This document shows positions 1-64,000 of a DNA stretch of 64,000 nt, one piece after another. Location of the stretch: the NCBI RefSeq assembly GCF_000023905.1, contig NC_013192.1, positions 868,001 to 932,000 of the forward strand, written 5' to 3'. This DNA is from Leptotrichia buccalis C-1013-b. Lineage in GTDB: Bacteria > Fusobacteriota > Fusobacteriia > Fusobacteriales > Leptotrichiaceae. A model generated the notes under the pieces. That model was not told the DNA's origin. It ran no database searches and saw only the letters and a program-made list of their open reading frames with translations. Position 1 is the stretch's first letter. Every line of letters starts with the position of its first letter. Both the position numbers and the translations under genes were made by a program.

Positions 1-2223
1 GAATTTTTAGGACTAACTTCAGGAGTAATTGTTGGAAATATTACGCCAGAACAAAGAAAAGCTAGTTACAACTGCGATATTACTTATGGAACAAATAATG
101 AGTTCGGATTTGATTATTTGAGAGACAACATGGTAGGAGAACTTGAAGATAAAGTACAACGTGGACATAATTATGTAATTGTCGATGAGATTGATTCGAT
201 TCTGATTGATGAGGCAAGAACACCGCTTATTATTTCGGGAGCCGCTGAAGAAACTACAGAATGGTACAATACCTTTGCTGAAGTTGCTAAAAGATTGAAA
301 AGAAGTTATAAAACTGAAGAAATTAAGGACAAGAAAAATACTGTAATACCAGATGAAGATTGGGAAGATTATGAAGTTGACGAAAAATCTCATACTGTAA
401 CAATTACAGATAAAGGGATTAAAAATGTTGAAAGAATATTAAAAATTGATAACTTATATTCGCCAGAATATGTAGAACTTACTCATTTTTTGACACAGGC
501 TTTAAAAGCAAAAGAATTATTTAAATTGGACAGGGATTATATTATCAATGATGAAAATGAAGTTATTATAGTTGATGAATTTACTGGTCGTCTTATGGAT
601 GGAAGACGTTATTCAGATGGCTTACATCAGGCGATAGAAGCTAAGGAAAAACTGGAAGTTGCTGGAGAAAATCAGACTCTTGCGACAATTACATTGCAAA
701 ATTACTTTAGAATGTATGAAAAATTATCAGGAATGACAGGAACTGCAAAAACAGAAGAAGATGAATTTAAACAAATTTATAGCTTAAAAGTTATTGTAGT
801 GCCTACAAATAAACCTGTTGCCAGAGTTGACTTGCCAGATGTAATTTATATGAATAAAAAAGCTAAATACAAAGCAATCGCAAGAAAAATCGAAGAACTT
901 TATCAAAAAGGGCAGCCAGTCCTTGTCGGTACAGCATCAATTCAACATTCGGAAGAAGTTTCAGCATTATTGAAAAAGAAAAAAATTCCACACGAAATAT
1001 TAAATGCTAAACATCATGAAAGAGAAGCAGAAATCATTGCCCAGGCAGGTCGTTACAAAACAGTAACAATCGCAACAAATATGGCAGGACGTGGAACAGA
1101 TATAAAACTTGGTGGAGATGCAGAATCTTTTGCAGCTAAAGTGGCAGTAAAAGGGACACCTGAATATGATGAAGTTCATAAGGCGTATGTAAAGGAATGT
1201 GAAGAAGACAAGAAAAAAGTTATCGCCGCTGGTGGATTGTTTATCCTGGGGACAGAAAGACATGAAAGTAGACGTATAGATAATCAGTTAAGAGGACGTG
1301 CGGGACGTCAAGGAGATCCAGGAACATCAGAATTCTACTTATCACTTGATGATGACTTGATGAGATTATTTGGTGGAGACAGATTAAAAACAATGATGAA
1401 AATGCTAAAAATTGATGAAGATGAGGAAATTCGTCATAAACAAATCAGTAAATCTGTTGAAAATGCACAAAAACGTATTGAAAGTAGAAACTTTTCATCA
1501 AGAAAAAGTCTTATTGAATATGATGATGTAAATAATACTCAAAGAGAAGTCGTTTATGAACAAAGAGATGCGATTTTGAAAAATGAAAATTTAAAAGAGT
1601 TAATTACAGCAATGATCTCAGATACTGTGGACGATATTGTAAATTCAGCTTATGTCGGTGAAGGAAGCGGAGAAAAAGACTTTAATTTATTGTCAGATAA
1701 ACTTCAGGAAACATTTGGATATGAAATTTCAGAAGGTCTGGAAAATGCAAGTGCAGAAGATATTTCAAATAAAGTTTACGATGATTTGATAAAACTTTAC
1801 GATGAAAAGGAAGAGGCAATTGGAGAAGAAATTTTCAGAAGAATTGAGAGGTATATAATGCTGGAAGTACTGGATTCTAAATGGAGACAGCATTTAAAAG
1901 ATTTAACAGAGTTACGTGAAGGAATAAGACTTCGTTCATATGGACAAAGAAATCCAATTCACGATTACAAAATTGTCGCTTATGATATTTACAATGAAAT
2001 GATAGATGCAATAAAACGTGAAACAAGTTCATTTATACTGAAATTAAGAGTACGTGGTGAAGAAGATACGAATAACTTGACACACGAGGAAGTTTCTAAT
2101 GTAAAATACGAACACGATGAAAATGAAATGATTGGTGACGATGTTTCAGACAGAATGCCATCTGAACCGCAACGTCCACTTTCAAGAAGGGAAAGAAGAG
2201 AAAGAGAAAGACGGAATGTCTAA
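1..2223 (+). CDS. secA: Preprotein translocase ATPase SecA (5' end outside window)
   Basis: SecA is the cytosolic ATPase that drives protein export through SecYEG. The reading frame is open from base 1, so the N-terminal nucleotide-binding part is missing. Visible SecA hallmarks are the run FDYLRDNM, then IVDEIDSILIDEARTPLIISG (the DEAD-type motif II region), EYDDVNNTQREVVY in the helical scaffold, and MAGRGTDIKLGG and GRAGRQGDPG in the second motor domain. The C-terminus ends in a basic Arg-rich tail (RRERRERERRNV) without the Cys-Cys-Cys-His zinc-binding segment that many SecA proteins carry. A terminator follows directly. Confidence 0.97.
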   Translation, partial: EFLGLTSGVIVGNITPEQRKASYNCDITYGTNNEFGFDYLRDNMVGELEDKVQRGHNYVIVDEIDSILIDEARTPLIISGAAEETTEWYNTFAEVAKRLKRSYKTEEIKDKKNTVIPDEDWEDYEVDEKSHTVTITDKGIKNVERILKIDNLYSPEYVELTHFLTQALKAKELFKLDRDYIINDENEVIIVDEFTGRLMDGRRYSDGLHQAIEAKEKLEVAGENQTLATITLQNYFRMYEKLSGMTGTAKTEEDEFKQIYSLKVIVVPTNKPVARVDLPDVIYMNKKAKYKAIARKIEELYQKGQPVLVGTASIQHSEEVSALLKKKKIPHEILNAKHHEREAEIIAQAGRYKTVTIATNMAGRGTDIKLGGDAESFAAKVAVKGTPEYDEVHKAYVKECEEDKKKVIAAGGLFILGTERHESRRIDNQLRGRAGRQGDPGTSEFYLSLDDDLMRLFGGDRLKTMMKMLKIDEDEEIRHKQISKSVENAQKRIESRNFSSRKSLIEYDDVNNTQREVVYEQRDAILKNENLKELITAMISDTVDDIVNSAYVGEGSGEKDFNLLSDKLQETFGYEISEGLENASAEDISNKVYDDLIKLYDEKEEAIGEEIFRRIERYIMLEVLDSKWRQHLKDLTELREGIRLRSYGQRNPIHDYKIVAYDIYNEMIDAIKRETSSFILKLRVRGEEDTNNLTHEEVSNVKYEHDENEMIGDDVSDRMPSEPQRPLSRRERRERERRNV

Positions 2224-2273
2224 TTCTAAAAATGATCTGACTTCAAAAGTTGGACATAATTTAATTTACTAAC

Positions 2274-2320
2274 AAGGATTAATTTCTGTATAAAGCAGTA
2301 GTTAATCCTTTTAATTTTTC
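2274..2320 (+). terminator. Rho-independent terminator after secA
   Basis: A perfect 9-bp inverted repeat (AAGGATTAA at 2274-2282 and TTAATCCTT at 2302-2310) is followed by a T-rich tract. It sits about 50 bases downstream of the secA stop on the same strand. Confidence 0.8.
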
Positions 2321-2405
2321 TTTTCATTTAATTTCTCTTTTTTACAATATTAAACCTAATTTTTCTAAAATTTTAAAATCTATTTTTATTTTTATATCTT
2401 TTGTC

Positions 2406-2434
2406 AATTGCAATACAAATTGTGCCATTAAAAT
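2406..2434 (-). repeat. Solitary degenerate CRISPR repeat downstream of cas2
   Basis: Read on the minus strand, these 29 bases match the array repeat at 24 of 29 positions by eye (ATTTTAATGG..., versus GTTTTAATAG... in the array). It lies 65 bases beyond the cas2 stop and reads in the same direction as the cas operon, about 8.9 kb from the array. No second full repeat is visible beside it. A shortened look-alike (GGTTTAATATTGTAAA on the minus strand, 2341-2356) lies about 50 bases further on, but in such AT-rich sequence it may be chance. It could be a relic of an older array or the repeat of a crRNA-like regulatory RNA. Confidence 0.7.
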
Positions 2435-2499
2435 CTAAAATTTATAAGCTTAACAAATTTTATTTTAAATTTGTCGCATTTTATTATAATCTATCGCTG

Positions 2500-2778
2500 T
2501 TAAAAAAAATTTGAAGTTTTGTCGTCCTCTATTCCCCAAAATTCTTTTTCTAGCCATTTTTCTTGACGTGATTTAAAAATGATTAATGAATCTTTGTCTT
2601 TACGAATGTGACGTTTTAGTTCAAGGTTTAGTTTTTTTAATAATACTGGTGTTATTTCTCCTTCAAATACTGATTTTTGTACATTTGTTAAATATTTTTT
2701 ACAAATTTTAAATACGTTTCGAGAAATTTTGGGACCATTGTCTTCTGTTAGAATGTCGTACACTAAAATTATATACAT
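2500..2778 (-). CDS. cas2: CRISPR-associated endonuclease Cas2
   Basis: Cas2 forms the central dimer of the Cas1-Cas2 spacer integration complex. The 92-residue protein has the usual size and the ferredoxin-like start MYIILVYDIL, with the conserved Asp at residue 8. It is the last gene of the minus-strand cas operon, one base from the cas1 stop. The sequence assigns it to the adaptation module of the I-B locus. Confidence 0.95.
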   Translation of the reverse strand: MYIILVYDILTEDNGPKISRNVFKICKKYLTNVQKSVFEGEITPVLLKKLNLELKRHIRKDKDSLIIFKSRQEKWLEKEFWGIEDDKTSNFF

Positions 2779-2779
2779 A

Positions 2780-3772
2780 TTACCACCATATTTTAAATCC
2801 TTCGTATTTTTTATCTTCTAGCAAGTGTTTTACTAATTTGTATGCTTCTAAACGCATCAGGTGCCGATAGGAAACTTTTCGATTTAAATCTCTATGTTTT
2901 ATTGAGGTTTCTAATCTTTCGTTAAAAGTTTTTAAAATCAATTTTTGTGCATTTTCTTTCATGTAAAAATAGTTTGAATCTTTAACAAAATCTTTTTCTG
3001 TTATCATTTTTTTATTCAAAAGAGAAAAAATAATTCTATCTGCCAAAAGAGGCTTAAACACTTCAGCAATATCAAGTGATAATGAAAACCTTCTTTCTCC
3101 TACACTATGCAAATAGCTAATTGTGGGATTTAATTGACTGACATAAATTTCTGAAAGGCATGCTGTATAAACTAGTGTATTCAAAAAAGAAATCATTGTA
3201 TTAATCATATTATCTGGTGGCCTTTTTACTCTTTTTTCAAAGTCAATTTCCTGATTAACAATTGTATTCCATGCGGTATAATAAGTACGTCTGATACTTC
3301 CTTCAATTCCCATTAATTCATTAATCTCGTTTGTTCTAAAAATTCCTTTTTTCAGTGCCTTAATTTCTGTTATTATGGATTCTAAATCTTTTCCTCGTTC
3401 CTGATAATATCTTAAATTTCGCAAAATATTTGTGCTTGCTGCATCTATTATTAATTGTGCTAATTCAATTCTTTTGGCATTGTCTGTATAATTTTCAACT
3501 TGCTTTACGAATAGTTTTCCAGAAACATTTGATTCTTTTGGATAAAATGTTCCAGTGTAAAAACCATAATAATTAAAAATATGAACAGGAATTTTATTCT
3601 GTGCCAAGTAATTTAAACATTTTGTATTTAATGAAACTTCTCCAAATAAGTAAATATCTCTTGTAACTTCTATTTTTATATCTTTAAAACGTCCATCTGG
3701 CGCTGTTATTCTTATAACATTATCTTTACGTTTTAATTCACCGCTGGAAAAAATAAAATAACTTTCTGCCAT
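2780..3772 (-). CDS. cas1: CRISPR-associated integrase Cas1
   Basis: Cas1 is the metal-dependent integrase that inserts new spacers at the leader end of the array. I place the start at the ATG at 3772 (protein begins MAESYFIFSSGEL, 330 residues), because an AGAGAGG ribosome-binding site lies just upstream. The longer reading frame to 3820 would overlap cas4. The metal-ligand positions of the family are visible: Glu157 in GIEGSIRR, His222 in YLHSVGERRF, and acidic residues near 234-237 in LDIAEVF. It lies between cas4 and cas2, as expected for a type I-B adaptation cassette. Confidence 0.95.
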   Translation of the reverse strand: MAESYFIFSSGELKRKDNVIRITAPDGRFKDIKIEVTRDIYLFGEVSLNTKCLNYLAQNKIPVHIFNYYGFYTGTFYPKESNVSGKLFVKQVENYTDNAKRIELAQLIIDAASTNILRNLRYYQERGKDLESIITEIKALKKGIFRTNEINELMGIEGSIRRTYYTAWNTIVNQEIDFEKRVKRPPDNMINTMISFLNTLVYTACLSEIYVSQLNPTISYLHSVGERRFSLSLDIAEVFKPLLADRIIFSLLNKKMITEKDFVKDSNYFYMKENAQKLILKTFNERLETSIKHRDLNRKVSYRHLMRLEAYKLVKHLLEDKKYEGFKIWW

Positions 3773-3807
3773 TTTATACCTCTCTTTATGATATTTTTTT
3801 ATTAATT

Positions 3808-4296
3808 TTAAATGTAACAAAATTCATAGTATGCACATTTTTTACAAATTTTATCATTAATTACAGGAGGAGCTTTTTCATTTTTACAAATTTTTTCAAT
3901 ATCAATTAAAATTTCCTTCAATGTATTTTCGTCCTCTTTTGTCAAAATTATTTCCTTACGTTCCCTAATTACAGGATAATCAATAATCCCTTTTTCAATT
4001 TTTATTCCACGCTGTTTTAGAAAATAAATATAGTATTTTACTTGCCAAATTGCCGCCTCTTCCACAGCTTTACTTTTTTTTATTTCGTGAACAACTTGCC
4101 ATTTACGGATAAAATCAATGTTGACTGTTTCTTCTATCATAATTTGTTTAGTTTCCGAACTATAACTATTTTCATCAATTAATTTTCCTAGCTGAACATT
4201 TTCATTTTCCTCTTCAAGATTAATATTTTTAGACTGGCACCACAATTTACGTTTGCATATAAAATAATAGTTTATCATAATTCCTGTTATTTTCAT
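3808..4296 (-). CDS. cas4: CRISPR-associated exonuclease Cas4
   Basis: Cas4 is an iron-sulfur RecB-like nuclease that trims prespacers and helps select those with a correct PAM. The 162-residue protein has an N-terminal Cys pair (residues 14 and 20) and a C-terminal cluster, CKKCAYYEFC (Cys151, 154 and 160), for the Fe-S cluster. The nuclease core shows the ExK motif in HEIKKSK, followed by the QVKYY helix. It lies between cas3 and cas1, 18 bases from the start side of cas3. Confidence 0.93.
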   Translation of the reverse strand: MKITGIMINYYFICKRKLWCQSKNINLEEENENVQLGKLIDENSYSSETKQIMIEETVNIDFIRKWQVVHEIKKSKAVEEAAIWQVKYYIYFLKQRGIKIEKGIIDYPVIRERKEIILTKEDENTLKEILIDIEKICKNEKAPPVINDKICKKCAYYEFCYI

Positions 4297-4314
4297 TGTT
4301 TCACCTCATAACAT

Positions 4315-6729
4315 TTAAAAAGTATTATCTTCAAAAAAATCTCGATTTTTTATTTTTACTTCAAATCCTTTTTCATACGAATAATCACAATCTAAAATAA
4401 TCAATGTTTCATAATCATTTATTTCCATTTTTTCTACTTGTTCAGGAGAAATATCATCAAGTTCATATTCAGGAATTGCTACTTTAAATTGATTTATTTC
4501 TCGTCTTGCTTCTATTTTTTCACTTCTTAAATTTTTCCGCTCTTTTTCATTTAATCCCTTTGTTTTCTTCTGTAGGATTTCAATATTTTTCTCTATTTCT
4601 TCTTTATTTTCTTGATAAATAATTTTTGGAATTATATCTCTTGAAGCAATATTTCTAAAGATTTTCTGTACTTCTGATTTTGTTTTTTCATATTCCACTA
4701 TATAATTTTTCAAAGCATAAATATTTTTTACTAATTTTCCATAATACTCCGTATCTTTTAAACTTTCAGTTGAATAAACCTTATCAATCAATTCCAATTT
4801 TTCCTTTTCTGTAAGTAATCCATCAATGTTTATCAAGGCTTCTTTAGATTTTTGATGAATTTCTTTATCTATAACTGCTTTAGAACCCTTTATTCCGGAA
4901 CACTCTTCCGTAAAAACATAGCAGTTATATTTTTCATCCAAAATTTCTCTATTTCTGTAGCATCTTCCCATTCTCTGAAAAAGTCCATTCAAATCTGATA
5001 ATTCTGTAATAAGAATATCAAAATCCAAATCAAGAGATGCTTCAACTACTTGTGTACCAATCCAGATTCCATTTTCAAAAATATTTTTTGATTTTCTTTC
5101 TTTTTTTACACTTTGTTTAAATCTTTTAGGATTGGCAAATTCAGAAATTTCCTTTTCTTTTTTAGCCCTGTCTTTTTTTATAAATCGGCTATGAAGTAGA
5201 TTCAATTCTTTACACTCTATTCCTAAATTTTTCAAATTTTCATACATTTGTTTGGATTTTTTGACAGTATTGCAGACAACTAAAATTTTATTATCTTTGT
5301 AATTTTCTTTTATAAATTCAGCATTGATAGTATCTTTTAATACTTTTATATTATGTCTTTTTTTATCATTTATAAAAGGTTCTGTAGTTACAAATTCTAT
5401 TTCTTCCTTTTTTAACAAATCTATGATAATTCCTGGTAAAGTGGCAGTCATTATAGCAAATTTCCCACCAAAATCTGTAATATATTTAAGTCCGTATATC
5501 AAATAAGCTAATAAATCCGTTGAATACATCTGAATTTCATCAATAACCACTTTAGAATAAGATAGTGTAGCAACTTTTAATTCAAATCCCGGTGCTCTGA
5601 AAACAAAATCAAAAAGCTGGTCTATTGTGCAGACTGTCAATGGTAAGGAGAGCTGCTTTGTTTTATCTATATACATAAACAGATCATCATTATCCATTTT
5701 TTCTAGATTATTTTTTTCCTTCTTTTTTGTATCTTCTATATATATTTCTCTAAAATCTGAATGTAGCAGCCCTATTCTATTTTCTAGTTTTTCAATCACA
5801 ATCTGATTTTTCACCCTATTAAAAATGGAATTAATTGCTACTCTTAGCGGCAATGTGAAAAATCCCTTATTATTGCCTATCCAAAGTAGCCCCGCTTCAG
5901 TCTTTCCATATCCTGTCTGTGCCACCACTACAACATTTTCATTTTGATTATGAATCATAAACTTCTGCAACTCGTTCCAGTCATTTTTAGGATTATCCTT
6001 TTTCAATACATTTTTTAGAAAATCATCCATTTTTTCTTCAAGAAAATCATTTTTTTCCTCAACCGGAATATATGAACTTGCAGCATAATCTATTTTATTC
6101 AGTAATCCTTTTAACATCACATATTTTTGAAAAGTTTCAAAGGTTTCCTTTTCTGATAAGATAAAATCTTGAGAATAGATTCTTCCATTTAATTTATAAT
6201 ATTTTTTACTTAATTTCTTTAATTTTACTTTTTCATTCTCGATTTTAAAAATAGAATACTTTAAATTTTCTTCTATATTCTTATTCACATAGTCAAAATA
6301 TATATTTTGTAACTTTTCCAAATATTTTAGAAAATAGTCTGCTTCAATGTTCATTAATTCTATTTCTGACGAAAAATCTTCTTCTTCAATTTCTGAAATA
6401 TCTCTTTCATGATGTAATGCAACAGAATAGGATAAAACTTTAATATCACTTTTATCAAAACCATTTTCACTTAAACTTTTGCTATCTATAAAAGAAGTAC
6501 TTAATAGTCCATGAGGAAGTTCTCCATTTTGCTTTTGACCAGATAACTTACTTTGAAATTTTTTATTTATTTTCCCAAGATCATGATAAATACAGGCAAG
6601 TAATAATAATTCTTTATCCACATTTATCTCAGAATATATTGTAAAAAAGTTTTTAAAGTTATTAATCAGATTTTCTGTATGCTCCATTATTGTTTCACCA
6701 TTAGATTTTGCCAAAAACTCATTTTTCAT
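4315..6729 (-). CDS. cas3: CRISPR-associated nuclease-helicase Cas3
   Basis: Cas3 is recruited to the R-loop made by Cascade and unwinds and degrades the target strand. The 804 residues fuse an N-terminal HD nuclease (His17, then YHDLGK with His49-Asp50, and HHERD at about 106-110) to a superfamily 2 helicase. Helicase motifs are Walker A in QTGYGKTEAG (about 271-280), VVIDEIQMYS (DEIQ at about 397-400), TATLP and QRMGRCYR. An AGGAGA site precedes the ATG. It follows cas5 in the operon and appears intact. Confidence 0.96.
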   Translation of the reverse strand: MKNEFLAKSNGETIMEHTENLINNFKNFFTIYSEINVDKELLLLACIYHDLGKINKKFQSKLSGQKQNGELPHGLLSTSFIDSKSLSENGFDKSDIKVLSYSVALHHERDISEIEEEDFSSEIELMNIEADYFLKYLEKLQNIYFDYVNKNIEENLKYSIFKIENEKVKLKKLSKKYYKLNGRIYSQDFILSEKETFETFQKYVMLKGLLNKIDYAASSYIPVEEKNDFLEEKMDDFLKNVLKKDNPKNDWNELQKFMIHNQNENVVVVAQTGYGKTEAGLLWIGNNKGFFTLPLRVAINSIFNRVKNQIVIEKLENRIGLLHSDFREIYIEDTKKKEKNNLEKMDNDDLFMYIDKTKQLSLPLTVCTIDQLFDFVFRAPGFELKVATLSYSKVVIDEIQMYSTDLLAYLIYGLKYITDFGGKFAIMTATLPGIIIDLLKKEEIEFVTTEPFINDKKRHNIKVLKDTINAEFIKENYKDNKILVVCNTVKKSKQMYENLKNLGIECKELNLLHSRFIKKDRAKKEKEISEFANPKRFKQSVKKERKSKNIFENGIWIGTQVVEASLDLDFDILITELSDLNGLFQRMGRCYRNREILDEKYNCYVFTEECSGIKGSKAVIDKEIHQKSKEALINIDGLLTEKEKLELIDKVYSTESLKDTEYYGKLVKNIYALKNYIVEYEKTKSEVQKIFRNIASRDIIPKIIYQENKEEIEKNIEILQKKTKGLNEKERKNLRSEKIEARREINQFKVAIPEYELDDISPEQVEKMEINDYETLIILDCDYSYEKGFEVKIKNRDFFEDNTF

Positions 6730-6748
6730 AATTAATTTCTCCTATAAA

Positions 6749-8412
<1,664 letters not shown>

Positions 8413-8414
8413 AA

Positions 8415-10184
8415 TTATTCATTCCCTTCTTTTTTATCTGTCTTATTTTCATTCTTACTTTTATCTTCACCTAATAAACCTAATAAAAATCCATGACCTA
8501 ATGTCTGAAAATTTTCATCATTTAAAAGTGCTTTAGCAAAAAGTGAGCTAATATTTTTTCCTGCATAAGCATGAGCTGAAATCAGTGCATCCATAAACAT
8601 ATCAACATTATTAATTCTCAAAGCATTCTGAAGTCTGTATAACAGACTTCCAATCTTTTTATCATTTCCACTTTTTCTTATATATTCTTCCCTAAAAATC
8701 ATTGCATCTCTTCTTATATAGAAAATATCTTTTTCTGTTAATTCTTCTGATGTTTTCTTATTTTCCTTTTTTTCAATTATTTCTTGCTTATCCATTTTCT
8801 TCAACCTCCTGATATAATCCAAATTTATTTTTAGCAAATCTTCTATATTTTTTAGTTTACAAGATAATTTTGTTTTTGAAATCTTATAATAACATAATTT
8901 GTTTATTAATGAGAATAAATTTTGATTATTTAACAATTCTGTTATTGTTGTATCATAAAGATAAAAATACCTTCTATCAATTAAATACCATTTATCTAAT
9001 AAGGCATCTAATTTTTCTTTATTTTCAGATAAAAGTTTTAAAATATTTCGTGACAATAAAGTAAACTTATAATGTCCTTCCTCAAACTTCACAATCTGAA
9101 TATCTGATAATTCATATTTTGTATTGTCTTTTTCTTTCTTGATTTCCTTCAATAAATTTTTATACAGATTTATATTCTTTTCTTCCGACTCATCTTCTAA
9201 AATATTATATGCAATTCCATTATTTATTTTACATAATTGGTCTATATTATGATTTGCATTTACGAATATTCCTTTGTCAGCTCCGTATATAAATCCTGCC
9301 GGAACGCAGGAATAAACCAATGTAACTAAAGGAGTTACTGCAATATCATTTACAAAATTCCAGACATGTGACGGCTTTCTATTCACATCAAAACCTGTGT
9401 CATTTAAAAATCCTAATGTATTTTTATAATCCTTCATTAGCATATTCGAAAGTACACATTTATATTTAAATTTAGACTTGTCAGCATTAACATATTCTAA
9501 TGCAGGTTCTACAAAATATGATTTATGTTCTTCATAAATATCTTTAGCGGCATTTGCCCTATTTAAAAATGATACACTGCTCCAGGCATTATTTATTATT
9601 ACATAAGCTATATTTTTAGCAGCAAGATAATTTTTTACATTTCCGTTCTTATCAGTTATTTTCTTCTTAAAAAAATCAATAATTTCCTTCATAATTTTGA
9701 TATTATTTTTTACATCATCTTTTGAAATTTCATCAATATTTTCTTTAGGTTCTTTTATTTTTTTTAATTCCTTTTCCAGTCCTAAAATTTTATTAGTCCC
9801 GTCTTTTTCTATAAAATCATACGCCTTCTTATAACTTGCAGATTTAATTTTAGCTTTGAAAAATGTAATTTTGTCATTTATCATTTTTAATTCATTAATA
9901 CTTCTAATTTTTTCTCCATTTTCCTCAAATTCATCAATGTATTTTTCAAATTCCAGGATTTTACCATAAGTTAGTGTTTTCCCATATCTTTTTATAAAAA
10001 AATCAAAATATTTATACTCAAAGTTTTCCAGAACTTTTGGAGAAAATCTTATTAAGCGATTTTTATCATCTATTTCCAGTTCTCCATTATTTCTTGCTTC
10101 TTCTCCAAGAATATTTATAAATCCTAACAATCCAGCATTAAATAACCAATCCTTCAATTTCAATTCTATTTTTTCATCACTCAT
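8415..10184 (-). CDS. cas8: Type I-B Cascade large subunit Cas8 (Cst1-like)
   Basis: Cas8 recognises the PAM and starts target unwinding. At 589 residues it begins MSDEKIELKLKDWLFNAGLLGFINIL, the N-terminal pattern of Cst1/Cas8a-b proteins of the Tneap subtype. Much of the middle is Lys/Glu-rich and probably helical. The C-terminal part (about 500-560: RKSGNDKKIGSLLYRLQNAL and the following helices) resembles the fused small-subunit-like end of Cst1. I see no paired CxxC zinc finger; single Cys residues occur in KYKCVLSN and YSCVPAG. It sits between cas6 and cas7, with two bases to cas7. Confidence 0.88.
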   Translation of the reverse strand: MSDEKIELKLKDWLFNAGLLGFINILGEEARNNGELEIDDKNRLIRFSPKVLENFEYKYFDFFIKRYGKTLTYGKILEFEKYIDEFEENGEKIRSINELKMINDKITFFKAKIKSASYKKAYDFIEKDGTNKILGLEKELKKIKEPKENIDEISKDDVKNNIKIMKEIIDFFKKKITDKNGNVKNYLAAKNIAYVIINNAWSSVSFLNRANAAKDIYEEHKSYFVEPALEYVNADKSKFKYKCVLSNMLMKDYKNTLGFLNDTGFDVNRKPSHVWNFVNDIAVTPLVTLVYSCVPAGFIYGADKGIFVNANHNIDQLCKINNGIAYNILEDESEEKNINLYKNLLKEIKKEKDNTKYELSDIQIVKFEEGHYKFTLLSRNILKLLSENKEKLDALLDKWYLIDRRYFYLYDTTITELLNNQNLFSLINKLCYYKISKTKLSCKLKNIEDLLKINLDYIRRLKKMDKQEIIEKKENKKTSEELTEKDIFYIRRDAMIFREEYIRKSGNDKKIGSLLYRLQNALRINNVDMFMDALISAHAYAGKNISSLFAKALLNDENFQTLGHGFLLGLLGEDKSKNENKTDKKEGNE

Positions 10185-10208
10185 TTTTCTACCTTTTCCT
10201 AATTCAAA

Positions 10209-10991
10209 TTATTTCAATTTTTCCAGCATTCCAAATCCACTTCCAGTTATGCTCCCAAGCCCTGCATTATAAATATAATCCAAAATATAACTTTTCCCTT
10301 CCAATTTCAATATACCAACTGAAGTATCCAAAAATTTACCATTAAATTTATTTTCATAATTTAAAGTTTTATCTTTTTTAGTCTTATCATAATGCTTTAC
10401 AACGATTTTTTTAGTCTGACTTGAATCTATTATCAAATCTTCAATATCTTTTTTTACATATTCTCCTTTTAATTCTTTAAGTCTTGTATAAAGATTTCTT
10501 TTTATAATTTCAGTAAATTTATCGTCTGTTCCTATATAGTATGCATCTTTTTTAGTCTCCTGATTATGATCACGGCAAACTATTGGGGACATAGTTTTAA
10601 CGATTAATACATTGTCCTTTATAATTTTTCTCGGTAAAATCGAAATGTTAGTAACCACAACCTTTGTTTCTTCCGAAATTTCTATCTCTTTAAACCTAAG
10701 ACTTGAAAAAGCATTATAAATGTTCAAACTATCAACATTATCGTACGCTGAAAAATTAATTGTAGCCTTTTTTTCATCGCCTAAAAATCTAATTTCATTT
10801 TTTTCAAATTTTACATTCTGAAAATAAACCGCCCATGTATAATTTTTCTGTTTTGCAGTTCCAAAGAAATCTTCAAAAATATCAAGATCACACTGTTTCA
10901 ATCCTTTTTTTAAAATACGCAAAATCTTTGATCTCCAATTAACAGGAAAACTATTTCCTTTTATTAATTCAATATTAATTTTGAATCTCAT
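10209..10991 (-). CDS. cas6: CRISPR pre-crRNA endoribonuclease Cas6
   Basis: Cas6 cuts the array transcript within each repeat. The 260-residue protein has the RAMP start MRFKINIELIKG, the segment KQKNYTWAVYF typical of I-B Cas6, and the C-terminal Gly-rich loop GLGSITGSGFGML that binds the repeat. It is the first gene of the minus-strand cas operon. A promoter lies 50-80 bases upstream in the region shared with the array leader. Confidence 0.93.
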   Translation of the reverse strand: MRFKINIELIKGNSFPVNWRSKILRILKKGLKQCDLDIFEDFFGTAKQKNYTWAVYFQNVKFEKNEIRFLGDEKKATINFSAYDNVDSLNIYNAFSSLRFKEIEISEETKVVVTNISILPRKIIKDNVLIVKTMSPIVCRDHNQETKKDAYYIGTDDKFTEIIKRNLYTRLKELKGEYVKKDIEDLIIDSSQTKKIVVKHYDKTKKDKTLNYENKFNGKFLDTSVGILKLEGKSYILDYIYNAGLGSITGSGFGMLEKLK

Positions 10992-11041
10992 GTCTTTTTT
11001 ATACCTTTCTTTCTGTTATTTTTTTCTTTGAAATATAATAT

Positions 11042-11069
11042 ATTATATCCTATTTTCTATAAAAGTAAA
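11042..11069 (-). promoter_or_regulatory. Promoter of the cas operon
   Basis: On the minus strand a TATAAT -10 (plus-strand 11042-11047) is preceded, after 16 bases, by TTTACT (11064-11069). It points at cas6, whose ATG is 50 bases downstream. Confidence 0.55.
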
Positions 11070-11077
11070 TACTCGTA

Positions 11078-11093
11078 TAGTAAACTTTTACTA
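11078..11093. promoter_or_regulatory. Palindrome upstream of the cas promoter (possible operator)
   Basis: TAGTAAA, two bases, then TTTACTA form a 7-bp inverted repeat directly upstream of the cas -35 box. The position would suit a regulator of cas transcription, but no protein is assigned and AT-rich palindromes arise by chance. Confidence 0.35.
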
Positions 11094-11300
11094 CTATTCA
11101 ATATTTTTAATCTGTCGATGCCTAATAACTAAAAAATCCCTGTATATCGACAGATTTTTAAAATCACTGATTTTTACTAATTTTCTTAAATATTTTTAGT
11201 TTAAAATAAAAAATCAACCTTTAAAATTTTGAAAAAAAATTAGGTATCGACAAAATTGATAAAAAATGATATGATATACAAGGAAGTTAATAATGATTTA
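11094..11300 (+). promoter_or_regulatory. CRISPR leader with array promoter
   Basis: This AT-rich stretch adjoins the first repeat at the cas6 side. A promoter fits well: TCGACA (11247-11252), 17 bases, TATGAT (11270-11275), placing a start about 20 bases before repeat 1. The octamer TATCGACA occurs at 11145-11152 and again at 11245-11252, exactly 100 bp apart. An inverted near-copy (TGTCGATG) lies at 11113-11120. The first pair forms a perfect 11-bp inverted repeat (11109-11119 with 11146-11156). These are candidates for leader-anchoring or regulatory sites. Confidence 0.65.
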
Positions 11301-14300
11301 GTTTTAATAGCACAAATTGTATTGTAAATTATTAGAAACCTTGTTTTTAATAACAGGATTTTTTGTTTTAATAGCACAAATTGTATTGTAAATCTCCCTA
11401 CATCTTGTATTTTTAACACTCTTGTGCTAGTTTTAATAGCACAAATTGTATTGTAAATGCAAATGAAACTTTTAGTTGTGGATTGAAACATCCGTTTTAA
11501 TAGCACAAATTGTATTGTAAATGGAATAAAAGAAAAATTGGAGGAATACTTAAACCACGTTTTAATAGCACAAATTGTATTGTAAATGATGCTTTTAGTG
11601 CTTCTGCGAAAGTTTCAAAACTGTTTTAATAGCACAAATTGTATTGTAAATCAAGTATCTACCATCTGCATCTTTCCACAATTTCAGTTTTAATAGCACA
11701 AATTGTATTGTAAATAACACATTCAGGCACTCAATGACTATCTTAGCTGGCGTTTTAATAGCACAAATTGTATTGTAAATTCGTATATTATATGAGGATT
11801 ATAATACTTGTCAGCTGTTTTAATAGCACAAATTGTATTGTAAATGCTTTTCAACCCATTTAATATCCGTTTTAATGTTGTGTTTTAATAGCACAAATTG
11901 TATTGTAAATCATCTTAAAGCTGTATTTAATACCACTGACAAGGAAGTTTTAATAGCACAAATTGTATTGTAAATCTCCTCTTTGCCAATGTTGTTTTTA
12001 ATTTGCACTCGGTTTTAATAGCACAAATTGTATTGTAAATGATTAGTAAATACATAATGCAATAAGTCTAAATCATGTTTTAATAGCACAAATTGTATTG
12101 TAAATAATCACTTTGTATGCTTGACTTAAACTTACTTCCAAGTTTTAATAGCACAAATTGTATTGTAAATTTGCGTCTTCGATATAATCGAGAACGATTC
12201 TTTCAAGTTTTAATAGCACAAATTGTATTGTAAATGCTTTCTTGATATTATTATACTATACTTTTTATCAAAAGTTTTAATAGCACAAATTGTATTGTAA
12301 ATGCCTGTTAAGGACTTCAACAAGTTTTTCGTTTTGTGGTTTTAATAGCACAAATTGTATTGTAAATTTGTGAATATTTACTATTTGTTTCTCAACTTTA
12401 AATGTTTTAATAGCACAAATTGTATTGTAAATTCCGCCGCCGGACCGTAAATAATCGTATTATTGCTGTTTTAATAGCACAAATTGTATTGTAAATAATT
12501 GTATTATATGGAATGTTGGGACTGGCTGGTAAAGTTTTAATAGCACAAATTGTATTGTAAATGTGTAAACGGAGATTACAACAACATTATTAGAAAACGT
12601 TTTAATAGCACAAATTGTATTGTAAATATAATACCATTAAAGGCTTTATTTTTGAGTTTAATTGTTTTAATAGCACAAATTGTATTGTAAATTTGTATTG
12701 TTTGTGTCAAATTCTCCTAGAAGTGTACGTTTTAATAGCACAAATTGTATTGTAAATACAGGTATGGCACGTTCGGTTAGGTCTAATTAAATCGTTTTAA
12801 TAGCACAAATTGTATTGTAAATTTTTCTCTAATTCTTTAATTTTTGAATACAAACTGTTTTAATAGCACAAATTGTATTGTAAATTTCTTTATCTGAGCC
12901 TAAAATATCATCTAAAATTCTGTTTTAATAGCACAAATTGTATTGTAAATCAAAATTATTGGACTTTGGTAACTTTGATACAATTGTTTTAATAGCACAA
13001 ATTGTATTGTAAATTATATTGCCTTGTACTTGCCTTTACATATTGGTATCGTTTTAATAGCACAAATTGTATTGTAAATTAAAAATTGATAAAACTTGTT
13101 AATTAATACTTATTTGTTTTAATAGCACAAATTGTATTGTAAATGTTTTTAATGGAAAAAATGCAATAGATATTATGGAGTTTTAATAGCACAAATTGTA
13201 TTGTAAATTTATTCAACATCTCCTTATAGTTTTTATTAATTTTTGTTTTAATAGCACAAATTGTATTGTAAATTTAGTAAATACTTGTTGGGAAACAGAG
13301 AAATTATAGTTTTAATAGCACAAATTGTATTGTAAATGATGTAAAAGACGAAGAAGGGAATATTAATCTTAAAGTTTTAATAGCACAAATTGTATTGTAA
13401 ATGAAAAAGGACTTAAAAGATTTCGAGCAAGAAGAAAAGTTTTAATAGCACAAATTGTATTGTAAATACTTTTGAGGAAACTGCTGAACACATCTTGAAA
13501 GATGTTTTAATAGCACAAATTGTATTGTAAATAGTTATATCGCCAAAAACCTTTTTCAGCCTTCTGTAGTTTTAATAGCACAAATTGTATTGTAAATCTT
13601 GTTGTGCTTTAAATTTAGTTAGTTTTGCCATCTGTTTTAATAGCACAAATTGTATTGTAAATGCTTACACATTTGCTCAAGGAATTAATGGACGTTGGGT
13701 TTTAATAGCACAAATTGTATTGTAAATTTCCCGCCCGCAGCCCTTCAGTTGTGCCAAGTGTGGTTTTAATAGCACAAATTGTATTGTAAATTCAACTCCC
13801 CTTATTTTCTACCAGTACCTTTAAAAAGTTTTAATAGCACAAATTGTATTGTAAATATTCATTTATATAATCATATTCTTTTAATTTCTTTAGTTTTAAT
13901 AGCACAAATTGTATTGTAAATATACAAATTGTCTCTTTCCAAAAGTTATTAAATATTGTTTTAATAGCACAAATTGTATTGTAAATTTAAATCAATGATA
14001 AATTATTTTCATATCTGAACTTGTTTTAATAGCACAAATTGTATTGTAAATTAGTGTTAGAGGAATTAACACAATTAAAGATTAATTGTTTTAATAGCAC
14101 AAATTGTATTGTAAATATCAAAAAATAAGTATATTAATGATGATAATAATATGTTTTAATAGCACAAATTGTATTGTAAATTTTTCACTTTCTCGTTGTT
14201 GCTGTTTACTAATGTTGTTTTAATAGCACAAATTGTATTGTAAATCGAATTCTTCCATATCTGAAAATTTGCCTTTTTTAGTTTTAATAGCACAAATTGT

Positions 14301-16746
14301 ATTGTAAATTGCGGAATTGGCTTTTATTTAATTGAATGTTATTGTGTTTTAATAGCACAAATTGTATTGTAAATTTCAATACTATATTCTCTAATACTGG
14401 AATATCTTTGTTTTAATAGCACAAATTGTATTGTAAATAAAGGTTTCTAAAAACAATATCGGCGATTTCTGACAAGTTTTAATAGCACAAATTGTATTGT
14501 AAATATACAAATAGAAGTAGTTGCTAACAATAACAATAAGTTTTAATAGCACAAATTGTATTGTAAATTTTCTTCCGCAAATTGCACAAGTTCTTGACTT
14601 TAAGTTTTAATAGCACAAATTGTATTGTAAATTGATATTAAGAGAAAAGATTTGGAAGATGCTTTATTGTTTTAATAGCACAAATTGTATTGTAAATATT
14701 CACAATCATACACTCCATTAAACGTTGTAGTGGTTTTAATAGCACAAATTGTATTGTAAATGTTGCAGGACTGTTTATGGGAATTGCTGAAGCAATGTTT
14801 TAATAGCACAAATTGTATTGTAAATACAGTATCTTGTACTAATCTGTACTCTGAACTTTCGTTTTAATAGCACAAATTGTATTGTAAATTATGTTTACCG
14901 ATTTCCCTTTTGACGCTTTTATAAGGTTTTAATAGCACAAATTGTATTGTAAATCAATTTCGTGCAGTAAGTCATCTTCTTTCTTTTCATGTTTTAATAG
15001 CACAAATTGTATTGTAAATTCAAATTTTTGTTCTTTACGATGCAGATTGTTTTGTGTTTTAATAGCACAAATTGTATTGTAAATTGATATTAAGGAGGTG
15101 TAGATAATAATTGAGTAGTAGTTTTAATAGCACAAATTGTATTGTAAATATAATGGTAATTGGGACTTTTGCGGGCGTGGCCTTGGTTTTAATAGCACAA
15201 ATTGTATTGTAAATTTACTCAATCATATAATTTAAATGATAATATGTTTGGTTTTAATAGCACAAATTGTATTGTAAATAATTATGAAATATGGAAAGGG
15301 TATGTTTTTTCAAAAGTTTTAATAGCACAAATTGTATTGTAAATTTATCTTTGTATGTTTTTACATCACAATAAAAATAAGTTTTAATAGCACAAATTGT
15401 ATTGTAAATACAATCATCTGTAGGAGTGTGATTTATGGACATAAAGTTTTAATAGCACAAATTGTATTGTAAATAATTTTGATAGCTTTTCTTCTATTTT
15501 TGAAGCGGCTGTTTTAATAGCACAAATTGTATTGTAAATTAAAAATTTATTTCTTAAATAATTTCTTAATTCTGGTTTTAATAGCACAAATTGTATTGTA
15601 AATGTTGGGAGGACGAATAATGAGAGAAATAAAATTTAGGTTTTAATAGCACAAATTGTATTGTAAATTTTGTCTATAAGGAAAATATGGATATTTTTGA
15701 ACTGGGTTTTAATAGCACAAATTGTATTGTAAATGTTACAGTTCCTCATATTCTTTCAGGTTTTCCAGTATGTTTTAATAGCACAAATTGTATTGTAAAT
15801 AATAACCGTATTCGTCAGTTTTAAGATTATGTTCATGTTTTAATAGCACAAATTGTATTGTAAATCAATTCTGCTTTTTCTATCCAGTTCTGAACATACA
15901 GTGTTTTAATAGCACAAATTGTATTGTAAATTATAAACTGGCAATTGAAAAATCGTATTCGGGATGTGTTTTAATAGCACAAATTGTATTGTAAATTATC
16001 TTCCTTAGTTATTTGATAATACTTTTTCCAAGTTTTAATAGCACAAATTGTATTGTAAATCTTTGTGGTTGTTTTCAAAGATAAGTTCCTTTGCCTGTTT
16101 TAATAGCACAAATTGTATTGTAAATAGAAGATTTTATGTATGTAAGAAATGGTAAACAAGTGTTTTAATAGCACAAATTGTATTGTAAATGGAGAATTGA
16201 AGAGCCTTTAAAAATTCTGAAGGTACGTTTTAATAGCACAAATTGTATTGTAAATTGTCTAGTGAGCGGAAGACGACCCTTGAAACGAAGGTTTTAATAG
16301 CACAAATTGTATTGTAAATCATCTTCGGTGAAAGCAAATTTTTCTTGTAACTGACGTTTTAATAGCACAAATTGTATTGTAAATCGTCTAGTGTAGCAGT
16401 TCTTAGCCCACTGCGCAAGGTTTTAATAGCACAAATTGTATTGTAAATCCTTTTGAGTTATAATAATATCGCCAAATAAAATCGTTTTAATAGCACAAAT
16501 TGTATTGTAAATTTTTTATCACATAATTCTAATGAATAATTATCAAAGTTTTAATAGCACAAATTGTATTGTAAATCAAAACAAGGAGCGATAGTTTCGA
16601 CTATTTTTGGAGGTTTTAATAGCACAAATTGTATTGTAAATTTCTGTACATTTGCTATTTTATTCCAGCCCATAAAAGTTTTAATAGCACAAATTGTATT
16701 GTAAATTGCATTTTACCCTTGACTATTGCGGGCACAATTTGTAAAT
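11301..16746 (+). CRISPR. Type I-B CRISPR array, 84 repeats plus one degenerate terminal repeat
   Basis: I count 84 complete copies of a 29-nt repeat that begins GTTTTAATAG and ends TATTGTAAAT, starting at 11301 and with the last at 16678-16706. All copies read identical by eye. The 83 spacers between them are 34 to 38 bases, mostly 35 or 36. A shortened, degenerate repeat (GCACAATTTGTAAAT, 16732-16746) ends the array on the right. The degenerate end, the leader-like region on the left and the matching promoter all give a left-to-right orientation, divergent from the cas operon. The repeat resembles the 29-nt I-B repeats of Clostridioides difficile in length and at both ends. Short reading frames crossing the array are artefacts of the repeat. 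Confidence 0.98.
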
Positions 16747-16764
16747 TTTAAAATATTAATCAGT

Positions 16765-16808
16765 AAAATAGCTGTACTTTTGTTAATAAAGCATGGCTAT
16801 TTTTAGTT
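16765..16808 (+). terminator. Likely terminator of the CRISPR transcript
   Basis: AAAATAGCTG (16765-16774) can pair with TGGCTATTTT (16794-16803) with two G-U pairs, followed by a T-rich tract. It lies about 20 bases after the degenerate last repeat. Confidence 0.55.
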
Positions 16809-16836
16809 TACAAATGCTTTTTCTTGTTTATTTTAT

Positions 16837-16864
16837 TTGAAATTCTAAAAAAATAGGTTAAAAT
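16837..16864 (+). promoter_or_regulatory. Promoter of the HAD hydrolase gene
   Basis: TTGAAA (16837-16842), 16 bases, TAAAAT (16859-16864), about 45 bases upstream of the start codon. Confidence 0.5.
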
Positions 16865-16909
16865 ATAGCAATAAAAAGAATATTAAAATTTAAGTAAGGG
16901 AGAATGCGG

Positions 16910-17638
16910 ATGAAAAAAAATGTAGCAGCATTTTTTGATATAGATGGAACAATTTATAGGGATTCTTTGCTGATTGAGCATTTTAAAATGCTTGTGCAGT
17001 ATGAATATATTGATATGATGACTTGGGAAGGGAAAGTTAAGGAGAAATTTTCCAAGTGGGAAAATAGGACTGGGGATTATGATGATTATCTGGATGAACT
17101 TGTCCAGACTTATATGGAAGCATTAAAGAATTTTAGCAAAGAGGATATGGATTTTATTGCGAAAAGAGTAATGAAACTTAAAGGAGACAAAGTTTACCGA
17201 TATACACGTGAGAGGCTCAAATATCATAAGGAAAGAAATCACAAAGTTATAATTATTTCTGGAAGTCCAGATTTTCTTGTAAGCAAAATGGCTGAAAGAT
17301 ATGGAGTTAAGGATTACAGGGCATCTACTTATGAAGTTAATGAAAATGGCATTTTTACAGGAAAAGTGATACCAATGTGGGATGCCAAGAGTAAACAAAA
17401 AGCAATAGCAGATTTTTGTAAAATGTACAAAATAGATTTGACAAAATCATATGCTTACGGAGATACAACAGGTGACCTGACAATGTTCAAAAATGTAGGC
17501 AAGGCTATTGCTATAAATCCAGCTAAAAAATTATTGCAAAAAATAAAGCGGGATAAGGAATTGAAGGAAAAAGTTATGATTATTGTAGAAAGAAAAGATG
17601 TTATTTATAAATTAAAAGCAGATGTGGATATTATATAG
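16910..17638 (+). CDS. HAD-superfamily IB hydrolase (SerB-like phosphatase)
   Basis: The protein has the three haloacid dehalogenase phosphatase motifs: FFDIDGTIY at residues 8-16 (nucleophile Asp), IIISGSP near residue 120, and YGDTTGDLTMF near 180-190. A helical cap of about 90 residues lies between motifs I and II, as in subfamily IB enzymes such as phosphoserine phosphatase. The substrate cannot be read from the sequence. I chose the ATG at 16910 over that at 16904, because AAGGGAG lies seven bases before 16910 but only one before 16904. It stands alone, between the array and a 2-hydroxyacid dehydrogenase. Confidence 0.85.
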   Translation: MKKNVAAFFDIDGTIYRDSLLIEHFKMLVQYEYIDMMTWEGKVKEKFSKWENRTGDYDDYLDELVQTYMEALKNFSKEDMDFIAKRVMKLKGDKVYRYTRERLKYHKERNHKVIIISGSPDFLVSKMAERYGVKDYRASTYEVNENGIFTGKVIPMWDAKSKQKAIADFCKMYKIDLTKSYAYGDTTGDLTMFKNVGKAIAINPAKKLLQKIKRDKELKEKVMIIVERKDVIYKLKADVDII

Positions 17639-17937
17639 ATTAATTTTCTATAAGAATTAAAAATTTTGAGAATATAATTCGTAAATTAAATTTTTTAGAT
17701 AATTTTTTGAATAAAATCCTTATTTTTGTCAAAATTAAAAGTTTAAAGTAAGAATATTTGTTAATGGAAAAGATTTACCATACAAAATAAAAATTGTTAG
17801 TAAGAGGCTTTTAATCTTTGATTTAAGTAAAAAAATTGACATTAAACGTATATATTTTTTAATTGAAAAATATAATTTGATAAAATAACTTTTTATAAAT
17901 ATGTAAAAATTAAATTAACTAAAGAGAGAGGATAATT
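17639..17937. other. Intergenic region without recognised gene
   Basis: About 300 bases of very AT-rich sequence. It holds a TTGACA at 17836-17841 and a TATAAT at 17871-17876, but they are too far apart to pair. No hairpin terminator or RNA gene is evident. Confidence 0.4.
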
Positions 17938-18918
17938 ATGGATAAAAATTTAAAGATAGTTTATTTGGACAGAATTACGGCTGGACCTATTGATTTGAAA
18001 GAAAAATTTTCTAAATACGGTAAATACATTGAGTATGAAGATACTGATTCTAGCGAAATTGACGAGAGAATAAAGGATGTGGATGTTGTAATAACGACTC
18101 GGATAAAATTGGGAAAAAAGCAGTTTGAGAAGGCTGAAAAACTTAAATTGATACTTATTACAGCGACAGGATTTAACCATATTGATGTGAAAAGCGCAAA
18201 TGAGTTTGGAATAAAAGTAGCGAATGTTTCGGGGTATTCGACTAATTCTGTGGCACAACTTGCGATTACTTTTTTATTGAATGAATTAACGCCTGTTAAT
18301 AAATATTATGAGGAAGTTAAGGAAGGAAAATGGATAAATGTTGCTGTTCCTGAATATCAGAAATATCCGATAGATGATGCAGATGGGAAAATTTTAGGAA
18401 TTGTGGGATTTGGAAATATTGGCAAGAGAGTTGCTCAAGTTGCAGAAATATTGGGAATGAAGGTAATGGTGGTAAAAAATAATGAAAAGGATTATGGAAA
18501 AACTAACTCTGTAATTGAAAAAGATGGGATTTTACAATATGACTTGGATGAAGTTCTCGAAAAATGTGATGTTTTAACGCTTCATGTCCCGCTGACTGAT
18601 TCGACACGGAATCTTATAAATCTTGAAAAAATGAAAAAGATGAAGAAAAGTGCAGTAATTTTGAATTTAGCGAGAGGACCTGTAATAAATCAGGAAGATT
18701 TGTATTTTGCGCTAAAAAATAAAATAATAAAATCAGCGGCTGTTGATGTTACAAGTGTTGAGCCAATTGAAAAAAATTCTAAATTATTTGAGCTGGATAA
18801 TATTTTAATTACACCGCATATTGCTTGGAAATCTGAAAAAAGCATGATAAAACTGATGGACGATGTTGAGAAAAATTTAAAATTATTTCTTGAAGGAAAG
18901 CTGGAAGGCTTAAAATAG
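17938..18918 (+). CDS. D-isomer specific 2-hydroxyacid dehydrogenase (glycerate dehydrogenase-like)
   Basis: This NAD-dependent enzyme interconverts a 2-hydroxy acid and its keto acid. The Rossmann signature GIVGFGNIGKRVAQ lies near residues 157-170. The catalytic triad is recognisable as Arg in NLARGPVINQ, Glu in TSVEPIEKN and His in ITPHIAW. The SVEP motif and overall pattern resemble hydroxypyruvate/glycerate dehydrogenases more than lactate dehydrogenase. At 326 residues the length is normal. An AGAGAGG site precedes the ATG. It is apparently monocistronic. Confidence 0.88.
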   Translation: MDKNLKIVYLDRITAGPIDLKEKFSKYGKYIEYEDTDSSEIDERIKDVDVVITTRIKLGKKQFEKAEKLKLILITATGFNHIDVKSANEFGIKVANVSGYSTNSVAQLAITFLLNELTPVNKYYEEVKEGKWINVAVPEYQKYPIDDADGKILGIVGFGNIGKRVAQVAEILGMKVMVVKNNEKDYGKTNSVIEKDGILQYDLDEVLEKCDVLTLHVPLTDSTRNLINLEKMKKMKKSAVILNLARGPVINQEDLYFALKNKIIKSAAVDVTSVEPIEKNSKLFELDNILITPHIAWKSEKSMIKLMDDVEKNLKLFLEGKLEGLK

Positions 18919-19025
18919 GGAAAATTTTCAAAAATATTTCAGAAAATTCTGTACTAAACTAGTACTTTTCAGAAATGTTTTTTACAGAAAAATTTTACTA
19001 GAAATGTGAAAGAGGTGAAAAATAA

Positions 19026-19670
19026 ATGTTAATAAATAATTTTAGTGGGATAAAACTTGAGTTTGATGGACTTTATTATGGGGGAAATTATGATATTGAA
19101 ATTTTTCCTGATGGAAGATTTTATTATTCATATATTGAGAATACATCGGTTGAGCTTAAAAAAGGCTCTTTTCAGATTAATCAGAAAGAAATTATGATTT
19201 TTGAGGAAATGATGGACTATTTTGAACTTTTAAAAAATCAGAGCAATTATATGATAAATGAGTTCAATTTTGGAAATGGAGTTCTTGTTATTCATAAAAA
19301 TAACGGACGAGAGGAAAAAATCCAGCTTGGCAAGGAAATGATGTTTGAATATGCAAAAACATTAATTGATAAATATACGAAAAAATCAAAACGACTTTTT
19401 CTACTGGATACTTATTTGGAAGGAGCTAAATATATCAGAAATTTTGCAATTAAAATTAAAGATGAAGTTCAATTGGATTTATTCCGTGAATTTAACGGTA
19501 TTTCCCTAAATGCAGTGGCTGTGTTTAATTCCAATAAGGAAAAAGTAGGATATTTGCCAAAGAATCAAAGTGAAATTATTGCAAGAATGATTGATGCTGG
19601 AAAGAAGTTTGTTGCAGTTCCAATTCCATTTGATGAAGAAATAGCTTTAAAAATATATCTTTTAGATTAA
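19026..19670 (+). CDS. HIRAN domain protein
   Basis: The C-terminal half (from about residue 125) reads as a HIRAN domain: a first strand with GAKYIRNF, then LFREFNGISLNAVAVFNSNKEKVGYLPKNQSEIIARMIDAGKKFVAVPI, written here as the family's usual order of strands. HIRAN domains bind DNA ends or damaged DNA in helicase and nuclease contexts, but also occur alone in bacteria. The first 120 residues are not recognised. The start is supported by GAAAGAGGTG upstream. No helicase or nuclease gene is adjacent. Confidence 0.7.
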   Translation: MLINNFSGIKLEFDGLYYGGNYDIEIFPDGRFYYSYIENTSVELKKGSFQINQKEIMIFEEMMDYFELLKNQSNYMINEFNFGNGVLVIHKNNGREEKIQLGKEMMFEYAKTLIDKYTKKSKRLFLLDTYLEGAKYIRNFAIKIKDEVQLDLFREFNGISLNAVAVFNSNKEKVGYLPKNQSEIIARMIDAGKKFVAVPIPFDEEIALKIYLLD

Positions 19671-19693
19671 TTAAAATAATATTAATTATTTTC

Positions 19694-19722
19694 TTGACAA
19701 ATAAATATTTTTGAGGTAAAAT
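19694..19722 (+). promoter_or_regulatory. Promoter upstream of the 145-residue protein
   Basis: TTGACA (19694-19699), 17 bases, TAAAAT (19717-19722); about 80 bases before the start codon. Confidence 0.65.
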
Positions 19723-19803
19723 AATAACAGATGATTAAAATTAAATTAATTTTTAAAATAGTACTATTATTTAATTGTCAAAAATAAAACAGGGGGAATA
19801 ATT

Positions 19804-20241
19804 ATGGGATTCAGATTGAGTGTAAAAGGGCAGGAAAATGAAATTTTACTTGATAAGGAAAGCATTCTAGATGTAAAATACATTTCTGAAACGCCTGATG
19901 ATTCAAATGCGAGAGCGACAGACTTGGGAGTAATCTTGGAAATTCGTGGAAAAATACTGGCAGCAGCAAGTGGAGATACAGAAGACGATACAAGAAAAGT
20001 CGCACAATGGTCGTTAGTACCATCAGAAGCAAGCGACGCTTACAGACAAGCTAGCCTTGAAATAATCTCAGCAGGACAAATGGTAAGAAAAATCGACATG
20101 ACAAACGTGTTTGTGGTTGATTATATTGAAGAATACGGAAATCAGGCTGGAACTGGAACTTTTTCACTAAAAATAAAACAGAAGAAGGAAAAAGTGAAGG
20201 AAGTTGCAATTGAAGGAGGATATGCAACACAGGAAGCTTAA
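19804..20241 (+). CDS. Conserved small protein of the family often labelled 'membrane-associated protease 1'
   Basis: The 145 residues (GFRLSVKGQENEIL, SNARATDLGVILEIRGKI, AQWSLVPSEASDAYRQ, FVVDYIEEYGNQAGTGTFSLKIKQKK) match a family I recall from Firmicutes and fusobacteria under this name. The name is unsupported here: there is no signal peptide, membrane segment or protease motif. The mostly beta pattern ending in a FxVDYxExxGxxxGxGxFxLxIKQKK strand recalls tube-forming Hcp-like proteins, which is only an impression. AACAGGGGGAATAATT before the ATG is a strong ribosome-binding site. Its own promoter suggests substantial expression. Confidence 0.6.
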   Translation: MGFRLSVKGQENEILLDKESILDVKYISETPDDSNARATDLGVILEIRGKILAAASGDTEDDTRKVAQWSLVPSEASDAYRQASLEIISAGQMVRKIDMTNVFVVDYIEEYGNQAGTGTFSLKIKQKKEKVKEVAIEGGYATQEA

Positions 20242-20707
20242 TTTAGCAAATTAGAATTTTCAAAATTCTAAAATCAGAAATATAAAACATTTTTGAACTT
20301 TGGAAAATTTTTGTAAGTAAAATTATATAAAAATAATCTCTTTTTCTTGAAATTTATTTAAGATAGGAGGTTATTTTTTTATAGAAAATTTTGTTATAGT
20401 AATATTAATCCTGTTTACATAGTGAATATTTACTAAATTTTGATTATTAGGGAATTAAAACTTCTTGTTTTTATGGGGGTGTTAGTATTAGATTATCTTG
20501 TTTAATAACAGTTTTTACTATTTTTATTGGAAAAGTTTGTAATAAATTTGTTATTTAAATGAGATTTAGTATGAGAACAGAATTATAAAATTAATATTTA
20601 AGATGTATTATTAAATTAAGAAAAAATGCTTTGAGAAAAAATGTAAAAATGGTAAAATATACAAATATGAATATTGTTAAAATTTAAAGAAAAGAGGAAT
20701 AATTAAG
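20242..20707 (+). other. Intergenic region with a decayed inverted-repeat element end and the polA promoter
   Basis: A 9-bp inverted repeat around 20252-20270 follows the upstream gene. Bases about 20522-20572 resemble the right end of the element at 59929-60266: the terminal TTTAAATGAGATTTAGTAT matches at 17 of 19 positions, and the preceding 30 or so bases are also alike. No matching left end is clear. A polA promoter fits TTGAGA (20631-20636), 16 bases, TAAAAT (20653-20658). Confidence 0.5.
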
Positions 20708-23700
20708 TTGAAAAGAGCAGTTATATTGGATACGAGTGCGATTATGTATAGAAGCCATTTTGCACTGATGGGAATGAGAAATAGCAGCGGGATGTCTACT
20801 GGGGCGACATTTGGATTTATTAATACGCTGGAAAGTGTGATTAGGGAGTTTAGGCCTGATTATCTGGTGGCTTGCCTGGATGTGAAAAGGGACGAGTTGG
20901 AGAGAACTGGGGAGTTGGAAACGTATAAGGCACATAGGGAAAGTATGCCTGAAGAGCTGGTTATGCAGATTGATACTATTATGAAGGTATTGGATGGGTA
21001 TAGAATTCCGAAATATAAGAAGGCTGGGCAGGAAGCGGATGATGTTATTGCCACTTTTGCCACTAAATTTTCTAACGATGCTGATGAACAAATTGAGGTT
21101 TTTGTAATAACTGGGGATAAGGATTTGACACAGCTTGTAGATGGAAAAATTAACATTGCCTTGCTTGGAAAAGGGGATAAAAATTCTGCATTTAAACATA
21201 TAAAGACTGATGAAGATGTAGTTGAATATTTGGGAGTTACGCCTGATAAGATTCCTGATTTGTTTGGGCTTATGGGAGATAAGTCGGACGGAATTCCAGG
21301 AGTTGCTGGGATTGGACCTAAAAATGGAGTGAAACTTATTACGACTTATGGAAATTTGGAAGGAATTTACGAAAATATTGATGAAATAAAAGGGAAACAG
21401 AAGGAAAAATTACTGACTGACAAGGAAAATGCCTTTATAAGTCGGGAACTTGCAACTGTGAAAAGGGAGCTTGATGTTGAATACGATAAAAATAAATTGA
21501 AATTTGAGGAAAAGGATTTTGACAGTCTTTTAAAACTTTATGAAGAGCTTAATTTTAAAAGATTTTCTAAAGCTGTGGAAGAAGAAAAGGAAAGATTCTT
21601 GCAAAATGGTAATCAGAAGGAACTTACTGAAGAAGAGAAGTTAGTTTTAGAAAAAAATAAAAAAATTACTGAAGAAAAATTGGAAAAAGAGAGATTTGAA
21701 AGAGAAAAAATTGAAAAGCAGGAATTGGAGTATGATAAGGAAAATCCAATTTTTGATGGAATTTCACATTTTTATGAGCATGTAGAGTATGAGCATAATT
21801 CAGAAATAGATAAAAAAATTGATGAAATTCAAGTTTTAAAAGAAGAATTGGCAATAGAATATGAGGCTCAGAAGAAAAAGCAGGAAGAGATCGCACTAGA
21901 AAATCAGAAAACTGAAAAAACCAAGAAAATTAAAGATGAAAAAGTGTATTTTGAGAAAAATTATGGAAAAGTTGTGAGCTGGAATGATGCTTATTCTGTG
22001 ATTGAGAAAATGGATAAAAAAGTGGCAATTTTTGAGAATATGCTTGGACTTTCCATTTGCGATGAAAAAATGAATATTGTGCTTTTGGATAGTGAATTGA
22101 AAAATATTTTACAAAATAAAAATTATGAAAAATCAGGAGCTGAAGTTCAAATTAACTTGTTCAGTTTAGGTGAGAATACTGCTGAAAAAGAAGACAACAA
22201 AAAAAATATTGAGAATATTTATAAATTATTGAGTGAGAAAGAAATTATTGCCTATAATGTGAAAGAGTATATGAAAAGTGGAGAAAGTGAGTATTTTGGA
22301 TACTCTGTTGGTGGAAAAACTTATGGGATAAATGAAGAGAGATTCGGGATAAAATGCACGGAATATTTTGATATTTTGCTTGCAAGATATGTACTTGGGA
22401 CAGAAAGTTTGCAGGAAATCGAGGAAATAATTTTAGATGAGTTTGGTGTTGAGATTGCAACTTTTGAGGAGCAATTTAAAAAGGAACGAAGAAAGAAGGA
22501 TTTTAGCGATGTTTCTGATGATGTGGTTTGTGAGTTTTTATCAAAGAGAACGTTTTTTATTTATAAATTGGAAATAATTTTTAGAAATAGATTACAAAAT
22601 GAGCAGTTCTTAAATATATTTGACAAGCTGGAAAGTCGATTAATACCAGTATTGGCACAAATGGAAGAAACTGGAATAAAAATTGATAAAAAATATTTCA
22701 GTGAATTTCAGAATGAGCTGGAAGAAAAGATAAATATGCTTCAAAGTGATATTTATAAACTTGCTGATGGAGAATTTAATATTGATTCGCCACAACAATT
22801 AGGAGAAGTTTTGTTTGAAAAATTACAGATTCCATCAGGTAAAAAGACAAAAACTGGATATTCAACAAATGTGGAAGTTCTGGAAATGATTGCAAACAAT
22901 CGAGAATTGACAGAAGACAAACGTATGATTGGGAAAAAGCTTCTGGAATACAGGGCTTATAAGAAATTATTATCAACATACATTGAGCCAATTCCAAAAC
23001 TGGCGGATAAAGAGGAAAGGATTCATACGACTTTTAACCAAAATGGGACATCTACTGGACGGCTTTCGTCAGCAAATCCAAATTTACAGAATATTCCTGT
23101 GAGAACAGATGATGGAATAAGGATTCGTACAGGTTTTGTATCAAAAGAAGGACATAGCTTGATTTCATTTGACTATTCACAAATTGAATTGAGAGTTTTG
23201 GCTGAATTGTCAAAAGATAGGCATTTAGTACAGGCGTATCAGGATAATCAGGATTTGCATAACTTGACGGCAAGAAAGATATTTTTCAAAACCGAAGAAG
23301 ATGAGATTTCACGGCATGAGAGAAGTATTGCAAAAGTAATTAATTTTAGTATTCTGTATGGAAAAACTCCGTTTGGGTTGTCAAAGGAACTGGGAATTAC
23401 AGTTCAGGAGGCTTCTCAATATATTACGACATATTTTGAGGAATATCCGAGAGTCAGAAAATTTTTGGATATTGTGACAGAAACGGCTAAACTTCACGGT
23501 TTTGTAGAAACTTTTTACGGTACGAGAAGATACATTAGCGGAATTAATGCTACAAATAAAAATGTACAGGCACAGGCTGTGAGAATGGCGGTAAATACTG
23601 TCGTTCAGGGAACAGCAGCAAATATTATAAAAAAAGTTATGATTGAACTTCATGAGGAGTTTAAAAATGATGAAAATATCAAAATGCTTCTCCAAGTTCA

Positions 23701-23848
23701 CGATGAACTGATTTTTGAAGTTCGTGATGAATTTGCTAAGGAATACATGGAAAAAATTGAAAAAATTATGGAAAATACTGTTAAATTTAAGAAAGTTCCA
23801 TTAAAAGCGAATGGAAGTGTGGCTAAAAATTGGGGATTATTAAAGTAA
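20708..23848 (+). CDS. polA: DNA polymerase I
   Basis: Pol I fills gaps and removes RNA primers. The 1046 residues contain the N-terminal 5'-3' exonuclease (KRAVILDTSAIMYRS, QEADDVIATFA, GDKDLTQLV, GDKSDGIPGVAGIGPK) and the C-terminal polymerase. Polymerase motif A is DYSQIELRVLAEL (about 822), motif B KVINFSILYGKTPFG (about 876) and motif C QVHDELIFEV (about 997). The middle 3'-5' exonuclease-like domain lacks the DxE motif (FENMLG in its place), so proofreading is probably lost. A charged Glu/Lys-rich stretch at about 290-400 makes it longer than the usual 880-930 residues. Translation starts at TTG, 10 bases after AGAGG. Confidence 0.95.
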   Translation: MKRAVILDTSAIMYRSHFALMGMRNSSGMSTGATFGFINTLESVIREFRPDYLVACLDVKRDELERTGELETYKAHRESMPEELVMQIDTIMKVLDGYRIPKYKKAGQEADDVIATFATKFSNDADEQIEVFVITGDKDLTQLVDGKINIALLGKGDKNSAFKHIKTDEDVVEYLGVTPDKIPDLFGLMGDKSDGIPGVAGIGPKNGVKLITTYGNLEGIYENIDEIKGKQKEKLLTDKENAFISRELATVKRELDVEYDKNKLKFEEKDFDSLLKLYEELNFKRFSKAVEEEKERFLQNGNQKELTEEEKLVLEKNKKITEEKLEKERFEREKIEKQELEYDKENPIFDGISHFYEHVEYEHNSEIDKKIDEIQVLKEELAIEYEAQKKKQEEIALENQKTEKTKKIKDEKVYFEKNYGKVVSWNDAYSVIEKMDKKVAIFENMLGLSICDEKMNIVLLDSELKNILQNKNYEKSGAEVQINLFSLGENTAEKEDNKKNIENIYKLLSEKEIIAYNVKEYMKSGESEYFGYSVGGKTYGINEERFGIKCTEYFDILLARYVLGTESLQEIEEIILDEFGVEIATFEEQFKKERRKKDFSDVSDDVVCEFLSKRTFFIYKLEIIFRNRLQNEQFLNIFDKLESRLIPVLAQMEETGIKIDKKYFSEFQNELEEKINMLQSDIYKLADGEFNIDSPQQLGEVLFEKLQIPSGKKTKTGYSTNVEVLEMIANNRELTEDKRMIGKKLLEYRAYKKLLSTYIEPIPKLADKEERIHTTFNQNGTSTGRLSSANPNLQNIPVRTDDGIRIRTGFVSKEGHSLISFDYSQIELRVLAELSKDRHLVQAYQDNQDLHNLTARKIFFKTEEDEISRHERSIAKVINFSILYGKTPFGLSKELGITVQEASQYITTYFEEYPRVRKFLDIVTETAKLHGFVETFYGTRRYISGINATNKNVQAQAVRMAVNTVVQGTAANIIKKVMIELHEEFKNDENIKMLLQVHDELIFEVRDEFAKEYMEKIEKIMENTVKFKKVPLKANGSVAKNWGLLK

Positions 23849-23948
23849 TAATATATTTTATATATGATAGAAATATATATTATATATTTGACTAATTGTT
23901 TTGAAATTGTTAGAATAATACTATATAAGGAAGGAATCAGAACAAAAA

Positions 23949-24719
23949 ATGGCACAAATAAGAAAATTGGAAAACTATTTAAAGGGATTAAAAGATGGTA
24001 CTGGAATTGGAATTGCCTATATTCCCTTTGGAGTTGCAATTGGACTGATTTCAGCCAAAAGTTTTTCCCAAATTTTGCCAATGATTGGGCTTACATCGTT
24101 TGGAATGTATGCAGGAGGGGCTCATTCATTACTGTTAAAGATACTTTATGTGATGAAGTCGCCTCCAGTTGAAGTGATTTTATCTATTGCTCTTATCAAT
24201 TTAAGATATTTACTGTTAAATATCGTTATTTTTAGACAGCTTGGTGAAAAAACTCCTATTTTTCAGAAGTTTCTGGTAGGCGTGGGGCTTACTGATGAAA
24301 CTGTAACATATCTGACATTGAAAAAGGCAACAAATGCGTGGTATATGATGGGAGTAAATACAATTCCATATTTTTGCTACTGTTTTGGTACAATTTTTGG
24401 AGCGATATTTGGTGAAAAATTGCCTGAATCACTTATGACAAGTATGAATTTTGTGCTTTATTCTATATTTTTCAGCATGCTAATAATGGCTTTGAGCCAA
24501 AATTTTAAATATATAAGAATTGTTTTGCTGGCACTTATTATAAAAATGGCATTTTCATTTTTGCCTATTTTAAATAAGGTAAGTTCAGGATGGGTTATGA
24601 TTTTGACGATGTTTTTGGCAAGTTTTATATATGCACAGCTTTATTATAATGAAAATCCTGAAAAGCAGGAAAACGATGAAATTGATAAAAGGAAAGGAAG
24701 TGATAAGATTGAATTATAA
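23949..24719 (+). CDS. azlC: AzlC family branched-chain amino acid exporter, large subunit
   Basis: AzlC with AzlD forms a permease that exports branched-chain amino acids and analogues. The 256-residue protein has several hydrophobic segments and the family pattern GIAYIPFGVAIGLISAKS, YAGGAHSLLLKIL, and LRYLLLNIVIFRQL with GLTDETVTY. Its 3' end overlaps the downstream azlD-like gene by 11 bases. AAGGAAGGA lies 13 bases before the ATG, a rather long spacing. Confidence 0.9.
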   Translation: MAQIRKLENYLKGLKDGTGIGIAYIPFGVAIGLISAKSFSQILPMIGLTSFGMYAGGAHSLLLKILYVMKSPPVEVILSIALINLRYLLLNIVIFRQLGEKTPIFQKFLVGVGLTDETVTYLTLKKATNAWYMMGVNTIPYFCYCFGTIFGAIFGEKLPESLMTSMNFVLYSIFFSMLIMALSQNFKYIRIVLLALIIKMAFSFLPILNKVSSGWVMILTMFLASFIYAQLYYNENPEKQENDEIDKRKGSDKIEL

Positions 24720-25047
24720 CGAAAATTTAGGGATTTTAACAATGATTTTGATGACACTCATAATCATGACGGTAATACTGAGGACATTGCCAATATTTGT
24801 AAAAATTCCAGAAAATAACCTAAAAGTTAATAAATTCTTTGAAGCACTTCCTTATACAGTACTGACAGTATTAGTATTTCCAGACATTTTCACATCTACT
24901 GGGAGTACAAAATTTGACATAATAAGAGTTCTGATTGGAATGGCAATCGTGGCATATTTAACTTTTAGGAAGACAAATCTGGGAATAATAATAATTGTTT
25001 CTATTGCAGTGATATATTTTTTAGGAATGTTAAAAGGAAGTTTTTAA
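24709..25047 (+). CDS. azlD: AzlD family branched-chain amino acid exporter, small subunit
   Basis: This is a short, very hydrophobic partner of AzlC. I place the start at the TTG at 24709 (protein begins NYNENLGILTMILMTL after the initiator, 112 residues). AGGAAGTG lies just upstream, and the coding sequence then overlaps azlC by 11 bases, which suggests coupled translation. An upstream ATG at 24631 in the same frame would add an unlikely basic extension lying inside azlC. Family features include TVILRTLPIF near the N-terminus and FFEALPYTVLTVLVFPDIF. Confidence 0.85.
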   Translation: MNYNENLGILTMILMTLIIMTVILRTLPIFVKIPENNLKVNKFFEALPYTVLTVLVFPDIFTSTGSTKFDIIRVLIGMAIVAYLTFRKTNLGIIIIVSIAVIYFLGMLKGSF

Positions 25048-25107
25048 ATAAAAACAGAAAAATTTTAAAGAAATATAAATTAAAATTGATATTTAAAAAG
25101 GATTTTT

Positions 25108-25455
25108 ATGAGTTTAGATAATTATAAAAAATTTTTAGGACAAAAAATACATGTAAAGATGGATAGAAAAATGGGAGAAAGACATCTTAAATATAATTTT
25201 ATATATCCAGTAAATTATGGATATATTCCAAATACTATTAGTGAAGATGGAGAAGAAATAGATGTGTATATTTTGGGAGTTTTTGAACCTGTTGATGAAT
25301 TTTGTGGAATATGTAGAGCTATTGTGTATAGGTATGATGATGAAGAGAATAAACTTATAGTAATTCCAGATGGGAAAAATTATACAGTTTCCCAAATGGA
25401 AGTACTGGTTGAGTTTCAGGAACGTTTTTTCAAACATAAAATTTTAACTGAATAA
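25108..25455 (+). CDS. Short family I inorganic pyrophosphatase-like protein
   Basis: The 115 residues show the soluble inorganic pyrophosphatase pattern: YPVNYGYIPNTISEDGEEIDVYILG, with the acidic metal-binding run in DGEEID, and a later VIPDGKNY. It is shorter than the usual 170-180 residues and lacks the C-terminal part, but the gene shows no sign of disruption. Such short forms occur in low-GC bacteria, and whether they hydrolyse pyrophosphate is not shown by sequence. It is convergent with the next gene, 16 bases apart. Confidence 0.75.
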   Translation: MSLDNYKKFLGQKIHVKMDRKMGERHLKYNFIYPVNYGYIPNTISEDGEEIDVYILGVFEPVDEFCGICRAIVYRYDDEENKLIVIPDGKNYTVSQMEVLVEFQERFFKHKILTE

Positions 25456-25471
25456 TAATTAAAATTATTTT

Positions 25472-25981
25472 TTATTTAACAACTGTCAATTTATTATTTT
25501 CAATTTTTATATCCTTTATCATTTTAAATTTGTCAATATTTGATAAATTTGCAATTTCCTTTTTTTCAAATTGGGCAAAAATATAGTCAAGTACAGGTCT
25601 TATAAGCGGATTTTTATCAAGATTAATTTCTTTATTTTCTTTAGTTAATTTTTCAATTTGAAAATTTTCTAAATAAAGATTTGAGTTTGTTGTGTCATAG
25701 CGAATATCAGTTGTAAATATCATTATTCCACTTATTTTTTCATTTAGTGCATCATTTAAATATTCAGTTTCAATAACTAATTTGTTGTTTTCAAAATAGA
25801 CTTTTGGATTAAACAGTTTTATTTTTCCAAGAGGGTATGAATACTCTATTGGAAATTTTGATGTTATGGCATTTTGCACTATCGAATTTGGGACTTTTAG
25901 TTGATTTTGCGTATAAATATGATAACCAGCGATAATTATTAGTATAATAATTGAAAAAAATAAAATTTTTAATATTTTCAT
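25472..25981 (-). CDS. DUF1439-like membrane-anchored protein
   Basis: The 169 residues start with a single hydrophobic anchor or signal peptide (KILKILFFSIIILIIIAGYHIY) with no lipobox Cys. The rest, with QNQLKVPNSIVQNAI, YFENNKLVIETEY and a C-terminal KIENNKLTVVK strand, resembles DUF1439 proteins such as the YceB lipoprotein, which are thought to bind small hydrophobic ligands in the envelope. The assignment is from pattern similarity only. It stands alone on the minus strand. Confidence 0.55.
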   Translation of the reverse strand: MKILKILFFSIIILIIIAGYHIYTQNQLKVPNSIVQNAITSKFPIEYSYPLGKIKLFNPKVYFENNKLVIETEYLNDALNEKISGIMIFTTDIRYDTTNSNLYLENFQIEKLTKENKEINLDKNPLIRPVLDYIFAQFEKKEIANLSNIDKFKMIKDIKIENNKLTVVK

Positions 25982-26099
25982 AATTATAAATTCCTTTCAG
26001 TTGAGAATTTTTTAAATTTAAATAACTATATCATTTGTTTATTTTAAAATATTTTGAAATATTATTTAATATTCTTTGAATACAAATAAAAAATTTTTA

Positions 26100-26128
26100 T
26101 TGAAAAACGTATAAATATTAGGTATAAT
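26100..26128 (+). promoter_or_regulatory. Promoter of the amino-acid ABC importer operon
   Basis: TTGAAA (26100-26105), 17 bases, TATAAT (26123-26128), about 30 bases before a short upstream reading frame and 57 before the permease start. Confidence 0.75.
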
Positions 26129-26158
26129 ATTATCATAATGATTAAGAATAAGGAGGAT

Positions 26159-26185
26159 ATGAACAAAAACGTTCATAAAAAATAA
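26159..26185 (+). CDS. Eight-codon upstream reading frame coupled to the permease gene
   Basis: ATG at 26159 lies just after AAGGAGG and encodes MNKNVHKK, ending at TAA (26183-26185). The TAA shares its last base with the permease ATG (TAATG). The permease has no other ribosome-binding site, so ribosomes probably reach it by finishing this short frame. The two frames are offset, so it is not an extension of the permease. Confidence 0.55.
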   Translation: MNKNVHKK

Positions 26186-26922
26186 TGAAAGATTTACAAA
26201 AAACAAGGAAATTAGTAAAGACCTCATTTTTTATAGCAGTTGTAACAATTGCGGCGGTTCTTGCATTTCCACGTGAATTAACAGGAAAAGAATGGCAAAT
26301 TTATATGAATAGCTACCTCATTACTACAATGGGATTAACAGTTGGAGGAGCGGCTATTGGTATATTTTTTGGAATGGCTTTAGCATTTTTTAAATTTCAA
26401 AAGACAAATAACGAAATTGTTAATATGATAAAAGATGTTGTTATTGATGAGTATGTGGATATAATGCGTGGAACGCCAATGGTTTTACAATTATTGATAC
26501 TTTCGGTAGTTATAGCAGTATTTGATAATTACTGGGTGGCAGTTATTGCTCTTGGAATGAATAGTGCGGCTTATGTTGAAGAAACAGTGCGTTCTGGAAT
26601 TGAAAGTATAGATAAAGGGCAAATGGAAGCGGCAAGAGCAACTGGAATGCCTTACAGAATGGCAATGAATGAAATTATTATGCCACAGGCAGTAAAAAAT
26701 ATTTTGCCAGCACTTGTAAATGAATTTATAAATTTATTTAAGGAAACATCAATTGTAGGATATATCAGTGTTGTTGATATTACAATGAACAGTAAGAGTT
26801 TACAAGCTGTATATTACAGTGTAAAACCTATATTATTTACAGGTGTAGTTTATTACGTAAGTGTAAAATTATTCTCATTTATTGGGAAACGATTGGAGAT
26901 GAGATTAAAGGAAAATGATTAG
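26185..26922 (+). CDS. Polar amino-acid ABC transporter permease
   Basis: This is the membrane subunit of an importer for a polar amino acid (HisM/GlnP family). The 245 residues have about five hydrophobic segments and the ATPase-contact loop [30 protein letters not shown], written with its EAA motif at about residue 149. [14 protein letters not shown] is the other family signature. The ATG follows directly on a short upstream frame. The 3' end is followed at once by the ATPase gene. Confidence 0.92.
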
Positions 26923-26986
26923 TTTTAATAAAAAATGTAGAGAATCAGCTTCATTTCAAGGTATTACCGAATTAAAAGAAGTTGAA

Positions 26987-27715
26987 ATGATAAAAATAAA
27001 AGATTTGAAAAAAAAATATGGTGAATTAGAAGTATTAAAAGGAATTAGTACAGAAATAAAAGAAGGTGAGGTAATTTCGGTTATAGGACCTTCTGGAAGC
27101 GGTAAATCAACGTTTTTACGTTGTATTAACAGACTTGAAGAACCAACATCAGGTGAAATCTGGGTAAATGGAAAAAATATTACGGAAAATGGAGTGGACA
27201 TAAACAAAGTTCGTGAAGAAATTGGAATGGTATTTCAGCATTTTAACTTGTATCCGCACAAAACTGTAATGGAAAATATTACTTTAGGTCCTATCAGATT
27301 GAAAAAAATATCTAAAGCTGAAGCTGAAAAATTAGCTCTAGAACTATTAGAAAAAGTAGGTCTTTCTGATAAAAAAGATGTTTATCCAAATAAACTTTCT
27401 GGAGGACAAAAGCAAAGGGTGGCAATAGCAAGAGCATTAGCAATGAATCCCAAAATAATTCTTTTTGATGAGCCAACATCAGCACTTGATCCTGAAATGA
27501 TAGGAGAAGTTCTGGAAGTTATGAAAGAACTTGCAAATGCAGGAATGACAATGATTGTAGTAACACACGAAATGGGATTTGCAAGAAATGTTGCAAATAG
27601 AGTGTTTTTCATGGATGAAGGGTATATTTTGGAAGATGCGAAACCGCAAGATTTATTTGATAATCCAAAATCAGAAAGGGCAAGGATATTTTTAGATAAA
27701 GTTTTGAATCATTAA
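26987..27715 (+). CDS. Polar amino-acid ABC transporter ATPase
   Basis: The protein has Walker [11 protein letters not shown]-loop [11 protein letters not shown], signature [15 protein letters not shown], Walker [16 protein letters not shown] and switch His in VVTHEMG. I favour the ATG at 26987 ([19 protein letters not shown]) because homologues begin there. An in-frame ATG at 26915, after AAAGGAAA and overlapping the permease stop by eight bases, would add 24 residues unlike the family. Translational coupling makes that longer form possible. It is part of the four-gene importer operon. Confidence 0.92.
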
Positions 27716-27763
27716 AATAGTAAAACCTTTTTATTTTCTTTGTATAAAAAAGGCGGTATAAAA

Positions 27764-28522
27764 ATGAAAAAATTATTATTAATAATTACGATGGCAATAT
27801 TCGGGATAGTATCGTGGGGAGAAAGTAAAACAGAAACAAAAAAAGATGAAAAAAAACTGATTGTAGGAACGAATGGAGTATTCCCTCCATTTGAGTATAT
27901 GGAAAATGGTGAATTAGTGGGATTTGACATTGATTTGATAAAACAGATTGGAAAAAATTTAGGATATGAAATTGAAATGAAAAGTCAGCCATTTGACGCT
28001 CTTATACCATCATTAAAAGCTGGGAAACTAGATGCTATTATTTCTGGAATAACTGTAACTGAAGCAAGAAAACGATTAGTTGACTTTACAGACGAATATT
28101 TTAATTCAACACAAGTGTATTTACGAAAGAAAGGGAATATAGCTGTAAATTCTAAGGAAAGCTTGTCAGGTAAAAAAGTTGGTGTACAATTGGGAACAAT
28201 TCAGGAGTTCGAAGCTAATAAAATTAAAAATGTGAATGTTATAACAAATGATGCAACTGTTAATATAATTTTAGACTTGAAAAATGGAAAAACTGATGCA
28301 GTAATTTTAGAAAATATTGTTGCAATGGAATTTATGAAAAAAAATCCAGATATAGAAATTTTTTATGAAGAAAAGTTGCCGTATGGTATGGCAATCGCAT
28401 TTGATAAAGGAAAACATTCAGAACTTATTAAAAAGATAAATGAAGAACTGAAAAAGTTGCAGGAAAATGGTCAATATTCAGAATTAATGAGAAAATATGG
28501 ATTAGAAATGAAAAAAAATTAA
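27764..28522 (+). CDS. Amino-acid ABC transporter substrate-binding protein (lipobox Cys lost)
   Basis: This is a periplasmic type II binding protein for a polar amino acid: KLIVGTNGVFPPFEYMENGELVGFDIDLIKQIG, FDALIPSLKAGKLDAIISGITVT, GKKVGVQLGTIQE. It starts at 27764 after AAAGGCGG. The signal peptide is followed by SWGES, where the paralogue downstream has the lipobox SCGKK. Residue 18 is Trp (TGG, 27815-27817) instead of Cys, so lipid anchoring as in the paralogue is not expected. It may be free in the periplasm. Confidence 0.92.
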   Translation: MKKLLLIITMAIFGIVSWGESKTETKKDEKKLIVGTNGVFPPFEYMENGELVGFDIDLIKQIGKNLGYEIEMKSQPFDALIPSLKAGKLDAIISGITVTEARKRLVDFTDEYFNSTQVYLRKKGNIAVNSKESLSGKKVGVQLGTIQEFEANKIKNVNVITNDATVNIILDLKNGKTDAVILENIVAMEFMKKNPDIEIFYEEKLPYGMAIAFDKGKHSELIKKINEELKKLQENGQYSELMRKYGLEMKKN

Positions 28523-28559
28523 AATTAAAAATAAAAAAATAAGAAAGTGAGGAAAAAAT

Positions 28560-29300
28560 ATGAAAAAAATATTTTTTATATTAACATTAGCTATGTTTGG
28601 AATTATTTCGTGCGGAAAGAAAGCTGACAATGGAGAAAAAAAATTAAGAGTCGGATTAAATGCAGTTTTTGCTCCATTTGAGTATATTGAAAATGGTCAA
28701 GTAACAGGGTTTGATGTGGAAATGATAAACGAGATAGGGAAAAATCTTGGATACAAAGTTGAAATTATAGACCAGTCATTTGATGGGTTGATTCCAGCAT
28801 TAAAAGCAGGGAAAATTGATATAATTGTTTCTGGAATGAGTTCAACTGAAGAAAGAAAAAAATCAGTTGATTTTACAGATGATTATTTTGTATCTAAAGA
28901 AACTTACTTAAGAAAAAAAGGAAATAATGCAGTTACTCCAACTACTTTAAGTGGAAAGAAAATTGGAGTGCAATTAGGAACAATTCAAGAGATGGAAGCA
29001 AGAACAATTAAAGGTGCAACTGTTGTACCAAATGAAAACACTGTAAATACAATTTTAGATTTAAAGGCTGGTAAAATTGATGCGATTATTTTGGAAAAAG
29101 CAGTGGCTACTGAATATATGAAAAAAAATCCTGAAATGGAAATTTTTGATGAAAAACCTGCTCCAATTGGAATGGCAATGGCTGTTGACAAAGGGAAAAA
29201 TCCTGAATTAATTAAACAGATAAATGCTGAATTGAAAAAAATGAGAGAAAATGGAAAATATAATGAATTAATCAAAAAATATGGTTTAGATAAAAATTAA
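28560..29300 (+). CDS. Amino-acid ABC transporter substrate-binding lipoprotein
   Basis: This second binding protein is a clear tandem paralogue of the one upstream, with the same segments (KLRVGLNAVFAPFEYIENGQVTGFDVEMI, FDGLIPALKAGKIDIIVSGMSS). Its signal peptide ends in the lipobox GIISC with Cys at residue 18, so it should be anchored to a membrane by lipid. The two paralogues lie 37 bases apart and may extend the substrate range of one permease-ATPase pair. Confidence 0.93.
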   Translation: MKKIFFILTLAMFGIISCGKKADNGEKKLRVGLNAVFAPFEYIENGQVTGFDVEMINEIGKNLGYKVEIIDQSFDGLIPALKAGKIDIIVSGMSSTEERKKSVDFTDDYFVSKETYLRKKGNNAVTPTTLSGKKIGVQLGTIQEMEARTIKGATVVPNENTVNTILDLKAGKIDAIILEKAVATEYMKKNPEMEIFDEKPAPIGMAMAVDKGKNPELIKQINAELKKMRENGKYNELIKKYGLDKN

Positions 29301-29329
29301 AGAATTTTTAAAAGGAGGAAGGAAAAATC

Positions 29330-30100
29330 ATGAAAAAGCCAACATTGATTGCGGTTTCCTCGATGGTAGCAATGGCAGTACCGACAGTATCTGAAAAAGT
29401 TACAACTTCAGATATGAGAAAGGATATAATTCGTGCAAATGTGGCGGATATAGAAAAGGATAGTGAAAATAATGTACCAATATTGGATACACCAAATCCT
29501 GAGAAACTGACAGATAATGATAATCCTGATTTAATAACAGTTACATTGCCGCAGAATGAGAAAAATACAAGTTTGTTGGATAAAGGCGGAACACAGCCAG
29601 AGCAATCTCCAAAAAGTCAGGATCAAGATGTAATTTCACAACAACAGGGAATACGTTCAGAAATAAAAGAATCAGCTTCTTTAGATACCAATACTCAAGA
29701 AAATTCAATAAATAATCCACAAAAAGTTCAAATATTAAAATCAGAAATTATAACACTTAGAGCAGAAGATTTGAATTTTCATAAGAATAGTATAAACTTG
29801 AAAGAAGAAGCATATTCTGTTTTAAAAGATATAAAAAATTATATTGAAGAAAATGATTATCTGGTATCAATTGTTGGATATACAGATGAAAGTGGTATAG
29901 CCGCATACAATAACAGATTATCTCTTAGAAGAGCTGAAAAAGTGAGTTCAAAATTATTGGAGTTAGGACTTTCAAAAGATAGGATCTTAGATTTAATAGG
30001 TCGTGGAGAAAATAATCCGATAAATTCAAATGAAACTAAAGAGGGAAGAGAAAGAAATAGGAGAGTAGAATTCAGGTTCATAAAAAAAGGACAAATATAA
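29330..30100 (+). CDS. OmpA-family peptidoglycan-binding protein
   Basis: The 256 residues start with a signal-like segment (KKPTLIAVSSMVAMAVPTV) and a long polar, Asn/Gln/Ser-rich linker to about residue 135. The C-terminal OmpA-like domain has SIVGYTDESGIAAYNNRLSLRRAEKV, then RGENNPINSN and RERNRRVEFRF, with the peptidoglycan-contacting Asp and Arg. Such proteins tie the outer membrane or periplasmic complexes to the cell wall. There is no predicted beta-barrel. The final stop codon lies within a terminator hairpin shared with the convergent gene. Confidence 0.85.
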   Translation: MKKPTLIAVSSMVAMAVPTVSEKVTTSDMRKDIIRANVADIEKDSENNVPILDTPNPEKLTDNDNPDLITVTLPQNEKNTSLLDKGGTQPEQSPKSQDQDVISQQQGIRSEIKESASLDTNTQENSINNPQKVQILKSEIITLRAEDLNFHKNSINLKEEAYSVLKDIKNYIEENDYLVSIVGYTDESGIAAYNNRLSLRRAEKVSSKLLELGLSKDRILDLIGRGENNPINSNETKEGRERNRRVEFRFIKKGQI

Positions 30101-30116
30101 TGTCCTTTTTATTTTT
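30084..30116. terminator. Bidirectional terminator between convergent genes
   Basis: AAAAAGGACA (30084-30093), a 7-base loop and TGTCCTTTTT (30101-30110) form a perfect 10-bp stem with T-tracts on both strands. It overlaps the stop codons of both the OmpA-like gene and the convergent permease gene. Confidence 0.85.
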
Positions 30117-31293
30117 TATCTTTTTTTGTTTCACTATTTTCAGAATTATTAAGCTTTCTCTTAGAATCTTTTGGAACATTAGAAATATGCTCATCTGTTG
30201 TATTACCAAAAATATCCCTGAAAAATCCAACTTCTAATTCTTTAGAGAACACGTTTTTTAAAATAATCATTACAATCGGTCCAATCAAAAATCCTATAAC
30301 TCCAAAAATTTTGAAACCAGAATACATTGATATTAATGTAATTAGTGGATGAACGCCTAAGTTTTGACTTACTAATTTTGGTTCCAACATTTGCCTTACT
30401 GACAAAACAATCAGATAAATCATTATTAATGCGATTCCCAGCTTTATGTCTCCTAATGCAAAAGAAATTACAGCCCATGGAATTAGAATTGTACCGGCTC
30501 CTAAAATTGGCAGAGCGTCTATCGCACAGATAATAATCGACATAAGCAGTGGGTATGCTACATTAAAATGAAGAAATGATAGCAAATTCAGGCAGACTAA
30601 GAGTTCAAAGAAGCAAATTGTCATTAGAATTATCTGGGCTTTTATGTAGGAACCAAGCACTGTAAACATATCTGTCTTTATATTGAATAATTTATCTAGC
30701 CAAGATTTTGGAAACTGCTGTTCCAAAAATGAGATAATTTTATCTCGGTCAAGACTTATAAAAAAAGTTGCCAAAATTGTTATGCAAATGTATAAAATTA
30801 AAGTAGGAATCGACGTAATAAAATTTATAAGCCCTTTTATAAACGTTCCAAGTTTTGCTGAACCTGACGAAATAAATCCGTTTATAGCATCGTTTATTTG
30901 TTTTGTAAAGCCTGACGGGAAATTTCCTAAATAAGAATAAATTTTTGCCATACTGTCAGTCCATAATTTCTGGATCATTTCACTGTAACTATTTAAGTTT
31001 TGTGATAATTTATAAATTTCGCTGACTAATTTTAGAGAACACCAGCCAATAATTCCGAAAAATATAAGTAAAAATGTTACAATTGAAATTATTGTAGCGA
31101 TTTTTTTGGAAAGTTTTAGCTTATTTTGTAAAAATCGCGTAAGCGGGCGTGCTAATATTGAAAAAAATAACGCTATTGTAAATGGGAATAGAAAAATTCC
31201 CAGTTTGAAAACTATAAATACGACTAGCAGAATTAAAGCGATGTATACAATAAAATATAATTTTTTAAAGTCAAAATTTTTGTAACTTGCCAT
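30109..31293 (-). CDS. AI-2E family permease-like membrane protein
   Basis: The 394-residue protein has seven to eight hydrophobic segments and the family pattern of AI-2E/PerM proteins: FTIALFFSILARPLTRFLQ near the N-terminus, IDALPILGAGTILIPWA at about 270, and a C-terminal PKLVSQNLGVHPLITLISMYSGFKIFG. Members include putative autoinducer exporters and Na+/H+ antiporters, so the substrate is open. I start at the ATG at 31293, which has AAAGGAG ten bases upstream, rather than at 31317. The C-terminal tail is charged and cytoplasmic. Confidence 0.85.
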   Translation of the reverse strand: MASYKNFDFKKLYFIVYIALILLVVFIVFKLGIFLFPFTIALFFSILARPLTRFLQNKLKLSKKIATIISIVTFLLIFFGIIGWCSLKLVSEIYKLSQNLNSYSEMIQKLWTDSMAKIYSYLGNFPSGFTKQINDAINGFISSGSAKLGTFIKGLINFITSIPTLILYICITILATFFISLDRDKIISFLEQQFPKSWLDKLFNIKTDMFTVLGSYIKAQIILMTICFFELLVCLNLLSFLHFNVAYPLLMSIIICAIDALPILGAGTILIPWAVISFALGDIKLGIALIMIYLIVLSVRQMLEPKLVSQNLGVHPLITLISMYSGFKIFGVIGFLIGPIVMIILKNVFSKELEVGFFRDIFGNTTDEHISNVPKDSKRKLNNSENSETKKDKK

Positions 31294-31526
31294 AAAGTAA
31301 GTACTCCTTTTCATCAAATCTTTTATTGAAAATATTATATAATAAATAAATAAAATTGTAAATGAATAATTTTAATAAATATCTTAAAATATAATTTCAA
31401 AAAAAATAAAAAAAGTCATAATTTTGTCAAAAAAAAATGATATTCTATGAAATAAATGCTATAATGAAAAGCATTAAAAAAATTTAATATGTTTTATTTT
31501 TAGGGAAAGGAGATTAAAAAATCAAA

Positions 31527-32795
31527 ATGTATTTAAACTTTAAAAATAGGAAAATACAGATTTTACTGCTATTATTCGTATCTTGTGCATTGAGTTATGC
31601 GACTAATGTAGATGATTTGATTTCACAGTATGAAAAAAATTCCTATACTACAAAAATTAATGCAGTAAGCTTGAAAAAATATGATATAAAAGACAAGGCA
31701 TTAAAAAATGGAGATAGGAATGAAATTACAGTAACATCTGACGACAATTACACATTGCATGGGCAGGCAAATGGTCTGACTATTGAAAACAATGTAAAAT
31801 ATGGCATGTTTTATTATAGGAATGGGTATAATTTTACAAATAGGGAAGTTACTCAAAATAGAATTGGAATTTCTAAAAATTTAAATGATTATTTCGGATA
31901 TAGTGACAATAATTATAATAAAAAAACAAATGAAATATCAAGAAATATACAAAAAATTACTAATGAAACTACGAAAAATTCTGAAATTCGGGATTTAATT
32001 GATTTGTATAAAAATTATAAAAATAAACAGAAGGAAATTGAGCAGGAAGCACTTACAGTAGATGATACAAAGAAAGATTATGCGATTCAGACAAAAAAGT
32101 ATGAGCTAGGGACAGCTACCCAATATGATTTTGAGCTGTCAAAGACAGAATATGAAAATTCCCAGCTGAAATATGAGAATTTAGGAAGAGAACTTAAAAT
32201 TTTGGCAGAGCAGTTTGGAACCTATAATGTAACTTTGCCTGAAAAAGAGAAACTGGAAGACTTGAAAAAGGTTGAATTGCAAAAGGATGATTTTTATGCA
32301 CTTAGATTATCAGAAGCTGAGACAATAGAATTGAATACCAAATTAAATAATGAACAGCTGAAAAAAGAAACAATAGACTATAAATATCCAAAACTAGTTG
32401 GAGATATCGGATATTCGCTGAAGGATCATTCAGTTGTCGTGGGACTAGCCGTCTCTAAAACATTTAAGAGATACAATGATACAATTGAAGATTTGAAAAA
32501 TGAAGCTGATAAATTGCAGTTACAGTATGAACAGAAAAAAAATGAGCTAATGTCAAACGTAGGGCAGCAAATGATAACTTATACAACTTACCAGACAAAT
32601 GAACTGACAGCGGAAAATACTATGAAAATTAAGAAAAAAGAATATGAAATCTATGCAAAAAAATACGAACTGGGACTGGACACATATTCCAATTATGTTG
32701 AAAAGCGGAATAATTATAAAAAAGCTGTAATGGATTATGAAATTGCCAAAAATGAACTTGCGGCGTTTACTAAAAAAATAAAATATTATAAATAA
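31527..32795 (+). CDS. TolC-family outer-membrane efflux protein
   Basis: The 422-residue protein has an N-terminal signal peptide (KIQILLLLFVSCALSYA) and two similar long-helix halves, typical of TolC channels. The recurring pattern (KKYELGTATQYDFELSKTEYENSQLKYENL near 190, then KKYELGLDTYSNYVEKRNNYKKAVMDYE near 380) marks the helix-hairpin repeats. It starts the efflux operon that continues with a MacA-like adaptor and MacB-like transporter, and so should supply the outer-membrane exit duct. It follows a TATAAT -10 at 31460-31465. Confidence 0.85.
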   Translation: MYLNFKNRKIQILLLLFVSCALSYATNVDDLISQYEKNSYTTKINAVSLKKYDIKDKALKNGDRNEITVTSDDNYTLHGQANGLTIENNVKYGMFYYRNGYNFTNREVTQNRIGISKNLNDYFGYSDNNYNKKTNEISRNIQKITNETTKNSEIRDLIDLYKNYKNKQKEIEQEALTVDDTKKDYAIQTKKYELGTATQYDFELSKTEYENSQLKYENLGRELKILAEQFGTYNVTLPEKEKLEDLKKVELQKDDFYALRLSEAETIELNTKLNNEQLKKETIDYKYPKLVGDIGYSLKDHSVVVGLAVSKTFKRYNDTIEDLKNEADKLQLQYEQKKNELMSNVGQQMITYTTYQTNELTAENTMKIKKKEYEIYAKKYELGLDTYSNYVEKRNNYKKAVMDYEIAKNELAAFTKKIKYYK

Positions 32796-32864
32796 AATGT
32801 GCAATATATGAAATAAGAATATAATGAAAGATAAAAAAAAGAAAATTGAGAAAGTGGTGATTTT

Positions 32865-34217
32865 GTGGAAATGAATACAGAAATTTCTGAAATAGTCGAA
32901 ACGATTGTATTGAGAAGGAAAAAGTCCCAAAATAAAAATAGGATTTGTAAATTTTTGCTAATGCTGGCTGTAGTGATGGCTGCTGTGGTGTCTTGTGGAA
33001 AAAAAGAAAATGTAGCTGAATATGAAGTTACAAATGTCCAGTTGGGAGATATTTCTCTGTCAGTTTCAAAAACAGGGCAAGTTGTGTCAGACAATGCGGT
33101 GTCAGTTTATACGACAGCAAGTCAAAGAGTTAGTAAAGTATTTTTCAAAGAAGGGGATAATGTAAAAAAAGGAGATGTAGTTGTAACATTTTATCCAGTT
33201 GATAAAAATGAAACTTTGAGAAAAATAAAAATGAAAACTTTGGAAATAAAAAAATATGAAAGAAATATAGCTGATGCTAAAGGCTCGCTTAGAAGAAAAA
33301 AAGAGTCTAAAAGCTTGGAAATTCAGCAAAAATCAAGAGATTTATATAATGCTGAAGAATTATATAAAGTTGGCGGAGAAACAAGAGTTAATGTAGATGA
33401 TGCAAGAAAGGCTCTAAGAAATTCAAGAATAGACTTAGATACAGTTGATAGTGAGCAAAAGGCGAGTATAGAAGATTCGAGAACAGCATTAAAAACTGCA
33501 AAATTAGAGTTAGCAACATTGCAGGAAGATCTGGCACTTATAAAAGATCAAATAACAAGTCCAGTAGATGGAGTTATTACAGAAATGACTGCTGATGAAA
33601 ATTATAAAGTAAATACAGAAACAACTTTATTTAAGGTGTCAGATTCTCAAAATATGAGAGCAGAAGTGAGTTTGTCAGATACACAAGTAAAAAATATAGA
33701 AGTAGGGCAAAGAGTAGAAATTACATCGGATGCATTACCTGATGGAGAAAAAGTGGAAGGAGAAGTGTCGCAAATTTCTGGAGTGGCTAAGAAAAGTTCA
33801 TCTCTTGATGAAAGTGATACAGTTGTAAAAATTAATCTGAACGAAACTAGAGGATTAAAGCCAGGTGCTACAATAACAGCAAAAATCTTTTATAAGGAAA
33901 GTAAAAATGTGACAAAGTTGCCATATAGTTCGGTTATTAATGAAAATGGAAAATATTATGTTTTTGTCGTAGGAAAAGGTAATAAAGTTTCAAAAAAGGA
34001 AGTAAAGGTAGGATTAAATGATGATTCCTATTATGAAATAGCTTCGGGAGTATCAATAGGCGAAAAAGTAATTACTGTTGCTGATGAGACTCTTAAAGAT
34101 GGACAAAAAATAAAAATTGCAGATCCATCAAAACAAAAGATGAAACCTAAAGGCGTAATATTTAAAGAAGAAAAACCATCAAAAAGAGGCGGAGGACCTG
34201 GTGGACCGCCAAGATAG
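32865..34217 (+). CDS. macA: MacA-like periplasmic adaptor lipoprotein
   Basis: This membrane fusion protein links a MacB transporter to an outer-membrane channel. An N-terminal cytoplasmic stretch leads to a hydrophobic signal and lipobox (AAVVSC, Cys44). Biotinyl-lipoyl halves (VFFKEGDNVKKGDVVVTFYP near 90 and ITSPVDGVITEM near 230) flank a helical hairpin. The C-terminus is Gly/Pro-rich (GGGPGGPPR). A GTG start at 32865 directly after GGTGAT is favoured; an ATG two codons later is possible. Long N-terminal extensions before a lipobox are uncommon. Confidence 0.88.
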   Translation: MEMNTEISEIVETIVLRRKKSQNKNRICKFLLMLAVVMAAVVSCGKKENVAEYEVTNVQLGDISLSVSKTGQVVSDNAVSVYTTASQRVSKVFFKEGDNVKKGDVVVTFYPVDKNETLRKIKMKTLEIKKYERNIADAKGSLRRKKESKSLEIQQKSRDLYNAEELYKVGGETRVNVDDARKALRNSRIDLDTVDSEQKASIEDSRTALKTAKLELATLQEDLALIKDQITSPVDGVITEMTADENYKVNTETTLFKVSDSQNMRAEVSLSDTQVKNIEVGQRVEITSDALPDGEKVEGEVSQISGVAKKSSSLDESDTVVKINLNETRGLKPGATITAKIFYKESKNVTKLPYSSVINENGKYYVFVVGKGNKVSKKEVKVGLNDDSYYEIASGVSIGEKVITVADETLKDGQKIKIADPSKQKMKPKGVIFKEEKPSKRGGGPGGPPR

Positions 34218-34244
34218 GAAAATAAACTTTAGAGGTAAATTTTT

Positions 34245-34937
34245 ATGATAAAGGTAAATGACATAGTAAAAATATATAAAAATGGGAACATGGAATTAAA
34301 AGTTTTGAAAGGGCTGAATCTGGAAGTGAAGGAAGGGGAATATGTAGCTTTTATGGGACCTTCTGGAAGTGGTAAATCAACTCTTATGAATATTTTAGGC
34401 TGTCTTGACAGCTTAACATCGGGAACATATATTTTAGATAATCAAGATGTTTCAACTATAAAAGGTGATGCACTTGCTAATGTTAGAAATAAAAAAATAG
34501 GCTTTGTCTTTCAAACTTTTAATTTATTACCAAAAATGACTGCAGTTGAAAATGTAGCTCTTCCAGCGCTTTATGCGGGTTTGAAAAAAGCTGAACGGAT
34601 AAAAAAGGCAACGGAGGCGCTAGAAAGTGTGGGACTTGGAGAAAGAATACATCATAAGCCAAACGAAATGTCTGGGGGACAAAGGCAAAGGGTTGCGATT
34701 GCAAGGGCGATAATTAATAATCCAAAAATTCTTTTGGCGGATGAGCCGACTGGAAATCTAGATTCAAAGTCTGGAGAAGAAGTTTTGGAAATTTTTAAAA
34801 AGTTAAATGATAATGGAACGACGATTGTAATGGTTACACATGAGGAAGATGTGGCAGAGCATTGTAAAAGAATTATTAGGTTAAAAGACGGTGTAATAGA
34901 AAAGGATGAACTTGTCCAGCATAGGAGAGGAGTGTAA
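34245..34937 (+). CDS. macB: MacB-type ABC transporter ATPase
   Basis: This is the ATPase of a mechanotransmission-type exporter (LolD/MacB class). It has Walker [11 protein letters not shown]-loop FQTFNLLPKMTA, signature [15 protein letters not shown], Walker B ILLADEPTGNLDSKS and His switch MVTHEED. At 230 residues it is a stand-alone ATPase; in Proteobacteria MacB fuses this domain to the permease, here encoded by the next gene. It lies 27 bases after the adaptor gene. Confidence 0.92.
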   Translation: MIKVNDIVKIYKNGNMELKVLKGLNLEVKEGEYVAFMGPSGSGKSTLMNILGCLDSLTSGTYILDNQDVSTIKGDALANVRNKKIGFVFQTFNLLPKMTAVENVALPALYAGLKKAERIKKATEALESVGLGERIHHKPNEMSGGQRQRVAIARAIINNPKILLADEPTGNLDSKSGEEVLEIFKKLNDNGTTIVMVTHEEDVAEHCKRIIRLKDGVIEKDELVQHRRGV

Positions 34938-34942
34938 TATAA

Positions 34943-36154
34943 ATGGATTTTATGGAATTGTTAAAATTATCAGTGTCAAATTTGTTTAGTTATAAAGTAC
35001 GTTCCTTTTTGACAATGCTTGGAATAATAATTGGAATATCTTCAGTTATAATGATGTCTTCACTGGGAGCAGGAGTTAAAGAGAATATTACTGGAGATTT
35101 GAACAAGTTGGGAGTATCAAATTTTGAAGTATCAATTGATACTTCACCAGGACAAACTCATAAATCGCAGGATTTATTAACACAAAAAGATATTAAAGAA
35201 TTGAAGAATATAGAAGGTATTGAAGCAGTAACTCCTACTTCTAGCACTTTTGCTAGATTGTCTACAAGCGATGGTTCGGATAAGATGTTTACAGGAACTG
35301 GAGTAACGGAAGACTATTTTAAGATATCAAATTACACAATAGTAAAAGGACGAAAGTTTTTGCCAACTGAATACAGAAAAGATGGGAAATATGTGATAAT
35401 AGATAATACAACAGCTAACCAGATGTTTCCTGATGAAAATCCAATAGGAAAAAAACTGACATTAAATTTTAAAAAGAACAGTGAAATAGTTACAATTGTT
35501 GGAGTATTTAAAAATCCGTATGCAAGTATGGGAGGAGGCGACCAGATGCCTGCAATGGGACTTTTACCTAATAATTACTTAAATTATTTGGAAGGAAATG
35601 AACAAGATAAATTTACTGCATTACAAATAAAGGCTACGGATGCAAATGAAATGAGCAGGGTAATGGAAATTGTAAAAGAAAAGATGAAAACCCGAGGGAG
35701 TGAATCTGATATTTACAACGTGAACTCAACAAGTCAAGGATTGGATGAATTTAACAATATTCTTAATATGCTTTCGCTTTTTATAAGTGGAGTTGCCGCC
35801 ATTTCACTTTTTGTAGGTGGAATAGGAGTTATGAATATAATGCTTGTAAGTGTTACCGAAAGAATCAGGGAAGTTGGACTCAGAAAGGCAATTGGGGCTA
35901 AGACTAGGCACATTCTTATACAATTTTTGATAGAAGCAGTTATTTTAACATTTTTTGGTGGAATAATTGGAGTTGTAATTGGATATTCATTGGCACTCCT
36001 GATCGGCATATTTATACAAACTTCGCCAATATTAAGTCCGGTTGTAGTATTTGTGTGTATATTCGTTTCTACAATGATAGGATTGGTTTTTGGTGTTTAT
36101 CCAGCAAAAAAAGCTGCGGCATTGGAGCCGATGGAAGCACTGAGAACAGATTAG
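34943..36154 (+). CDS. MacB-type ABC transporter permease
   Basis: The 403 residues have the MacB layout: one N-terminal membrane helix (KVRSFLTMLGIIIGISSVIMMSSLGAG), a large periplasmic domain (about 45-270), and three C-terminal helices including GGIGVMNIMLVSVTERIREVGLRKAIGAKTRHIL, the coupling region. With the ATPase, adaptor and TolC-like protein it forms a complete tripartite export system. Substrates of this class include macrolides, peptides and toxins; none can be chosen from sequence. A terminator follows. Confidence 0.92.
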   Translation: MDFMELLKLSVSNLFSYKVRSFLTMLGIIIGISSVIMMSSLGAGVKENITGDLNKLGVSNFEVSIDTSPGQTHKSQDLLTQKDIKELKNIEGIEAVTPTSSTFARLSTSDGSDKMFTGTGVTEDYFKISNYTIVKGRKFLPTEYRKDGKYVIIDNTTANQMFPDENPIGKKLTLNFKKNSEIVTIVGVFKNPYASMGGGDQMPAMGLLPNNYLNYLEGNEQDKFTALQIKATDANEMSRVMEIVKEKMKTRGSESDIYNVNSTSQGLDEFNNILNMLSLFISGVAAISLFVGGIGVMNIMLVSVTERIREVGLRKAIGAKTRHILIQFLIEAVILTFFGGIIGVVIGYSLALLIGIFIQTSPILSPVVVFVCIFVSTMIGLVFGVYPAKKAAALEPMEALRTD

Positions 36155-36181
36155 AATTATGTTTAAATAAAAATAAAAATT

Positions 36182-36220
36182 GATTATCTTAAAAAATTAA
36201 ATTTAGGATAATCTTTTTTT
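36182..36220 (+). terminator. Terminator of the efflux operon
   Basis: GATTATCTT (36182-36190) pairs with AGGATAATC (36205-36213), including one G-U pair, and is followed by seven T. Confidence 0.8.
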
Positions 36221-36322
36221 ATAGATTTTGAGAAAAGTGTGATATAATAAGGAATAAATTTTAAATATATTTGAATTATAATATTGATGAGAAATGTAGA
36301 GTATAAAAGGAGATGATAAAAA

Positions 36323-37510
36323 ATGTCAAAAAATAAGTATATTGATATGGATATAACAAATTTGCCAACACCAGCGTTTATAGTTGATGAAAGGCTGCTA
36401 AAAAGAAATCTTGAAACATTAAAAAGTGTAATTGATAGAACAGGATGTAAAATATTGCTTGCACAAAAGGGATTTTCGATGTTTTATTTCTATCTGTTAA
36501 TTAGTGAATATTTAAATGGTACGACTGCAAGTTCATTATTTGAGGCAAGACTTGGGTATGAGGAAATGGAATTGAAAAATCCTGGTAAAAAATTAGAAAC
36601 TCATATTTTTAATCCGTCTTACAGGGATGATGAGTTTGATGAAATAATGGAAATAACAAATCATATTGTTTTTAATTCTTTCAATCAATGGAAAAAATTT
36701 AAAAGTAAAGTGAAGGAATTTGAAGAAAAGAATGGTAAAAAAATTAGCTGTGGACTTCGGTTAAATCCAGAATTTTCAGAAGTTGAAACAGAGATTTATA
36801 ATCCAGCGGGAAGGTTCTCAAGATTTGGCGTAACACTCGAAAACTTTAAGGAAGATGAGATTGAAGGCTTGGATGGCTTTCATTTCCATGCACTCTGTGA
36901 GCAAAATTCAGATGCGCTTGAAAATGTATTAAAAATTTTTGAACAAAAATTTGGGAAATACCTGTATAATATGAAATGGCTTAATTTTGGCGGAGGACAT
37001 CACATTACAAGAGAAGATTATGATATTGAAAAACTTGTAAAATGTATAAATTATATAAAAGAAAAATATAATGTGGAAGTGTATTTGGAGCCAGGAGAAG
37101 CGGTTGCCTTGAATACAGGATTTTTAGTTTCGGAAGTTTTAGATATTACAAAAAATGAGATGGATATTTTATTAATGGATACTTCGGCCTCCTGCCATAT
37201 GCCTGATGTAATCGAAATGCCATACCGTCCATTTATTTTTGGTTCAGGAATGCCAAATGAGAAGAAATACACTTATAGATTGGGAGGGCCTACTTGTCTT
37301 GCTGGAGATATAATCGGAGATTATTCCTTTGATGAACCTGTAAAAGTGGGAGATAAGCTTATTTTTACTGATATGGCACATTACAGCATGGTTAAGACGA
37401 ATACTTTCAATGGGATAAATTTGCCTGTGATTGCAGTTTATACAGAAAAAGGTGGAGTTGAGGTTATTAGAAAATTTGAATACGAAGACTTTAGAAATAG
37501 ATTGTCATAA
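36323..37510 (+). CDS. nspC: Carboxynorspermidine/carboxyspermidine decarboxylase
   Basis: NspC is a PLP enzyme of the alanine-racemase fold that makes norspermidine or spermidine by decarboxylation. The 395 residues show the PLP Lys region ILLAQKGFS (about 44-52), TTASSLFEARLGYEE, the FHFHALCEQNSDAL motif and LNFGGGHHITREDYD, all typical of NspC. TSASCHMPDVIEMPYRP and GPTCLAGD complete the active site. The usual partner, carboxynorspermidine dehydrogenase, is not adjacent. The gene has its own AAAGGAG site and a terminator on either side. Confidence 0.93.
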   Translation: MSKNKYIDMDITNLPTPAFIVDERLLKRNLETLKSVIDRTGCKILLAQKGFSMFYFYLLISEYLNGTTASSLFEARLGYEEMELKNPGKKLETHIFNPSYRDDEFDEIMEITNHIVFNSFNQWKKFKSKVKEFEEKNGKKISCGLRLNPEFSEVETEIYNPAGRFSRFGVTLENFKEDEIEGLDGFHFHALCEQNSDALENVLKIFEQKFGKYLYNMKWLNFGGGHHITREDYDIEKLVKCINYIKEKYNVEVYLEPGEAVALNTGFLVSEVLDITKNEMDILLMDTSASCHMPDVIEMPYRPFIFGSGMPNEKKYTYRLGGPTCLAGDIIGDYSFDEPVKVGDKLIFTDMAHYSMVKTNTFNGINLPVIAVYTEKGGVEVIRKFEYEDFRNRLS

Positions 37511-37526
37511 TTTGAAATAAAAAAAT

Positions 37527-37578
37527 GGGGTTGTCTCATAAGGTAATACAAGACAACCTCTTCTTGTGTTAGTTTTTT
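37527..37578. terminator. Terminator between nspC and the convergent ABC-F gene
   Basis: GGGGTTGTCT (37527-37536) pairs with AGACAACCTC (37551-37560), including one G-U pair. T-rich tracts lie on the right, and A-rich sequence on the left gives a T-tract for the opposite strand. Confidence 0.65.
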
Positions 37579-37603
37579 TCTAGTTGCTAATTATTCATTT
37601 CAT

Positions 37604-39082
37604 CTACAATTGTATTATTTTATTAGCTACATCTTCAACAAATCTCTTATCGTGTTCTACCAATATTAAAGTTAAAGTTGACTTTTTTATAATTTCCTCA
37701 ATCTGTATTCTTGATATTACATCTATATAATTAATTGGCTCATCCCAAATAAACAAATGAGCTGGTTTTGACAAACTTGCAGCAATCAATACTTTCTTTT
37801 TTTGTCCATTACTATAATTTTTCATGTCCATTTCAAATAATTCTATTGAAAAATCTAATTTTCTAAGAATTGTTTTAAACAAAGTTTCATCAATATCTTG
37901 TTTTTGAATATACTCATTTAAATTTCCTATTAAATCAGAAGTATCTTGAGGTATATATGATAGTTTTAAATTACTTGCTAATTTTACTTCTCCCGTGTAA
38001 TTATGATTGATCCCTAGTAAAATTTTAATTAGTGTTGATTTTCCACAGCCATTGCAACCATATATGGCTGCTATGTCGCCTTGTTTTATCTCGAAATTTA
38101 CACCACTTAATATCTGTTTTTCTCCATAATATAATGATAAATTGTTAACTGATATTAGAGTTTCTTTGTGATGATGCAACGAATGTAGCAGCAAATTTTC
38201 CTTTACCTCGATATCTTTTAATAAGTTTTGTTTTTCTTTTATCGCCTTGATGTATCTGTTTTCCAAATTCTTTGATTTTTTCATCATCTTAGCAGACTGA
38301 TGACCGATATGCCCTTTGTCTGGTTTTACACCAGATACTTTTACTCCATTTTTTGTATTTTCAATTTTATCTGACCAGATTTTACTTTGTTTTGCAGCTT
38401 TCTTTAATCGCTTAATATCCTTTTTTAATCTCTCGTTTTGACTAATTTCAAACTGATCTTTGATCATTTTATTTTCATACCATGATGTAAAATTTCCCGA
38501 TTGAACATCAATAGTATTTCTGTTAATAGAAATAATATGATTGATACATCCATCTAAAAAATCTCTATCATGGGATATAAGTAAAAATCCCTTTTTATTT
38601 TTCAGATATTTGCTTACAATTTTTCTCCCATCCATATCTAAATGATTCGTTGGTTCGTCAATAAGTAAAAATCCGTTTTCGTTTGTAAATAAAATAGCTA
38701 AAAGGATTTTTGCCTGTTCTCCCTTAGACAGGGTTTCAAATTTTCTGTGAATAAGATTTTCGTCTACATTTAACAAATTAAGTTCTCTAAATAATCTCCA
38801 CTCTTCCTCACTTGATGTCAGTTCTTTAAATAATTCTATACCTGATTTTGAAGTATCAGTTATATTTGGCGGGAATTTAATAAAGTCTGTACTTTTACTG
38901 ATTTTACCCTGATAAGTTTCCTGATTTAAAAGCAGTTTAAATAGAGTTGACTTTCCAATTCCATTCCTACCTATTAACCCTGTTTTCCAGCTAGTATCAA
39001 AAGAAAATGATACATTTTCAAAAACAGGTTTTACATATCCATAATATGAAAATGTAAGGTTTTCAACTTTAATTGTTGACAT
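37604..39082 (-). CDS. Lsa-type ABC-F ribosomal protection protein
   Basis: This is a soluble protein with two ABC domains and no membrane part. Walker A motifs are GRNGIGKST (about 37) and GCNGCGKST (about 345). The first Walker B is LLIDEPTNHLD and the second IWDEPINYID. The inter-domain linker is charged (KRLKKAAKQSKIWSDKIENTKNG ... GHIGHQSAKMMKRS-like). The GHIG/AKMMK pattern and IWDEPxNYxDV are those of Lsa proteins, which displace lincosamides, streptogramin A and pleuromutilins from the ribosome. Actual resistance is not shown by sequence. GAAGAGGTG precedes the ATG. Confidence 0.85.
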   Translation of the reverse strand: MSTIKVENLTFSYYGYVKPVFENVSFSFDTSWKTGLIGRNGIGKSTLFKLLLNQETYQGKISKSTDFIKFPPNITDTSKSGIELFKELTSSEEEWRLFRELNLLNVDENLIHRKFETLSKGEQAKILLAILFTNENGFLLIDEPTNHLDMDGRKIVSKYLKNKKGFLLISHDRDFLDGCINHIISINRNTIDVQSGNFTSWYENKMIKDQFEISQNERLKKDIKRLKKAAKQSKIWSDKIENTKNGVKVSGVKPDKGHIGHQSAKMMKKSKNLENRYIKAIKEKQNLLKDIEVKENLLLHSLHHHKETLISVNNLSLYYGEKQILSGVNFEIKQGDIAAIYGCNGCGKSTLIKILLGINHNYTGEVKLASNLKLSYIPQDTSDLIGNLNEYIQKQDIDETLFKTILRKLDFSIELFEMDMKNYSNGQKKKVLIAASLSKPAHLFIWDEPINYIDVISRIQIEEIIKKSTLTLILVEHDKRFVEDVANKIIQL

Positions 39083-39152
39083 AAAATCACCTCTTCATAA
39101 GTTTGATTTTGTTTGATATTACACCACTTTCAATTCCTGCATTTACAAAACT

Positions 39153-39555
39153 TTATTTTTCCTGCACTTTCACTAATTTTACACTGTTATTTTTATCTAA
39201 AGGTATTAAATAATCAGTATTTTGTTCATTTTCTTCAAAAAGTAATTTTATTTTTGGAGAAATACTTTTCAAAATATCTGTTTTGTTATCTTTTTCATCT
39301 TTTATTTTTTACCTTCTTTCCTTATTTTTCATATTGTTCTACGTTTAAAATTTTAAGAATATCACTATAAATTTCATCAAAAATATCTAAAGTGTTTTTT
39401 AAAAAATTTACATTACTTTTATTTAAGGATATTTCTTTATAATCAGCTTTTATTTTATATTTCCAGCATTTTTAAATTCTTTGGATTTTTTCTCCAAAGC
39501 AATTCTAGTATCTTGATATCGCCCTATATACGTATTTTCCCCTTTAATCAATATT
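39153..39555 (-). pseudogene. Decayed coding remnant upstream of the ABC-F gene
   Basis: On the minus strand three coding-like stretches follow each other in different frames. The first (from about 39552) reads LIKGENTYIGRYQDTRIALE and KKSKEFKNA. The second (to a stop at 39322) reads KIKADYKEISLNKSN and LDIFDEIYSDILKILNV. The third (to a stop at 39153) reads DILKSISPKIKLLFEEN and DYLIPLDKNNSVKLVKVQEK. Frames change near 39467 and 39315. I do not recognise the protein. The pieces may be one broken gene or two. Confidence 0.4.
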
Positions 39556-39649
39556 ATTATTTATTCAATTATACCTTAAGAATTTAAAAAAATAAAGATT
39601 TTTTATAATAAATTTAATATATTTTATTTGTTTAATCTTTTTTTGTTAT

Positions 39650-39676
39650 AAAAAAGATAGCCATTTCTGACCATCT
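39650..39676 (-). terminator. Terminator of the trp operon
   Basis: Read on the minus strand, AGATGGTCA, a GAAA tetraloop and TGGCTATCT (39655-39676) form a 9-bp stem with two G-U pairs, followed by T residues, 12 bases past the trpA stop. Confidence 0.85.
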
Positions 39677-39687
39677 TCGCTAAATAC

Positions 39688-40461
39688 TTATTTAAAAAGT
39701 TCATTAATTTTCTGAATCAAATAATTTACATCATTTTTCTCTAAAAATTCAACAATACTCGTTCCTACAATCACTCCATCCGCATATTTTCTCATCGTAT
39801 TCACGTTATCGTTATTTTTTATTCCAAAACCTAATGAAACTGGCAAGTCTGAAACTTCTCTAATTTCATTAATAAAAGATTCTAAACGTGGTAAATCAAC
39901 TTGTTTTGAACCTGTAACTCCAAGAGAACCGATTGCGTAAATGAAGCCGTCACCTTGAGAGATAATTTTTTTCATTCTATTTCCAGAAGTAACGCTTACA
40001 AGAGGGATAAGAGCGATATTGTTTTCTCGTAGTTTTTCTGACATTTCAAAGGCTTCCTCGTAAGGTAAGTCTGGAATGATTATTCCTTTAACATTAGCTT
40101 CACAGCATTTTTTGATAAATTCATCAATTCCATAAGCAAATATTAAGTTGTAATAAATTAAAAAAATTAAAGGTTTTGAAATATCGTTTTTTATTTCTGT
40201 TAGTAAATCAAATACGGTATCGGTAGTAACTCCAGCTTCTGAAGCGAGAAATGAAGCTTGTGAAATCAATTTTCCGTCAGCTATGGGATCAGAGTAGGGG
40301 ATACCGACTTCTAGCATATCAAGAGCCGTATTATCCAAATTTTGTAAAAATTGTTTTGTAAAATCAACGCTTGGGTATCCTGCGACAATATAACCAATGT
40401 TTACTTTTTCTTTTTCTCTAAAAATATCAATAATTTTCTTATCTAAATTTTTTTCACTCAT
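39688..40461 (-). CDS. trpA: Tryptophan synthase alpha subunit
   Basis: TrpA splits indole-glycerol phosphate to indole and glyceraldehyde phosphate, passing indole to TrpB. The 257-residue TIM barrel has the catalytic Glu in [17 protein letters not shown] (about residue 47), the catalytic Asp in IIPDLPYEE and the phosphate loop [20 protein letters not shown] and [12 protein letters not shown] complete the signature. It is the last gene of the operon and overlaps trpB by eight bases. A terminator follows. Confidence 0.96.
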
Positions 40462-41701
40462 TTTCTAAACCTCCATTTAACTCATAAATTCCATTTTTTC
40501 CGCCAGTTTCCTTGTCTTTTAACACAGAAAAAACAGTATGCATATCTTTATCTCCACGTCCAGAAACGTTTACAACGATAGTTTCTCTCTTGTCTTTAGA
40601 AAGTACAGGACATAATTTTTCAAGATAAGCTAATGCGTGGGAACTCTCAATTGCTGGAATAATACCTTCTTTTCTTGTAACAAGCATTAGTGCCTTCATT
40701 GCCTCATCATCAGTAATTGGTGCGTAAGTTGCTCTTTTTATATCAAATAAATGTGAATGTTCAGGACCTACTCCTGGATAGTCAAGTCCAGCCGAAATTG
40801 AATGAACTGGACTTATTTGTCCATATTTGTTTTGAAGAACATAAGTTTTCATTCCATGAATAATTCCAGGTTTTCCAAGTGTCAACGTGGCAGCGTGCAT
40901 ATCTGTGTCAATTCCGTATCCTCCAGCTTCGACTCCATAAAGTTTTGTTGAGTTATCTTCTAAAAATGCACTAAAAATACCAATAGCATTACTTCCGCCA
41001 CCAACACAGGCAATCACGTGATCAGCATGTTTTCCCATTTCATCAAGCTGAGCCTTTGTTTCATAACCGATAATTGACTGAAAATCACGCACGATAGTCG
41101 GATATGGATGAGGACCTACAACAGATCCGATTACATAAAATACAGTTTCTATCTCTGCAACCCAAGACTGAATAGCCGCAGTTGTCGCTTCCTTTAAGGT
41201 TTTAAGCCCGTCTTCAATCGAAATAACTCTCGCACCCAAAAGCTCCATTCTAAAAACATTTAACTTTTGCCGTTCAATATCAACAGCCCCCATGTAAACA
41301 TCACATTCTAATCCTAATAGAGCGGCGGCAGTAGCAGTAGCAACTCCGTGCTGTCCAGCCCCAGTTTCAGCAATAACTTTTTTCTTTCCCATTTTTTTAG
41401 CAAGTAAAACCTGTCCAAGCGCATTATTAATTTTATGAGCGCCAGTATGGTTCAAGTCTTCTCTTTTCAAGTAAATATCGTGGTTATAATGTTCACTCAA
41501 ATTTTTTGCATAATAAAGCGGAGTTTCACGCCCAACATAATTCTTTAGCAAATCATCAAATTCTTCAAAAAATTCCTTGTCATTTTTTAGCTTTTCATAT
41601 TCGGCTTCCAGTTCTGACAGAGCAAACATCGCAGTTTCAGGTACAAATTGTCCGCCAAATTGCCCAAAATATGCCTTTTCATTAAAATGTTTATTTTCCA
41701 T
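40454..41701 (-). CDS. trpB: Tryptophan synthase beta subunit
   Basis: TrpB is a PLP enzyme that joins indole to serine. The protein begins [22 protein letters not shown] at 41701, six bases after AAAGGA; an upstream in-frame ATG at 41722 lacks this spacing. The PLP Lys is in [15 protein letters not shown] (about residue 83 of this form) and the phosphate-binding loop is [16 protein letters not shown] lies near the C-terminus. At 415 residues it is a normal TrpB1 form. Confidence 0.96.
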
Positions 41702-41737
41702 ATTTTTTCCTTTCATATTCATCTTTTAAAATTATTA

Positions 41738-42463
41738 TTATTTCTTTTTTACCAAATTTACAATATTTTCAACTAATTTTTTATTTTTTCTATTATTAAC
41801 TTCAACTTTGCTGTTTATATCCAAAATGGCAGGCTTGTAATCAAGTGCTTTCTGAATATTCTCAATCGACAACCCTCCAGCCAGCACAAACGAATGCTTC
41901 TCCAATTTTTTCAAAATATCCCAATCAAAGACAATTCCATTTCCTCCACGATTTTCTCCCTTCGCATCAAATAGAGGATATTCAATATATGGCTTGTAGT
42001 CAGCAATATTCGGAAGTTCATCAGTTACGCCAAAAACTTTCCAAAGCTTCGTTTTAGCAGGGAAATTTTTACGTTTTCTAAAACAATTTTTCTCATACAA
42101 TTTTTCTAATTTTTGAGTAAGTTCCATGCAATATTCCACTGATTCATCTCCATGTAGCTGCACAATATCAATATCTGTTTCTTCCACAATCTTTACAATA
42201 TTCTCAATCATTGCATTTACAAACACTCCAACAGTTCTTTTCCCATGCCTGTGTGCAATCCGTGTAATTTTAGCCGCAAGTTCGCTATCCACTTGCCTTT
42301 GACTTTCTGCAAAAATACATCCGAAATAGTCAATATCCAAAGTTTTCAATTCATTAATTTCAGTAATGCTTCTAATTCCACAAACCTTTAATTTAGTAGT
42401 ATTTTCTGTGAAATCATCAGTTGCCACATTATTTTCTTTTTTCTCCAATTTTTTTCCTTCCAT
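41738..42463 (-). CDS. trpF: Phosphoribosylanthranilate isomerase
   Basis: TrpF isomerises phosphoribosyl-anthranilate. The TIM barrel shows LKVCGIRSITEINEL (catalytic Cys at about residue 28), FAESQRQVD, VGVFVNA, VQLHGDES, and FDWDILKKL with the late phosphate loop LAGGLSIENIQKAL and DINSKVE, where most TrpF have DxSSGVE. A charged N-terminal extension of about 24 residues (KLEKKENNVATDDFTEN) precedes the barrel and is unusual. It lies between trpC and trpB. Confidence 0.93.
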   Translation of the reverse strand: MEGKKLEKKENNVATDDFTENTTKLKVCGIRSITEINELKTLDIDYFGCIFAESQRQVDSELAAKITRIAHRHGKRTVGVFVNAMIENIVKIVEETDIDIVQLHGDESVEYCMELTQKLEKLYEKNCFRKRKNFPAKTKLWKVFGVTDELPNIADYKPYIEYPLFDAKGENRGGNGIVFDWDILKKLEKHSFVLAGGLSIENIQKALDYKPAILDINSKVEVNNRKNKKLVENIVNLVKKK

Positions 42464-42479
42464 AAATTTATTTTTCTTT

Positions 42480-43205
42480 TTAAAGAAGCCCTTTCATAAG
42501 TGCCTCCCCAATTAGCAGTCCATCCACGTTCAATTTTTCTGCATACTCTACATCTTCTTTTGACAAAAATCCACTTTCACTTACAATAGTCAAATTGTTC
42601 AAAACATCGCTTGGAATTTCATTTATCAGTTTTTCCGTAGTTCTAATATCAACTTCAAAAGTATTCAAATTTCGGTTATTTATCCCCAAAATTTCCAAAT
42701 TTGGAATCTTCAAAGCTCTTCTTATTTCCTCTTCGTCATGAGTTTCCACCAAAACATCCATTTCCAAATCCTGTGCCAGCTTATGAAGTTCCAAAAGCGT
42801 CTTATCATCCAGCATTCTCACAATCAGCAAAATTGCCGAAGCCCCCAAAAACTTAGCATGAGCCACTTGAAACGGAGTATAAATAAAATCTTTTCTCAAA
42901 ATTGGAATTTCTGGAAATTTTTGCCTTACAATTTTTATAAAATCATTCTCCCCTTTAAAATATTCCTTTTCCGTCAATATCGAAAAAGCGGAAACTCCTT
43001 TATCCACATAACTTTGTGCCTGTTTTAACAAATCAAAATCATCTTTCGCAATTTTTCGCTTCGATGGGGAAGCTCTCTTAATTTCCCCAATAATCTGAAT
43101 CCCCTTTTGATTAAGTGCCTTTTTTAAAGACGGTTGCTTAAAAGACTTTAATTCGTCTTCAAGCTGTATATCTCTTTTTATTTTTATTTTTTCTAAAATA
43201 TCCAT
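42480..43205 (-). CDS. trpC: Indole-3-glycerol phosphate synthase
   Basis: TrpC closes the indole ring. The start is the ATG at 43205 (MDILEKIKIKRDIQLEDEL), with AAAAGGAG upstream; longer in-frame starts up to 43247 lack a site. Signatures include GEIKRASPSKR (catalytic Lys, about residue 45), SILTEKEYFKGE, LRKDFIY, LVETHDEEEIRRAL, LGINNRNLNTFEVD and VSESGF with LIGEALM. It is the first trp gene after the inserted non-trp cassette. Confidence 0.96.
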   Translation of the reverse strand: MDILEKIKIKRDIQLEDELKSFKQPSLKKALNQKGIQIIGEIKRASPSKRKIAKDDFDLLKQAQSYVDKGVSAFSILTEKEYFKGENDFIKIVRQKFPEIPILRKDFIYTPFQVAHAKFLGASAILLIVRMLDDKTLLELHKLAQDLEMDVLVETHDEEEIRRALKIPNLEILGINNRNLNTFEVDIRTTEKLINEIPSDVLNNLTIVSESGFLSKEDVEYAEKLNVDGLLIGEALMKGLL

Positions 43206-43221
43206 ATTTCTCCTTTTGTTT

Positions 43222-43554
43222 TTAAATATTTGGTATGAAAATTTCATTTTTTACTAAACTGACATAGATACTAAACATTATTAAATTTACTAAAAAAATT
43301 ACTAATTTTAATTTATTTTTAGATTTTTTTCTTTTTTCTTCATCTTCAACTTTATTTATTTCTTTTAATTTTTTTGAACTTAAATACATTACTATTATTT
43401 TAAACAAAATATAAATTAAAGGAATATTTCCAATAACAAAAAAATATAAAAATTCTAACATAGGGTAGAAAAAAATTGTAACTAATAAAAGCAATATTAT
43501 GTCAGGTACTATAAAATATCTTAAACATTTTTCTTTATATAGAGTTTTTATCAT
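43222..43554 (-). CDS. Small membrane protein within the trp operon
   Basis: The 110 residues contain three hydrophobic stretches (FIVPDIILLLLVTIFFYP, FLYFFVIGNIPLIYILFKIIV and LVIFLVNLIMFSIYV), with a Lys/Glu-rich loop between the second and third. No family is recognised. It starts four bases after the DUF3791-like gene and ends 16 bases before the trpC start, so it is probably transcribed with both. Confidence 0.5.
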   Translation of the reverse strand: MIKTLYKEKCLRYFIVPDIILLLLVTIFFYPMLEFLYFFVIGNIPLIYILFKIIVMYLSSKKLKEINKVEDEEKRKKSKNKLKLVIFLVNLIMFSIYVSLVKNEIFIPNI

Positions 43555-43558
43555 ATTT

Positions 43559-43762
43559 TCAATTTCTTTTACTTTCTAAAATTTTATCAATATCTTCAAA
43601 TGCGTTTTCTAAAGTTTCCGTATGATATTTTTCATACATATCGTATATTAATTGCGTTATATTAAGTTTATCCCATTCTTTTAAAATATCACTCGCATTT
43701 TTATTTTTTTTATCTGCATACTTTTCCAATAAATATATAAAAAAATTCATTTCTTTAGACAT
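43559..43762 (-). CDS. DUF3791-like small protein
   Basis: The protein starts MSKEMNFFIYLLEKYADKKN at 43762, with a GAGAG site at a good distance; an ATG three codons earlier is possible. The pattern MSKExxFxIYxxExY with a later LNITQLIYDMYEKYHTE and DIDKIL matches DUF3791, a short helical family commonly next to DUF3990 genes. It overlaps the 86-residue gene by eight bases. A role as antitoxin or accessory factor is inferred from position only. Confidence 0.65.
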   Translation of the reverse strand: MSKEMNFFIYLLEKYADKKNKNASDILKEWDKLNITQLIYDMYEKYHTETLENAFEDIDKILESKRN

Positions 43763-44015
43763 AGTAATCATCTCTCATATATAGTGAATTTCTAGGATTT
43801 CCAGTTACCTGCTCATTTTCCCACATATCAAAAATTACAAGAGGGCTAAAATCCCACATTTCTAATTCAAAATTTGAAAGCATTTTATATGTTTCTGAAT
43901 AAAAAAACTTTCTTAACGCTTCCATTTCATTAAAACCGTATTTTTCAACAATTAATCTTATGATTTGAGTATCATATTTTTCCAATATATCTGAAAAAAT
44001 TGTTTTCATATTCAT
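43755..44015 (-). CDS. Small partner protein of the DUF3990 cassette
   Basis: The 86 residues (IIRLIVEKYGFNEMEALRKF, YKMLSNFELEMWDFSPLVIFDMWENEQVTG) resemble small acidic helical proteins that I associate with DUF3990 operons; no name is certain. The ATG overlaps the TGA of the DUF3990 gene (ATGA), and GGAGGTGG gives a strong ribosome-binding site. The 3' end overlaps the DUF3791 gene. This tight coupling suggests the products act together. Confidence 0.6.
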   Translation of the reverse strand: MNMKTIFSDILEKYDTQIIRLIVEKYGFNEMEALRKFFYSETYKMLSNFELEMWDFSPLVIFDMWENEQVTGNPRNSLYMRDDYYV

Positions 44016-44491
44016 AATTCCACCTCCAAAAATTTTAAATATTTAAGAGCCTTTTCTGTTTTAAATGTATACTGGTCTTTAAGATTTTGAGGTAAAAGTC
44101 TTTTTAAAGCCTCGTTTTCATCGTAGATTCCATTTAAATAGAGATTGATAACAGGCATTGTATTATCGTTTGCAACAGGTCCTATTATAATATCCCAATT
44201 TTCATTATTTATTATATTATTGCTTCTATTTTGAGTAACAAATTTAAGCCATTCTCTATTGGCTGATTCAAAATATAAAACTTTCAAATTCTTTAATTGC
44301 TCCTTGCTTATTTCATACACGGAAACTGTTGCAATTCCTTGTTGTCTCCGTTTTTGAGTCAGCTTTGCCCATTTTTTAGCCTGTTTAAAATCCGAAGTTA
44401 GATAAAAACCATATCCAAAATCTAAGAGCCTAGTATTTGTGATAATTCTAGGATTTTTTACGTTGACATTACTTCCATGATACAATTTCAC
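44012..44491 (-). CDS. DUF3990 protein, ADP-ribosyltransferase-like
   Basis: The 159 residues begin MKLYHGSNVNVKNPRI and have DFGYGFYLTSDFKQAKKWA, the DUF3990 pattern. HGS near the start and GFYLT followed by a helix recall the NAD-binding core of ADP-ribosyltransferase folds. Later NNENWDIIIGPVANDNTMPVI would hold the last core strand. Enzyme activity is not shown by sequence. Translation starts at GTG (44491), after AAAGGGTG. It heads a coupled three-gene cassette inside the trp operon and could be its toxin or effector. Confidence 0.7.
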   Translation of the reverse strand: MKLYHGSNVNVKNPRIITNTRLLDFGYGFYLTSDFKQAKKWAKLTQKRRQQGIATVSVYEISKEQLKNLKVLYFESANREWLKFVTQNRSNNIINNENWDIIIGPVANDNTMPVINLYLNGIYDENEALKRLLPQNLKDQYTFKTEKALKYLKFLEVEL

Positions 44492-44624
44492 TTAATCACC
44501 CTTTTTTCTTATTTTTTATAATTTTAGGAAAACTAAATAATTTTTATTAGAAAAATTTTAAATTTAAATCCTTTTTATAACATAAATTTCAAAATTATAT
44601 TTTTTTCAGTTATATTTTACAATA

Positions 44625-45023
44625 TTATTTCACTATTTCCAACAATTTATTATATTGAATTGTGTTTAGTAGATAAATAGCATTATACGGAACTTCTACA
44701 TAATATTTTTTATCATTCTCATAAATATAAACATTTAGTTTTTCTGTTTTTAACAAATAATATTTTTCTAGATTTGGAAAATCATTTACAGATTCTGTTC
44801 TACTTCTCAATTGTTGCAATATTTTTACAATGTCATCTATTTTATTAGGAGAATTTATATCTTTAATTTTTCTCTCTTTGCTAAAAACTTCTATTCTAGC
44901 AATTTTTTCGGGATTAAAATTGATTTTTCTTGTACTAGTATTATAAAGAAAAAATCCTAAAATAGCCAATATTAAAGTTATTAAAATCAAAAACTTACTT
45001 TGTATAATTTTTATAAAACTCAT
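44625..45023 (-). CDS. DUF5301-like membrane-anchored protein
   Basis: I start this at the ATG at 45023 (MSFIKIIQSKFLILITLILA), three bases after GGGAAGG, giving 132 residues. It has one N-terminal membrane segment and a soluble part (ARIEVFSKERKIKDINSPNK, RTESVNDFPNLEKYYLL, KKYYVEVPYNAIYLL) like DUF5301 proteins of Firmicutes. The first 29 bases overlap the end of trpGD, so it is translated from the trp mRNA. No link to tryptophan synthesis is evident. Confidence 0.5.
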   Translation of the reverse strand: MSFIKIIQSKFLILITLILAILGFFLYNTSTRKINFNPEKIARIEVFSKERKIKDINSPNKIDDIVKILQQLRSRTESVNDFPNLEKYYLLKTEKLNVYIYENDKKYYVEVPYNAIYLLNTIQYNKLLEIVK

Positions 45024-46623
45024 AAACCTTCCCACTTTCAATCGCTTCCAAAACCATATCCTTTGCTTTCGCAGGGTGATCCACCACATCTGCAGTATAA
45101 AGTGCAAACATTGCATTCAATACGACAATATCAAATTTTGCGGATTTTTCTTCGCCTTTTAAGATTTTTATCAAAATTTCAGCATTTTCCTCTGGAGTTC
45201 CGCCTTCAATTTCAGAATGGAAAGCCCGCTTAAAGCCAAAACTTTCAGGCGAGATTGTATATTCGAGAATTTGTTCACCTTTTACTTCAATAATTTTAGT
45301 GTCATCACAAATTGTTATTTCATCAAGCCCATCATTTCCTCGAACAGCTAATGCATGCTTTCTTCCCAGTAATTGTAATGTTTTAGCGTACAATCTGTGT
45401 ACAGGCTCGTGGTAAAGTCCAACCAATTGGTATTTTAATTTTGTGTTTGGGTGAAGCAGTGGACCTAAAATGTTAAAGACAGTTCTGATTCCAAGACGGC
45501 CTCTAACTTCTCGTACTTCTCCAACTAATTTGTGGAAGAATGGGGCATGAAAGAAAGCAAGATTTTTTACGTGCAGTTTTTCAATTTGATTTGCAAGCGA
45601 ATTTTCAAGAGGTACTCCTAGTTTATCAAGTACATCACTGCTTCCACTTTTACTCGAGATTGCACGATTTCCATGTTTTGCGACATTTACTCCCATTGCT
45701 CCTAGAATAAATGCAACTGCCGTAGAAATATTTATTGTCTTGAATCCATCGCCACCAGTTCCGCAAACATCAATCATATCAGAATCATCTTCAAAAGTTG
45801 TGCTGTATTCCAGAATATTTTTTACAAATGCTGTAAGCGATTCAGGATAAAGGCTTTTTTCCGAAATTAGTACAAGCAAGGCTCCAAGCTGTACAATGTC
45901 ATAATTTTTACTGTCAATAATTTTACAGATTTCACGAAAATCAGTATCTGTCAATGCAATATTTTCCTGTAATTTTTTTAAATATTTATTCATATCTATA
46001 AAGTTTCCTTTCTTTTTAAAATTTTTATTATTTTGCAAAGTTTCTGAAACTTCAATATTCAAGAAATTTCTTATCATATTTTTTCCATATTCAGTAAAAA
46101 ATGATTCTGGATGAAACTGTATTCCAAAAATATTTTTACTTTTGTGTTCCACAGCCATCGCAATCCCATCCTCAGACTTTGCCGTAACTTCAAGATCTTC
46201 TGGAATATCGTCAACATAAAGCGAATGATATCTCATAACTTTAAATTTTTTTGGCAAGTTTTTAAATAATACAGAATTCTCGGATAAAACTGTAATTTCT
46301 GAAGTTTTACCATGCAACGGATTTTCAAGCCTTTTTATTTTTCCGCCAAAATTCATTCCAATTGCCTGATGCCCAAGACAAATTCCTAAAATTAGAATAT
46401 TCCCCAGTTCATCAGTATTATTTAAAATTTCTAGGCAAATTCCGCTGTCCTTTGGATGTTTTGGACCTGGAGAAAAAATTATTTTACTAGGATTCATTTT
46501 TTTTATATCATCAATCGTAATTGCGTCATTTCTAACAGTAATAACTTCATCATCAGTCATTTCCTTCAAATACTGCTCAACATTAAATACAAACGAATCA
46601 TAATTGTCAATCATTAAAATCAT
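44995..46623 (-). CDS. trpGD: Anthranilate synthase amidotransferase / anthranilate phosphoribosyltransferase fusion
   Basis: The 542-residue protein fuses two pathway steps. Residues 1 to about 195 are a class I glutamine amidotransferase (MIDNYDSFVFN, ILGICLGHQAIG with nucleophile Cys82, and FHPESFFTEYG with the His-Glu pair). From about 210 the anthranilate phosphoribosyltransferase follows (DVCGTGGDGFKTINIST, AKHGNRAISSKSGSSDVLDKLG, FFHAPFFHKLV, RTVFNILGPL). Such TrpGD fusions are known from enterobacteria and others. Its ATG immediately follows the trpE stop. Confidence 0.95.
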   Translation of the reverse strand: MILMIDNYDSFVFNVEQYLKEMTDDEVITVRNDAITIDDIKKMNPSKIIFSPGPKHPKDSGICLEILNNTDELGNILILGICLGHQAIGMNFGGKIKRLENPLHGKTSEITVLSENSVLFKNLPKKFKVMRYHSLYVDDIPEDLEVTAKSEDGIAMAVEHKSKNIFGIQFHPESFFTEYGKNMIRNFLNIEVSETLQNNKNFKKKGNFIDMNKYLKKLQENIALTDTDFREICKIIDSKNYDIVQLGALLVLISEKSLYPESLTAFVKNILEYSTTFEDDSDMIDVCGTGGDGFKTINISTAVAFILGAMGVNVAKHGNRAISSKSGSSDVLDKLGVPLENSLANQIEKLHVKNLAFFHAPFFHKLVGEVREVRGRLGIRTVFNILGPLLHPNTKLKYQLVGLYHEPVHRLYAKTLQLLGRKHALAVRGNDGLDEITICDDTKIIEVKGEQILEYTISPESFGFKRAFHSEIEGGTPEENAEILIKILKGEEKSAKFDIVVLNAMFALYTADVVDHPAKAKDMVLEAIESGKVYEFYKNYTK

Positions 46624-47958
46624 TTATTTCACATTCTTTCTATTTTCATTTTTATCATTTTTATTTTTTTCTTCATTACAGAATTTTTTAAAAATGTTTA
46701 GAACAGATGCTCTTTTATGGCAAATTTCCTCATATTCTTTTTCTTTCACAGAATCAAAGACAATTCCTGCTCCAGCCTGAATAAATACATTTCGAACTTC
46801 ATCAACTTTATTCAAGTCGTAATTTTTATTTTCAAAAAATGCAGTACGAATAATAATCGCAAGCTGAACATCTCCATTAAATCTCAAAAATCCAATTCCG
46901 CCAGCATAAACATTTCTTTTAAATTTCTCCAGTTCTGAAATAATTTGCATAGCACGAATTTTTGGCGATCCAGAAAGTGTTCCCGCTGGAAGAGCCTGAG
47001 CAATAACTTCAAATATCGACACATCTTTTCGCTTTTTCCCATAAACATCAGTTACAATGTGCATTACATGCTCATAATTCTTAATATGCATAAGATTTTT
47101 TACAACGACTGAGCCACTTTCCGCAAATTTCCCAATATCATTTCGAGCCAAGTCAACAAGCATCCGATGTTCAGCACATTCCTTTTCATCATTTAATAAG
47201 TCGTTTGCTAAAAATGCATCTTCGTTGGCATCTTTTCCTCTTGGACGAGTTCCAGCGATAGGAGCAATATAAATATTATCCGATGAAATATCAACCAGTA
47301 TTTCAGGGCTAGAACCAACTATATCTCCATATTTTGTAGGAAAATGGTACATATACGGACTCGGATTTGCCTTTGATAATTTTTCATAAAAATCAAGAGA
47401 ATCCATATTTGACGTAAGTTTTAACTGCTCGCTTAGAACAACTTGAAAAATATCCCCAGCCTTGATGTATTCCTTCGCTTTTTCAATAATTTCATAATAA
47501 TGTAATTTTTCCTCTTCAAAATCTGTTTTTATATCATAAAATAAATCAGAATCATTAAATTTTTCAGAAATTTCATCATTTAACAAATTAAAATATTTTT
47601 CTTCATCTCCGTAAAATGAAAATTCTTTGCTAGTTTTAGAGTAGTGTAAATATGCCTTTGCATTGGCAAAAATAAACTTCGGAAATTTAAACTGCTCTTT
47701 TTCAATTTTTGCAATTTTTTCAAAAAAATGTATCGACTCATAAGCAAATGTTCCAAAAAGCCCTGCAAAAGGGGAAAGTCTTTTCTGTTTTACAAAAGAA
47801 TTGTATATTTTTTTTAATGAGTCATAACTGTATTCATTAGAATCAAAATATTCACAGTCAATCCCAATAATAACTTGTCTTTCATCTTCAGCAAAATAGG
47901 AATTGCTAAATTTTTTTCTAATAATGGAGTAATAATAAATAGGCTTGTTTATCAACAT
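46624..47958 (-). CDS. trpE: Anthranilate synthase component I
   Basis: TrpE makes anthranilate from chorismate using ammonia from TrpG. The C-terminal chorismate-binding domain is clear: GDIFQVVLSEQLKL, PSPYMYHFP, GSSPEIL, IAPIAGTRPRG, DLARNDIGKF, YEHVMHIVTDVYG, AQALPAGTLSGSPKIRAMQII and IQAGAGIVFDS. The N-terminal part is short (about 140 residues), giving 444 instead of the usual 490-520. Expression is likely set by the attenuator upstream. Confidence 0.95.
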   Translation of the reverse strand: MLINKPIYYYSIIRKKFSNSYFAEDERQVIIGIDCEYFDSNEYSYDSLKKIYNSFVKQKRLSPFAGLFGTFAYESIHFFEKIAKIEKEQFKFPKFIFANAKAYLHYSKTSKEFSFYGDEEKYFNLLNDEISEKFNDSDLFYDIKTDFEEEKLHYYEIIEKAKEYIKAGDIFQVVLSEQLKLTSNMDSLDFYEKLSKANPSPYMYHFPTKYGDIVGSSPEILVDISSDNIYIAPIAGTRPRGKDANEDAFLANDLLNDEKECAEHRMLVDLARNDIGKFAESGSVVVKNLMHIKNYEHVMHIVTDVYGKKRKDVSIFEVIAQALPAGTLSGSPKIRAMQIISELEKFKRNVYAGGIGFLRFNGDVQLAIIIRTAFFENKNYDLNKVDEVRNVFIQAGAGIVFDSVKEKEYEEICHKRASVLNIFKKFCNEEKNKNDKNENRKNVK

Positions 47959-48024
47959 AAAGTGTCTCGCTTTCTATATTTTCGTATTTTTGTTTTTTTT
48001 CTTTTTTAGTTGAATTTATAAAAA

Positions 48025-48059
48025 AATTCTCTTAAATCGTTTTACCGACTAAGAGAATT
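48025..48059 (-). terminator. trp attenuator terminator hairpin
   Basis: A 10-bp inverted repeat (AATTCTCTTA at 48025-48034 with TAAGAGAATT at 48050-48059) is followed on the minus strand by a run of six or more T. It lies between the Trp-rich leader peptide and trpE, where an attenuator terminator belongs. Confidence 0.8.
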
Positions 48060-48069
48060 GTATAAAATA

Positions 48070-48099
48070 AAAGCATTGATTTTATTTCACCAATGCTTT
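48070..48099 (-). promoter_or_regulatory. Second hairpin in the trp leader
   Basis: AAAGCATTG and CAATGCTTT (arms 48070-48078 and 48091-48099) enclose a 12-base loop, with T-rich sequence after it on the minus strand. It could be a pause hairpin, an extra terminator or part of an antiterminator; I cannot find a clear competing pairing by eye. Confidence 0.55.
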
Positions 48100-48157
48100 C
48101 CTCGCAATATTTAATAATAGTAATTACAATAAATTTCAACATAGCTGGCAAAAAATA

Positions 48158-48205
48158 TTAAATTGTATTTAATTTTTTCCACCATGTCCAAGTTTGTCTA
48201 ATCAT
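48158..48205 (-). CDS. trpL: trp operon leader peptide
   Basis: The 15-codon frame encodes MIRQTWTWWKKLNTI, with three Trp codons of which two are adjacent. AAGGAGTG lies six bases before the ATG. Together with a promoter 45 bases upstream and hairpins downstream, this matches ribosome-mediated attenuation as known from enterobacterial trp operons: ribosomes stall at the Trp codons when charged tRNA-Trp is scarce, which lets transcription reach trpE. Confidence 0.88.
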   Translation of the reverse strand: MIRQTWTWWKKLNTI

Positions 48206-48251
48206 TGTAATCACTCCTTAAAATTTTTATTTATTATTTTACTTTACAAAT

Positions 48252-48280
48252 AATATACCATAAAAAATGTATTTTGTAAA
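48252..48280 (-). promoter_or_regulatory. Promoter of the trp operon
   Basis: On the minus strand TTTACA (48275-48280), 17 bases, TATATT (48252-48257). The predicted start lies about 40 bases before the leader peptide, giving a leader of roughly 290 bases before trpE. Confidence 0.7.
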
Positions 48281-48318
48281 ATATATTTTATTAATTTAAT
48301 CATATATTATATTAATGA

Positions 48319-49599
48319 TTAGTCAGTATTTATTAACCCATTTTCTTCATCAAGTTTTCTCTTATCCCATAATTTAAAAAATGGATAGTAAATAGCTGCT
48401 GTTATAAAGAAGTTCACTACTTGCATAAGTAGTCCGCTTATATGTCCACCTGTTGCCAAGAAACCAGCAAGAAATGGAGGAGTAGTCCAAGGGATGACAA
48501 TTCCAGCTGTTTTTGCCACTAATCCAAAATACATAGCCCAGTAAGTAACTGATGATGAAATTAATGGCGCTAAAATAAATGGAATAATTAAGATAGGATT
48601 CATAACTATTGGTAATCCAAATAATATTGGCTCATTAATATTGAAAAATGCGGGTGCAATTGCCAATTTTCCAATTTCTTTAAGTTGTTGACTCTTTGAA
48701 AGGAATAACAGCATTATTGCCAGTGCAAAAGTTGCTCCAGAACCACCTGTATTATGGAATACATCAAAGAATGGTCCAGTTACTACATTTGGAATAGGTT
48801 GTCTAGCTACGAAAGCTGCTCTATTTTGATCAGCTAGAGCTAAAAGTGCAGGACTTGCAATACCACCAGTGATAAGGTTTGAACCATGAATTCCACATGA
48901 CCATAATAAGTTGTTCATCAATGATAAAATAACCATTCCTGGGAAAGAAGCACCAACAGCTGTTATAGGTCCAGTCAATAAAACTTTTGCAACTTCGTGA
49001 ATATTATCAAATGGTGATACTTCAAATCCGATACGGATAACTAGTGAAAGAAGAATCACAACACATCCTGGAATTAATGCCGCAAATGATTTTGCTACTG
49101 AAGGCGGAACTGAATCAGGCATTTTAATAATGATATTTTTCTTGACAATAAAGTTAAAAATCTCAATAGTGAAAATAGACATAATAATTGCGACAAACAA
49201 TCCTTGGCTTCCTAATCGGCTTAGAGGAATAATACCATTTATAGATTCGCCAGTTTTTTCAATCATAAAAGTAAATGGAGTTACAAGGAAAAATGAAAGC
49301 AGTGATAAAATAACTCCAGAAACTTCATCAAGTTTGTAATATTGAGCTAATTTGTACGAAATACCGATACATGCAATAAATCCTAATAAATTAAATGTTA
49401 CATCAACAGGGTAAGAGAGCCATCTTGCAATAACTTGTCCAGTTGCATTATTTGTATAAAAATTAGCTAGTGCTGGTATTGGCAGGTTTCCCAAAATCAA
49501 AAATACAGATCCTACAATAATGAATGGCAATGTAATAACCATTCCATCTTTTATTGCTGCCAAGTGTCTCTGATTAGCCACTTTTACAGCAACTGGCAT
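48319..49599 (-). CDS. PTS lactose/cellobiose-type EIIC permease, N-terminus cut by an in-frame stop
   Basis: EIIC carries a sugar, probably a beta-diglucoside, across the inner membrane. The 426 residues have about ten hydrophobic segments and family motifs GMVITLPFIIVGSVF, CGIHGSNLI, NTGGSGATFALAI and FNINEPILFGLPIVMNP. The natural start is very probably the ATG at 49647, with AAGGA upstream (MANIMDKFT). A TAA at 49618-49620 interrupts that frame at codon 10, before FLEEKLMPVAVKV. What remains starts at 49599 without a clear ribosome-binding site. It may be a recent pseudogene or may be re-initiated. Confidence 0.85.
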   Translation of the reverse strand: MPVAVKVANQRHLAAIKDGMVITLPFIIVGSVFLILGNLPIPALANFYTNNATGQVIARWLSYPVDVTFNLLGFIACIGISYKLAQYYKLDEVSGVILSLLSFFLVTPFTFMIEKTGESINGIIPLSRLGSQGLFVAIIMSIFTIEIFNFIVKKNIIIKMPDSVPPSVAKSFAALIPGCVVILLSLVIRIGFEVSPFDNIHEVAKVLLTGPITAVGASFPGMVILSLMNNLLWSCGIHGSNLITGGIASPALLALADQNRAAFVARQPIPNVVTGPFFDVFHNTGGSGATFALAIMLLFLSKSQQLKEIGKLAIAPAFFNINEPILFGLPIVMNPILIIPFILAPLISSSVTYWAMYFGLVAKTAGIVIPWTTPPFLAGFLATGGHISGLLMQVVNFFITAAIYYPFFKLWDKRKLDEENGLINTD

Positions 49600-49647
49600 T
49601 AATTTTTCTTCTAAAAATTATGTAAATTTGTCCATAATGTTTGCCAT

Positions 49648-50152
49648 ATTAATTCCTTCTAAATGATAATTCTTTTAAATTTTAATCTTAGTTTGTAAAA
49701 TTACATTATTCTTCATCTGTACTAATTATTTGGCTTTAATCAATTAATAAAGTGTTTGTTATATATTAATAAAATGAATAGATAATGTAATTAATATGTT
49801 CGTGATAAAAATATTTACCAAATTAATTTATAAGAATAAATTATTAAATCAATAAATATGATGTGGATAATTCTGAAGTTTTGAGTCATTCTTTAAATTT
49901 CTTATAAACTAACTAAAATGAAAAAATTAGAGTTTAGTTTAAAGTGGTTTTTCTATATTCTAAACAAAATTTAAATAAAGTTGTTTTAAAGCTAAATACT
50001 AATATTTATAGTAATTGTATTTGATAACTAATATCTTTTTTAGACAAAAGAGTTTGACTTCTTTCAAGATAACGTATATCAGTATTTGAAAAGTTACAAA
50101 TATTAGTATTTAAACTTTAAACAAAAAATATATTATAAAGAAATAGAGTATC
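49648..50152. other. Intergenic region with a long-spaced inverted repeat
   Basis: No gene is seen. The notable feature is a perfect 15-bp inverted repeat, TAAATACTAATATTT at 49993-50007 and its complement at 50098-50112. Imperfect pairing continues outward through GTTTAAAG-like sequence. It could be a hairpin-forming element end or a structured 3' region of the EIIB transcript. Confidence 0.5.
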
Positions 50153-50455
50153 TTAAAGTAAATTTAATGCCTGATCCAATACTTTGGCACCGTTCATCAT
50201 TCCATAATCAACCATATTAATTACATCTATGTTAATGTTATTTTCTTCAGCGATTTTTTTAGCTTCTGGTAAAGCATATTTTACTTGTGGCCCTAATAAA
50301 ACAACATCAGCTTTAGCAAATTCTTCTTTTGCTTTATCAAGTGGTTCTGCCCAAATTTCAGCTTCGATTCCTCTTTTTTGAGCTTCTGCTTTCATTTTGT
50401 TTACTAATAAGCTAGTAGACATCCCTGCTGCACAACATAATAAGATTTTTTTCAT
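50153..50455 (-). CDS. PTS lactose/cellobiose-type EIIB
   Basis: EIIB passes phosphate to the sugar entering through EIIC. The 100-residue protein starts [18 protein letters not shown], with the phosphorylated Cys (residue 8) directly before AAGMSTS as in CelA/EIIB-Cel. [15 protein letters not shown] and [12 protein letters not shown] complete the family pattern. It lies upstream of the EIIC gene on the same strand but 500 bases away, with its own promoter. Confidence 0.93.
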
Positions 50456-50539
50456 TTCTGATCATCCTTTCTTTTTTCAAAATTTTATTTTGTATTTTCA
50501 TTGTTCTATCAAATCAATGAGTTTAACTTTCATATTCAT

Positions 50540-50567
50540 AGTATACCATTAATTTTCCAGAAGTCAA
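50540..50567 (-). promoter_or_regulatory. Promoter of the EIIB gene
   Basis: On the minus strand TTGACT (50562-50567), 16 bases, TATACT (50540-50545), about 85 bases before the start codon. Confidence 0.65.
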
Positions 50568-50731
50568 ATTTTATAAAAAAATTATTATTTTTCGTCTGTA
50601 ATTTGTTTTAAACATAGTTAAAATAAGACTTTATAAATTCAAAAACAAAATAAGCGATAAATTGTTTAATAATTTTTCGTTTATATTTTAAGCCAAATAT
50701 TTCAAAAAAAAATAAAATTTTATATATTTTT

Positions 50732-51931
50732 TTACAAAAATTTAGTAAATTTTATGATACTTTCAGTGTTTTGGAAATATTGAATGTAAATTTTGAAATC
50801 ATAAAACCTTTTTTCCATAATTTGTTTATTTTTTAAAACAAGAATTTCATTAAAATAACCATCATCAACTATTATTCTTAGCTCATTTTCCAAATAATTC
50901 TGTCGCATAAGATTTGCTACATCCAGCTGAAGAAAAAAAGATGTAGTGTATTTTCTTTTAATATTAAAAATTTCTATTTCTTTTCTAAAATTAGTTTTTG
51001 AAAATTGTGCCAAGTCAAGCAGTAAAACTTTCTTTAACTGTTTTTCTATATTATTTTTAAAGTGTTTTTTTGCAAAGCTGACATTTTTGTACACATAATC
51101 ATAATTTTTTTTCAAAATATATGTTTTTATTAATTCATAAGTATAATGAAAATCTTTTATATCATTTTTTATTAAATCCATAATGCTATTGATATTTTGA
51201 ACAAGTTCGATATTGTTCTCTTTCAAAATTTTATTATTATCAACAATTTTAAAAAGAATCTTTTCCACTCTATTATTTATATGTTCTCCAATCTTAATTT
51301 TTTCATAAATAACCTTAATATCTGAAAAAATATTAATAGTTTCTACTGCCTTTTTTAAAATCTGCTTTTCAAAATCAAAAAATCTTTCATATTTATCTTC
51401 AATATGAAAAATTTCTTTCAATCTTTCAAGTGTAATAACAGTATCATTATTATAATTCTTATCTGAAATTAAATAAGTATAAAAATTATAAATGGCTTCG
51501 TCTCCCATAAAAATCATAAAATCAAGTCTAAGCAATGAAAATAGGGTATTATTTCTCCTAGCAGCTTGAATTTCCCTTGCAAACTGAAACTCAATTTTTG
51601 AATAAACAATATTGTAAGATGCCAAAATAGGAAAACGACTATAGATAACGACTTTATCATTACTAAAAATAGAAAATTCCAGCTTTTTCAGCTGTAAATT
51701 ATCTAGAAACTTTTTTAACTGCTGAAAAGATTTAAATTTTAGGACTTTCATTATTTCTGTTAATTCAATATCGCGTAAAACAGCAGTTTGTTCTAGTTTT
51801 TTTAAAAGGCTGTATTCTGTAAAAAGGTACTTTAAAAAATAACGTTCTTTTTTGTTCAAAGCTTTTGAAAATAAAATCTTTATTTTTTTATTTTCTAAAA
51901 AGTGCTTATTAATAGGCATATAAATATCCAT
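50732..51931 (-). CDS. Rep_3-type replication initiator protein
   Basis: The 399 residues resemble plasmid initiators of the Rep_3 (RepB) family in the middle: LKEIFHIEDKYERFFDFEKQ followed by KKAVETINIFSDIKVIYEKIK, the winged-helix pattern with YxRFxDF and INxxSD. The N-terminal part (FLKYLFTEYSLLKKLEQ) and the long C-terminal part are Lys-rich and not recognised. AAAGGAG precedes the ATG. No partition genes or obvious iterons are adjacent. It may be a remnant of an integrated plasmid or a resident chromosomal paralogue. Confidence 0.7.
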   Translation of the reverse strand: MDIYMPINKHFLENKKIKILFSKALNKKERYFLKYLFTEYSLLKKLEQTAVLRDIELTEIMKVLKFKSFQQLKKFLDNLQLKKLEFSIFSNDKVVIYSRFPILASYNIVYSKIEFQFAREIQAARRNNTLFSLLRLDFMIFMGDEAIYNFYTYLISDKNYNNDTVITLERLKEIFHIEDKYERFFDFEKQILKKAVETINIFSDIKVIYEKIKIGEHINNRVEKILFKIVDNNKILKENNIELVQNINSIMDLIKNDIKDFHYTYELIKTYILKKNYDYVYKNVSFAKKHFKNNIEKQLKKVLLLDLAQFSKTNFRKEIEIFNIKRKYTTSFFLQLDVANLMRQNYLENELRIIVDDGYFNEILVLKNKQIMEKRFYDFKIYIQYFQNTESIIKFTKFL

Positions 51932-52246
51932 TTTCTAATTCTCCTTTAACAAAATTGATTATTATAAATTTACTAAAAAGGTTTATTTTATAAAATATTT
52001 TTTATATAAATTATATTTTTTAACTTTTTGATATATATTATACACGAAAAAACATATATTTGTAAATCGTTTATTTTAAGGAAAATTATCAAAATTATAT
52101 TTTAAATATTGAAAATAATATTAAAAATAGACGAAAAATAGCCTAAAAAATTGAAAAATTGACATATAGAAAAACGTGTGTTATAACAAAGTTAAGAAGA
52201 AATTTTGATATAAAATTAAAAAAATAAATTTTTAGGAGGAATTACT
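51932..52246. other. Divergent intergenic region with the EIIA promoter
   Basis: Very AT-rich. The plus-strand promoter TTGACA (52159-52164), 17 bases, TATAAC (52182-52187) serves the EIIA gene. No repeats suggestive of iterons for the neighbouring Rep_3 gene are visible. Confidence 0.65.
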
Positions 52247-52573
52247 ATGGCTGAAGAAGTATTGGATATTGAAATCATCGCGATGACATTGATTGGACAT
52301 GCGGGAGAAACTAAAAGCTTGGCTTATCAGGCTATGAATGCTGCAAAAGAAGGAAAATTTGATGAAGCGGAAAAATTTCTGAAGCAATCTACTGAAGAAA
52401 TGTTGAAAGCTCATGAATTACAGACAGATTTGATTGTGAGAGAAGCAGGCGGAGAAAAAATGGAAGTAGGTTTAATTATGGTTCATTCACAAGATCACTT
52501 GATGACAGCAATTTTATTTAAGGAATTGGCAAAGGAATTTATAGAAGTTTACAAAAGACTGGAACAAAAATAG
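52247..52573 (+). CDS. PTS lactose/cellobiose-type EIIA
   Basis: EIIA accepts phosphate from HPr and passes it to EIIB. The 108-residue helical protein has the motif LIMVHSQDHLMTAILFKELA, with the phosphorylated His at about residue 80, and GHAGETKSLAYQAMNAAKEG near the N-terminus. An AGGAGG site precedes the ATG. It is transcribed away from the EIIB and EIIC genes, with the Rep_3 gene between. Confidence 0.93.
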   Translation: MAEEVLDIEIIAMTLIGHAGETKSLAYQAMNAAKEGKFDEAEKFLKQSTEEMLKAHELQTDLIVREAGGEKMEVGLIMVHSQDHLMTAILFKELAKEFIEVYKRLEQK

Positions 52574-52631
52574 TTAGACTGGTATACAAAAGGAAATTAA
52601 AAATAATGGAGAAAATAGGAAGGTTATTGCC

Positions 52632-53672
52632 ATGATGACAATAGGAATTATAGGAAATGGGAAAAGTGCGAACAGATATCATCTCCCATTTTTACTCCAA
52701 ATAAAAGATAAAATAAAAGTAAAAACAATTGTAACTAATAACTTGGAAAATAGGACTTGGGAACGAATAGACGGAATTAATTATACTGATAAAATTGAGG
52801 AATTGTATAATGATCCTGAAATTGATTTGATTGTTATATGTTTGAGATCTGATTTACATTATCAATATGCTAAAGAAGTGTTGGAACACAATAAAAACTG
52901 CCTTGTGGAAAAACCTTTTGTTGAAACATTGGAAGAGGCAGAGGAGCTGTTCAGATTGGCAAAGGAAAAAGGACTTGTTGTGCAGCCTTATCATAATAGA
53001 AGATTTGACAGTGATTTTTTGACTACAATGAAAGTAATTGAAAGTGGAAAATTAGGAGAAATTTTAGAAATTGAGTCTAATTATGATTATTACAGGGCAG
53101 AAGTGCCTGAAAATGTGAAGGAATGTGATGGAAAATTGGCAAATACATTTTTATATGGGCATGGAACGCACGTCTTGGATCAGATAATTTCACGATATGG
53201 AAAGCCTAATAAAGTGCATTATGATGTAAGGCAGCTTCTTGGAACAAATCGGATGAATGACTATTACGATATAGATTTATTTTACGAAAAAGAAAATGGG
53301 AAAAATTTGAAAGTTACTGTAAAAGGGAGCTATTTTAGAGTAAAACCAAGAGCTTCATTTATCGTGTACGGAACAAAAGGGTGCTTTATAAAAGAAACAG
53401 AAGATAGACAGGAAGAACATTTGAAGTTATTTTATATGCCAGACAATACAGATTTTGGAATAGATTTGCCAAAACATTATGGGACGTTAATTTATTATGA
53501 TGATAACGGGAATTATCACGAGGAAAAGGTTATTTCTGAAAAAGGTGATTATGGCAGAATTTATGATGATTTGTATGAAGTGATAAAAAATAGGAAAGAA
53601 AAAACTGTTAAGGACAAAGAAATACTTTGCCAGATAAAAATTTTAGAAGAGGGAAGTAAGGATTTGAAATAA
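52632..53672 (+). CDS. Gfo/Idh/MocA family oxidoreductase
   Basis: This NAD(P)-dependent enzyme probably acts on a sugar or inositol. The Rossmann start TIGIIGNGKSANRYHLPFL is followed by VICLRSDLHYQYAKEVLEHNKNCLVEKPF (the family EKP motif, at about residue 97) and VVQPYHNRRFDSDF. The C-terminal half has the usual beta-sheet domain, with FLYGHGTHVLDQI for the catalytic His region. AGGAAGG lies nine bases before the ATG. Its place after EIIA suggests a role in the same sugar metabolism, by inference. Confidence 0.9.
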   Translation: MMTIGIIGNGKSANRYHLPFLLQIKDKIKVKTIVTNNLENRTWERIDGINYTDKIEELYNDPEIDLIVICLRSDLHYQYAKEVLEHNKNCLVEKPFVETLEEAEELFRLAKEKGLVVQPYHNRRFDSDFLTTMKVIESGKLGEILEIESNYDYYRAEVPENVKECDGKLANTFLYGHGTHVLDQIISRYGKPNKVHYDVRQLLGTNRMNDYYDIDLFYEKENGKNLKVTVKGSYFRVKPRASFIVYGTKGCFIKETEDRQEEHLKLFYMPDNTDFGIDLPKHYGTLIYYDDNGNYHEEKVISEKGDYGRIYDDLYEVIKNRKEKTVKDKEILCQIKILEEGSKDLK

Positions 53673-53727
53673 AGACTTGATAGTTTGATTTCTTTTTAGT
53701 AATGAAATAGGGTAAAGGAAGTGAAAA

Positions 53728-54291
53728 ATGACGGAATTAGAAAAATTAAAGGCAGGACTGGAATATAATTTTTATGATGAGAACGTTGCAGGTGTAAAAG
53801 GAAATGCACTGAAAAAATGTCAAATGCTCAATTCTATTGATCCAATGAATAACGAAAAACAGCTTGTTGCTATAAAAGACTTGTTTGGAACAGTAAAAAA
53901 TAATGCTTCTGTACAGCCATTTTTTAACTGTGATAATGGGAAAAATATTCATGTAGGCGAAGATTTTTTAGCCAATTATAATGTTACAATTTTGGATATT
54001 GCAGAAGTTAGAATTGGAGATTATTGTATGATTGGACCTAATACATTAATAACAACAGTGGGACATCCAATTTCTCCAAAAGGGCGGCGAGAAAGAAAGG
54101 TACAAGGAACACCTGTAAAAATAGGAAATGATGTTTGGATTGGAGGTAATTGCACAATTTTGCCTGGCGTTACGATAGGAAATAATGTTATTATTGCGGC
54201 TGGGGCAGTTGTAACGAAAGATGTGCCTGATAATAGTGTTGTGGGGGGAGTTCCTGCGAAAGTAATAAAGAAAATTGAAAATGATTTGTAA
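53728..54291 (+). CDS. Maltose/galactoside O-acetyltransferase family protein
   Basis: The 187-residue protein has an N-terminal mac domain (EKLKAGLEYNFYDENVAGVKG) and a left-handed beta-helix of hexapeptide repeats (VHVGEDFLANYN-like, IGDYCMIGPNTLI, IGNDVWIGGNCTILPGVTIGNNVIIAAGAVVTKDVPDNSVVGGVPAKVI). The acceptor of the acetyl group is not readable. It lies downstream of the oxidoreductase, in the same direction. Confidence 0.9.
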   Translation: MTELEKLKAGLEYNFYDENVAGVKGNALKKCQMLNSIDPMNNEKQLVAIKDLFGTVKNNASVQPFFNCDNGKNIHVGEDFLANYNVTILDIAEVRIGDYCMIGPNTLITTVGHPISPKGRRERKVQGTPVKIGNDVWIGGNCTILPGVTIGNNVIIAAGAVVTKDVPDNSVVGGVPAKVIKKIENDL

Positions 54292-54332
54292 AAGTGACTA
54301 GTTGTTAAAAAACTGAAAAATTATATAAAAAT

Positions 54333-54370
54333 CAGAAGAAAAATCTAAAAAGATAAACTTCTGTTTTTTT
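54333..54370. terminator. Possible terminator after the acetyltransferase gene
   Basis: CAGAAG (54333-54338) and CTTCTG (54358-54363) form a 6-bp stem followed by seven T. The stem is short, so support is moderate. Confidence 0.4.
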
Positions 54371-54384
54371 GTTTTATTTTAATT

Positions 54385-54532
54385 AGGGTATGTCTGAAAA
54401 CTCTTCAAATGATGAATTTTTAACAAATTTTTCTAAAATCAAAAATAATAAACACTGCTTTTATCGTGATTTGTATAATTTATAAAATCAAAAAAACATT
54501 AAACATAGATTTTGAGTTTTCAGACACGGCCT
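54385..54532. mobile_element. Small non-coding element with terminal inverted repeats (MITE-like)
   Basis: The ends carry a perfect 13-bp inverted repeat (TGTCTGAAAACTC at 54391-54403 and GAGTTTTCAGACA at 54514-54526), extended outward imperfectly to AGGGTA and ACGGCCT. The element is about 146 bp, has no reading frame, and is flanked by TA on both sides. TGTCTGAAAACTC ends resemble those of some insertion sequences, so a non-autonomous derivative is likely. It lies between the acetyltransferase and P-type ATPase genes. Confidence 0.65.
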
Positions 54533-54558
54533 AGTGTATTTATAGTGCTACTTTTAGA

Positions 54559-56775
54559 TTAATAATTTTCATTAACTTTATATTTTAAAACTCTAGTTGC
54601 ATTTAATACAGCCAGTAAAGCGACACCAACATCAGCAAATACAGCTTCCCACATTGTTGCATCCCCAAAAAGCCCTAGAATTAGAACTATTAATTTTACA
54701 GCAAATGCTAAAGTAATGTTTTGCCATACAATTGTTTTAGTTTTTTTGGCTATTTTCATAGCAGTTACGATTTTTGAAGGTTCATCGTTCATTATTACAA
54801 CATCGGCAGCTTCGATGGCGGCATCACTTCCAACACCTCCCATTGCGATTCCAATATCGGCTCTGGCAAGTACAGGAGCGTCGTTTATTCCATCTCCTAC
54901 AAAGACAACTTTCCCTTTTTCACTTTTAGTCTTGTAAATTTCTTCCAGTTTTTCAACTTTTTCATTTGGAAGAAGTTCGGCAAATACTTTATCAATTTCT
55001 AATTTTTCAGCAATATTTTTACCAATTGCATTGTTATCTCCAGTAAGCATTACAATTTCCTTTATTCCGTTTGCTTTCATTCCTCTAATAGCTTTTGGAG
55101 AATCTTCCTTTATTTCGTCAGAAATTAGGATATTTCCGATGTATTGTCTGTTAAATGCGATATAAACCACAGTTCCTAAATTTTCTTTTTTATCAAATCT
55201 AATATTTTCCGAGTTCATCAATTTAGAATTTCCAGCTAAAATCTGATGATTGTTTATGTTAGCCTTTATTCCAAATCCTGAAATTTCTTTAAAATCTTTT
55301 ACAATACTTTCATCAGTTTTGGCAATAGAATTTTCATATTCAGAAACTATCGACTGTGCAATAGGGTGATTTGAAAATTTTTCAATGTGTGCGGCATATT
55401 TTAGTAGTAAAGGCTGTGTCAAATCAGTTTTATTGTTTTCAAAATCATTTATTTTTACATTATTTTCAACATTAATTTCAGTAACTTTGAATACACCTTT
55501 TGTCAAAGTTCCAGTTTTGTCCATAACGATACTTTCTACGTCATTTAACGCTTCCAAATAATTTGCACCTTTTACCAAAATTCCATGTTTTGAAGCACCG
55601 CCAATTCCGCCAAAAAATCCTAATGGAATAGAGATAATCAAAGCACATGGACAAGATACAACAAGGAAAATTAAAGCACGGTAAATCCAGTCTGTAAATG
55701 TTGCACCTGAAATTAACAATGGAGGAAAAATTGCCATAATTAAAGCTGTTATTACAACTGCTGGAGTGTAGTATTTTGCAAATTTTGTAATAAAGTTCTC
55801 TGTTTTTGATTTCTTACTGCTAGAATTTTCTACCAAGTCAAGAATTTTGGAAACAGTTGATTCAGAAAACACTTTTGTAACTTCAATTTCCACAAGCCCT
55901 GTTTTATTTATAAATCCGCTTAGGACAATATCTCCAGTTTTTGCTTCACGTGGTAATGATTCTCCAGTTAGTGCAGAAGTGTCAAAAGTGGAATTTCCAG
56001 TTATTATTTTTCCATCTAAAGGTACTTTTTCTCCTGGCTTTACTACAATAATATCAGCAACTTTTATTTCATCAGGATTTACTTTTTTTATTTCACTATC
56101 AGTTTTAAGATTTGCATAATCAGGACGAATATCCATTAATGCAATAATAGATTTTCTTGAATTATTAACTGCAATACCCTGAAACAGTTCCCCAAGCTGA
56201 TAGAATAACATAACAGCCACACCTTCAGGATATTCCCCAATAGCAAATGCCCCAATGGTTGCAATTGACATCAAAAAATTTTCATCAAAAACCTGTCCTC
56301 TTAAAATATTTTTCACTGCAGAAACCAGCACATCTCCACCAATAATGAAATAACTTACTAAAAATACTGCGAATTTTGGAATAAACAAAGTTTTTGGAAT
56401 AAAAATTCCTAAAACAAATATAATCCCGCCAATTAACAATTTTTTCTTAATCTTATCAGTATCCCCTTCTCCATGAGTATGAGAGTGGCTATGAACATGG
56501 GAATTACTATGGCTGTGATGATGAGTGTGTCCATGGGAATGAAGTCTTTTAGTGGAAATCTTAACTCCATCCTCAATTTTATCTACTTCAGTCTGAATAA
56601 ACTTTGCCAGTTCATCTTGTGAAAAATCTTCAGACTCTACAATAACTCTTTTTCCAAGAAAATCAACGGTAGCCGCCTTAATCCTTTGTAATGTATTTAA
56701 TTTACGTTCAATCTTAGCAGCACAATTAGGGCAATCTAACCCTTCAATAAATAGCGTACATTCATTAGTTTTCAT
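54559..56775 (-). CDS. zntA: Zn/Cd/Pb-exporting P-type ATPase
   Basis: The 738-residue P1B-type ATPase has an N-terminal heavy-metal domain with CPNC (Cys15 and Cys18), then a His-rich stretch (about 80-105, many HSHxH units). The membrane metal site is SCPCALIISIPLG, the phosphorylated Asp is in DKTGTLTKG, and VFVGDGINDAPVLARADIGIAMG forms the hinge. CPC with the His-rich stretch points to zinc or cadmium export rather than copper. The promoter carries an ArsR/SmtB-type operator. Confidence 0.93.
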   Translation of the reverse strand: MKTNECTLFIEGLDCPNCAAKIERKLNTLQRIKAATVDFLGKRVIVESEDFSQDELAKFIQTEVDKIEDGVKISTKRLHSHGHTHHHSHSNSHVHSHSHTHGEGDTDKIKKKLLIGGIIFVLGIFIPKTLFIPKFAVFLVSYFIIGGDVLVSAVKNILRGQVFDENFLMSIATIGAFAIGEYPEGVAVMLFYQLGELFQGIAVNNSRKSIIALMDIRPDYANLKTDSEIKKVNPDEIKVADIIVVKPGEKVPLDGKIITGNSTFDTSALTGESLPREAKTGDIVLSGFINKTGLVEIEVTKVFSESTVSKILDLVENSSSKKSKTENFITKFAKYYTPAVVITALIMAIFPPLLISGATFTDWIYRALIFLVVSCPCALIISIPLGFFGGIGGASKHGILVKGANYLEALNDVESIVMDKTGTLTKGVFKVTEINVENNVKINDFENNKTDLTQPLLLKYAAHIEKFSNHPIAQSIVSEYENSIAKTDESIVKDFKEISGFGIKANINNHQILAGNSKLMNSENIRFDKKENLGTVVYIAFNRQYIGNILISDEIKEDSPKAIRGMKANGIKEIVMLTGDNNAIGKNIAEKLEIDKVFAELLPNEKVEKLEEIYKTKSEKGKVVFVGDGINDAPVLARADIGIAMGGVGSDAAIEAADVVIMNDEPSKIVTAMKIAKKTKTIVWQNITLAFAVKLIVLILGLFGDATMWEAVFADVGVALLAVLNATRVLKYKVNENY

Positions 56776-56825
56776 GAGCCTAACCTCCCAAATTTTTTTA
56801 TTTATTAATTTTATGTTATTTTAAC

Positions 56826-56845
56826 ATATGAACATTTATTCATAT
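56826..56845. promoter_or_regulatory. ArsR/SmtB-type operator in the zntA promoter
   Basis: ATATGAACATTTATTCATAT contains TGAA, six bases and TTCA in a 7-bp-armed inverted repeat, the classic SmtB/CzrA operator form. It lies directly downstream of the promoter's -10 box, where bound repressor would block transcription until zinc or cadmium releases it. No arsR-type gene is in the window. Confidence 0.75.
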
Positions 56846-56847
56846 AT

Positions 56848-56876
56848 AGTTTACTATATTTGATATTTATTGTCAA
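56848..56876 (-). promoter_or_regulatory. Promoter of zntA
   Basis: On the minus strand TTGACA (56871-56876), 17 bases, TAAACT (56848-56853). Confidence 0.65.
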
Positions 56877-57036
56877 CATATTTTTTTCTTAATTTTAAAG
56901 TTATTTTATCAGGTGTATTGTGATATTTTAGCAATCGTATTAATAAAAATTAAATGTTCTATCTTTTGACAATGGAAAATTATTAGGTAATCTAGTTTTG
57001 AAAGGTTTGCCTTTTTTGTTTTTATAAAAATTATCA

Positions 57037-57065
57037 TTGACTTTATATGTTATATCATATAAAAT
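57037..57065 (+). promoter_or_regulatory. Promoter and likely operator of the higBA pair
   Basis: TTGACT (57037-57042), 17 bases, TAAAAT (57060-57065). Between the boxes an inverted repeat TATATG, six bases, CATATA (57044-57061) is placed as expected for autorepression by the antitoxin. Confidence 0.6.
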
Positions 57066-57084
57066 ATAAAAGGGAGGGGAAAAT

Positions 57085-57394
57085 ATGAGTAAATTTATCT
57101 TAGAATTTAAAGATGAAATCTAGACTATATCGTACATTAGCTGTGCTAGAAACAGATGGAAATAATATCAGAGAGCCTTATTCCAAATTTTTAGGAGATG
57201 GTATTTATGAAGTGAGAGTACAGCAAGTAAATAATATAGCGAGAGTTTTATATTTTTTTGTAGTAAACAAAAAAATTATTCTGACAAATGGGTTTATAAA
57301 AAAATCTCAAAAAACACCAAAATCATAGATAAATAAAGCAAAAAAATTTTGTTCTGAATATCTGGATATGAAAAGGAGTGAAGAAAATGAGTAA
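57085..57394 (+). pseudogene. higB: Broken HigB/RelE-family toxin gene
   Basis: AGGGAGGGG precedes an ATG at 57085 that reads [12 protein letters not shown] and stops at 57121. From 57113, in another frame, the rest of a HigB-like toxin follows: [49 protein letters not shown], with a TAG at 57326. Past the TAG the frame continues with INKAKKFCSEYLDMKRSEENE to a stop at 57394 overlapping higA, so the TAG probably replaced a GAG. The gene therefore has a frameshift, probably with loss of some 15-20 codons, and a nonsense mutation. Confidence 0.8.
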
Positions 57395-57662
57395 ATATTT
57401 TAGAGATTCTTTGAATGAACAGCTAAAAGATGAAGAATTTAGAAAAGAATATGAGAGTCTTGAGGCTGAATTTCAGATTATAAGAGAAATTATTTCAGCA
57501 AGAAAAGATAAAAATATTACGCAGAAAGAATTGTCGGATTTAACGGGGATAACTCAGGGAGATATAAGCAAAATAGAAAATGGAAATGCCAATCCTTCAT
57601 TAAAAACATTGAAAAAGTTGGCAGCTGCATTTGATAAAAAGTTAGTAATTTCATTTGAATAA
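57387..57662 (+). CDS. higA: HigA-type XRE family antitoxin
   Basis: The 91-residue protein starts at the ATG at 57387, eight bases after AAAGGAG. A helix-turn-helix is clear: ITQKELSDLTGITQGDISKIENGNANPSLKTLKKLAAAFDKKL. The N-terminal half (FRDSLNEQLKDEEFRKEYESLE) is typical of HigA/RelB-like partners of HigB toxins. It looks intact, although the adjacent toxin is broken, and it may still repress the promoter upstream. Confidence 0.88.
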   Translation: MSKYFRDSLNEQLKDEEFRKEYESLEAEFQIIREIISARKDKNITQKELSDLTGITQGDISKIENGNANPSLKTLKKLAAAFDKKLVISFE

Positions 57663-57782
57663 TTTTAATTTACAAAGGTACATTTTGCAAATATCAGGTA
57701 TTACTAAAAGGCATAGTCACTAATAAGAAAAAAGCATTTGAAATTATAAGGGGTATTTGTTAAAATTTGGGTGTAAATGTAG

Positions 57783-58051
57783 TGAAAATTATTGAGAGGC
57801 AGTTTGATAGATTATTTAGATAATTTAAAATATAAAATAAACAATGACATTGATTTAATCGAAGATAAAATTTTAAGAAGATTATTTAAAGAATTAATGA
57901 TGGAAATATTGAATTTAAAAGAAAGAGAATTTAAAAAAGGACAATTCGTAGATTCATTGCTGACAGTGTGGATTTTAATAGTTTAGATATTAAAATAAGT
58001 GATGAAATTCTCAAAAATAATAATTTATATTTTAAAACTGGACAACAGTAA
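57783..58051 (+). pseudogene. Small frameshifted reading-frame remnant
   Basis: A coding-like stretch (LRGSLIDYLDNLKYKINN, DIDLIEDKILRRLFKELMMEI) shifts frame near 57950 to continue as FIADSVDFNSLDIKISDEIL and KNNNLYFKTGQQ, stopping at 58051. The start is unclear. No family is recognised. It may be part of the same decaying accessory segment as higB. Confidence 0.3.
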
Positions 58052-58096
58052 TTTACTAAAAATATTTTAATTAATAATAATTTTAGGAGGGAAAAG

Positions 58097-59845
58097 ATGG
58101 CATTAGAAAAGGTAAATTCGCCAGAGGACTTAAAAAAATTAAGTAGAGAAGAGTTGGTTGTACTGGCTCAGGATATTAGGGAGGCAATGCTTCACAGAGT
58201 TAGTAATAAAGGGGGACATGTGGGGCCTGACTTTGGGGCAGTTGAGTTAATAATTGCGTTGCACAAAGTGTTTAATTCTCCTGTTGATAAATTTGTGTTT
58301 GATGTTTCGCACCAATGTTATCCGCATAAAATTATTACTGGGAGAAAATTTGGATTTTTGGATTTGGATAGATATTCGGAAGTTTCGGGGTATACTAATC
58401 AAGATGAAAGTGAGCATGATTTCTTTAAAATTGGGCATACTTCTACATCTGTGAGCTTGGCGACTGGACTTGCTAAAGCGAGAGATTTACGAGGGAAAAA
58501 AGAAAATATAATTGCGATTATTGGGGACGGTTCACTTAGTGGTGGCGAGGCATTTGAAGGACTTAATATGGCTTCTGAAATTGGTACGAATATGATTATT
58601 GTTGCAAATGACAATGACATGTCGATTGCTGAAAATCATGGAGGACTTTATAAAAATTTAAGAGAATTAAGGGAAAGTAACGGACAGGCTCAAAATAATT
58701 ATTTTAAATCGTTGGGGCTTGACTATGTTTATGTGGATAAAGGAAATGATTTGGATGCTTTGATAGAAGTTTTTGAGAAAGTAAAAGATATTAACCATCC
58801 AATAGTTGTTCACGTGCATACTCAAAAAGGAAAAGGGCTGCCTTACGCTGAAAAGGATAAGGAAACTTGGCACTATGGAATGCCTTTTGATCCAAAAACG
58901 GGAGAAAGCAAAGTAAATTATTCTGGTGGATTAAGTAATGACACTGCTGAATTTTTGATGGATAAAATGGAAAAAGATCCGACAATAGCCGTGGTAACTT
59001 CTGGAACACCGACTGTTTTAGGATTTACAAAGGATAGAAGGGATAAATTTTCAAAACAGTTTATTGATGTTGGAATTGCAGAAGAGCAGGCTGTGGCGAT
59101 GATTTCGGGAATGGCTAAAAATGGCGGAAAACCAATATACGGAGTTTTCAGTACATTTATTCAAAGAACCTATGATCAGCTTTCACAAGATTTGGCAATA
59201 AATAATAATCCAGCCACAATCCTTATTTTTGGTGGGGGACTTGGTGGAATGAACGATGTTACCCATTTATGCTGGTTTGACATTCCATTAGTATCAAATA
59301 TTCCAAATATTGTATTCCTAGCCCCAACAAGCAAGGAAGAATATTTTGCAATGCTAGACTGGTCAATTGAATACAAAGGACACCCAGTTGTAATAAGAGT
59401 TCCGTCTCAATTGTCAGAAGATACAGGGAAAGTACAAAAAGACTTTAGTGACTTAAATAAATATCTTGTTACTGAAAAAGGAAAAGATGTCGCAATATTA
59501 GGATTGGGTAATTTTTACAAATTAGGAAAAGAAGTGAAAGAATTGTTAAAAGAAAATGGAATTGATGCAACATTAATTAATCCAAGATATGCTTCAGGAC
59601 TTGATGAAACATTGTTAAACGGATTAAAAGCAGAACATAAATTAGCTGTTACATTAGAAGATGGTGTAATTGATGGTGGATTTGGAGAAAAAATTGCAAG
59701 ATTTTACGGTGCTTCTGATATGAAAGTGTTAAATTATGGTATTAGAAAAGAATTTACCGATAGAGTGGCTTCAGATGTGGCATTTAAGAATAATAGGTTA
59801 ACAAAGGAGCAAATTGTAAAAGACATTTTAAGAGTTATGAAATAA
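58097..59845 (+). CDS. dxs: 1-deoxy-D-xylulose-5-phosphate synthase-like thiamine enzyme
   Basis: Dxs condenses pyruvate and glyceraldehyde 3-phosphate for isoprenoid, thiamine and pyridoxal synthesis. The thiamine diphosphate motif IIGDGSLSGGEAFEGLNMASEIGTNMIIVANDN lies near 140-175; FDVSHQCYPHKIITGRK and GHTSTSVSLATGLA are Dxs signatures. The second domain has VGIAEEQAVAMISGMAKNGGKP with the catalytic Glu. At 582 residues it is shorter than the usual 620-640 and divergent, mainly by a compact linker after the first domain, so a related acceptor specificity cannot be excluded. GGAGGGA precedes the ATG. Confidence 0.8.
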   Translation: MALEKVNSPEDLKKLSREELVVLAQDIREAMLHRVSNKGGHVGPDFGAVELIIALHKVFNSPVDKFVFDVSHQCYPHKIITGRKFGFLDLDRYSEVSGYTNQDESEHDFFKIGHTSTSVSLATGLAKARDLRGKKENIIAIIGDGSLSGGEAFEGLNMASEIGTNMIIVANDNDMSIAENHGGLYKNLRELRESNGQAQNNYFKSLGLDYVYVDKGNDLDALIEVFEKVKDINHPIVVHVHTQKGKGLPYAEKDKETWHYGMPFDPKTGESKVNYSGGLSNDTAEFLMDKMEKDPTIAVVTSGTPTVLGFTKDRRDKFSKQFIDVGIAEEQAVAMISGMAKNGGKPIYGVFSTFIQRTYDQLSQDLAINNNPATILIFGGGLGGMNDVTHLCWFDIPLVSNIPNIVFLAPTSKEEYFAMLDWSIEYKGHPVVIRVPSQLSEDTGKVQKDFSDLNKYLVTEKGKDVAILGLGNFYKLGKEVKELLKENGIDATLINPRYASGLDETLLNGLKAEHKLAVTLEDGVIDGGFGEKIARFYGASDMKVLNYGIRKEFTDRVASDVAFKNNRLTKEQIVKDILRVMK

Positions 59846-59857
59846 TTTAAATAGAAT

Positions 59858-59903
59858 AAAATCAGGAATGAACTTAATGATTGAGGAATTTTCTGATTTT
59901 TTT
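59858..59903 (+). terminator. Terminator after the dxs-like gene
   Basis: AAAATCAG (59858-59865) pairs with CTGATTTT (59893-59900), followed by further T residues; 12 bases past the stop codon. Confidence 0.75.
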
Positions 59904-59928
59904 ATTTTTATTGTTTTTTTTTAAAAAT

Positions 59929-60266
59929 TATACTAAACCTCGTTTAAAATGAGAATAAATTTTTACAATAGGATTGTTCAATAGCTAATTCATAATCATT
60001 CAACTTTTTTCTTTTTTACTTCGTAGGAGTGCTCATTGCCGCAAATTCTACAACCTATGGCTAGTCTACGACATTTTTCTGCACTGACAAAAAACTCGCT
60101 ATGCTCAGACAGTTTTGCCAGCACAGAAAAATGCTCCGACAGATTAGTTTATACTAGAATCTATTTAAAAGATGAAAATTATATCTTAAATTACTTGAAA
60201 ATATTAGGTTTTTATCCTTTATTAGAAAAGTTTAATAAATCCGCTATTTAAATGGGGTTTAGTATA
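59929..60266. mobile_element. Small inverted-repeat element with an internal hairpin
   Basis: The ends are 20-bp inverted repeats matching at 18 positions: TATACTAAACCTCGTTTAAA (59929-59948) and TTTAAATGGGGTTTAGTATA (60247-60266). The 338-bp element has no convincing gene. Inside, CATTTTTCTG and CAGAAAAATG (about 60070 and 60124) start a long imperfect hairpin of roughly 75 bases that is richer in G and C than its surroundings. A decayed end of the same type occurs at about 20522-20572. It looks like a non-autonomous mobile or hairpin repeat. Confidence 0.6.
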
Positions 60267-60538
60267 AGATAATAAAGTAAGATGAAAAATAGCTATTTTC
60301 TAATAATTATTGAAAATTGGAAAGGGAAATTTATTCAAAGAAATAAAACGATAAAAAATAATGTGGTATAATATAATAAAGTAATAAACACATTTAGAAA
60401 AAAATAAAAAATTAGATGTCAATGAAAAAGTGACAAGTAAATGGATAAGAATATTTAAGTCAAGACATATAAGGATTATTGAATAACCTAAGAACAGGAA
60501 ATCATAGAAACTTAATGTTAAAGTAAGGAGGAATTGGA

Positions 60539-62173
60539 ATGTTTCAAAAATCTGGAAAAAATTTTATGAAAAGGAAAAGATACAATAAAAAAATGTTTAT
60601 TTTTCCTTTAATTGTTTGGACTATAGGATTTATCATTAGTTTTATTGCTTATAAGCCGTCATCGCCAAAATCGGTTTATAGTATACCTTCATTTTCAGGA
60701 TACATAATGCTTGGTTTAGGAACGGGGTTGTTTTTTCATGCTTTGGTCAAAGAGAAATATCGTTTAAAGTTAAAAATACGTTTTCCTCTGAAAATACTAT
60801 TTCCAGCATATCCAATTGTGGAAGACTATAATCAGTTAACAAGGAATATGAGTTCATTTAAAGAAGTTTACAGTGAATTTATGAATAATATAGGCGGTAG
60901 TAAAATCAACAGCAAAATACAAGATTATGCTACACAGATGTTATGGCACTGTATTTATCTTCAAAAAAAACGTATGGAAAAACTGGGTATACAGATAGGG
61001 CTGGAATCCAGCAGACTTTCTTACTCAAAAAAATCAGATCCTGTTCGTTCTACTCTTTATTTTGATGGCAGATACAATGTAAATGATGTGTACGAAGAAA
61101 TTTACTCTGTAAAAACTTTCCGTCATGAAAACCGTAACATAAAAAAAGTTTATAATAAAGAAGTTGCACATTACACATTTCTATCTGCAAAAAATGTAGG
61201 AAAAGATGAGGTAGTATGTCCAAATTGCGGCAGCCTCTCATCTAGAAGTAATTTAATTGATGGTTGTGATTTCTGTGGAACAAAATTTACTATTGAGGAT
61301 TTAGATAATAGGGTAGCCAGTTTTGGATTTCGTCGTGATTTCGAGGTAATGGAAGGAAAACGCGAGGCAATAAAAAAAGTAATTTTTCCATGGTTTTTCT
61401 TTGCTGGAGGAATGCCATTTGCTTATATAGGATTTCTTATACCATTTATTAGCGTTAAAAATATGGAGATTTCTTTACCATTTGCTATAATATTCTTTTA
61501 CTTGCAAGTCATCATGGGATTATTAGCTGCAGTTGTATTTTCTGTTCTTGGATTTGTATTTGTAACCATTTCAATGTGGTTTATTGTACCTGTTGTTATG
61601 CTTTTTAATCAATTTTTTAAATTTTTAAATTCTAAACTTGTTTATCGATCAAAAGGAAAATTGTATTCAGAAAATAGAATGGCTCAAAAGGTTAGAAAAA
61701 AAGATCCTCTGTTTTCTATACAAAGTTTCTTTGGAGGAGTTCAAAATAAACTTTACGCAATTCATTTTGCAGATAAAAGGAATCAGGTCAATGCTTTCTC
61801 TGATTTAGACCTTTCAGAATATTTGAAAAAATATGAAAAAGTCGTAGATATTGAAACATTATCCTTATCTATGGATTTATATAGAGTGAAAAAAGGTATT
61901 CAAATTGCAACAGTACGTGCAGAGTTGTTACTTAGAGAATTTAAGGACAATAAGATAAAAAATAGAAAAGAATTTTTAAAATTACAGCTTGAAAAAAGTG
62001 AATATTGTAAAACACAGGCGGTCTGTGCTCCATCTATTTTAAAATGTACAAAATGTGGAGGTAATTTATCTCTTTTGGAAGGTAAAATTTGTAAATTTTG
62101 TGGAAATGAACTGGATATGAAAGAACATGACTGGGTAATTACAGAATACTCTAGTATGCAGGAACAAAAGTAA
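60539..62173 (+). CDS. Multi-spanning zinc-ribbon protein of unknown function
   Basis: The 544-residue protein has two N-terminal hydrophobic segments (about 18-70) and two or three more in the middle (about 280-360). A zinc ribbon in the soluble part reads CPNCGSLSS...CDFCG (about 226-250) and a second near the C-terminus reads CTKCGG...CKFCG (about 505-525). A segment after the second membrane group (YAIHFADKRNQVNAFSDLDL) resembles Tim44-like soluble folds only faintly. TAAGGAGG precedes the ATG. No family is assigned and the neighbours give no hint. Confidence 0.6.
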   Translation: MFQKSGKNFMKRKRYNKKMFIFPLIVWTIGFIISFIAYKPSSPKSVYSIPSFSGYIMLGLGTGLFFHALVKEKYRLKLKIRFPLKILFPAYPIVEDYNQLTRNMSSFKEVYSEFMNNIGGSKINSKIQDYATQMLWHCIYLQKKRMEKLGIQIGLESSRLSYSKKSDPVRSTLYFDGRYNVNDVYEEIYSVKTFRHENRNIKKVYNKEVAHYTFLSAKNVGKDEVVCPNCGSLSSRSNLIDGCDFCGTKFTIEDLDNRVASFGFRRDFEVMEGKREAIKKVIFPWFFFAGGMPFAYIGFLIPFISVKNMEISLPFAIIFFYLQVIMGLLAAVVFSVLGFVFVTISMWFIVPVVMLFNQFFKFLNSKLVYRSKGKLYSENRMAQKVRKKDPLFSIQSFFGGVQNKLYAIHFADKRNQVNAFSDLDLSEYLKKYEKVVDIETLSLSMDLYRVKKGIQIATVRAELLLREFKDNKIKNRKEFLKLQLEKSEYCKTQAVCAPSILKCTKCGGNLSLLEGKICKFCGNELDMKEHDWVITEYSSMQEQK

Positions 62174-62209
62174 TTTTTAAAATATTCTTTATTGAGCTAT
62201 GCTGATTAG

Positions 62210-62234
62210 GACGATAGAAATATCGTCTTTTTTT
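62210..62234 (+). terminator. Terminator after the zinc-ribbon membrane protein gene
   Basis: GACGATA, a GAAA loop and TATCGTC (62210-62227) form a perfect 7-bp stem followed by seven T. Confidence 0.85.
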
Positions 62235-62295
62235 GTATGATAATAATTTTTTAGAATACTGTAAGCTGTAAAAGATATTATGAATAAAAGCATAT

Positions 62296-62316
62296 AAAAA
62301 GGGACATTATGTCCCT
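62296..62316 (-). terminator. Terminator after hom
   Basis: GGGAC and GTCCC (62301-62305 and 62311-62315), with further pairing inside and one pair outside, are followed on the minus strand by five T, 30 bases past the hom stop. Confidence 0.6.
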
Positions 62317-62344
62317 AATCATATAAATAAATTATTCAAGACTA

Positions 62345-63544
62345 TTATTTCATAATTCTTAACACAAGTTTCTCTTTTGCATCTTTCAAAATTTCATTAA
62401 TTTCATTTTTTGAAATATCATTCGCCAAGATAATATAATAATTTTCAATTTGATTTATTAATTCAAATGGCGAGCTTTCTATATCAAAATCATCAGAAAC
62501 TCTTATGTAGTAAGAATCTTTTACTGTGTTTGAATCCACAATTTCAAATACTTTTGTAGAGTTAAAGAAGTAGTCTGATTCGATGTGGTTTCTTGTTACA
62601 ATTTTTACGATGTCTGCCACTACAGCTGATGCAGTTGGATCCATTCCAGCACCTTTTCCGTAAAATAAAGTCTTATCTGTGTAAGAACCAGTTGTTTCGA
62701 TTGCATTGTAAACACCATCCACTTTTGCTAGAATTTCGCTGTTTGGAATTAATACTGGTTCAACTGAAATTTGAGCTGACGTTTCTGACAACAGTTTTGA
62801 GCTTGCAATTAATTTTATTGTGGAATTTAGCTGATTTGCTGAGAAAATATCGACTGTACTAATTTCTCTTATTCCATATAATTGCATATCTTTGAATTTT
62901 ACAGAACCTCCATAGGCAAGTGAAGCTAGAATGTTGATTTTGTGTCCAGCATCAATTCCGTCCACATCAAATGTAGGATCAGCTTCCGCATATCCTTTTT
63001 CAGAGGCAATCTTTAATGCTTCGTCAAACGACAAGTTATCCTCTTTCATTTTTGTCAAAATATAGTTTGAAGTTCCGTTCATAATTCCACGAATTTCAGT
63101 AACTGTATTGGCAACTAAACTTTCCATTAAAGGTGTAACAATAGGGATTCCTCCTCCAACAGCAGCTTCAAATAGAAATGAAACTCCATTTTTTTTTGCA
63201 CGTTGGAATAATTCTACTCCGTATTTTGCAATTAAAGCCTTGTTTGCTGTAACAACACTTTTTTTAGCTTCAAAAGCTTCAATAATTATTTGTTTTGCAA
63301 TAGTTTCTCCACCGATTAGTTCTACAACAATCTTAATTTCAGGGTCATTTAATATTTTTTTATAATCGTTTATGAGGATTGATTTATCAAAATCGAAAGA
63401 AAATTCACGGTTGATATTCAAATCACAAGCATACTTTACTTTGATGTCGGCTCTTGATTTTTCAAAAATGCTTTCTTTTTCTTTTGTTAATACTTTAAGA
63501 ACTCCTTCTCCCACAGTTCCTAATCCAATAATTCCTATTTTCAT
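62345..63544 (-). CDS. hom: Homoserine dehydrogenase
   Basis: Hom reduces aspartate semialdehyde to homoserine for threonine and methionine synthesis. The Rossmann motif GIIGLGTVGEGVLKVL is N-terminal. Further signatures are VTANKALIAKYG (catalytic Lys), FEAAVGGGIPIVTPL, GIMNGTSNYILTKM, GYAEADPTFDVDGIDAGHKINIL and KGAGMDPTASAVVADI. A C-terminal ACT-like region begins near residue 345. I start at the ATG at 63544; a TTG three codons upstream, two or three bases after AAAGGAC, is an alternative. The aspartokinase gene lies directly upstream. Confidence 0.95.
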   Translation of the reverse strand: MKIGIIGLGTVGEGVLKVLTKEKESIFEKSRADIKVKYACDLNINREFSFDFDKSILINDYKKILNDPEIKIVVELIGGETIAKQIIIEAFEAKKSVVTANKALIAKYGVELFQRAKKNGVSFLFEAAVGGGIPIVTPLMESLVANTVTEIRGIMNGTSNYILTKMKEDNLSFDEALKIASEKGYAEADPTFDVDGIDAGHKINILASLAYGGSVKFKDMQLYGIREISTVDIFSANQLNSTIKLIASSKLLSETSAQISVEPVLIPNSEILAKVDGVYNAIETTGSYTDKTLFYGKGAGMDPTASAVVADIVKIVTRNHIESDYFFNSTKVFEIVDSNTVKDSYYIRVSDDFDIESSPFELINQIENYYIILANDISKNEINEILKDAKEKLVLRIMK

Positions 63545-63584
63545 ATTTATCAAAGTCCTTTCTTTTGTTTTTTTTTATAAAAAA

Positions 63585-64000
63585 TTAGTCAATTTCAATG
63601 AATCTTTTGTGAAGAGCATTTACAGCCTTATCTACATCTTCTTCACGAATAATGCACGAAACATTGATTTCTGAACAAGAAATCATATCAATATTTATAT
63701 TGTTTTCTGCAAGAGTGTCAAAAATTTCAGATGTTGTTTCATAATGGGTTTTTAATCCAATTCCAACAACAGAAACTTTCGCAATTTTTTCTTCGTAAGA
63801 AACTCCTTCAGCACCGATTTTTTCTTTTATTTGTTCTGAAATCGCAACAGCTTCTTTCAAATCATCACTTTTTACAGTAAATGAAATATTATTCAGTTCT
63901 TTATTAATACTTGAACTTTGTAAAATTATATCAGTATTAATTTTTGATTTCGCAAGTCTGGAAAATACTTTGGAAGCGATTCCCGGTCTGTCAGGCACTC
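63585..64000 (-). CDS. lysC: Aspartokinase, C-terminal ACT domains (5' end outside window)
   Basis: The frame is open to the window edge, so only the C-terminal 138 or so residues are present. They form two ACT domains: PDRPGIASKVFSRLAKSKINTDIILQSSS, then SVVGIGLKTHYETTSEIFDTLAENNINIDMISCSEINVSCII, typical of lysine- or threonine-sensitive aspartokinases. It opens the aspartate pathway and sits just upstream of hom, about 40 bases apart, so the two are probably co-transcribed. Confidence 0.93.
   Translation of the reverse strand, partial: VPDRPGIASKVFSRLAKSKINTDIILQSSSINKELNNISFTVKSDDLKEAVAISEQIKEKIGAEGVSYEEKIAKVSVVGIGLKTHYETTSEIFDTLAENNINIDMISCSEINVSCIIREEDVDKAVNALHKRFIEID

Follow-up and report, generated by a model that had tools for sequence, protein, structure and literature searches.

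A single degenerate CRISPR repeat lying just past cas2 in Leptotrichia buccalis C-1013-b is, as judged from sequence comparison, very probably a decayed vestige of a second CRISPR array, one that formerly stood behind cas2 on the strand of the cas genes. This assignment is based on the position of the repeat, its strand, its sequence affinity and the synteny of the locus. The window (the whole stretch of DNA that was analysed, 64,000 nucleotides) encodes on its minus strand a type I-B operon that is complete, in the order cas6, cas8b, cas7, cas5b, cas3, cas4, cas1 and cas2, together with a surviving array that is divergent from the operon and has its leader upstream of cas6 (Table 1). The lone repeat is located on the cas strand, with the cas2 stop codon 65 bases before it and the convergent secA gene on its other side, and the distance between it and the surviving array is 8.9 kb.

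Table 1. Features of the window that bear on the origin of the lone repeat
Feature	Position	Strand	Evidence or remark
secA	1-2223	+	Pfam SecA domains; start outside the window
Would-be spacer after the lone repeat	2340-2405	-	No cas-promoter seed match; no homology to known trailers or spacers
Lone degenerate CRISPR repeat, very probable second-array remnant	2406-2434	-	Matches the local repeat at 24/29 and the G010 repeat at 26/29; beyond chance
IS30-family terminal inverted repeat remnant	2457-2497	.	Begins where post-cas2 homology to relatives ends
cas2	2500-2778	-	TIGR01573, E 1.5e-13; array directly downstream in relatives
Remaining genes of the complete I-B operon (cas1, cas4, cas3, cas5b, cas7, cas8b, cas6)	2780-10991	-	
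Surviving-array leader	11090-11300	+	83-86% identity to the leaders of both G010 and G008 arrays
Surviving array	11301-16706	+	84 identical repeats; 83 spacers and one terminal spacer
Oldest spacer and degenerate terminal repeat	16707-16746	+	Common to the G010 cas2-side array
HAD hydrolase gene	16910-17638	+	Pfam HAD, E 2.3e-20

Read on the minus strand, as the reverse complement, the lone repeat is ATTTTAATGGCACAATTTGTATTGCAATT and differs from the local array repeat, GTTTTAATAGCACAAATTGTATTGTAAAT, at 5 of 29 positions. It is closer to the repeat of the arrays in the related genome G010 (ATTTTAATAGCACAATTTGTATTGTAAAT) than to that of its own array, with 26/29 identical positions and three mismatches, and two of the five differences from the local form, at the first base and at the T in CACAATTTG, are the letters found in the relatives' (G010) repeat. 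The next best match in the window, with the array excluded, had nine mismatches to the local repeat and seven to the G010 repeat. No second repeat was detected beside the lone one, and a search of the 2.47 Mb genome at up to three mismatches returned no repeat copy other than those of the array.

The relationship between the lone repeat and the arrays of related bacteria was studied by comparing cas loci across the family. Each of the six relatives examined whose I-B cas1 is close (G006, G008, G010, G014, G017 and G020) has a cas2-side array on the cas strand; a close cas2 is carried by three genomes of the genus besides the window's own. G010 and G008 each have, past cas2 on the strand of the cas genes, a leader of ~ 204 nt and then a full array, while a second, divergent array is located upstream of cas6; the leaders of the cas6-side and cas2-side arrays are 93% identical to each other in G010 and 77% identical in G008. 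Three of the six relatives, G014, G017 and G020, belong to other genera of the family, and in these the cas1 gene is 88-94% identical and the array lies just past cas2 on the same strand. In G006 an array follows cas2, and a second array a few kb away opens with a cas2 fragment and a leader, a pattern that would fit frequent recombination of arrays and leaders in this lineage. Most of the I-B loci fetched from other bacteria also have an array that starts at a similar distance past cas2, and in a survey of Leptotrichia every I-B array found was downstream of cas2 and/or upstream of cas6 (PMC6914741). The lone repeat therefore stands at the family's standard array position and in the correct orientation. 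The original prediction had looked to conservation of the lone element among relatives as support for a regulatory role, and this did not materialize: no relative examined has kept the repeat as a solitary element, and a whole array is present there instead.

Other features of the relatives' loci were also observed. The I-B operon of G006 is split (L017:685-8761, L018:1-5000), with an array between the interference genes and cas2-cas1-cas4. The cas2 gene of G008 (L003; G008:C4:220416-220691) contains an in-frame TGA, and it may be that the adaptation module of this genome is broken or that the TGA is a sequencing error. In the cas2-side array of G008 (L015), spacers 1-2 recur as spacers 3-4, which is a tandem duplication through recombination within the array.

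The flanking genes allowed the surviving array to be matched to its counterpart in the relatives. The CRISPR-free genome G002 yielded no close cas2, and there the HAD hydrolase gene comes immediately after secA. Along the secA strand, G008 has secA, then an SPFH-like gene (a by-eye assignment) and the cas6-side array, followed by the cas genes from cas6 to cas2, the cas2-side array and the HAD gene, whereas the order in the window is secA, the lone repeat, cas2 to cas6, the array and the HAD gene, so that the cas genes of the window are flipped relative to secA and HAD when compared with G008. The HAD gene is adjacent to the cas2-side array in G010 and G008 and to the cas6-side array in the window; G010 differs further in that its secA runs in the opposite direction. 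The oldest spacer of the window array is identical at 21/21 bases to that of the G010 cas2-side array, and the trailers are ~ 91% identical. By its flanking genes, trailer and oldest spacer, the surviving array corresponds to the cas2-side array of the relatives, yet it now lies beside cas6, and the cas cassette has therefore probably been inverted between two inverted arrays. Such an inversion is the simplest account of the data from comparing window positions 2500-16746 with L013-L016 of G010 and G008, with the arrays, which are inverted repeats of each other in the relatives, as the likely crossover sites. Within the literature library covered, a search on the inversion of cas cassettes between arrays returned nothing specific. 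As a separate observation on the surviving array, 18 consecutive bases at 36326-36343 of the window are identical to its 44th spacer; this could mark a partial self-target or be a coincidence of AT-rich sequence.

Past the cas2 stop codon, homology between the window and the relatives is lost. The terminal-repeat sequence that begins there is dispersed in at least 10 of 13 genomes of the genus, and in G012 a match to it ends an element with inverted repeats (L115 1457-1489 and 2483-2515) around an IS30-family transposase frame, so that an IS30-related event near the site of the lost leader is likely. The bases on either side of the lone repeat were also compared with the relatives. Leader homology in the bases preceding the repeat did not rise above chance, and no spacer was found in common with the lone element. 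Comparison of the bases after the repeat with the G010 and G008 trailers, including an alignment of AAGATATA to the end of the second G010 array, gave nothing above chance (P 0.38), and this candidate homology was rejected. The missing leader and trailer homology is expected if a deletion removed both, and it is not decisive. Downstream of secA, positions 2257-2321 hold a hairpin-forming sequence of ~ 65 bp that is dispersed across many genomes of the genus and is possibly a repeated extragenic palindrome or a shared terminator.

One history that would fit these data begins with an ancestor in which two arrays in inverted orientation flanked the cas genes. Recombination between the long inverted arrays would then have flipped the cas cassette, and the secA-side array, now adjoining cas2, would have been lost along with its leader; an IS30-family insertion or deletion probably had a part in this, given the partial IS30 terminal repeat that directly follows cas2. 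A single repeat would have remained which, unused and outside array upkeep, would have accumulated substitutions of its own. Note that both the order of events and the role of the insertion sequence are what we infer, rather than what was shown. We also infer that the lone repeat is most likely without function, although a lack of constraint on the repeat would be an indirect conclusion, since the comparison covered one genome of this species.

It could be that the cas mRNA carries the lone repeat in its 3' end and is cut there by Cas6, with consequences for the stability of the operon mRNA. No terminator-like site was present between cas2 and the repeat, so read-through transcription would be possible, and the repeat lies on the correct strand close behind cas2 with its core retained. 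However, the lone copy is not predicted to keep the small stem of the ancestral repeat, the predicted energy changing from -1.9 to -0.6 kcal/mol with a different pairing (the predicted stem of the local array repeat is also weak, at -0.4 kcal/mol), and evidence from conservation is absent. Cleavage by Cas6 was considered very unlikely. If Cas6 does still cut there, the repeat would be a Cas6-dependent feedback site for the operon, inherited from the lost array.

Slightly less likely again is a CreR-like autoregulator, in which the repeat and the bases following it would serve as a crRNA-like guide, bringing Cascade to the cas6 promoter and so reducing cas expression. In favour of this, the lone repeat is degenerate, lies within a cas locus on the cas strand and could be transcribed by read-through from the operon. 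For such a guide, the seed at positions 1-5 and 7-11 after the repeat should match the promoter beside a PAM (rule from PMC8501985). A search of the bases following the repeat for partial matches to the cas promoter had been suggested earlier, and it gave no support: across the whole cas6 upstream region the best seed match was 7/10, a value equalled by random stretches (null P 0.89). Moving the repeat boundary by up to three bases yielded two 9/10 matches in the cas6 upstream region, neither of them beside CC, and the shifted boundaries gave 23 to 54 equally good (9/10) matches across the window, with no shift beating chance.

The same test was applied to other I-B loci. Lone degenerate repeats upstream of cas6 were observed in Listeria cornellensis (L042:2489-2518), Enterococcus sp. 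CSURQ0835 (L046:2894-2922) and Peptoniphilus stercorisuis (L064:2875-2904), and in all three the 11 bases that follow show a 10/10 seed match to the nearby cas6 upstream region, preceded by CCT in the first two loci and by CCA in the third. CCT and CCA are PAMs of clostridial I-B systems. Further lone matches in L048 and L056 had no 10/10 seed. The seed test is thus able to detect real-looking cases, and the three repeats are candidate CreR- or CreA-type guides in I-B loci, on sequence grounds. Set against these, the lone repeat of the window scores 7/10, it is not upstream of cas6 as the three real-looking cases are, its 8-nt handle is altered at 2/8 bases (from TTGTAAAT to TTGCAATT), and a solitary element is absent from every relative examined.

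A CreTA antitoxin, with the repeat inside a creA gene that represses the RNA of a neighbouring toxin, is less probable still and would be a surprising outcome here. Known CreA genes occur in I-B loci with one or two degenerate repeats (PMC9458426, PMC8501985). In the window, however, the unshifted seed pattern occurs nowhere else, and the earlier remark that no toxin-like mini-gene lies beside the repeat was borne out, the only frames of at least 12 codons there being of 33 and 28 codons and without convincing ribosome sites. The 28-codon frame, which overlaps the lone repeat, was considered as a toxin and rejected, as it has no relative in the genus. Two of the eight handle bases have changed in the lone repeat, and known CreA repeats are divergent as well. 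Taken together, a reading of the lone repeat as a regulatory RNA is not supported. The original prediction had left the choice between a CreA-like or regulatory guide and the last trace of a second array; the latter is strongly supported by the relatives' arrays and the affinity to the G010 repeat, while the former is not supported, given the want of a seed match, a toxin and a second repeat.

The 24/29 minus-strand match, in line with the cas operon and far from the array, proved exact as described. A chance resemblance in DNA that is strongly AT-rich in the surrounding region is refuted, to the point of being negligible, by the Markov statistics, since 2 Mb of order-3 Markov sequence searched on both strands contained no match to the local repeat at seven or fewer mismatches (observed, five) and 2 Mb of such sequence contained none to the G010 repeat at six or fewer (observed, three). 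The position and strand of the repeat also suit an array.

A solitary degenerate repeat within a cas locus is thus not necessarily a regulator, and the array layout of relatives should be checked first. The contrast is between a relic at the relatives' array site, without a promoter match, and the lone repeats that precede cas6 and have perfect seeds. The lone repeat matters little by itself; of greater interest are two side results, the inversion and the control loci.

Among known systems, the lone repeat resembles CreR, the crRNA-like autoregulator of cas genes (reviewed in PMC12737573), in being a degenerate repeat in a cas locus, but unlike CreR it is placed past cas2 and away from the cas promoter, has no promoter seed and is not kept as a solitary element in relatives. 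It is similar to CreTA (PMC9458426, PMC8501985) in being a degenerate repeat adjoining I-B cas genes, and differs in that there is no toxin gene, no seed match and one repeat only. With Racr, the solitary repeat RNA anti-CRISPRs of phages (PMC10651486), it shares solitariness, but its place is the host cas locus, with chromosomal secA on one side and cas2 on the other, and not a prophage, and a scan of viral contigs for the exact pattern of the lone repeat gave zero matches. Compared with the cas2-side I-B arrays of the family, the lone element is reduced to one repeat that has no leader and no spacer boundary and carries its own substitutions, whereas it agrees with the Leptotrichia-family I-B array downstream of cas2 (PMC6914741) in where it lies, in its strand and in the sequence of its repeat (26/29 to G010).
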